Source of the DNA: a virus
DNA: 27,670 bases
Virus record (IMG/VR): IMGVR_UViG_3300035661_000278
Location: 1-27,670 of that record
Reading direction: 5' to 3' (one strand)
Part shown: positions 1 to 27,670 of the stretch, piece by piece
Layout: each line of letters begins with the position of its first letter
Numbering within the stretch: position 1 is the stretch's first letter
Notes under the pieces: generated by a model
Seen by the model: the letters and a program-made list of their open reading frames with translations, nothing else
Told to the model about the DNA's origin: nothing
Database searches by the model: none
Made by a program: the position numbers and the translations under genes

Positions 1-102
1 GCAGAACCCGGCGGGTCCACCACAAATACATACTATAAGGTCTCGGTCGTTACCAGCGTAGCAAAAACGACTACAGTATGTATTTTTGATGGGCCCGATT
101 AG
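1..102 (+). CDS. 3' end of a truncated upstream CDS
   Basis: Frame 1 is open from the left edge to a TAG at 100-102 and encodes 33 residues rich in Thr, Val and Ser (for example TYYKVSVVTSV). The other two forward frames close within 60 bases. The composition resembles a beta-sandwich (fibronectin-III-like) end of a virion or tail protein, but it is too short to assign. No function is claimed. It is followed by coding-like sequence in the same frame and then by the terminator at 268-288, which supports a rightward gene ending here. Confidence 0.4.
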   Translation, partial: AEPGGSTTNTYYKVSVVTSVAKTTTVCIFDGPD

Positions 103-216
103 GATCGATTGATGTGTAATACGAGCAACGGAGTTTACAGTGAGGCGACTGACTTTACAGCGCAATGACTAACTGCAAACGATAACGCAGAGCCAGCAAT
201 GGCATTAGCAGCCTAA
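103..216 (+). other. Coding-like extension past the TAG, in frame
   Basis: In the same frame as the preceding partial CDS, translation beyond TAG (100-102) gives protein-like stretches: SNGVYSEATDFTAQ before TGA (166-168), then LTANDNAEPAMALAA before TAA (214-216). The first stretch resembles the last strand of a fibronectin-III-like domain. This could be the decayed or insertion-interrupted end of the upstream gene. Three different stops make systematic recoding unlikely, and all three stop codons are used normally elsewhere in the window. Confidence 0.25.
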
Positions 217-267
217 TTTAGGTATGTAGGGGTAGGTATTACCTGGCAACAGAACTATACCCAGAAG

Positions 268-288
268 GGCAGCGAAAGCTGCCTTTTT
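268..288 (+). terminator. Rho-independent terminator
   Basis: GGCAGC (268-273), GAAA tetraloop (274-277), GCTGCC (278-283), then TTTTT. Flanking bases can extend the stem by about three more pairs. It ends the transcript arriving from the left edge of the window. Confidence 0.85.
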
Positions 289-294
289 GTTTAT

Positions 295-324
295 TTGTTT
301 TGTGATATATTTCTCGCATAATAT
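295..324 (+). promoter_or_regulatory. Candidate sigma70 promoter for the tRNA-like leader
   Basis: TTGTTT (295-300), 18-bp spacer, TAATAT (319-324). The predicted start is near 331, which is within one base of the 5' end of the tRNA-like element at 330. The -35 is weak, so the assignment rests mainly on the -10 and the position just after a terminator. Confidence 0.4.
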
Positions 325-329
325 TTTAT

Positions 330-397
330 GCTTCATTCGGTGTCGTGGGAAACACGGGTTGAGAAGACTAGGATGCTGTTCGAATCAGCAATGAAGC
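330..397 (+). ncRNA. tRNA-like element (acceptor + T arm) in a 5' leader
   Basis: GCTTCAT (330-336) pairs perfectly with ATGAAGC (391-397) like a 7-bp acceptor stem. TGCTG (374-378) pairs with CAGCA (386-390) around the loop TTCGAAT, a perfect canonical T arm, and a T sits at position 8 of the element. The middle 37 bases do not make a normal D arm plus anticodon arm: there is one hairpin, CGTG-GGAAA-CACG (344-356), or alternatively GTGT/ACAC, and no 5-bp anticodon stem. No CCA is encoded. It could be a degenerate tRNA, an RNase P or maturation mimic, or a 5'-stabilising cap for the downstream mRNA. A functional tRNA is unlikely. Confidence 0.5.
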
Positions 398-425
398 AAC
401 ACACAACACACAACACACAACACAC
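398..425 (+). repeat. Tandem heptamer (AACACAC)x4 leader
   Basis: Four exact copies of AACACAC, followed by a partial A/C-rich copy up to the ribosome-binding site (aaagga) of the gene at 446. The A/C-only composition makes an unstructured leader between the tRNA-like element and the start codon, which could favour ribosome loading. Confidence 0.8.
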
Positions 426-445
426 AAAACACAAAGGAAAATATT

Positions 446-679
446 ATGTCAACTAAAACACCATTCGAACTCAGATATGATCTATTGCGTCTTGCTAAAG
501 ACACCTTGCAAGATACCTATTATTCTAAGTTGGATGTATACAAATACAACAATGAGATATATAGAGGCGTAGCAGCTACGAAACGACTTCCCAATGACTA
601 CCCTACTATTCCAACCAAAGAAGAAATCTTTGCGTTGGCAGCGGAGTTTAAGGGATTCGTTGAGGATAACCGAAAGTAA
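446..679 (+). CDS. Small conserved-type phage protein, 77 aa
   Basis: Starts at ATG 446 behind AAAGGA with good spacing. The protein begins STKTPFELRYDLLRLAKDTL and carries a second half with YPTIPTKEEIFALAAEF. It looks like a soluble, helical, charged protein with no signal peptide or membrane segment. Small proteins with this FELR...EEI layout are, as far as I recall, common in T4-like phages of aquatic bacteria, without known function. It is the first gene behind the tRNA-like leader and is followed by a separate promoter, so it may be monocistronic. Confidence 0.75.
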   Translation: MSTKTPFELRYDLLRLAKDTLQDTYYSKLDVYKYNNEIYRGVAATKRLPNDYPTIPTKEEIFALAAEFKGFVEDNRK

Positions 680-691
680 CATTATTAGAAC

Positions 692-720
692 ATGACATTA
701 TGTGAAAAATACCACATAGT
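692..720 (+). promoter_or_regulatory. Sigma70-like promoter for the DUF992 gene
   Basis: ATGACA (692-697), 17-bp spacer, CATAGT (715-720). The predicted start is near 727, giving a leader of about 27 bases with AGGAG upstream of ATG 754. Confidence 0.5.
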
Positions 721-753
721 AATAATACAATAAACGAAATAGGAGAATACAAC

Positions 754-1221
754 ATGAAGAAACTATTAATTGCAACTATCGCTGCCTTTTCATTGGCAGC
801 AGCTACTTTGCCTGCAGATGCTAAGGGCGGAGTTAAGGTCGGGACATTGGCATGTCAGGTTAAACCAGGAGTTGGACTCTTGATTGGATCTAACAAGGAT
901 ATGTCTTGCAAGTTTTCTGGCGTGAACGGTGAGCATGCTTCCTACAAGGGAAACATTGCTAAGTTCGGCATTGATGTTGGGTTCACGAATGGTACAACCA
1001 TTCTATGGGGTGTGTTTGCTCCAGCCTGGCAGAATGCACACGCCTTAGACGGTACATATGTTGGTGCAAGTGCAGAAGCCACAGTTGGCGCTGGACTCGG
1101 AGCTAACGTATTAGTTGGTGGGTTGAGGAAGAGTATTGCCCTTCAGCCAATCAGCGTTCAAGGTCAGACTGGTTTAGATGCTAGCTTGGCTCTTGCAAGT
1201 GTCACTTTACATTCTAAGTAA
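754..1221 (+). CDS. DUF992 family exported protein
   Basis: 155 aa with a clear Sec signal peptide (MKKLLIATIAAFSLAA..., probable cleavage after ADA at residue 23). The mature part has the DUF992 layout I recall: KVGTLACQV, a second Cys near residue 52 (MSCKFSG), a KFGIDVGFTNG stretch, GTYVGASAEATVGAGLGANV, LVGGLRKSIALQPISVQ and a small-residue C-terminus. DUF992 proteins are small periplasmic proteins of unknown function, mostly from Rhizobiales and other alphaproteobacteria. Cys34 and Cys52 could form a disulfide. The gene has its own promoter and a strong AGGAG site. A phage copy suggests acquisition from the host and a role in the envelope of the infected cell. Confidence 0.85.
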   Translation: MKKLLIATIAAFSLAAATLPADAKGGVKVGTLACQVKPGVGLLIGSNKDMSCKFSGVNGEHASYKGNIAKFGIDVGFTNGTTILWGVFAPAWQNAHALDGTYVGASAEATVGAGLGANVLVGGLRKSIALQPISVQGQTGLDASLALASVTLHSK

Positions 1222-1304
1222 GTGACATTATAAATAAAAAGTCGCACAGTTATTTGGTATTACGTATAGAGTTTATCGGATAATTGTGCGTCTAATATTT
1301 AGAT

Positions 1305-1475
1305 AATATAGTAAATTATAGTTATATAGTATGGATGTCATTCAGATCCAAAATAGAATTATGTTGTTATCAGTAGTAATTTCATAATCATTTTGGGGAG
1401 AATAGAACAAGCCAAATATAGTAAATTATTAAAGATTAAACTAGAATAGAACGTCATTCTAGATCAAGATAGAAT
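1305..1475 (+). repeat. Two pairs of dispersed direct repeats
   Basis: The 15-mer AATATAGTAAATTAT occurs at 1305-1319 and again exactly at 1415-1429. A second pair, GTCATTC-AGATC-...ATAGAAT, occurs imperfectly at 1337-1360 and 1453-1475. The two units keep the same order about 110-116 bp apart, so the segment looks like an old tandem duplication. Confidence 0.65.
1441..1462. repeat. Inverted repeat CTAGAAT-N8-ATTCTAG
   Basis: A perfect 7-bp inverted repeat with an 8-bp spacer, suitable as a dimeric repressor site. It overlaps the second copy of the imperfect direct repeat. No gene for a cognate regulator is visible nearby. Confidence 0.4.
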
Positions 1476-1590
1476 AACATACATAGTACAATATAGTATG
1501 TAATCATCTTGTACAGAATTGAACGATTCTAATAAAATATATAGTAATAATACATAATAAATATAGAAGACGTGATATGGTTATTAACCA

Positions 1591-1620
1591 GGGCCCGGAA
1601 TTAATAATTCCGAGTCCTTT
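1591..1620 (+). terminator. Terminator-like hairpin upstream of the small membrane gene
   Basis: CGGAATT (1596-1602), loop AAT, AATTCCG (1606-1612), with possible outer pairing of GGG to the following CC, then TTTATT. It ends only about 20 bases before the start codon at 1643 and almost abuts its Shine-Dalgarno site. It may terminate a leader RNA or act as an attenuator or stabiliser for that gene. Confidence 0.5.
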
Positions 1621-1642
1621 ATTATCACTTAAAGGAAATATA

Positions 1643-1834
1643 ATGTCAGCATTAATCAGTCTACTTATCTTCATCACCGTAGTGGTGCTTGTGGCATACG
1701 TAGTAATCTGGGCCCTAGAAACTCTTCTCGGAACTATTTTTCCGGGACAGATACAAGCTATTGTTAAGGTAATAGTTGTTCTGGTCGCACTAGGAGTTAT
1801 TGTCCAACATGTCCTCCCATTTATTGGGAATTGA
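1643..1834 (+). CDS. Small membrane protein, 63 aa
   Basis: The start at ATG 1643 is chosen because AAAGGAAA lies just upstream. The upstream in-frame ATG at 1577 would read through the hairpin and lacks a site. Two hydrophobic segments are visible: residues about 3-22 (LISLLIFITVVVLVAYVVIW) and 39-58 (KVIVVLVALGVIVQHVL), separated by a short loop. The family is not recognised. The gene is flanked by a hairpin and by a strong terminator, so it behaves as a single-gene unit. Confidence 0.65.
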   Translation: MSALISLLIFITVVVLVAYVVIWALETLLGTIFPGQIQAIVKVIVVLVALGVIVQHVLPFIGN

Positions 1835-1863
1835 CATAACAACGAACATAGTGATAAATCGAG

Positions 1864-1891
1864 AACCCGGAACGTAAGTTCTGGGTTTTTT
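1864..1891 (+). terminator. Rho-independent terminator
   Basis: AACCC (1864-1868) pairs with GGGTT (1883-1887), and GAAC (1870-1873) pairs with GTTC (1878-1881) around a GTAA loop, with a G-T pair between. A run of T follows. It closes the small membrane-protein transcript. Confidence 0.9.
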
Positions 1892-1922
1892 GTTACTAAA
1901 TGTGCAGTATATCTTATTATCA

Positions 1923-1982
1923 TTGACAAATTTTAAAAAAATATGCATCATCAGTTGACAAATATGGCATACATAGTACTGT
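1923..1982 (+). promoter_or_regulatory. Promoter region for the topoisomerase operon
   Basis: Two perfect -35 hexamers TTGACA occur at 1923-1928 and 1955-1960. The second can pair with the poor -10 TACTGT (1977-1982, spacer 16). A perfect -35 with a weak -10 may point to activator-dependent or middle expression. GGAG near 1994-1998 serves the ATG at 2010. Confidence 0.45.
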
Positions 1983-2009
1983 ACAAGATTATCCGGAGTA
2001 GAATTATTA

Positions 2010-3902
2010 ATGACATCTAAGAAAAACGACGATATTGTCAAATTGAGCGATTATTCGCATTCTCGCCTGAGAACAGAAATGTATTTGGGCAGTCGTAGTC
2101 CGCACACTCAAGTTATTGTTAATTGGGATGGAACGAAACTAAGTCCGGTTGACACGACCTGGACACCTGCTGCTTATTGCGCCTTCCGTGAAATTTTAGA
2201 CAATGCATTAGACGAAGTTGTTGGGCACGGTCATGGTAACCATATAGATGTCACTTACGATCAGAAGACTATGGAATTCACTGTAGCAGACGATGGCCGC
2301 GGTATTCCAATAGATTGGGATGCATCTGAGAATATGCATAAAGCAACAATGGCCTTGACACAAAGCAGGGCTGGACGTAATTTCGGTGTAAGAGAAGAGA
2401 TTCGAGGTACAAATGGAATTGGTGCTAGCGTGGTGGTTAATTGCTCAGAGTATTTCACTGTTGTTATTAACCGCGATTCAAGTAAGTTCACGCAAGAATT
2501 CAAAGAAGGCTCGGTAGCTTTTGATGAACTAGATATCGGTGAACCTAAGATCATAAAAACATCCGGTAACAAAACCGGGACACAAATCAAGTTCAAGCTC
2601 AGTAAACATGTATTCAAGAACATTAAATTGCCCGTCGATTTTATCGAAGCAAGAATGTTTGAGATTGCAGCTAATCATCCTAAGATCAAATTCTCATTCA
2701 ATGGCACAAAGGTTGCAGTTAAGCCGACAATTGAAAAAACAATGTTTGCAGATACTGCCCCTATCTGCATAGAAGTGAATGATAGTAAGTTCAAGAGTAG
2801 TTATTATCTAGTTCCTGGATTTGCTGATGAGGGTGAATACTTACATACAACTGTGAATGATATTCCTGCATTCAACGGTGGCCAACATATCGATACATTC
2901 AAGCGATTGTTCTACGGCGGTCTTATTAAGGCCCTAGAACGTGAGAGCAAGCGTAGATCACTTACACCTAATCGTAGTGATATTGCAGACGGCTTGCTTG
3001 TGTATAACGTTACGACAATGCATGCACCGAATTTCGATAGTCAATCTAAGACACGACTTATCAACGATGACGTTGATGGTTATATTAAGACTGTGTTAGA
3101 GAACGAAGACACATTCAAAAAGATTATACGGACTAACAAGGAATGGATTGATCAAATCTATGCTCGATGTGCTGCCCGTACACAAAAGAAAGATGATGCC
3201 GAGTTAGCCAAGCTTGGACGCAAGATGATGCGCAACAAAGTACCTAAGCTATTAGACGCTAACGGCAAAGATAGAACAAAATGCATTCTGTTGTTAACGG
3301 AAGGCGACTCTGCTAAGACGATGGTTAGTGCTGTTAGAGATCCCGAGATCCATGGTGCATTACCGTTGCGTGGTAAGATTCTAAACGTCCGTGGTGAGAA
3401 TCCAAAGGACATTATAAACAACCAAGTAGTCATGGATTTAATGACATCGATTGGCTTGATCTTCGGACAACCTTGTAAGCGTGAGGATTTACGCTACGGC
3501 AAGGTATATCTTGCAGCTGACCAAGACCCCGACGGTGCAAACATTACTGCATTGCTAGTGAACTTCTTCTATCTGCATTGGCCCGAATTGTTTGATGCAA
3601 CAAAGGAACCGTTCTTCTATGCGTTCATGACTCCGTTCATCATTCAAGAAAAGGGTAAAGCACGCCATTACTGGTATGCACACGATTATCACGAATATGA
3701 TCCGAAGGACTGGAAGAATTGTCCTAAACCAACTCGTGCAAAAGGTTTGGGTAGTTTGGAAGAAGTCGACTGGCGTCATAGCTTAGTGACTCCGCAATTG
3801 ATTCCGTTAATCGACGACGAGAAGTTGAGTGACACATTAGCATTGATATTTGATCCAGATGGTGCAGATGCACGTAAGGAATGGATTGCATTGGATATAT
3901 AA
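2010..3902 (+). CDS. 39: T4-type DNA topoisomerase II, ATPase/TOPRIM subunit
   Basis: 630 aa. The GHKL ATPase has REILDNALDE (Glu61, Asn65), DDGRGIP (Asp95-Gly96-x-Gly98) and GTNGIGAS (133-140). A transducer-like region carries FKRLFYGG and RSLTPNRSDIADGL. The TOPRIM domain has TEGDSAK (Glu431) and DQDPDG (Asp504, 506, 508) for Mg2+ in strand cleavage. T4 itself splits this protein into gp39 and gp60; here both parts are one uninterrupted chain, as in many T4 relatives. With the gp52-like subunit it forms an ATP-dependent type II topoisomerase acting at phage replication forks. It is first in an operon and shares TAATG with the next gene. Confidence 0.93.
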   Translation: MTSKKNDDIVKLSDYSHSRLRTEMYLGSRSPHTQVIVNWDGTKLSPVDTTWTPAAYCAFREILDNALDEVVGHGHGNHIDVTYDQKTMEFTVADDGRGIPIDWDASENMHKATMALTQSRAGRNFGVREEIRGTNGIGASVVVNCSEYFTVVINRDSSKFTQEFKEGSVAFDELDIGEPKIIKTSGNKTGTQIKFKLSKHVFKNIKLPVDFIEARMFEIAANHPKIKFSFNGTKVAVKPTIEKTMFADTAPICIEVNDSKFKSSYYLVPGFADEGEYLHTTVNDIPAFNGGQHIDTFKRLFYGGLIKALERESKRRSLTPNRSDIADGLLVYNVTTMHAPNFDSQSKTRLINDDVDGYIKTVLENEDTFKKIIRTNKEWIDQIYARCAARTQKKDDAELAKLGRKMMRNKVPKLLDANGKDRTKCILLLTEGDSAKTMVSAVRDPEIHGALPLRGKILNVRGENPKDIINNQVVMDLMTSIGLIFGQPCKREDLRYGKVYLAADQDPDGANITALLVNFFYLHWPELFDATKEPFFYAFMTPFIIQEKGKARHYWYAHDYHEYDPKDWKNCPKPTRAKGLGSLEEVDWRHSLVTPQLIPLIDDEKLSDTLALIFDPDGADARKEWIALDI

Positions 3903-4249
3903 TGGCCGGCACAGGTTTACATGATGTAGTTAGGTCTGTAGAAAATCTTAAACCACTGCCACGTGGTTCGGTAGCTATCGCTATGGGTAGAATTAAAGAA
4001 ACACCTAACCCACACGGTGGATATTATTATACAACTGACGCTGAATACGAAATGGTACGCAGTACAGTATGTGAATGGTTACACGAAACTCATCGCGATG
4101 AAGAATACACATGTATATATAAATTCTTGAGGGCCGCTCACCTCGATGAGTTCCTGGTCAAGATGTTTATAAAATTTAACAATGAAGAAGTGAAAGTTCA
4201 TTTCTTGTTACTATTTGGCGACGTAATATTAAGGAAGGAATATGCATGA
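3902..4249 (+). CDS. Unknown protein between topoisomerase subunits
   Basis: 115 aa, starting at ATG 3902, which overlaps the TAA of the ATPase subunit. It ends in ATGA overlapping the next start, so it is translationally coupled on both sides. The sequence is soluble with a GRIKETPNPHGGYYY segment and a helical second half (EWLHETHRDEEYTCIYKFLR). The family is not recognised. Its fixed place between two subunits of one enzyme suggests a topoisomerase accessory, but it could be a passenger. Confidence 0.8.
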   Translation: MAGTGLHDVVRSVENLKPLPRGSVAIAMGRIKETPNPHGGYYYTTDAEYEMVRSTVCEWLHETHRDEEYTCIYKFLRAAHLDEFLVKMFIKFNNEEVKVHFLLLFGDVILRKEYA

Positions 4250-5604
4250 CAACATATGCATCAACAACAGATTTTATCCGTACTACGAGTAGGGATTACA
4301 GTATATATGTATGTCAGAGCAGAGGCATACCTAGTGTATGTGATGGTCTGAAAGATTCGCAGCGTAAGGCATTGTTTATTATTAAGCCAATGGCTGAGAA
4401 GATTAAGACCGTATCTCTAGCAGGTACTATGATAAGTTCTAACTTATACTTGCATGGTGACGCATCGGCATCAGAGGCATTAAGTTTAATGGCTGCACCG
4501 TATTGCAATAACGTTCCTTATCTGTACGGCATAGGGGCATTTGGTACCAAGGTTGGTCCAACAGAATGGGGTGCACCACGTTATACATATCTCAAGAAGT
4601 ACGGCATGACAGATGCATTGATTTATCCTGATTATGACATTATCCCGTTGAAGGAAAACTATGACGGATCGGTTATGGAGCCTAAGAACTTCTTACCATT
4701 AATCCCATTAGTATTGTTGAACGGTATATCTGGTATTGCAGTCGGTTGGAGCACCGATATTCTCCCGAGGTCGTTAACAGACATCATTGACGCAACACTT
4801 GCAGCCATTGACAAAAAGAAAGTTAAGACGCTCGATCCTAAGTATGATTACTTGCAATGTAATGTTAAGAACATTGGACCTAACGCATGGGAATTCACAG
4901 GTAAAGTGCGGTTCGATGGTAATACTATTTGGGTTGAGGAGTTGCCACCAGATCTTAGCTTAGAAAAGTTTAAAGCACGATTGAATCAAATGGAAGAAGA
5001 AGAAAAGATTCAAACATACATCGATCGTAGTACCAAGGAAATCAAGATTGAGATACGATTCAAGCGCGGTATGATCGCTGATTGGAATGCAGACAAGGCA
5101 ATAGATTACTTGAAGCTTCGCAGTAAGACAACAGAACGTATTGTTGTTCTTGATTGGGATGGCAACAACATTAGGCAGTATGAAAGTGCCGAACAACTAA
5201 TTAAAGAATTTGTTGAGTGGCGAGTTAAGTTCTATGCAATCAGATACCAACGTATGGTTACTGACCTCACGTATGACCTTAACTTTAACTTAGCCCTAAA
5301 GGCATGTTACGACGGTGGCCTTCCTGCATACCTACCTAAGGCACAGAACAAGGCCGAAGTTGTTGATAAGATAAACAGCCTCATTGCAGGAATAACTGTA
5401 TCAGACGACCAGATTCAGCGTATAGCATCATTACCAAGTTATAGATGGGCGAAAGATGCATATACTGAGATCATTAAGAACATTGCTGATCTTACAAAAA
5501 CTATAGCAGAGTATAATGCTATACTTGCAGACCCTGCTAAGCAACGTGACATATATCGCAAAGAAGTTGCTGCATTAAGTAAGCTGCCTAAGATCGACCG
5601 GTAA
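4246..5604 (+). CDS. 52: T4-type DNA topoisomerase II, DNA-cleavage subunit
   Basis: 452 aa, close to T4 gp52 length. The N-terminus has SRGIPSVCDGLKDSQRKALF, typical of the GyrA/ParC winged-helix core. The catalytic tyrosine is Tyr113 in APRYTYL, preceded by Arg112 as in GyrA/gp52. NGISGIAVGWSTDILPR follows, which is strongly conserved in type IIA enzymes. A coiled-coil region lies after residue 300, and the protein stops without a GyrA-type C-terminal DNA-wrapping domain, as expected for T4-type enzymes. It forms the cleavage core with the 630-aa subunit. ATGA overlap upstream and no gap downstream place it inside the operon. Confidence 0.93.
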   Translation: MTTYASTTDFIRTTSRDYSIYVCQSRGIPSVCDGLKDSQRKALFIIKPMAEKIKTVSLAGTMISSNLYLHGDASASEALSLMAAPYCNNVPYLYGIGAFGTKVGPTEWGAPRYTYLKKYGMTDALIYPDYDIIPLKENYDGSVMEPKNFLPLIPLVLLNGISGIAVGWSTDILPRSLTDIIDATLAAIDKKKVKTLDPKYDYLQCNVKNIGPNAWEFTGKVRFDGNTIWVEELPPDLSLEKFKARLNQMEEEEKIQTYIDRSTKEIKIEIRFKRGMIADWNADKAIDYLKLRSKTTERIVVLDWDGNNIRQYESAEQLIKEFVEWRVKFYAIRYQRMVTDLTYDLNFNLALKACYDGGLPAYLPKAQNKAEVVDKINSLIAGITVSDDQIQRIASLPSYRWAKDAYTEIIKNIADLTKTIAEYNAILADPAKQRDIYRKEVAALSKLPKIDR

Positions 5605-6390
5605 ATGAACGACATTGCTATACTGTTTGGTCCGAGGTCTGGTAGTACCTGGCTGTGTGAATATATAACAGAAACTCTGCATGCAAATGGCATAGACATA
5701 ATGTATTGCGGCGAATTTTGGAGTGTTAATAAATCATTCAAAGCCACACAAGATTCGTTAATCTGTGCCACAGATCACAGTTGGTCGGGTGTCGGAACTA
5801 GCCATGCGCAATCGTATGATACTAAGGTGCAACTGTTTGATCAGTTTCCTACTAGACCAAAGCTAGTTAAGATTCATGAGCATAGAGGGTCTATCGACAA
5901 GGTATATGATCATATGACGGCGCGGCACGCCACATGGATAGTTCTCGAGCGTATTAACAAATTTAATGCTATGGTAAGCCATCTTGTCGCCGGCCATAAC
6001 AATTTATGGCATGCCAGGACAGACTACGACATTTCTACATTTACTAAAGCATATACCGACAACAAGATTACAATTGATATACCCGATGCCGACGAGTGGT
6101 TCACCATCCAACATAGATTTATACAAAAGCGGAAATTAATAGAACATGACACAAATTATATAGGTGCAATTACATATGAGAATCTATATAATGATACAGC
6201 GGCATTGATGCCACCGTTGTTAAAACTAGCAGGGATTGCTAATCCGATAATACTTGATGCTAATAGTCTAGACGGTCTACCCCGCAAAATAGCTGCCGAC
6301 GACTTGAAAAAGGAAATGGTTTCTAATTATGATGAACTATATAAATGGTACAAAAACAGTAAATGGTTTGACATCCATTATCCAAAGTGA
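5605..6390 (+). CDS. Sulfotransferase-like protein
   Basis: 261 aa, with its ATG immediately following the TAA of the gp52-like gene. The N-terminus carries ILFGPRSGSTWL (Arg11, Ser12, Gly13, Ser14, Thr15, Trp16), which matches the 5'-phosphosulfate loop of PAPS-dependent sulfotransferases. A second motif LERINKFNAMVSHL near residue 115 fits the 3'-phosphate-binding motif (R-x-x-x-x-x-x-S). The C-terminal part has YENLYND and a distal WYKNSKWFD. Family members transfer sulfate to carbohydrates or small molecules; the acceptor here is unknown. It may modify host surface glycans or a virion glycan, which would fit the two glycosyltransferases further right. Confidence 0.75.
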   Translation: MNDIAILFGPRSGSTWLCEYITETLHANGIDIMYCGEFWSVNKSFKATQDSLICATDHSWSGVGTSHAQSYDTKVQLFDQFPTRPKLVKIHEHRGSIDKVYDHMTARHATWIVLERINKFNAMVSHLVAGHNNLWHARTDYDISTFTKAYTDNKITIDIPDADEWFTIQHRFIQKRKLIEHDTNYIGAITYENLYNDTAALMPPLLKLAGIANPIILDANSLDGLPRKIAADDLKKEMVSNYDELYKWYKNSKWFDIHYPK

Positions 6391-6391
6391 G

Positions 6392-6419
6392 TTGACAAAC
6401 ATTTATAATAGTGTATTGT
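6392..6419 (+). promoter_or_regulatory. Sigma70-like promoter giving a near-leaderless tilS mRNA
   Basis: TTGACA (6392-6397), 16-bp spacer, TATTGT (6414-6419). The predicted transcription start is near 6426, one base before ATG 6427. No Shine-Dalgarno sequence precedes that ATG. Confidence 0.55.
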
Positions 6420-6426
6420 GTGCAGC

Positions 6427-7386
6427 ATGACAGATCACGAAAACATCATTGATATCAAGGAATTGTCTGCGTTGCTAGCAGGAACAACCCGGGCGTTAGT
6501 TGGGGTCAGCGGCGGCGCAGACAGTATGGTGCTATTGCATGAAATTGTGCATAATCGTGATAAATTCACCAATGATTTCAAAGTGGTGCATATCGATCAT
6601 CAGCTTAACCCTGCTAGCGGTAGCTGGGGTGAATTAGTGGCGAATTATTGCCAAGAACACAACATCGAATGCGAAATTGTCAAAGTTAACACGTCAGAAT
6701 GGGGTAAAAACCTTGAACAGGCGGCGCGGCGCGCCAGATATGACGCATTTGCTAAGCAACAAGGCGATTCTATTGTGTTGGCACATCATGCCAATGACCA
6801 GATCGAAACGTTCTTCCTGAAATTGTTCAGGGGCAGCGGTGTTAAGGGTTTGCGCGGAATGGACAAGATCAACGAATGTTGGTTCGACCGTAGCAAAAAG
6901 GTTATCCGTCCGCTTATTGACACATCTCGCCATGACATTGAAGCATATGCATTAGCTAACAATATCCCGTATGTTACTGACCCTAGCAATGTTGATCAGC
7001 GCTATGATAGGAATTGGATTAGGCATACGCTTATTCCGACCATTCAAACACGGAATGAGATTGCCGATATTAACATTTTGAAGAGCATTGCTAACCAAGG
7101 TGAAGCATATGAGCTGCTCACAGAGATGGGTAAAATGGACTTTGATGCATGCAAATTGCAAGAAAACGAGCTTGATTGGACAAAAGTTAGGGTATTGTCT
7201 TTGCCTAGGCTTAAGAACTTGATCATGTATATTTGCAATATGCACAACCTCATTGACGTAAGCTATCATCACGTTGAAACCTTTGCCAAAGGGTTGCTAG
7301 CAGCTGATGTGGATAGCAAGAATGAATTGCGCTTGCGGTATTTTACCATGAAAAAGATTGGCAATAAAATTAAATTGGACGTATAA
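6427..7386 (+). CDS. tilS: tRNA(Ile)-lysidine synthetase
   Basis: 319 aa. The PP-loop ATP-pyrophosphatase motif GVSGGADSM spans residues 26-34 (SGGADS). VVHIDHQLNP, LAHHANDQIETFFLKLFRGSG (about 118-138), RPLIDTSRHDIEAYAL and DPSNVDQRYDRNWIRH (about 185-200) are the expected TilS signatures. The enzyme ligates lysine to C34 of tRNA-Ile2(CAU), switching its reading from AUG to AUA. The start at 6427 is preferred over GTG 6418 because the promoter -10 lies across 6414-6419. Phage-borne TilS is uncommon. No CAU tRNA is visible here, so the target is a host tRNA or a phage tRNA elsewhere. Confidence 0.9.
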   Translation: MTDHENIIDIKELSALLAGTTRALVGVSGGADSMVLLHEIVHNRDKFTNDFKVVHIDHQLNPASGSWGELVANYCQEHNIECEIVKVNTSEWGKNLEQAARRARYDAFAKQQGDSIVLAHHANDQIETFFLKLFRGSGVKGLRGMDKINECWFDRSKKVIRPLIDTSRHDIEAYALANNIPYVTDPSNVDQRYDRNWIRHTLIPTIQTRNEIADINILKSIANQGEAYELLTEMGKMDFDACKLQENELDWTKVRVLSLPRLKNLIMYICNMHNLIDVSYHHVETFAKGLLAADVDSKNELRLRYFTMKKIGNKIKLDV

Positions 7387-7456
7387 TATCCTGTTTTTGC
7401 AAATAATGCAAATCTACTAAATATACTGTAAACTGACTATATCGCACCGTGTTTTG

Positions 7457-7465
7457 TGATATAAG
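7457..7465 (+). promoter_or_regulatory. Candidate extended -10 promoter before the SprT-like gene
   Basis: TGaTATAAG (7457-7465) is an extended -10 without a convincing -35. The predicted start is near 7472. The 113-bp gap (7387-7499) otherwise holds only a small inverted repeat TTTGCA/TGCAAA (7396-7412). Confidence 0.3.
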
Positions 7466-7499
7466 CAGTTGCGGTAAAACTTCGTGGGTAGATGGTCTG

Positions 7500-7967
7500 A
7501 TGCGATTGCGTATAATCAATGAACCGAAGCGTTTTAGCGTCACAATTGTACGTGATGCAGCAAAATATTATGCAGAACGATTACTTAAAGACCGCAGTGT
7601 TGGCGTCAACATAACCATTGATTTTATTGATTCGTTTGATAATAAGATCGCCGCATATTGCATTTGGACAGATGACATACGCCGCCCACGTAATTTTAAA
7701 ATAGTGCTCGAAAATAACATGCGTAAGAGCAAAACTTTGGAATGCTTAGCCCATGAGATGGTCCATGTTAAGCAGTTCGTATTCAATGAGATGCGTGATT
7801 ACACGCAATCAGACGACCATGTAAAATGGTACGGTAAAAAGACACAGTATGATAATTCCAACGATGAGATGTATTACGATAGTCCTTGGGAAATAGAAGC
7901 ATACGGCCGCCAAATTGGATTATACCGTGGTTTCAAGAAGTCCCTAAAAGATCGAAAACCAAGTTGA
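7500..7967 (+). CDS. SprT-like zinc metalloprotease
   Basis: 155 aa from ATG 7500. A GTG at 7449 would add a 17-residue extension with no supporting site. The zinc motif CLAHEMVHVKQF gives His85-Glu86-x-x-His89, and EIEAYGRQ near residue 136 supplies a likely third ligand and helix. This is the minimal SprT/zincin arrangement. SprT-like proteases include the SPRTN/Wss1 group acting on DNA-protein crosslinks, but bacterial and phage members are mostly uncharacterised. Possible roles are removal of trapped proteins from phage DNA or degradation of a host factor. No clear Shine-Dalgarno site is visible. Confidence 0.75.
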   Translation: MRLRIINEPKRFSVTIVRDAAKYYAERLLKDRSVGVNITIDFIDSFDNKIAAYCIWTDDIRRPRNFKIVLENNMRKSKTLECLAHEMVHVKQFVFNEMRDYTQSDDHVKWYGKKTQYDNSNDEMYYDSPWEIEAYGRQIGLYRGFKKSLKDRKPS

Positions 7968-7992
7968 CATAAGTTAGAAGGTATGTTACCAT
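7964..7992 (+). promoter_or_regulatory. Sigma70-like promoter for the zinc-ribbon gene
   Basis: TTGACA (7964-7969), 17-bp spacer, TACCAT (7987-7992) with an upstream TGt. The predicted start is near 7999. The -35 overlaps the end of the SprT-like gene. Confidence 0.6.
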
Positions 7993-8020
7993 CCTTTTCG
8001 AATAACAAAGGATTGAATAC

Positions 8021-8260
8021 ATGCAATATCTTAAGTGCGATAAGCCTGGTTGCGACCACATTGAGTATCATCAAAAATTGGATGCTACTATGGTCAACAA
8101 GCAATGTCCAAAATGCAGCACCAACTTGCTCACCCAACGTGATTGGGCAGATTTCAGTGCATTCAATGCTGTAATTGATGCAGCTAATAAGGCCACGCCC
8201 GCTGGTCCTTTCATCAAGGTAAACGTTAATGTCCACGAGGGTGTGGTCAAGTACTCGTAA
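8021..8260 (+). CDS. Small zinc-ribbon protein
   Basis: 79 aa from ATG 8021 behind AAAGGA. Cys6, Cys11, Cys29 and Cys32 (CDKPGC ... CPKC) form a four-cysteine zinc ribbon at the N-terminus. The rest is an uncharacterised tail with a helix (FSAFNAVIDAANKA) and a strand-rich end. Such ribbons often bind nucleic acids or proteins. It leads a run of very small genes and has its own promoter, as an early regulatory or host-takeover gene might. Confidence 0.75.
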   Translation: MQYLKCDKPGCDHIEYHQKLDATMVNKQCPKCSTNLLTQRDWADFSAFNAVIDAANKATPAGPFIKVNVNVHEGVVKYS

Positions 8261-8277
8261 TAATTGGAACTGACATA

Positions 8278-8578
8278 ATGGCTAAAAAGTTGAAAAGTCC
8301 TGCTTCCGATCAATCGTTATTTGAGCGCTATGCCGCGAAACGTGGATCTTGGTTATCGTGGTATTGCGATTGGCATTGCTACGAACGAAACATGGCCAAG
8401 GACGGCTTATGTTGAGAATCGCGGAAATGGCCAATGTGGGCGCTGTTCGATGAACTATGCAGTCTGTGAAGATCGCAAACATGCATTTGATTTTGTTTTA
8501 AAATGTGCAGAGGCATTGGCCGTGGCAACAAATACAACTATACGAACAAAGACTATTAACAACGGGAGTAAACTATAA
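8278..8578 (+). CDS. Small Cys-rich protein, apparently split by a +1 frameshift
   Basis: The frame from ATG 8278 encodes 45 residues (ending ERNMAKDGLC) to TGA 8413. The +1 frame is open from about 8321 to TAA 8576-8578. Removing one T near 8407-8408 joins them into a 99-aa protein in which MAKDG continues as YVENRGNGQCGRCSMNYAVC, with several cysteines that could hold zinc. The TAATG overlap with the next gene supports the second frame as genuine. Alternatives are two separate genes, the second starting at ATG 8330 with a weak site; a programmed +1 shift at TGT-TGA; or a sequence error. No family is recognised. Confidence 0.5.
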
Positions 8579-8781
8579 TGCCATACACTAGCGGAACACC
8601 TATGTCTGACGACGATATTCTCGAACTCGGCGATGCAATCAAAGACATTCATATCAAGAATGTCGACAAAGGCTTGAAAAACTTGTCCGATCAGGCTTTG
8701 AGCATGTTGGTGACACAATTAAAACCCGGCACACTCGACCGGACATTAGCCGAGGCTGAGCAATCTCGCCGCAATAAGTAA
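8578..8781 (+). CDS. Small acidic helical protein, 67 aa
   Basis: ATG 8578 overlaps the TAA of the previous frame and is preceded by GGGAG. The protein is mostly helical and charged: MSDDDILELGDAIKDIHI, then DKGLKNLSDQALSMLVTQL, ending AEAEQSRRNK. The family is not recognised. It is coupled to its neighbours and is probably an early accessory protein. Confidence 0.75.
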   Translation: MPYTSGTPMSDDDILELGDAIKDIHIKNVDKGLKNLSDQALSMLVTQLKPGTLDRTLAEAEQSRRNK

Positions 8782-8796
8782 TCGAAGGACCGAACA

Positions 8797-8925
8797 ATGT
8801 TCATGACTGTATATTTGGTTTTATATTTCTTTGGATATGCTAGCGGTGTAGCCGGACCTATGCCTGATATGCCTAGTTGTCAACATGCAAAAGAAGTTAT
8901 CCAAGTGCCTACCCCCTATTGCTAA
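8797..8925 (+). CDS. Tiny exported or membrane peptide, 42 aa
   Basis: ATG 8797 follows AAGGA at ideal spacing (8785-8789). The N-terminus is strongly hydrophobic (TVYLVLYFFGYASGVAG), acting as a signal peptide or single membrane span, followed by MPDMPSCQHAKEVIQ and a C-terminal PYC. The two cysteines, one at the very end, could pair. Small phage peptides with a signal sequence and two cysteines act in the envelope, but no function can be assigned. Confidence 0.6.
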   Translation: MFMTVYLVLYFFGYASGVAGPMPDMPSCQHAKEVIQVPTPYC

Positions 8926-9043
8926 AAAGTTTGTCATGGTTGGTAGGGCGAAGGCCAGACGTGCAGTGGCATCAGACGTACAGTTTGTATGTGAAGATGA
9001 CGTTGTTAGACCGCGAATGGAATATGAGGACAATCTGCCGTAA
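8885..9043 (+). CDS. Possible 52-aa basic/acidic small protein
   Basis: The frame from ATG 8885 overlaps the end of the preceding gene by 41 bases. It gives a coding-like protein with a basic first half (KKFVMVGRAKARRAV) and an acidic end (CEDDVVRPRMEYEDNLP). An alternative start is ATG 8936 (35 aa). Neither has a good Shine-Dalgarno site, so translation would depend on coupling. The family is unknown. Confidence 0.35.
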   Translation: MQKKLSKCLPPIAKKFVMVGRAKARRAVASDVQFVCEDDVVRPRMEYEDNLP

Positions 9044-9070
9044 AACAATAACTTAGCTTTGTAACTTTTG

Positions 9071-9096
9071 GACAGATTTTGGTTGACTAATCTGTC
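9071..9096. promoter_or_regulatory. Operator-like inverted repeat over a -35 box
   Basis: GACAGATT (9071-9078) and AATCTGTC (9089-9096) form a perfect 8-bp inverted repeat with a 10-bp gap. The -35 hexamer TTGACT (9083-9088) lies inside it. A dimeric repressor bound here would block RNA polymerase. Confidence 0.55.
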
Positions 9097-9110
9097 GATT
9101 CTGCTAATAT
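9083..9110 (+). promoter_or_regulatory. Sigma70 promoter with extended -10
   Basis: TTGACT (9083-9088), 16-bp spacer, TGC-TAATAT (extended -10 at 9102-9104, hexamer 9105-9110). The predicted start is near 9117, with AGGAG upstream of ATG 9141. Confidence 0.8.
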
Positions 9111-9140
9111 GCACATATTAACAACACAGGAGTGCAGCGC

Positions 9141-9428
9141 ATGGCTTACGTAATTTACGATATTGCAACTACTAAGATTGTTGTCGAGAAGCGTTATGGC
9201 AAGGAAAAGTATGCCACCGAAGCCGCCGCAAAAGCAGCCCGGACGCGCATCACGAAGAAGCAGAATGTTGCTGTTGAATCGTTGGGCATTGCCGAACTTA
9301 CGGTTTACCGTAGCACCATTGCAGCAATGGTCGAGCGGGTGAATTTGTTGTCGGGTAAGAAGTACCTCGAAAGCATCAATACGCCACTTTGTTGCAGCCC
9401 GGCGTCCGAAACTTATCACTCGATGTAA
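9141..9428 (+). CDS. Small phage protein, 95 aa
   Basis: Start ATG 9141 is set by AGGAG; the GTG at 9132 lies within the site itself. The N-terminal half looks like a small phage family I recall: MAYVIYDIATTKIVVEKRYG followed by KYATEAAAKAARTRITKKQN. The second half has ESLGIAELTVYRSTIAA and two adjacent cysteines (PLCCS). Ala-rich helical repeats suggest a compact binding protein. Its function is not known. A strong promoter with an overlapping operator-like site indicates tightly controlled early expression. Confidence 0.75.
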   Translation: MAYVIYDIATTKIVVEKRYGKEKYATEAAAKAARTRITKKQNVAVESLGIAELTVYRSTIAAMVERVNLLSGKKYLESINTPLCCSPASETYHSM

Positions 9429-9464
9429 GTTGATGGTGTGATTCCATAACGAAATGATCGGCCA

Positions 9465-9584
9465 TTGATTAAATTTCCCGACATTGCAAAATGGTATTTT
9501 AAGTTCCCCAATGTACCCGAATGCAACCATCCAACGGGGACTATCGGCGAATTGGCATGGCAACAGAATGTTATTTCAGATTAG
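9465..9584 (+). CDS. Small coding-like frame without ATG, 39 aa
   Basis: The frame from TTG 9465 to TAG 9582 reads IKFPDIAKWYFKFPNVPEC and NHPTGTIGELAWQQNVISD. This looks much more protein-like than the other frames here, including the minus-strand ORF. There is no ATG and no good ribosome site, so it may be the remnant of a gene whose start was lost, or it may use TTG. Confidence 0.3.
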   Translation: MIKFPDIAKWYFKFPNVPECNHPTGTIGELAWQQNVISD

Positions 9585-9631
9585 CATTATGGCAATAAGT
9601 CGTATACAAACCATAAATTTCTTTTTTGGAT

Positions 9632-9718
9632 ATGACTGTCCAACATTTCGAATTGCGGCAGGGCGACAAGCTCCGCCGCAAATATTCATTCAAACTTATT
9701 CCTAGCGAAACGAGGTAA
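9632..9718 (+). CDS. Possible 28-aa microprotein
   Basis: ATG 9632 to TAA 9716 encodes MTVQHFELRQGDKLRRKYSF plus eight residues, a basic coding-like peptide. It lies directly upstream of the GAGG site for ATG 9721. The start context (TTGGAT) is weak. The family is unknown. Confidence 0.35.
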   Translation: MTVQHFELRQGDKLRRKYSFKLIPSETR

Positions 9719-9720
9719 TC

Positions 9721-9825
9721 ATGTCAAATACTGATCTTATGAATGTAGGTATGGTAAACACAGAAGTTGGGCGCAGAGGCTGCCCTGGTATGGTCAAGTG
9801 GGCGAGAACCACAAGGCCGAGGTAA
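9721..9825 (+). CDS. Short ORF with strong ribosome site, 34 aa
   Basis: ATG 9721 follows GAGG (9712-9715) at good spacing, so initiation here is likely. It encodes MSNTDLMNVGMVNTEVG and then a basic tail to TAA 9823. A +1 shift at the GGG of 9769-9771 would join it to the frame that continues to 10015 and give a 97-aa protein. It is either a real micro-ORF or the first part of a frameshifted gene. Confidence 0.4.
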   Translation: MSNTDLMNVGMVNTEVGRRGCPGMVKWARTTRPR

Positions 9826-10015
9826 GAAATCTTTAAGAAAGTTTTTAAAGAGAGGCTGGTGGTATAGTAATCCACCAGTTACTACCGAGCTTATTCATGC
9901 TCGCGAGTTTACAGTGAAAGGTGTTGCAAGACATTATCAAATCGCTGTGAAAACGGCTTTCAGAGGATATGTGCAACCTAGCATTTTGCTAAGCTGCCAT
10001 ATGAAGGATGACTAA
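9767..10015 (+). CDS. Basic protein frame lacking its own ATG, 82 aa
   Basis: This frame is open to TAA 10013-10015 but has only a TTG (9767) as a possible start. It encodes a basic stretch (GKKSLRKFLKRGWWYSNPP) and then TVKGVARHYQIAVKTAF. Its stop sits just before the Shine-Dalgarno-coupled ATG at 10017, which argues the frame is translated. The most economical reading is that it continues the ORF starting at 9721 after a +1 shift, but this is unproven. Confidence 0.4.
   Translation: MGAEAALVWSSGREPQGRGKKSLRKFLKRGWWYSNPPVTTELIHAREFTVKGVARHYQIAVKTAFRGYVQPSILLSCHMKDD
9856..9878. repeat. Perfect inverted repeat CTGGTGG-N9-CCACCAG
   Basis: A 7-bp GC-rich inverted repeat around TATAGTAAT, in otherwise AT-rich sequence. 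It lies inside the 9767-10015 frame. It could be an mRNA hairpin or a protein-binding site; no T run follows it. Confidence 0.4.
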
Positions 10016-10016
10016 G

Positions 10017-10097
10017 ATGCGGATTAATATCGATAGTGTACGGGTCAGTAACCTCTACAATTTTAATATAAACTGTACATCTGATGGAGACAGCTAA
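10017..10097 (+). CDS. 26-aa microprotein in a coupled gene chain
   Basis: ATG 10017 is one base after the preceding TAA, with AAGGA (10003-10007) as ribosome site. It ends in a TAA that overlaps the next ATG (TAATG at 10095-10099). The peptide is MRINIDSVRVSNLYNFNINC followed by TSDGDS. The two-sided coupling argues it is translated. The function is unknown; it may serve mainly to couple translation. Confidence 0.55.
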   Translation: MRINIDSVRVSNLYNFNINCTSDGDS

Positions 10098-10375
10098 TGG
10101 CAAAAGGTAACGAAAGTCTTATATTGAAATGGGGGACTATTAAGGGTTATGGCAACCTGAGTCCCAAATCAATTGCTATTGCTAAGAGATATGTGAAACT
10201 CGGTGTCTCGATGAGTGCAATGGCCCAGGATATTACAGATGAACATAGAAAAGTTCTTTGTGAATTGATCGATTCTATCGACGGCACGATTAGCAATGAT
10301 TGGTCCGGACAAATCTATACTAAAGAAGAAGCTAAGAACTATGTGATGTCATATGCCAAGAAGGATCCAAAATGA
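10097..10375 (+). CDS. Small helical phage protein, 92 aa
   Basis: ATG 10097 has GGAG upstream and overlaps the TAA of the microprotein. The N-terminal half carries SLILKWGTIKGYGNLSPKS and KRYVKLGVSMSAMAQ; the C-terminal half carries HRKVLCELIDSIDGTISNDW and EEAKNYVMSYAKK. The LKWGT-KGY-L start resembles small phage proteins I recall but cannot name. It is soluble and mixed in charge. ATGA overlaps the next gene. Confidence 0.75.
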   Translation: MAKGNESLILKWGTIKGYGNLSPKSIAIAKRYVKLGVSMSAMAQDITDEHRKVLCELIDSIDGTISNDWSGQIYTKEEAKNYVMSYAKKDPK

Positions 10376-10611
10376 ATAACGGCCATCAACCAATTAAAGA
10401 CATTAGTGGTAGAATACCACCTAATCCACCAAATCAAGGAACTGCCGGTGTTAGCCCTAAAAAGGACGACGAGCTGACATTGCGTGATAAATTTGCTATA
10501 GCGTGTCTCCCTGTGTATGCAACTCGGTCATGGGCAGAATCAAATCTTTCAAACATTGCCAGTCTGGCATATTCATTAGCAGATGCTATGTTAGAATTTA
10601 GAAAACGATGA
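10372..10611 (+). CDS. Small phage protein with DxLTLRDKFA motif, 79 aa
   Basis: ATG 10372 overlaps the upstream stop (ATGA). A Pro/Gly-rich N-terminus (GRIPPNPPNQGTAG) leads to ELTLRDKFAIACLPVYA and a C-terminal SLAYSLADAMLEFRKR. The last two elements form a compact domain common in phage and prophage small proteins (LTLRDYFA...A...Y..ADAML..R), whose function is unknown. It ends just as the next promoter starts. Confidence 0.75.
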   Translation: MNNGHQPIKDISGRIPPNPPNQGTAGVSPKKDDELTLRDKFAIACLPVYATRSWAESNLSNIASLAYSLADAMLEFRKR

Positions 10612-10635
10612 CAAGTAACAAATTGATGCTATAGT
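10608..10635 (+). promoter_or_regulatory. Sigma70 promoter with extended -10
   Basis: ATGACA (10608-10613), 16-bp spacer, TGC-TATAGT (extended element 10627-10629, hexamer 10630-10635). The predicted start is near 10642, 23 bases before ATG 10665. Confidence 0.75.
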
Positions 10636-10664
10636 AATATAGTAATAACATAGGAATTGAATAC

Positions 10665-10835
10665 ATGCCAAAATATCAAGATAGTCCATACGGTGATGTA
10701 CATCCACTAGACTCCAATGACCATATGTATCTCCACCCCAGGCGGTCGTGGACAGACAAACTCGGTGACGGTATAATTGCGTTTCATAGCTCTATTGCAG
10801 AAGCTATTTGGTACTTTTTGAGATCACGTAAATGA
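10665..10835 (+). CDS. Small protein, 56 aa
   Basis: ATG 10665 behind AGGAA, first gene after a strong promoter; TGA overlaps the next start (ATGA). The N-terminus is polar with several His (PYGDVHPLDSNDHMYLHP). The C-terminal half is an amphipathic helix (GIIAFHSSIAEAIWYFLRS) that could associate with a membrane or a partner. The family is not recognised. Confidence 0.7.
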   Translation: MPKYQDSPYGDVHPLDSNDHMYLHPRRSWTDKLGDGIIAFHSSIAEAIWYFLRSRK

Positions 10836-11065
10836 CATATAAGGTTGGACAACTTGTAGACGTGCAGCTAACAACCACAGGGGCAATCTATGTGGATAAC
10901 ACCCGAATTACAAATCGTAATACTAAATGGGGTGTACACCATAATGTCTTTTCCTCGTCCATTCCTATTGAATGTATAGTTGAAACATTGACCCGGTTGG
11001 GGTTTGCTGATCACGTTAAAAACATAGACAAGAACTATCTATCTGCGATGATCTCGGAGGAATGA
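10832..11065 (+). CDS. Unknown small protein, 77 aa
   Basis: ATG 10832 overlaps the preceding TGA. The N-terminal part MTYKVGQLVDVQLTTTGAIY looks like a small beta-barrel; the C-terminal part is helical (IECIVETLTRLGFADHV). The family is not recognised. The end carries the GGAGG site used by the next gene. Confidence 0.7.
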   Translation: MTYKVGQLVDVQLTTTGAIYVDNTRITNRNTKWGVHHNVFSSSIPIECIVETLTRLGFADHVKNIDKNYLSAMISEE

Positions 11066-11422
11066 TTGGATAATACAGTAATCGACAACGACGCCGCCGA
11101 CGAAACACTTATGGAAAACGTGTTACATGATTCATTATATGCCTCGCTTGATGCATTTGTTAATGATGTTAAAGGTATGATTGACCGCCAGATACATAAT
11201 TCTATTAATGTTAACGAAGTGTTCAAGACTGATAACAACTATATCAGGCAGCTAGTTCTCGAATGGACTCAACGAATTCTATATGAAACTGTTGCAAACG
11301 AGTTTGGAGAGACGGTTGTGGTTGAGTTTTTTAACGATTCATTTTATCAAATTGCAGCCCACAATCTTGGTCCACATGATTTTTCAAAAATGGCTGGGCC
11401 ATACAAAAGGAGTCGAATATGA
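11066..11422 (+). CDS. Unknown acidic helical protein with TTG start, 118 aa
   Basis: The start is TTG 11066, set by a perfect GGAGG (11056-11060) five bases upstream; the ATG at 11062 stops after three codons. The protein is acidic and helical, with an N-terminal DNDAADETLMENVLHDSLY and a central QLVLEWTQRILYETVANEF. The family is unknown. ATGA overlaps the lipoprotein gene, so the two are coupled. Confidence 0.7.
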   Translation: MDNTVIDNDAADETLMENVLHDSLYASLDAFVNDVKGMIDRQIHNSINVNEVFKTDNNYIRQLVLEWTQRILYETVANEFGETVVVEFFNDSFYQIAAHNLGPHDFSKMAGPYKRSRI

Positions 11423-11673
11423 AATATTTACGAATTATTGTGTTGATGACTACTGCTATGATTGCCACAGCATGTTCGGGACCCGAAGATGTAAAACGTG
11501 CAATTGAGCAACAAGGTTTTACAAACGTAACACTTCTTTATGGTGAGGCTAAAACACCGTGCCAAGATGATGAAGACGCAATTGGGTTTACGGCATTGAA
11601 CAAAGACAATAAGACAGTGTCTGGTACAATTTGTTTCGCGCCCTTGGAAAAATCGACTATCATTCTCAATTAA
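11419..11673 (+). CDS. Small lipoprotein, 84 aa
   Basis: The N-terminal hydrophobic stretch YLRIIVLMTTAMIATACSG ends in a lipobox-like IATAC, so Cys19 is the probable lipidated residue. The mature domain has AIEQQGFTNVTLLYG, a Cys near residue 48 (TPCQDD), GFTA and SGTICFAP, with two cysteines able to pair. Small phage lipoproteins of this layout are known, and some act in superinfection exclusion, but no role is shown here. It is coupled to the TTG-started gene upstream. Confidence 0.7.
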   Translation: MKYLRIIVLMTTAMIATACSGPEDVKRAIEQQGFTNVTLLYGEAKTPCQDDEDAIGFTALNKDNKTVSGTICFAPLEKSTIILN

Positions 11674-11691
11674 TTTGCAGGAGTATTCTAT

Positions 11692-11907
11692 ATGTCCGAT
11701 TCAAAATTGTATATAGTGAATGGAACTATTAAGAAACAAGATTATGGTGAAACGTCTGAGAAAACCATTGAAAAGACTATGGCAGTTTGGGCAACAACTG
11801 TAGAAGAGGCTGAGGACAAGTTTACAAGTTACTGGACCAAACAAACAGACGAATATTCCGTTTACTATAACGTCACATATGCAGAGGCATTGGCAGCAAT
11901 AGATTAA
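11692..11907 (+). CDS. Small phage protein, 71 aa
   Basis: ATG 11692 behind AGGAG. It reads KLYIVNGTIKKQDYG, TMAVWATTVEEAEDKFTSYW and a C-terminal YNVTYAEALAAID: alternating strand and helix in a compact alpha/beta protein. The TTVEEAEDKF motif resembles small domains in other phage proteins. Its function is unknown. Confidence 0.7.
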   Translation: MSDSKLYIVNGTIKKQDYGETSEKTIEKTMAVWATTVEEAEDKFTSYWTKQTDEYSVYYNVTYAEALAAID

Positions 11908-11915
11908 GGTCCATA

Positions 11916-12236
11916 ATGACAGTTAAATTTGACAATGCTATAGAAGCAAGTATTTTCTCAATCCTTAAGAATGTCACCGACGAGCTTAATGACATAACCG
12001 ATCCGGTAGATCTTGAACGATATTGGTATTACGATTCTGAAAAATTAAAACATCTGACAGAAGAAGCTCGTATGTACGAATTCATGCAGCACATTGACAT
12101 GTATAGGCGGCAATGTCGTCGTTGGGAAGAAATACATAATGGTTCAAGTTCTGTGGTTGAACGTGTACGCGACAAATACCTAATGCCTAAAATTAAAGAA
12201 TTCATCGAAATGTCTAACAAGAAAACCGACGTATAA
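11916..12236 (+). CDS. Unknown helical protein, 106 aa
   Basis: ATG 11916, eight bases after the previous stop, with AAGG nearby. It is a charged, almost fully helical protein (YEFMQHIDMYRRQCRRWEEI, then VRDKYLMPKIKEFIEMSNKK). The family is not recognised. The TAATG overlap couples it to the paralog trio that follows. Confidence 0.7.
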   Translation: MTVKFDNAIEASIFSILKNVTDELNDITDPVDLERYWYYDSEKLKHLTEEARMYEFMQHIDMYRRQCRRWEEIHNGSSSVVERVRDKYLMPKIKEFIEMSNKKTDV

Positions 12237-12613
12237 TGGCAATCTTTTTAAAGAATTATCAACCGGCACCCAAAGAAAGTTATGACGACCTTCTTAAAAG
12301 ACGTGATGAACATATTGCGTTTGCTAAACTCAGGATGAGTTCGGATGACAACTTTCCTGAATCAAAGTATGGCTTGATATATAATCATACCCAGATAGGG
12401 TTGTATGATTACTATGTATATAGATATAGACCGGGTGGGTTCTTGTGTGCAGTCTTGGGTGGCGCCCCAACTGAGTTTTGTTTGGGGTTAGCAGACGAAC
12501 GTAACCGTGTTACTTTAGATAATATCAGATCTTGGATAAAAGATAACCTGCCAGAGGAGTCGTTCGGATCCCCCGAGAAAATTGTCAAGTGGTGTTCATA
12601 TGACCTCGATTAA
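12236..12613 (+). CDS. Paralog trio member 1, 125 aa
   Basis: First of three adjacent genes sharing a C-terminal layout: an aromatic PGGFLCAVLGG segment, then SWIKDNLPEESFG and a final KIVKWCSYDLD. Members 2 and 3 have PGWFLDNVLG/EWIKTNMPSEMYG and PGWLLHELLA/KWILDYMPKSLYG at the same places. The N-terminal half differs (YDDLLKRRDEHIAFAKLRMS). It is the most divergent of the three. The function is unknown. It overlaps the upstream stop by TAATG and the next start by 14 bases. Confidence 0.75.
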   Translation: MAIFLKNYQPAPKESYDDLLKRRDEHIAFAKLRMSSDDNFPESKYGLIYNHTQIGLYDYYVYRYRPGGFLCAVLGGAPTEFCLGLADERNRVTLDNIRSWIKDNLPEESFGSPEKIVKWCSYDLD

Positions 12614-12947
12614 CAAAATGTCACCGGATGAATTTGTAACGTATGTCAGTTTGATCGGCGCAGATAACGAATTATTCAAACCATTGAGCGATCGTACAGC
12701 GACAATTTTATACAAGTTCATAGTTAATGGGTATTATCCGGGTTGGTTTTTAGACAATGTATTAGGTTACCTTGATACAGAATACAAAAGATTGGAAATA
12801 GTAGCTAGTTCGACAGAACGCAGAGAATTACCGGTTATTAAGGAATGGATAAAAACCAATATGCCATCTGAGATGTATGGGCATGATCATGCTGTATACA
12901 ATTGGCAGGTCCGTAGAAATTTTGGAGTTAGTAGTATAAATGGTTGA
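12600..12947 (+). CDS. Paralog trio member 2, 115 aa
   Basis: ATG 12600 inside the end of member 1 is chosen over an upstream alternative start at 12582. It reads MSPDEFVTYVSLIG at the N-terminus, then YYPGWFLDNVLGYL and VIKEWIKTNMPSEMYG, with a final YNWQVRRNFG. It aligns closely with member 3 (MTLDEFIIWVNLTD ... WPGWLLHELLA ... YLQKWILDYMPKSLYG). The conserved P-G-W, W-I and Y-G positions suggest one fold. The function is unknown. Confidence 0.75.
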   Translation: MTSINKMSPDEFVTYVSLIGADNELFKPLSDRTATILYKFIVNGYYPGWFLDNVLGYLDTEYKRLEIVASSTERRELPVIKEWIKTNMPSEMYGHDHAVYNWQVRRNFGVSSING

Positions 12948-13257
12948 CATAGAGAACATGACCCTAGATGAGTTTATAATATGGGTTAACTTAACTGATA
13001 TTAATTTTGTCGGTCGGGTAGATCTGTCACCATACCTTATTAAAAAATTCCGCAATTATATTGTATATAAGGATTGGCCAGGATGGCTGCTGCATGAATT
13101 ATTAGCGAACAACACAATGTCGTTTTATAGCGATATCAATGAAAGAAGAACTTTAAAATATCTGCAGAAGTGGATACTAGATTACATGCCAAAGTCGCTG
13201 TACGGTTCGGCAAATAAAATAGGTGCATGGACTGGCATGTATATTCAAGCTAGTTAA
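12940..13257 (+). CDS. Paralog trio member 3, 105 aa
   Basis: ATG 12940 overlaps the end of member 2 by 8 bases. MTLDEFIIWVNLTD corresponds to MSPDEFVTYVSLIG of member 2, DWPGWLLHELLANN to YYPGWFLDNVLGYL, and KWILDYMPKSLYGSANKIGAW to the C-terminal signature. It is the shortest of the three and last in this operon; a fresh promoter follows at 13305. The function is unknown. Confidence 0.75.
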   Translation: MVDIENMTLDEFIIWVNLTDINFVGRVDLSPYLIKKFRNYIVYKDWPGWLLHELLANNTMSFYSDINERRTLKYLQKWILDYMPKSLYGSANKIGAWTGMYIQAS

Positions 13258-13304
13258 GTCATTGTATTTGCTAGTTAAATAACTGAATTTTATCCATTTA
13301 ATGC

Positions 13305-13333
13305 TTGACAGTCTTGTGTTTCCGTGCTATTAT
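13305..13333 (+). promoter_or_regulatory. Strong sigma70 promoter with extended -10
   Basis: TTGACA (13305-13310), 17-bp spacer, TGC-TATTAT (hexamer 13328-13333). The predicted start is 13340, with AGGTG upstream of ATG 13365. The -10 and its preceding GTGC match the promoter at 16642-16650 exactly. Confidence 0.9.
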
Positions 13334-13364
13334 CTGCATAATATTAAACAGATAGGTGAAACAC

Positions 13365-13835
13365 ATGACAACTGTACGCAAAGGCGAACTTCTTAATAAG
13401 ATGCTTGTATTAGCTACAAACCGTCATGCCGGACAGTATGACAAGGGTGGTAATCCGTACATCTTGCACCCACTGAAGGTGATGTATTTGCTCAAATCCA
13501 CTGACGAGGAATTGCAGTGTATTGCCTTGGGGCACGATGTTATCGAAGACACTGATACAACTTATGCAGAACTGCGTGAGCTTGGATTCACCGACCGTAT
13601 TATTGCCGGTATCGATGCTGTCACCAAACGTCCCGGCGAAAGTTATGAAGAATATAAAGCAAGGGTAAAAGCCAATGTCGATGCAATTAAAGTTAAAATG
13701 GCCGATCTCCGCCATAACACAGACATCAGGAGACTCAAAGGCGTTACAGAAAGGGACCTCAACCGTGTTGAAAAATATCATCGCTTTTATGTCGAACTTC
13801 AGGTGGCCGACAAAGAAAACAGTTCCAGGTCCTGA
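13365..13835 (+). CDS. HD-domain (p)ppGpp hydrolase (MESH1/SpoT-type)
   Basis: 156 aa, the size of stand-alone small alarmone hydrolases. It shows NRHAGQYDKGGNPYILHP (His35), LGHDVIEDT (His57, Asp58, Glu61, Asp62), AVTKRPGESYEEYKARV and VKMADLRHNTD (Asp114). These match the Mn2+ ligands and catalytic residues of the RelA/SpoT hydrolase domain, which removes the 3' pyrophosphate of (p)ppGpp. No synthetase domain is present. Start ATG 13365 follows the AGGTG site; a GTG at 13356 is inside it. The strong promoter suggests early expression to blunt the stringent response. NADPH phosphatase activity, as in MESH1, is an alternative. Confidence 0.85.
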   Translation: MTTVRKGELLNKMLVLATNRHAGQYDKGGNPYILHPLKVMYLLKSTDEELQCIALGHDVIEDTDTTYAELRELGFTDRIIAGIDAVTKRPGESYEEYKARVKANVDAIKVKMADLRHNTDIRRLKGVTERDLNRVEKYHRFYVELQVADKENSSRS

Positions 13836-14010
13836 GGACCAACTGTCTTTCACACACTTGCAGCATCAACTAACGCCCGAGCGTTTTGAACAATTGCTCG
13901 AATCTCAGTTCGTTGTTGTTAACCCAGGACAAGAAGAATTTCAATACCTTCATGTCATTGATGGCAAGCTGACTGAATTGCCAGCCGGTCCAGAAGATAC
14001 GGTGCATTAA
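13789..14010 (+). CDS. Unknown small protein overlapping the HD gene, 73 aa
   Basis: Most likely start ATG 13789, inside the last 47 bases of the HD gene. An earlier in-frame start at 13675 would overlap far more. The protein has a basic N-terminus (SNFRWPTKKTVPGPEDQ), a helix QHQLTPERFEQLLESQFVVV and a C-terminal strand region. The family is not recognised. It ends in TAATG, coupled to the next gene. Confidence 0.6.
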   Translation: MSNFRWPTKKTVPGPEDQLSFTHLQHQLTPERFEQLLESQFVVVNPGQEEFQYLHVIDGKLTELPAGPEDTVH

Positions 14011-14258
14011 TGGCAAGGACAGCACCGAGATGGATGGTTATTGTGGCGGTAGAAGATGCAATAGACCGCCTGTTCACAAATGTTAGCAATGTTGCTAAGG
14101 TCAGAAAGATCTTAATGCAGTACACACCTCCCGGGCATCATGTTAAACTTGATGAGATGTGTTCTGCACGTCAAGCAACCGGCATAGTCAACTATCTTGA
14201 AACTAATGGATTGCTGACCAAAGACCTTCGCTTCACTATTCAAAACTTAGCTGGATAA
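14010..14258 (+). CDS. Unknown small protein, 82 aa, possible winged helix
   Basis: ATG 14010 overlaps the upstream TAA. The order is helix (VAKVRKILMQYT), polar turn (PPGHHVKLDEM), helix (SARQATGIVNYLETNGLL) and a short strand end (LRFTIQNLAG), which resembles a small winged-helix DNA-binding fold. That fold guess is weak. It could be a phage regulator. Confidence 0.65.
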   Translation: MARTAPRWMVIVAVEDAIDRLFTNVSNVAKVRKILMQYTPPGHHVKLDEMCSARQATGIVNYLETNGLLTKDLRFTIQNLAG

Positions 14259-14277
14259 TTCAACTGGAGATTTATAC

Positions 14278-14568
14278 ATGGAACTTGCTATTGAAACAAA
14301 GGTAACACATTATCTTGATTGGTTGACATATTCGTATACGTCACAAAAAGGTAAAGTTGGCCTGGGAGAATTCATCGCTAACAAGCTTGGCCGAACGGGC
14401 CGTATTGAGTTGCTAGAAGCCGGCAACGATACTAATTATACTGCTGATTGCAGCGAAATCGACAACAACAAATATTCTGTAGAGGAACGAGCAGAACTCA
14501 TGGCCCGGATGAAGAAGGATGGGATGTTGAATGCTACCTTATGCAGACGGTATTGGAAATTTGTGTAG
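14278..14568 (+). CDS. Unknown small protein, 96 aa
   Basis: ATG 14278 with GGAG upstream. The N-terminus has THYLDWLTYSYTSQKGK; the middle is polar with NDTNYTADCSEIDNNKYS; the end has EERAELMARMKKDGMLNATL and a basic aromatic tail. Ends in TAG. The family is not recognised. Confidence 0.65.
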   Translation: MELAIETKVTHYLDWLTYSYTSQKGKVGLGEFIANKLGRTGRIELLEAGNDTNYTADCSEIDNNKYSVEERAELMARMKKDGMLNATLCRRYWKFV

Positions 14569-14621
14569 AACAGAAGTGGTTAGAACCTGGCCATTATATC
14601 ATTAACATGTCATGGTAACAT

Positions 14622-15002
14622 ATGAGTAATATAGATCAATTATGGGACGATGATAACGATGATGAGGATGACCCACATCATCGTTGGCTGTTGATATGGG
14701 ATAAGCTTGGCCTTGAATGTGCATTGAATTTAGACAACATGCAATCTGATCAGGTGTTAGCTGCATTAAAAGAGGAAACATTGCCCGATAGTATTGATCT
14801 AGGTGATGTATTATCACGTTATAGGTATAGGACTAGATATAATAGCCACCGTAATTACGAAATTTATGTAGCATCAATGCCGTATTACGTAGGATTCGAC
14901 GAAATAGTTGAGATGTTTAAGTCTGATGTTATAAAAGAAATAGTCCGTAAAAAGGGTATAGTAATATTAGATCAATTGACATACAAAAAAGGTATCATGT
15001 AA
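14622..15002 (+). CDS. Unknown acidic protein upstream of CysRS, 126 aa
   Basis: ATG 14622. The N-terminus is very acidic (WDDDNDDEDDPHHRW), then ALNLDNMQSDQVLAALKEE, a basic aromatic patch (SRYRYRTRYNSHRNYEIY) and a C-terminal helix. The acidic start could mimic nucleic acid, which is only speculation. Its TAA abuts the ATG of the CysRS gene with no gap, so the two are co-translated. Confidence 0.7.
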   Translation: MSNIDQLWDDDNDDEDDPHHRWLLIWDKLGLECALNLDNMQSDQVLAALKEETLPDSIDLGDVLSRYRYRTRYNSHRNYEIYVASMPYYVGFDEIVEMFKSDVIKEIVRKKGIVILDQLTYKKGIM

Positions 15003-16361
15003 ATGATTCAATTGTATAACACATTAACAAGACAAACAACAAAGTTCGATCCAATCGATCCGTCTAATGTTCGCATGTATGTCTGCGGACCAACTGTTTA
15101 CGACTTTGCACATATCGGTAATGCGAGACCTGTCATTGTGTTTGATGTGTTGTTCAGACTGTTGCGTCACTATTATGGTGCCGGTCACGTTACCTATGCC
15201 CGTAACATTACCGATGTTGATGATAAGATCAATGCAAGGGCATTGCACGACTTCCCCAATTTGTCTATAAACGATGCTATTCGGCATTTAACAGACAAAA
15301 CTATTGCACAATTTCAACATGATACAAAGGCGTTGGGATGCTTAGATCCAACTGTACAGCCACGTGCAACCGACAACATTGAAGAGATCATTGACATGAT
15401 CATTGAGCTGATCGGTAAGGGGTATGCATATTTCTCACCCGGGTCAGAAGGAATCTTGTTTGATATTTCTGCTATGACTGATTATGGTAAGTTGTCACAG
15501 CGTGATCTTGAGGATCAACAAGCAGGCATCCGTATAGAAGTGGATACTCATAAACGACATCCACGTGATTTTGTGCTATGGAAGACATCGACCGATGAAG
15601 AGCCGGGTTGGATGAGTCCATGGGGTTGGGGACGTCCCGGCTGGCATATTGAGTGCAGTGCAATGAGCAACCGTTATCTTGGCCAGACATTTGATATTCA
15701 TGGTGGCGGCATTGACTTGATATTCCCCCATCATGAGAATGAGATTGCACAAAGTAGATGCGCCCATGGCACTGACGTTATGGCAAATGTATGGATGCAC
15801 AATGGTTTCTTGCAGGTAGATGGACAGAAGATGGCTAAAAGTGCAGGTAATTTCACGACCATTGCAGATGTATTGAAGGATTGGGATGGCATTGTTGCAC
15901 GATATGCAATGCTAACAACTCATTATACTCAGCCCATTGACTGGACACGAAACAAGTTGCTCGAGGCTAAGGCATCGATGCAGAAATTTGAACGGTGGTA
16001 TGTACCCGACACTGGTGTGTATCCTAACTCTGATGTTGTAGCAGCGCTCAATGATGATCTTAATACTCCTGCTGCATTTAGAATCTTACATACATTAGCT
16101 GATCAATTGAACGACGATCATACGTTAGCCAATATAGCTAGCTTCTCTAGCACATTAGATTTGTTGGGTATTGCCCCACAAAAAATTGCAATGCCACCTG
16201 TGCTCAAACAGACTATCGAAGATTTGATAGCTGTTCGCAATACAGCCAAAGCTAACAAAGATTGGAAAGAATCTGATCGCATTCGTAACACATTGTTTGA
16301 GATGGGTGTGCAGGTGAACGACAATAAAGACGGAACAATAACTTGGGAAATGAGGAAATAA
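15003..16361 (+). CDS. cysS: Cysteinyl-tRNA synthetase
   Basis: 452 aa, near full bacterial length (about 460). The class I catalytic core has [17 protein letters not shown] (zinc Cys28, HIGH-type HIGN 37-40), WHIECSAMS (Cys218), [11 protein letters not shown] (His243, Glu247) and the KMSKS equivalent KMAKS (276-280). All four zinc ligands are present, so it should select and activate cysteine and charge tRNA-Cys. The C-terminal helical domain is retained and ends at a normal place ([11 protein letters not shown]). A complete CysRS in a phage is rare; no tRNA-Cys is seen in the window. It sits in an operon with small unknown genes. Confidence 0.95.
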
Positions 16362-16362
16362 A

Positions 16363-16593
16363 ATGGCAGATTTTGGTACAATTATGTTTTATGTATGGAC
16401 TGTTAGTGCTGCAATTGCTATGATCGTAAACATCAACACGACATTTGAATTGCCAATTGATCTTATGCTAGTTTGGTATTATGTTGTAACATTGGTTATG
16501 TGCCTTATAATGGGGCCTATTGCAGTTGGCATACTTATTTGGTATTATGTCAGACTAAAGCTCATCAATAAACAGCCCAAAATTAACACCTAA
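16363..16593 (+). CDS. Small two-span membrane protein, 76 aa
   Basis: ATG 16363 one base after the CysRS stop, with GAGG inside the end of that gene. Two hydrophobic spans, about residues 5-24 (GTIMFYVWTVSAAIAMIV) and 37-62 (VWYYVVTLVMCLIMGPIAVG), with a basic C-terminal tail (RLKLINKQPK) that probably stays in the cytoplasm. The function is unknown. Confidence 0.7.
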   Translation: MADFGTIMFYVWTVSAAIAMIVNINTTFELPIDLMLVWYYVVTLVMCLIMGPIAVGILIWYYVRLKLINKQPKINT

Positions 16594-16622
16594 AATGCAG
16601 TCTAGGCTTTGTCCAAAATATC

Positions 16623-16650
16623 TTGACAAAGAATGCATTTGTGCTATTAT
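16623..16650 (+). promoter_or_regulatory. Strong sigma70 promoter for the paralog-array operon
   Basis: TTGACA (16623-16628), 16-bp spacer, TGC-TATTAT (hexamer 16645-16650). The predicted start is near 16657. No terminator or further strong promoter is seen before 23385, so it may drive the whole 6.7-kb operon. Confidence 0.88.
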
Positions 16651-16688
16651 AACACATAAATTCATGCACAAATAAGGTGTAGCAAAAA

Positions 16689-17465
16689 ATGGCAAATCGA
16701 TTCAGTTTTACCGGCGGTCGACTCATTAACACATCTTCACCGAAGTATCCCGGACCTGTAAAAGTGTTCCCTATAGACCTTCTGTTTACGGCGGCATGTA
16801 CTGCCCAACGAATCAACAAGGATTATGTAAAGTCCACCCAAGTCACATTCGTCGACGACAAACATGATATCAAGACTGATTCACAGACTGTGACCACCAA
16901 GGTTGTAGTAGAGTCTAATCTTAGCATCTTGCGGAAAATTGTCACCGGCGAACCCGAGTATGTAGCTAAGGTGCTTCCGGTAGATAAAGAAAAAGCCGAG
17001 GTAATCAAAGCTTTTTGGCAACTTAAGGTGTTTGATGTATTGCGTGATGACAACTGTTCTCCGTTTATCAAGAGTGCTGTTGGGGTTGCTAGTCGTACAG
17101 AACTTAAGAGCACTGATCACAAGGAACTCGGCCTCATTGCGTCGTTGCCGTCGTCATATGAACGTACAAGCCGCACAGATAAAGACCAAGAAGAGATCAG
17201 AGTTTTGGCTGAATCGAGTACCCATTTTGGGTGTGTTGGTCAAACCGTGACAGGCCATTGCCGAGTGTTGAAATGCTGGTTCAACAAGACATACAGCATC
17301 TATTTCGTTACAGGACTGCTAGACGGTAACCTTGTTACGTTCGCTACAAAGACTTCGCATGCAATCGGAACTGTCTACAATATCAGGGGTAAAATTAAAT
17401 GTCACTATGAACGTGATACGACAACTAGCCTCAATTACGTTAAAATTTTAAGCACGGTGAACTGA
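16689..17465 (+). CDS. Unknown protein, possible C-terminal OB-like domain, 258 aa
   Basis: ATG 16689 with AAGG about 11 bases upstream. The N-terminal part has TAACTAQRINKDYVKS, then a long middle region with KIVTGEPEYVAKVLPVDKEK. The last 75 residues look all-beta (GCVGQTVTGHCRVLKCWF, YSIYFVTGLLDGNLVTFAT, IRGKIKCHYE). This resembles the OB-like domain found in several phage proteins that handle nucleic acid, but I cannot name the family. It is the first gene of the array operon and may be a DNA- or RNA-binding protein. Confidence 0.75.
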   Translation: MANRFSFTGGRLINTSSPKYPGPVKVFPIDLLFTAACTAQRINKDYVKSTQVTFVDDKHDIKTDSQTVTTKVVVESNLSILRKIVTGEPEYVAKVLPVDKEKAEVIKAFWQLKVFDVLRDDNCSPFIKSAVGVASRTELKSTDHKELGLIASLPSSYERTSRTDKDQEEIRVLAESSTHFGCVGQTVTGHCRVLKCWFNKTYSIYFVTGLLDGNLVTFATKTSHAIGTVYNIRGKIKCHYERDTTTSLNYVKILSTVN

Positions 17466-17466
17466 C

Positions 17467-17973
17467 ATGGGACGATATCGCAAAGATTTAATTGGTAACA
17501 CTGCATTGGTATTAACGCCAATGATAATCGGTGATTATACAAATATCGCTATCGAAATAAGTTCATTCAGTAAAGCTGAATACAACAATATAACAAAGTT
17601 CATAAAGAAGTCATATTCAGCAAATGACATCTGGGTACAAAAAGAAGAGCCGGACATCATATATCTTGATCAAGAAGATATAGATTGCTTCGCTAACAAT
17701 AGCGACATATATCGTTTCCACCTCAAGGTAAACCGGGCAATTATTACTGGGAAAATTGATTGTGTTAATGGCGTGAAACAATACATCGAAAAAATGCCAT
17801 CGAGAACCCATAATGTGTTCATTAAGAAGACGCCACTAGCCGAACTGAAACAAACGTGCAAGCGACAAAATGCACACATCATCTTGTCAGCAAATGCTGA
17901 TGATGACGCAGGACCGTTTCTTGTCAGCACTAGCAGCAATGACCTGTACACCGTATTACTTTTGAAAGGTTGA
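17467..17973 (+). CDS. Array paralog P1, 168 aa
   Basis: First of six tandem homologous genes. Features shared with P2-P5: an N-terminal ISSFSKAEYNNITKFIKKSY helix, a central variable segment, MPSRTHNVFI (the LP-K-R-x-Y-x-V-x-V strand), ELKQTCKRQNAHIIL (helix plus invariant Cys) and the C-terminal signature FLVSTSSNDLYTVLLLKG. The order strand-helix-Cys-strand-strand-helix suggests one small alpha/beta domain. There is no signal peptide and no catalytic motif I recognise. It starts one base after the previous stop. Confidence 0.8.
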   Translation: MGRYRKDLIGNTALVLTPMIIGDYTNIAIEISSFSKAEYNNITKFIKKSYSANDIWVQKEEPDIIYLDQEDIDCFANNSDIYRFHLKVNRAIITGKIDCVNGVKQYIEKMPSRTHNVFIKKTPLAELKQTCKRQNAHIILSANADDDAGPFLVSTSSNDLYTVLLLKG

Positions 17974-17974
17974 T

Positions 17975-18478
17975 ATGAAGACAGGTTATAAATTTTTTGC
18001 TATTGATTATTGGGAAACACGCTATCCGTTTTCCAAAACATACAAACATGCTGTCGCGTCATATAGTCTGACTTCGTTCACCCTGTCCGAATATTCAAAA
18101 ATTGTTAGATTTATTAAATCTACTTATGATCCCGACTGCATATCAATTGAACGAACATCTTTATACACTGATAGTCTTGAGGATGACCAATTAGGGACAA
18201 TAACTAATCGTGGTGATATTGACTGCATTGCATATCGTGTACCAACATGCAGGGTCACAGGCGATAGACATTATATCAATTGCCTTTTAGAGTTTGTCGA
18301 CAGTTTGCCGAAACGGCAATATGTAACTGTTGTACATGGCATGAAATATAAAGATGTTCAGAGTATGTGCAAAGGATATAATGCATTGATAGCTCAAAAC
18401 CTTTATACAGATGCGAAGGCATGTATTGTGAGCACCAGTGATCATGAGTTATACATGTCGTTACTGTTAAGAGGGTAA
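17975..18478 (+). CDS. Array paralog P2, 167 aa
   Basis: Starts one base after P1. It has LTSFTLSEYSKIVRFIKSTY, LPKRQYVTVV, DVQSMCKGYNALIAQ and IVSTSDHELYMSLLLRG in the family order. N-terminal residues (YKFFAIDYWETRYPF) differ from P1. Four extra cysteines in the middle segment are not conserved in the others, so the Cys in CKGYN is the family position. Confidence 0.8.
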   Translation: MKTGYKFFAIDYWETRYPFSKTYKHAVASYSLTSFTLSEYSKIVRFIKSTYDPDCISIERTSLYTDSLEDDQLGTITNRGDIDCIAYRVPTCRVTGDRHYINCLLEFVDSLPKRQYVTVVHGMKYKDVQSMCKGYNALIAQNLYTDAKACIVSTSDHELYMSLLLRG

Positions 18479-18481
18479 CGT

Positions 18482-18994
18482 ATGAAACGTAAATCAATTC
18501 TTGATATAGATTTTTGGCAGCATACCCACCGATCTACTCATAAACGATATGGGAATGATGGTTTAGGTTTAGCATACGATGTGGTGTCATTGAATCATCT
18601 CGAATATTCTCTCATCTGTAAATTTATCAAGAATAAAAAATATACTAAAAAGCAATTAACCGTCAAACGACTCTCATCGTTCCCGAGTGATTTGAGTTCG
18701 CTTGATCTTAGGCATATAGACAATGCCAATGGATTGGATTATTTCGAATACAATATCACAGAATGTTATATCGGTGGTCAGGCTGACTGTGTCACAGATG
18801 TTGTGAATTTTATAATGACATTACCTAAATACGACTATACTATCGTTGTCCCTAATATGAGTTACAACGAGATCAGGTCGACATGTAAAGGGTATCATGT
18901 TAATATCGTCAGAGATATACGACCTAATCAGAACTTGAGTATTGTACGGACGAGCAGTAAAGAATTACATACAGCATTATTGCTGAGAGGATAA
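18482..18994 (+). CDS. Array paralog P3, 170 aa
   Basis: The family elements are LNHLEYSLICKFIKNKKY, LPKYDYTIVV, EIRSTCKGYHVNIV and IVRTSSKELHTALLLRG. The C-terminal signature has Arg and Ser in place of the usual Ser and Asp. Three bases separate it from P2. The N-terminus is basic (MKRKSILDIDFW). Confidence 0.8.
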   Translation: MKRKSILDIDFWQHTHRSTHKRYGNDGLGLAYDVVSLNHLEYSLICKFIKNKKYTKKQLTVKRLSSFPSDLSSLDLRHIDNANGLDYFEYNITECYIGGQADCVTDVVNFIMTLPKYDYTIVVPNMSYNEIRSTCKGYHVNIVRDIRPNQNLSIVRTSSKELHTALLLRG

Positions 18995-18997
18995 CAT

Positions 18998-19537
18998 ATG
19001 GCAAAACATGAATCACCGTTTATGTTCATGTGGTGGAACATACAACCCGAATCACAACGCAAAACAGTCCCTTGTTTTGTCAAGAAGAAACATGATTACA
19101 AATTGATCTCACTGTCGTCGTTCAGTTTGGCCGAATACAACACATTAGAGGAATTTGTAATAGCTAATTATAGTCCTGCCGATGTTCACATCAATAGACG
19201 GAAATCGTTCTATGACACCACCGACGGCCGCGACATGAAGAATATTGTCAATAGTGACAAATTAAATACGTTTGGTTATTTTTGTACAGAAGGTCACCTT
19301 GGTGGCAGCGTACAACATGTAGACCAAATCATGACATTCATGGACACGTTACCTAAACGGAAGTATAATATAATTTTACGCAGTGAATTGCTACCCATTG
19401 TTAGGCAACATTGCAAAGGACATAATGTTTATATTATCAAGAATGCTCATTATGGCGCCGGGGCCAAATATGATGCATTTATTGTGAGCACCAGTGACCA
19501 AGACTTGTATACTGAATTAGTATTGAGGTATAGTTGA
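18998..19537 (+). CDS. Array paralog P4, 179 aa
   Basis: The family elements are LSSFSLAEYNTLEEFVIANY, LPKRKYNIIL, IVRQHCKGHNVYII and IVSTSDQDLYTELVLRYS. It is slightly longer, with an N-terminal MFMWWNIQPESQRK and an insertion (HYGAGAKYDA) before the last strand. Three bases separate it from P3. Confidence 0.8.
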   Translation: MAKHESPFMFMWWNIQPESQRKTVPCFVKKKHDYKLISLSSFSLAEYNTLEEFVIANYSPADVHINRRKSFYDTTDGRDMKNIVNSDKLNTFGYFCTEGHLGGSVQHVDQIMTFMDTLPKRKYNIILRSELLPIVRQHCKGHNVYIIKNAHYGAGAKYDAFIVSTSDQDLYTELVLRYS

Positions 19538-19540
19538 GCT

Positions 19541-20111
19541 ATGCGCGTCTGGCCTGATAAAACGTTTTCTCGCAGCGAGTTATTAACGGCTATGTTTATA
19601 GAACACCGTGAGCCGTTGGTAGAACGGTTCGTACCGACAGCTAAAACTAAATTGAGAGACCCCGAAGATATATCCGTCATTGGTGGTGGGACGAATTAGT
19701 GACCGTGAATACAAAGCACTTACTAAAGTTATCAAACTTAATTACAACAACTTGTCATTGATGACACGGTATGTTCATACTTCTACTCATGTGGATCAGG
19801 ATATAGTTGTAAAGCACATAGGTAATTCAAACGGAATACCTTCTATTAGGTTTGATAATGTATCTACTAGAATTTTTGAACATCCTACCCAAATATTAAC
19901 CATTGAAAATGTCCTTAAAATGTTTCCAGTTAGAACATATAACGTCATAGTCATGAATCATGATATTCACGATGTTAGGCGAATGTGTACCGGACATAAT
20001 GTGCATGTCATGGGTATATCAGACATATATTACAATGTAATAGAACGCACTCACCTAGTTAGCACCAGTGATGTTGAACTGTATACTGCATTGTTGTTAC
20101 AGGGGTGTTAG
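19541..20111 (+). pseudogene. Array paralog P5, split by a one-base insertion
   Basis: The frame from ATG 19541 runs 52 codons to TAG 19697 and ends DPEDISVIGGGTN. The +1 frame continues from about 19680 to 20111 with ISDREYKALTKVIKLNY, FPVRTYNVIV, DVRRMCTGHNVHVM and LVSTSDVELYTALLLQG. Deleting one G from the GGG at 19688-19690 makes a 189-aa protein in which DISVIGGGRISDREYK aligns with the LISLSSFSLAEYN region of P4. So the locus is a full-length family member with a frameshift: a real mutation, a programmed +1 shift, or a sequence error. The 3' piece alone would need a TTG or GTG start. Confidence 0.75.
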
Positions 20112-20117
20112 AAATCA

Positions 20118-20603
20118 ATGACAACCGCAGAAGTTAACCCAACACGTAGACGGATTCATCGAATCGGTTCTATATGTATAGAACGGCTTAGTAGGACTGG
20201 TATAGATGTATATGGGGCAACACAGAAAGAATTAGATGAATTGTTAGCACTTTCTGTTAAACATGACATATACCTTGAGATATTGAACAGCTATACTAAT
20301 ATAGTTAATGCATATGAGACACCAGAGGGGCGATTGTATTATTACCCACCATTTGCTACAATAACAAGTAACAATAAAACGAAAGTGATAGAATTATTAC
20401 TGGACATGCCGTCCAGACCATACACTATTTTAACAAGTTCTAATGTTACTAAAAGTGATATTGACAGAATTTGTAAATATAGCAATTATGTATGTATGGA
20501 AGCAAAATATCATGATTCAGCTCTTAAAGCTAAATTTGGCACTAGATATATAGTATCAACTGATAATGCAGATGCTGCAATGGTATTGAATTTGAGCCAA
20601 TGA
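20118..20603 (+). CDS. Array paralog P6, divergent, 161 aa
   Basis: This is the most diverged copy: KELDELLALSVKHDIYL at the N-terminal helix position, then MPSRPYTILTSSN, DIDRICKYSNYVCM (the family Cys kept) and a C-terminal YIVSTDNADAAMVLNLS. Starts ATG 20118 behind AGGGG. ATGA joins it to the glycosyltransferase, tying the array to that enzyme. Confidence 0.75.
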   Translation: MTTAEVNPTRRRIHRIGSICIERLSRTGIDVYGATQKELDELLALSVKHDIYLEILNSYTNIVNAYETPEGRLYYYPPFATITSNNKTKVIELLLDMPSRPYTILTSSNVTKSDIDRICKYSNYVCMEAKYHDSALKAKFGTRYIVSTDNADAAMVLNLSQ

Positions 20604-21313
20604 CTAAGTCAGCAACAGTAATAATATCAACAACAGGATCAGCAGTATTATCCGATGCTATAGGTAGCGTTTTGACACAAACTTATAGGAATACATCATG
20701 CTGGGTTGTTATAGATGGCCCACAATTTATAGATGCTGCAAATATCATTTGTTCGCGGTATCCGTCGGTTAGAGTTTTGCCATTGTTAGAAAACACAGGA
20801 GGCAGTGGGTTCTATGGACACAGAATATATGCTGCTACTAGTTTCTTATGTAATTCGGACTATATACTCTTTCTGGACCAGGACAACTGGATGCAACCAA
20901 CGCATGTGGGATCTCAGATAGATAATTGCGAAATTAATAATCTAGATTGGAGTTATAGTCTTCGACGTATACATGACAAGGATGGCAACTATCTATTAGA
21001 CGACAATTGCGAAAGTCTTGGTAAATGGCCAATATACTTCGGGGATCAACATCATTTGGTTGATACGAGCTGTTACTGTATTAAGAAAGATGTAGCTGCA
21101 AGAGTCGGCGGTGCATGGTACTGTGGTTGGGGTGGGGATAGACAGTTCTACGCTACCATCAGTCATCATTTTAAAAATTTCAATACGACTGGCCTACATA
21201 CATTAAGTTATAGACTTGACGGAAATAGTAATTCTGTTAACAAGGAGTTCTTTGAGAATGGTAACAACATAATGAGCCAGAAATATAATGGAAAATTTCC
21301 GTGGATGACTTAA
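20600..21313 (+). CDS. Family 2 (GT-A) glycosyltransferase
   Basis: 237 aa. The N-terminal ATVIISTTGSAVLSDAIGSV and LTQTYRNTSCWVVIDG match the nucleotide-sugar-binding start of GT2 enzymes. NTGGSGFYGHR and ILFLDQDNW supply the metal-binding D-x-D (Asp93, Asp95). The C-terminal half has GGAWYCGWGGDRQFY (probable acceptor/catalytic loop). It transfers a sugar from an NDP-sugar to an unknown acceptor, perhaps modified phage DNA, a virion protein or host surface. Overlaps P6 (ATGA) and runs past the next start. Confidence 0.85.
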   Translation: MTKSATVIISTTGSAVLSDAIGSVLTQTYRNTSCWVVIDGPQFIDAANIICSRYPSVRVLPLLENTGGSGFYGHRIYAATSFLCNSDYILFLDQDNWMQPTHVGSQIDNCEINNLDWSYSLRRIHDKDGNYLLDDNCESLGKWPIYFGDQHHLVDTSCYCIKKDVAARVGGAWYCGWGGDRQFYATISHHFKNFNTTGLHTLSYRLDGNSNSVNKEFFENGNNIMSQKYNGKFPWMT

Positions 21314-21591
21314 ATGTCGGGATAATACTAGATGACTACCCTTACATAGTCACAGTTGAATATTTTAGCTCATCTGCGTTATTCTTTGTAGAACAATCAG
21401 ATGACGGGGTATATAGAATGGTCACTGGTCGCAAACCAAAGGGTCATCAACCATATATAAAAGAATTTTTAGCAACATGTGACGGTAAGTTTTATATATC
21501 TGACGTATACTCGTGTAATTACACATACAGGTATGACATACGATTTGCAAGCGTCTCTGATTATACGAGGTATAGATTGATTGTCTTATAA
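21301..21591 (+). CDS. Small protein C1 with array-like C-terminal signature, 96 aa
   Basis: GTG 21301, overlapping the end of the glycosyltransferase by 13 bases; no in-frame ATG exists upstream. The end IRFASVSDYTRYRLIVL fits the F-x-S-x-S-D-x-x-x-Y-x-L signature that also closes P1-P6 and the next two proteins. The rest is strand-rich (YPYIVTVEYFSSSALFFVEQ). The function is unknown. Confidence 0.65.
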   Translation: MDDLNVGIILDDYPYIVTVEYFSSSALFFVEQSDDGVYRMVTGRKPKGHQPYIKEFLATCDGKFYISDVYSCNYTYRYDIRFASVSDYTRYRLIVL

Positions 21592-21595
21592 CGAA

Positions 21596-21814
21596 ATGTA
21601 CACATATCATGTCGATGGCGTATATAACTATATGTCATATAAACACATATTAAAATTTGATCAACCTGTATATTATGTTCAGATGTTATGGTGCAAGGAT
21701 AATTGTGCTAATCCGTGGGCCTGGGGGTTTAGTGATTCGGACAAATCGCCGGCAGTATTCTTTAGTTCAACAGAAGACATGGTGTTATTTAAATTGACGG
21801 TGGTAAATGAGTAA
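21596..21814 (+). CDS. Small protein C2 with array-like C-terminal signature, 72 aa
   Basis: ATG 21596. It reads YHVDGVYNYMSYKHILKFDQ, then CANPWAWGFSD and VFFSSTEDMVLFKLTVVNE at the end. The last part matches the closing signature of C1 and C3. CANPWAWGFS corresponds to FESPWLMHFT in C3, so C2 and C3 are paralogs. Overlaps C3 by 8 bases. Confidence 0.7.
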   Translation: MYTYHVDGVYNYMSYKHILKFDQPVYYVQMLWCKDNCANPWAWGFSDSDKSPAVFFSSTEDMVLFKLTVVNE

Positions 21815-22253
21815 CCGATACAGATCGATATTTGCTCTTCATGCATCCATACCAACTGATCAGATTGAGCTGTTTAAGTTTCTACATGAAGGACGTATAA
21901 GCTATGAAATAACAGGTGGTATTATATCATTCACTAACGTTACAGACTATGAGTGTTATATGCTAAAGTTTCACGGACAATCAACTCATAAAGCCAGATT
22001 CCTCCCTGATAGGTTAGAGTTTACGAATTCACCGTATGGCTTTGTACATGACGCATTATACAAATACAAAGTTGATCAAAACACATATTTTGTAAAATAT
22101 GAAATTGAACAATGGTGCACACATAATTTCGAGTCGCCCTGGTTGATGCATTTTACGGTTGTAGATGATCGTGTACAAAATGCATGGTTATATTTTACAT
22201 CAGATTCTGATTACATGCTTTATAATTTAAGTATTGATCATTTATATTCATAA
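21807..22253 (+). CDS. Two-unit protein C3 with array-like signature, 148 aa
   Basis: The signature occurs twice: IISFTNVTDYECYMLKFHG near residue 50 and YFTSDSDYMLYNLSID at the C-terminus. C3 therefore looks like a tandem duplication of the C1/C2 unit. The second unit carries FESPWLMHFT as in C2. It is soluble, strand-rich and of unknown function. It is last before MazG. Confidence 0.7.
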   Translation: MSNRYRSIFALHASIPTDQIELFKFLHEGRISYEITGGIISFTNVTDYECYMLKFHGQSTHKARFLPDRLEFTNSPYGFVHDALYKYKVDQNTYFVKYEIEQWCTHNFESPWLMHFTVVDDRVQNAWLYFTSDSDYMLYNLSIDHLYS

Positions 22254-22285
22254 CGAGTATAATCTACTGTGATAGAGGAGTTAAT

Positions 22286-22735
22286 ATGTCAGATACAGTA
22301 GATATAAATGCATACAAAGAGTTTGTATATTCGATAACAAGCCAGCCTAGTAAAGACTTAACAACGTTCATAAATCAATTAGATAAGCTAGATGCTAACT
22401 ACGAAGCATATGGCGCAGCGGGCGAGATGCAGCATGGACCAACTATAAATGTTCCATTGCTCCTTACAGCTGGTATTGGACTCGGTAGTGAAGGTGGTGA
22501 GTTCGAAGAGATAATCAAGAAAGTATTCTTCCAAGGTAAGCCATTGAACGACGAAACCGTGTTCCATATGAAGCGTGAACTCGGTGATGTAATGTTTTAT
22601 TGGGTAAATGCTTGCACTGCCCTTGGGTTAGATCCTAACGATGTTATTGCTGAAAATATGAAGAAGTTGCAGGCACGATATCCAAGTGGATTCAGTGTAG
22701 AACGTAGTGAAAATCGTAAGGCCGGTGACATCTAA
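22286..22735 (+). CDS. MazG-like nucleotide pyrophosphohydrolase
   Basis: 149 aa. GIGLGSEGGEFEEIIKKV (Glu69, Glu72, Glu75) and FHMKRELGDVMFYW (Glu98, Asp101) form the E-x-x-E ... E-x-x-D metal site of all-alpha NTP pyrophosphohydrolases. A long N-terminal helix precedes it. The family hydrolyses (d)NTPs or, as has been proposed for phage MazG, alarmones. It might clean the nucleotide pool or act together with the HD alarmone hydrolase at 13365. ATG 22286 follows GGAG, and the stop overlaps the next ATG. Confidence 0.85.
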   Translation: MSDTVDINAYKEFVYSITSQPSKDLTTFINQLDKLDANYEAYGAAGEMQHGPTINVPLLLTAGIGLGSEGGEFEEIIKKVFFQGKPLNDETVFHMKRELGDVMFYWVNACTALGLDPNDVIAENMKKLQARYPSGFSVERSENRKAGDI

Positions 22736-23385
22736 TGAGAATAGTGTTTTGTATGCCCGGACGGCAATTTAGTGCCAATTGGATTCATTCGTGGAATGAT
22801 ACTATAGCTGTATTATCCAAGGCTGGCCATAGCTGGGTATACAGTATGCAATATGACCCTGTTGTGTATTATGCCCGTAATAGAATATTGGGCGGCAATA
22901 ATACATTAGGAAAGATCCAAAAACCATTTAATGGTGCCATTGAGTACGATTTTATGTTTTGGATAGATAGCGACATGGTATGGAAAGGCGAGGATGTTTT
23001 AAAACTAATCGATATGGCTGTACCTGTCGCAACAGGTTGTTACCTCATGCAGGACAATAATAACTATGCAATGGTTGAGCAATTAGACTACAGTCTGCTT
23101 GCAACCCAAGGCACGTTCAAGTTCATAGACAAGGCAACCATGGCTACTAAGACGGCACCATTTCAAGTTAACTATGCTGGCTTCGGATTTATGTGTATAG
23201 CAGCAGGTATTATGGAACGACTTGAGTATCCGTGGTTCAAACCACGTTGGGTAAATTTTGATAACTTTACCGACTTTACGTCAGAAGATGTTAGCTTCTG
23301 TTGGGATATGGCTGACAACAACATAAAAATAATGGCCAATCCGGATGTCCGAATAGGCCACGAAAAATCATTGATTTTAAAGTAA
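22735..23385 (+). CDS. GT-A type glycosyltransferase
   Basis: 216 aa. MRIVFCMPGRQFSANWIHSW at the start, FMFWIDSDMVW with a D-x-D (Asp78, Asp80), VATGCYLMQDNN, and SEDVSFCWDM plus DVRIGHEK at the C-terminus. This is the layout of compact GT-A glycosyltransferases common in T4-like aquatic phages. The sugar and acceptor are unknown. The TAATG overlap shows coupling with MazG. It is the last rightward gene before a convergent junction. Confidence 0.8.
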   Translation: MRIVFCMPGRQFSANWIHSWNDTIAVLSKAGHSWVYSMQYDPVVYYARNRILGGNNTLGKIQKPFNGAIEYDFMFWIDSDMVWKGEDVLKLIDMAVPVATGCYLMQDNNNYAMVEQLDYSLLATQGTFKFIDKATMATKTAPFQVNYAGFGFMCIAAGIMERLEYPWFKPRWVNFDNFTDFTSEDVSFCWDMADNNIKIMANPDVRIGHEKSLILK

Positions 23386-23387
23386 TA

Positions 23388-23546
23388 TTACCAGTTACGT
23401 GGGTTTCTGAACCATTCACGCTCTAGCATTTCCAAGTGCTGGATATTAACAGCCTGCCCCAAGAAATCATTCATACGAGCCTGTCTACGATCGTATGCAG
23501 CCTCTTTACTGAATCTGTGGAATAACTTATTTAAACTATGCTTCAT
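23388..23546 (-). CDS. DUF3563-like small protein, 52 aa
   Basis: Minus-strand ATG at 23546 behind a strong AAGGAG. The protein has a basic amphipathic start (KHSLNKLFHRFSKEAAYDRR) and then NDFLGQAVNIQHLEMLEREW. The second part resembles the DUF3563 pattern as I recall it (YLAQA.DL.DLE.RMRE), found in proteobacteria and their phages. Its function is unknown. It is the distal gene of the leftward phasin operon and converges on the glycosyltransferase with a 2-bp gap. Confidence 0.65.
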   Translation of the reverse strand: MKHSLNKLFHRFSKEAAYDRRQARMNDFLGQAVNIQHLEMLEREWFRNPRNW

Positions 23547-23570
23547 ATTTGCTCTCCTTGTGATTGAATT

Positions 23571-23596
23571 GTAAGGATGGCCGGTGCCATCCTTAC
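23571..23596. other. Perfect 11-bp stem-loop between phasin and DUF3563-like genes
   Basis: GTAAGGATGGC (23571-23581), loop CGGT, GCCATCCTTAC (23586-23596). Neither strand has a following T run, so it is not a classic terminator. It would sit between two leftward genes as an mRNA stabiliser or partial attenuator setting their ratio. Confidence 0.7.
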
Positions 23597-23606
23597 ATCT
23601 AGTGTG

Positions 23607-23897
23607 TTACTTGCTAACGTAAGACTTGAAATTATCAGCCCAGCTAGACAAGGTCTTAATACCTTCAGATTGTGCCTTGCTCATCGCTGTATAAACTTCT
23701 TCAAGCTTATTACCTGGCACGTATGTATTAAGGATATTGATCTGTGCCTTAGCAACAATGTCGCCAAACGCAACGACATCATTCAATGCACGGACACCGA
23801 CTTCAGTAGCTGTCTGAACAGCCTTCTTACCAAATTCGGCAGTTGCATCTGTTACAGTCTTGAAATCAGATGCATTCTTAAAAGTCTCATTTACCAT
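23607..23897 (-). CDS. Phasin-like protein
   Basis: 96 aa, start at 23897 behind GAGGAG. It is entirely amphipathic helix without Cys or Trp-rich core: VTDATAEFGKKAVQTATEVG, GVRALNDVVAFGDIVAKAQI, ending TLSSWADNFKSYVSK. This matches the pattern of small phasins, which coat polyhydroxyalkanoate granules, although it is shorter than typical host phasins (about 110-190 aa). The promoter region has both a sigma70-type and a late-type element. It could alter carbon storage or act as a surfactant or chaperone in the infected cell. Another amphipathic helical protein is the main alternative. Confidence 0.6.
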   Translation of the reverse strand: MVNETFKNASDFKTVTDATAEFGKKAVQTATEVGVRALNDVVAFGDIVAKAQINILNTYVPGNKLEEVYTAMSKAQSEGIKTLSSWADNFKSYVSK

Positions 23898-23930
23898 ATA
23901 CGTTCTCCTCTATTTGTTACCTATGCTGTA

Positions 23931-23959
23931 ACTATACTGGTATTTATCTTGCAATGCAA
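23931..23959 (-). promoter_or_regulatory. Phasin promoter with an embedded late-type element
   Basis: Minus strand: TTGCAT (23959-23954), 17-bp spacer, TATAGT (23936-23931). Inside the spacer lies AGATAAATACCA (23949-23938), identical to the element upstream of the virion gene at 25700 and fitting the T4 late ATAAATA core. The gene may be served early and late. Confidence 0.7.
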
Positions 23960-23984
23960 CAAAAATATTGCATCGCAATATGCA

Positions 23985-24013
23985 TAGACTTAATAGCAGG
24001 TATGCGGTATACT
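23985..24013 (+). promoter_or_regulatory. Promoter for a leaderless mRNA
   Basis: TAGACT (23985-23990), 17-bp spacer, TATACT (24008-24013). The predicted +1 is 24020, the A of the ATG. A perfect inverted repeat TATTGC-ATC-GCAATA (23966-23980) lies just upstream, between the divergent promoters, and could bind a regulator. Confidence 0.6.
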
Positions 24014-24019
24014 GTTAAC

Positions 24020-24421
24020 ATGGAACCAGGATTCAAAACTCTCGCATGGAAATTTATCACAACTATCACCGGTGAAGGTATGAATTTTCCCGAATTGAGC
24101 AAATTCCCGGATATCAAATGGAATCGCAACGAAGGAAAGACCGACAGAGGACATAATATAGCACATATGAGTATACCCATATTGGATGTAAATATTATTA
24201 CCCTGGGCAGCGCCGGACTTCAACATCGCAAATGTGTAATTGTAAAACACGCCGAATATACTGTTGTTATGGAAAGGGTATGGCCTATCTATTATTCTGC
24301 TGAACTTCTTCCGGCCATAATGAAGAAAGAATACATGCTAGGTGATCTTAATTTTTATGTTACTGGCAACATGAATACATTTATAGAACATGCGCTGTTT
24401 ATGCAACTACGGTTTTCGTAA
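24020..24421 (+). CDS. Unknown protein, probably leaderless, 133 aa
   Basis: ATG 24020 is preferred to an upstream alternative start at 23954, because the promoter -10 covers 24008-24013 and no ribosome site precedes either start. The protein is strand-rich: MEPGFKTLAWKFITTITGEG, SIPILDVNIITLGSAG, KCVIVKHAEYTVVMERVW and a C-terminal DLNFYVTGNMNTFIEHALF. There is no signal peptide. The family is not recognised. Its 3' end overlaps the opposing gene by 15 bases. Confidence 0.65.
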   Translation: MEPGFKTLAWKFITTITGEGMNFPELSKFPDIKWNRNEGKTDRGHNIAHMSIPILDVNIITLGSAGLQHRKCVIVKHAEYTVVMERVWPIYYSAELLPAIMKKEYMLGDLNFYVTGNMNTFIEHALFMQLRFS

Positions 24422-24793
24422 GTAAATTCTATAGCTTCCAGATCTTCCGTCGGAATTAGTCAAACCTTCGTATCGTTTTATCTTTGGATTGTTCTTACAC
24501 CATGACGGAAACTCTTCGGCAATTTTCCCACTCTTCCCAGTGATAACAACTACTGACCCATTATCGCATGTATGATGTAGATCAATGAACTCGTTGAACA
24601 TTCCCCAGGCAACATGTAATATCTTACCATGCAAATCTAATTTTCTTGAAGTAATAGTTGTAGCTGAACTTGAGACAATATCTCTGTTAGGCACAAATAA
24701 ATAATATGGCATATGATATTTTCCAATAGAATCTATATATGTTAACCATGTCTGCATATCGTCTTCTGTTAACTTGCTATTTCTATCATTCAT
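24407..24793 (-). CDS. Unknown protein, probably leaderless, 128 aa
   Basis: Minus-strand ATG at 24793. Helical N-terminus (KLTEDDMQTWLTYIDSIGKY), then MPYYLFVPNRDIVSS, KLDLHGKILHVAWGMFNEFI and GSVVVITGKSGKIAEEFPSW, with a basic C-terminus. The alternating strands and helices suggest an alpha/beta fold. The family is not recognised. No ribosome site; the predicted transcription start is the A of the ATG. Confidence 0.65.
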   Translation of the reverse strand: MNDRNSKLTEDDMQTWLTYIDSIGKYHMPYYLFVPNRDIVSSSATTITSRKLDLHGKILHVAWGMFNEFIDLHHTCDNGSVVVITGKSGKIAEEFPSWCKNNPKIKRYEGLTNSDGRSGSYRIYLRKP

Positions 24794-24799
24794 GGTTAT

Positions 24800-24828
24800 A
24801 TTTTATATAATATTCATGCATAATGCAA
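24800..24828 (-). promoter_or_regulatory. Promoter for a leaderless mRNA (minus strand)
   Basis: Minus strand: TTGCAT (24828-24823), 17-bp spacer, TAAAAT (24805-24800), then six bases and the ATG at 24793, exactly the predicted +1. The -35 hexamer is the same as in the phasin promoter. Confidence 0.6.
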
Positions 24829-24901
24829 CATGAAATATAAGTGGTCTAAGACGCTCACCCCACTCAAAATACTCTGCGTGTCATAAAGAGGAAAGACGTC
24901 T

Positions 24902-25411
24902 ATGACAAACCAACCAGTATTTTATAAATTCACAAGTACCAAGGAATACATCGATGCATTCCCTGTTGCATACAGACAGTGGAAAGCAGACAGCCATTGC
25001 AACTTAATCCATGGTTATAGTTTTACTATGAAATTCTATTTTGGAACCAACGAACTAGATGCCAGAAATTGGTGTGCAGATTACGGTGGGCTTAAGGACC
25101 TTAAGAAGTTCTTAGAAGGACAGTTTGATCATACATTACTAGTTGCATCAGATGATCCAGAGATGGAAACATACAAGTTACTACAAGAAAAGAAATTAGC
25201 AAAGCTCACTATTCTGCCTAAGTTGGGTTGCGAAGGTTTAGCTGACATGCTTTATAAGTACGTAAACGGTGTATATATTCCGGATGCATGGGGTACAGGT
25301 GAGGCAGCCAGACTTTGGTGTTATAGAGTTGAAGTGCGAGAGACACAAGCTAACATGGCATTTAGAGAAGGCCATCGTGAATGGAATGAAAATTTGTTCG
25401 AAGGACTATAA
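24902..25411 (+). CDS. queD: QueD / 6-pyruvoyl-tetrahydropterin synthase family, phage type
   Basis: 169 aa, ATG 24902 with GAGG upstream. It has FPVAYRQWKADSHCNLIHGYS, ELDARNWCADYGGLKDLKKF and GQFDHTLLVASDDPEME, then GCEGLADMLYKYV. Cys33 fits the catalytic Cys, and Asp76-His77 are kept. Of the usual zinc histidines only His37 of HGH is clear; the AHR and second HGH positions are Tyr24 and Tyr39, and His32 may substitute. The family makes 6-carboxy-tetrahydropterin, the second step toward preQ0 and 7-deazaguanine. In phages this can feed deazaguanine DNA modification, but no queC, queE, folE or transglycosylase lies in the window. Confidence 0.85.
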   Translation: MTNQPVFYKFTSTKEYIDAFPVAYRQWKADSHCNLIHGYSFTMKFYFGTNELDARNWCADYGGLKDLKKFLEGQFDHTLLVASDDPEMETYKLLQEKKLAKLTILPKLGCEGLADMLYKYVNGVYIPDAWGTGEAARLWCYRVEVRETQANMAFREGHREWNENLFEGL

Positions 25412-25417
25412 TAATTG

Positions 25418-25666
25418 ATGACTGTAAATGAGGACTCTAGTTTAGATCATCTGACAACATATGATATCATTAGGATGGTTGATCATTATATCACTCTGAT
25501 TCAAAAGGGACGGTTTTCTCAAAAAGAATACAAAATGTTGGCCTTGTTGCATCAAGAACGGATGAAACGATCTATGCCTACATATCCAGGACCTAGTCCG
25601 GATGTTACGTTAATCTATTGTCCGTATATACCTTTAATGCTAACAGGTAAAACTTGGACAGAGTAG
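25418..25666 (+). CDS. Small protein before the late promoter, 82 aa
   Basis: ATG 25418 with AAGGA some distance upstream. An N-terminal helical domain (YDIIRMVDHYITLIQKGRFS, then LALLHQERMKRSM) and a Pro-rich tail (PTYPGPSPDVTLIYCPYIP). The family is not recognised. The late element begins within its stop codon. Confidence 0.6.
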   Translation: MTVNEDSSLDHLTTYDIIRMVDHYITLIQKGRFSQKEYKMLALLHQERMKRSMPTYPGPSPDVTLIYCPYIPLMLTGKTWTE

Positions 25667-25676
25667 ATAAATACCA
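25665..25676 (+). promoter_or_regulatory. T4-late-type promoter element
   Basis: AGATAAATACCA contains ATAAATA, the core of the T4 late promoter (TATAAATA). The same 12-mer is upstream of the phasin gene on the other strand. It lies 24 bp before the ATG of a virion-type gene, as expected for late transcription with the phage clamp and late sigma. Confidence 0.75.
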
Positions 25677-25699
25677 CTAAGCATTTAAGGATTATACAC

Positions 25700-26827
25700 A
25701 TGGCCATTTATCAGCAAGTTCCTACCTACTACAGTGTCACCTGGACACTGGCTAGTCCCACTGATTATAGCGTAAGCGGCGGAATATCGCCGCTTAACAG
25801 CTTGCAATACCTTAACACCATTGCACTGACAAATACTGTCAGTTCTCCAACATTAGCAAATAATGATGCTATACTGTTAAATGGCGCAGTTATAGGTCCA
25901 TTTACTAACACAGATACTGTTGCTAATATGGTCACTAAGTTTAACGCCCAGGTCCAATACACGGGTGTTATAGCATCTATAAACTTTGCTGGTTATATCA
26001 CATTGCAAGTAGTCAACACATCATTCAAGCAAATTACACTATCTAACAGCGTTGGTACACCCCTAACAACATTAGGTTTTCCGGTTGGTTCATATGGCTA
26101 TGCTGGTCCTGTATATGGCGGCAACTTTACATCATTGACAAATGGTGACGTTGCTGTTATCAACGGCGTTACTATTACATTTACAACAGCAGGTGGTTTA
26201 AACCTTGCTGGTGCGATCACTACAATAAACAATGCAACATCACAGACAGGCGTTGTGGCAACACAATATACTAATAAGATTCAATTGAATAGTATCTCTG
26301 GTGCACCAATTGATTTTGGTTCAAGCACCGCTGGTACTAAGTTGGGCTTTGCTAGTGCAACACTATATGGCGGTGCAATGACACCTGCATCTGCATTATT
26401 AATTGAACAGGCCAACGTTCGTTGGACAGGTATTATTTCAACAGTACAGTCTAGCCTCACAACCACTATGTTTAGCACAACAGGATTAACAGGTGTAACA
26501 ACAGACGGTTCTGCGGTCCCAACCACAGTAACATGGATAATTGGTGTAGACAATCCGGATTACGTTTATACAACTACCCTTGCAACAGACCCAGAAGGCG
26601 CAGGCATAATTATAACAGGTACAACAGCACTTACAAGACTTATCGCCCGCGCATTGACATTGTCGTGGAGCGAGAATCGAAAAGTTGTTAACAATATAGT
26701 TGTACAGGATAATGTTGACGCCGTCCGTCAATCGGCTGTGAATATTACACATGTTGTAGCAGGACCACTTGACACTGCTGCAAATATTGTTACTATTCAG
26801 AATAATCTGAGTGTTGTACAATTATAA
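25700..26827 (+). CDS. Virion structural protein with two internal repeats
   Basis: 375 aa, ATG 25700 behind AAGGA. It is Thr/Asn/Gly/Ala-rich, strand-rich and almost free of Lys and Cys, like tail or capsid surface proteins. Two repeats are visible: residues about 50-140 (NDAILLNGAVIGPFTNTDT ... TLGFPVGSYGYAG) and about 145-230 (GDVAVINGVTITFTTAGG ... KLGFASATLYGGA). Each has an ING strand, a helix, a TGVxAxQ stretch and an LGF end, similar to flagellin IN-type modules. The C-terminal part is different. The late element fits a morphogenesis role; the exact part is unknown. Confidence 0.75.
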   Translation: MAIYQQVPTYYSVTWTLASPTDYSVSGGISPLNSLQYLNTIALTNTVSSPTLANNDAILLNGAVIGPFTNTDTVANMVTKFNAQVQYTGVIASINFAGYITLQVVNTSFKQITLSNSVGTPLTTLGFPVGSYGYAGPVYGGNFTSLTNGDVAVINGVTITFTTAGGLNLAGAITTINNATSQTGVVATQYTNKIQLNSISGAPIDFGSSTAGTKLGFASATLYGGAMTPASALLIEQANVRWTGIISTVQSSLTTTMFSTTGLTGVTTDGSAVPTTVTWIIGVDNPDYVYTTTLATDPEGAGIIITGTTALTRLIARALTLSWSENRKVVNNIVVQDNVDAVRQSAVNITHVVAGPLDTAANIVTIQNNLSVVQL

Positions 26828-26852
26828 GCAACCATAATTTAAAAGGTAAGAT

Positions 26853-27670
26853 ATGTTAACTACATTATTGATGTTCTTAGTAGCCATCCTATTGAGTGGC
26901 ATAGCTGGCTATTATAGCGTGATTGGTATGACTAGCATATTCAGTGGCGCATTCATTCCCATACTTTTGATGACAGGCACACTAGAAACTAGCAAGGTTA
27001 TTGTAGCTAGCTGGTTGTATAATAACTGGAACAAAACTCCATTCTTGTTAAAGTCTTACCTTACTGCCGCAGTTGTTATTCTTATGTTTATTACTAGCAT
27101 GGGTATATTTGGTTTTCTAAGTAAGGCACATATCGAACAAGCTGCTGCCAGTGAGCAACAGCATGCTATGGTTCAACGATTATCTGATCAAATAACAGAA
27201 CAGCAACAAATAATAGATCAGGCTAAGAAACAAATAAGTGATGTAAGCACAGGCAGTGGCGGCGACTTAGCAGTCAGTGCACGAATCGATCAAGCTAACA
27301 AACTAATCGAATCTGCTAACCAACGTGTCCAGCCACAGATAGATGAACAACAGAAGATCATCGATCAGGAAAATGTTAAGGTTGACGCCCGAGTTAAAGA
27401 TATACAAAGTCAGATAGATGACATAGACAAGCAAGTTGCTGGTATGGATGCAATGATCCAATCATTGCTATCACAGAATAAAAATCCACAGGCAAAGTAT
27501 CAACGTGAATTACAGATACCAGATAGAAACAGGTTAGCTACACAAAAAGCATCATTGCTTAAGCAGATAGATAATGTACGTAAAGCTCCCAATCCTACTG
27601 TAGATACTGCTAAGGCTGCAATTGCTGCCATACGTGCCAAGGTTGATGTAGAAGTTAAACAAGCCCATGA
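26853..27670 (+). CDS. Membrane-anchored coiled-coil protein, truncated by the window end
   Basis: Open from ATG 26853 (AAAAGG upstream) to the right edge; 272 complete codons are visible. The first 95 residues hold three hydrophobic spans (TLLMFLVAILLSGIAGYYSV; AFIPILLMTGTLETSKVIVA; AAVVILMFITSMGIFGFL). The rest is a long Gln/Asp-rich coiled coil with repeated QIDE/QQ-I-IDQ heptads. Similar proteins occur, as I recall, in marine T4-like phages near structural genes, without a known role. It may act in lysis timing or as a membrane-linked tether. Confidence 0.75.
   Translation, partial: MLTTLLMFLVAILLSGIAGYYSVIGMTSIFSGAFIPILLMTGTLETSKVIVASWLYNNWNKTPFLLKSYLTAAVVILMFITSMGIFGFLSKAHIEQAAASEQQHAMVQRLSDQITEQQQIIDQAKKQISDVSTGSGGDLAVSARIDQANKLIESANQRVQPQIDEQQKIIDQENVKVDARVKDIQSQIDDIDKQVAGMDAMIQSLLSQNKNPQAKYQRELQIPDRNRLATQKASLLKQIDNVRKAPNPTVDTAKAAIAAIRAKVDVEVKQAH

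What the first reader, a model, noticed from the sequence alone, without database searches (positions are those of the whole stretch)
330..425. tRNA-like acceptor/T-arm structure placed at the predicted 5' end of an mRNA
Perfect 7-bp acceptor and 5-bp T stem with TTCGAAT loop, but no proper anticodon arm. The predicted transcription start (331) coincides with its first base, and it is followed by four AACACAC repeats and a normal ribosome site. This could be a 5' cap against RNases, a maturation-enzyme target, or a tRNA decoy. A decayed tRNA with a translated neighbour is the plain alternative.
Basis: partly seen in the sequence, partly recalled or inferred. Interest (0 to 1): 0.65.

Follow-up and report, generated by a model that had tools for sequence, protein, structure and literature searches.

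The report
Phage tRNA-shaped RNA lacking an anticodon
Some large bacterial viruses carry one copy of a small RNA that folds like a transfer RNA but has no usable anticodon, is kept more constant than the viruses' real transfer RNAs, and usually sits beside their ribosome-rescue RNA gene; it matches no catalogued RNA family and its function is unknown.

Summary
The structure is real and is not a decayed tRNA. It is one member of an RNA family that I found no sign of in Rfam or in the papers searched: about 70 nt, in 38 viral loci (26 distinct sequences), one copy per phage contig. It has a tRNA elbow (D-loop UGGGA, T-loop UUCGAAU), an 8-bp acceptor stem that covaries at every pair, a covarying D-stem, and a mini-hairpin with a GANAA loop in place of the anticodon arm. 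A model built without the window scores it 65.6 bits (E about 1e-18); controls reach at most 21 bits. Exact-pattern hits in 257 Gb of bacterial and archaeal genomes were all chance. The element lies inside tRNA arrays, or beside, before, or within the excised segment of a circularly permuted tmRNA. Of its contigs of 60 kb or more, 10 of 11 carry such a tmRNA, against 0 of 8 control contigs. Neighbouring tRNAs encode CCA (143 of 144); the element mostly does not. So it is a non-decoding tRNA mimic, most likely released by tRNA processing and acting in trans; its partner is unknown. The '5' cap of an mRNA' reading is a local coincidence: the AACACAC leader belongs to the downstream gene even where the element is absent.

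The parts
328..398 (+). the tRNA-like RNA element as modelled (R1/R2 match)
   Evidence: R2, built without the window: 65.6 bits, E 7.7e-19
330..337 (+). acceptor stem, 5' strand (8 bp with 390-397)
   Evidence: all 8 pairs show changes on both sides across the family
340..355 (+). D-arm: stem 340-344/351-355 (inner C344-A351 unpaired in the window), loop GTGGGA
   Evidence: 5-bp stem, 97% paired, 3 pairs with double changes; loop TGGGA invariant in 23 of 23
356..369 (+). mini central hairpin in place of the anticodon arm, one bulge, GAGAA loop
   Evidence: 98% of cells paired but mostly invariant; one compensatory change (L043)
370..374 (+). AGGAT linker, equivalent to the tRNA variable loop (family AGGAC)
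   Evidence: GGA invariant
375..389 (+). T-arm, loop TTCGAAT
   Evidence: inner pair covaries GC/CG/UA; loop invariant except one G-to-A (L086)
390..397 (+). acceptor stem, 3' strand; no CCA encoded after it
1..263 (+). 3' part of a permuted (two-piece, alpha-type) tmRNA gene, cut by the window edge
   Evidence: RF01849 64.5 bits
262..289 (+). terminator-like hairpin after the tmRNA
446..679 (+). 77-aa ORF (TPFE family, unknown) with ACACAC-rich leader; neighbour, not part of the element

Best explanation
A stand-alone, non-decoding tRNA mimic of large T4-like phages. It is transcribed with phage stable RNAs (tRNA arrays or a permuted tmRNA) and probably released by the host's tRNA-processing enzymes, because its 12-bp acceptor/T helix and elbow are what those enzymes read. 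It keeps a tRNA elbow and a highly conserved mini-arm with a GANAA loop, but lacks an anticodon loop and usually a CCA end. I infer that it works in trans by occupying a factor that recognises the tRNA elbow; RNase P or another maturation enzyme, or the tmRNA/ribosome-rescue machinery, are the leading candidates. Shown here: family, fold, covariation, absence of anticodon, contexts, one copy per contig, tmRNA linkage. Inferred: excision, trans action, partner.
For: 38 loci at 74-94 bits; leave-out validation; controls at most 21 bits. Covariation in acceptor, D- and T-stems, 0 of 500 shuffles. In arrays it lies a few bases from CCA-ending tRNAs (L069: tRNA-Met ends 208, element 213-281, tRNA-His starts 286), so it must be cut out for its neighbours to mature; 143 of 144 neighbouring tRNAs encode CCA. 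Body more conserved than orthologous tRNAs in 145 of 172 comparisons while the acceptor drifts equally; 92% at positions not fixed by the search patterns. One strong match per contig. Permuted tmRNA in 22 of 37 carriers, usually within 4 kb on the same strand, against 1 of 37 control contigs, and that one holds a degenerate copy. In L044 and L086 it is the apex of the tmRNA's excised segment.
Against: No expression or processing data. No partner gene found: no SmpB in carriers. No rRNA or RNase P RNA complementarity above shuffles. The tmRNA association is partly lineage-driven, and close relatives with permuted tmRNA lack the element. In the window and L006 it is separated from the tmRNA by a terminator-like hairpin and stands before an ORF, so a cis role there is not excluded. 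In one clade it stands alone, with tmRNA 0.4-4 kb downstream.
Confidence: 0.55

Rival explanations
1. Processing punctuation in cis: a tRNA-shaped spacer that brings RNase P and 3' nucleases to polycistronic stable-RNA transcripts, freeing flanking tRNAs, tmRNA pieces or mRNA, with no role after excision.
For: Always in or near stable-RNA transcripts; in L044 and L086 it occupies the segment that must be removed from the permuted tmRNA; 12-bp acceptor/T helix.
Against: Flanking tRNAs already carry their own processing signals; RNase P substrates do not need an invariant core, yet the body is more conserved than the tRNAs; one copy per phage.
Confidence: 0.2
2. Cis-acting 5' structure of an mRNA that protects or regulates the downstream gene.
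For: In the window, L006 and L083 it stands 30-48 nt before the same small ORF.
Against: Most relatives are not before that gene; the leader exists without the element; no + strand promoter at 331; in L083 no terminator separates it from the tmRNA.
Confidence: 0.08
3. Conserved-core aptamer or ribozyme that happens to use a tRNA-like clamp.
For: Invariant unpaired core (GAYYGANAAGAC, GGA) typical of ligand-binding or catalytic RNAs.
Against: No common downstream gene for a switch; the core coincides with tRNA elbow and variable-loop positions; no Rfam ribozyme or riboswitch match.
Confidence: 0.1
4. Decayed tRNA pseudogene.
For: tRNA-like arms, no anticodon loop; L026 and L043 tRNA-His genes share 10-base stretches with it.
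Against: Double changes in all acceptor pairs and high body conservation in unrelated contexts and in two phage lineages about 33% identical in major capsid protein.
Confidence: 0.02
5. A functional but bizarre translating tRNA with a 5-nt anticodon loop.
For: Elbow and acceptor are tRNA-like.
Against: Loop of 5 nt with variable third base, CCA rarely encoded while neighbours encode it, discriminator base variable.
Confidence: 0.04

Closest known systems
Bacteriophage T4 RNA C and RNA D (species 1 and 2 stable RNAs)
   Same: Phage-encoded small stable RNAs next to a tRNA cluster; annotated as non-tRNA RNAs; RNA C ends in a T-arm with TTCGAAT.
   Different: 139 and 119 nt, not about 70; no homology: the family model scores only the T-arm of RNA C, at 14 bits.
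GOLLD and ROOL RNAs
   Same: Phage or prophage RNAs of unknown function found near tRNA islands (PMC12286853).
   Different: Hundreds of nucleotides, multimeric cages, no tRNA fold; no Rfam match here.
Canonical tRNA (RF00005)
   Same: Elbow, variable-loop position, acceptor/T coaxial helix.
   Different: No anticodon loop, mostly no encoded CCA, poorly paired outer T-stem; below Rfam reporting even at E 10.
Permuted two-piece tmRNA (RF01849, RF01850, RF04321)
   Same: tRNA-like domain without anticodon; gene is a frequent neighbour or even the container of the element.
   Different: Separate RNA, no tag reading frame; tmRNA pieces are present separately in the same phages.
COG2908 RNA (RF02939)
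   Same: Lies about 60 nt upstream of the element in one clade.
   Different: Different 45-nt structure; absent from the other contexts examined.

Membership tests
canonical tRNA | T-loop TTCRANY with conserved closing G-C pair | tested here: met
   TTCGAAT in all but one sequence (L086, A at position 57); closing G-C invariant in 23 of 23
canonical tRNA | D-loop GG and D-stem | tested here: met
   TGGGA invariant, 5-bp stem covaries
canonical tRNA | 7-bp acceptor and 5-bp T stem | tested here: inconclusive
   8-bp acceptor plus 2-4 bp T-stem; total of 12 is possible, outer T pairs mismatched in most
canonical tRNA | anticodon arm with 7-nt loop | tested here: not met
   14-nt bulged mini-hairpin with a 5-nt GANAA loop in the 23 aligned sequences
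canonical tRNA | 3' CCA encoded, as in the neighbouring tRNAs | tested here: not met
   143 of 144 neighbours encode it; among the array copies only L029/L045 and L043 have an ACCA
canonical tRNA | aminoacylation | not testable with these tools
   needs charging assay
tmRNA | tag reading frame and covariance-model match | tested here: not met
   cmscan of the element finds no tmRNA
T4 RNA C/D | sequence or structure homology | tested here: not met
   best 14 bits, T-arm only
any Rfam 15 family | gathering-score match | tested here: not met
   window and L061 members, E up to 10
mRNA 5'-leader element | consistent position before a gene | tested here: not met
   contexts vary

The most novel reading that the evidence does not exclude
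A new class of phage effector RNA: a tRNA-shaped, anticodon-less decoy that binds host tRNA-maturation or ribosome-rescue machinery and works together with the phage's own two-piece tmRNA.
Probability: 0.3. Interest if true: 0.9.

Novelty: new variant of a known kind. Interest (0 to 1): 0.7.

Why it matters
It adds an RNA family absent from Rfam to the phage stable-RNA repertoire, hidden because tRNA finders reject it. A tRNA mimic kept more constant than real tRNAs and linked to phage two-piece tmRNA gives a handle on two open questions: why phages carry tmRNA, and what the non-tRNA stable RNAs in phage tRNA clusters (known since T4 RNA C and D) do.

Tried and rejected
Exact D-arm match in L014: chance, inside a collagen-like repeat gene. 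Bacterial or archaeal homologues: 22 pattern hits in 257 Gb, all without the T-arm or acceptor. Named phages: no blastn match for two family members; whole-record model searches of Moby, Ps15, RBC63, Melnitz, Phosso and T4 gave at most 21 bits. Plasmids: none. Phage SmpB as partner: none in 17 contigs. Pairing with 16S, 23S or RNase P RNA: no better than shuffles. Homology to T4 RNA C/D: no. Origin from tRNA-His: suggestive only, two phages. Literature searches gave no description of this RNA; the library lacks most subscription journals.

Full report
What is in the window. The window is a 27,670-base IMG/VR virus fragment. Its first 263 bases are the 3' part of a permuted, two-piece tmRNA gene, followed by a terminator-like hairpin at 262-289. 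The element lies at 328-398. An ACACAC-rich leader and a 77-aa ORF (446-679) follow. Topoisomerase II large- and small-subunit-like genes further on and the capsid proteins of relatives point to a T4-like phage.

Is the structure real? ARAGORN and Rfam see no tRNA, even at E up to 10. A topoisomerase relative, L006, carries the same element with compensatory changes. A pattern scan of IMG/VR then revealed a family: 38 loci, 26 distinct sequences. On 23 of them, 94.5% of cells of the proposed structure pair, and 13 of 19 pairs change on both sides at least once; the covariation score is 0.55 against 0.22 in shuffles (0 of 500 reach it) and at most 0.11 when the partner is slid. Every acceptor pair covaries, including an eighth pair first shown by RNAalifold. 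The mini-hairpin is nearly invariant, so its pairing rests mainly on conservation plus one compensatory case. A model built without the window and its nearest relatives finds the window copy at 65.6 bits, E 7.7e-19. With that model, control contigs and six named phages give at most 21 bits.

Anatomy. Acceptor 8 bp, two bases, 5-bp D-stem with loop GU(N)GGGA, a 14-nt mini-hairpin with a bulge and a GANAA loop, AGGAC at the place of the tRNA variable loop, and a T-arm with UUCGAAU. That is a complete tRNA elbow with no anticodon loop. L028 has an extra hairpin in the D-loop. ARAGORN calls only L084, with an implausible anticodon. Two mismatch-prone outer T-stem pairs and the 8-bp acceptor leave the exact 8+4 or 7+5 register open.

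Where it sits. Inside tRNA arrays (L026, L029, L030, L043, L061, L069, L074, L079, L081); directly after a permuted tmRNA (window, L006, L083, L028, L038); directly before one (L018); and in L044 and L086 as the apex of the stem of the segment that is removed between the two tmRNA pieces. One clade has it 0.4-4 kb upstream of the tmRNA, behind a COG2908 RNA. There is one strong match per contig.

Link to tmRNA. A permuted tmRNA scores over the cut-off in 22 of 37 carrier contigs (many are short fragments; the window's is cut at its edge) and is present in 10 of the 11 contigs of 60 kb or more. Control contigs, taken from chance hits of the same pattern scan, give 1 of 37 (0 of 8 at 60 kb or more), and that one (L082) carries a degenerate copy of the element at 37.5 bits. 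Distances were read and the loci: in 18 of the 20 carriers where both positions were available, the tmRNA lies within 4 kb on the same strand; in L026 and L061 the two are about 30 kb apart. Lineage explains part of this: all carriers above 100 kb have a T4-type major capsid protein. But carriers fall in two groups about 33% identical in that protein, while non-carriers L007 and L009 are 67-68% identical to one carrier group, so the distribution is patchy.

Constraint. In the arrays, 143 of 144 canonical tRNAs encode CCA; the element does so only in L029/L045 and L043. Its body is more conserved than orthologous tRNAs in 145 of 172 comparisons (median 96% against 83%), while the acceptor is equally variable. 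Finding the loci by exact pattern inflates this; at the 25 positions that no pattern fixed, median identity is still 92%.

Mechanism. The element abuts tRNAs by a few bases and has an RNase P-type helix and elbow, so excision by tRNA-processing enzymes is likely but inferred. Without an anticodon loop, with a variable discriminator and mostly no encoded CCA, translation is unlikely. High conservation of elbow plus mini-arm points to a bound partner. Candidates are tRNA-maturation enzymes or the tmRNA/ribosome-rescue system. No base-pairing target in rRNA or RNase P RNA was found, and carriers encode no SmpB. I rate the trans-acting mimic at about 0.55, cis processing punctuation at 0.2, aptamer or ribozyme at 0.1.

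The 77-aa gene has an ACACAC-rich leader in phages with and without the element upstream, and no + strand promoter matches the proposed start. The juxtaposition in the window, L006 and L083 is a lineage-specific neighbourhood.

Known relatives. T4 RNA C and D and GOLLD/ROOL are the nearest in kind (phage stable RNAs near tRNAs, function unknown), but none is homologous (PMC12286853). Phage two-piece tmRNA itself is known, for example in Melnitz (PMC9004378); Melnitz lacks the element. An open literature search found no description, which is weak evidence because most subscription papers are not held.

Limits. Searches used exact patterns, so divergent members are missed; metagenome collections were not scanned; hosts are unknown and no transcript data exist.

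Noticed in passing
L034:2451-3780: In the window's closest relative an intact permuted tmRNA is followed by a minus-strand gene that looks like a GIY-YIG homing endonuclease (my reading of the translation; no family search run) and then a second, truncated tmRNA 3' end: it looks as if the endonuclease moved into the tmRNA gene with a donor copy.
   Followed up: partly
L028:4737-4820: Family member with an extra 9-base hairpin (GGCATTGCC) inserted in the D-loop, leaving all other parts intact.
   Followed up: no
L082:1235-1303: Copy with exact 3' half and encoded CCA but degenerate 5' half, about 300 nt from a permuted tmRNA.
   Followed up: partly
L026:5968-6043 and L043:2095-2172: tRNA-His genes sharing GTGTTGTTGG and similar core stretches with the element; L043's scores 35 bits with model R2, above other canonical tRNAs. 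Possible origin or gene conversion.
   Followed up: partly
L017:4077-4121 (-), L060:2014-2058: COG2908 RNA (RF02939) about 60 nt upstream of the element in one clade; an S-adenosylmethionine decarboxylase-like gene (by eye, not searched) lies just upstream.
   Followed up: no
window 754-1221: DUF992 (PF06186) protein with a signal-peptide-like start, E 4e-47, unexpected in a T4-like phage.
   Followed up: no
L114 (PV764938.1, 349552-349591): Sinorhizobium phage Phosso has an unannotated permuted tmRNA; 40 bases of its 3' end are identical to that of L083.
   Followed up: no
L026, L061, L044, downstream of the element: A glutamine-amidotransferase-like protein (by eye) encoded shortly after the element in three contexts.
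   Followed up: no
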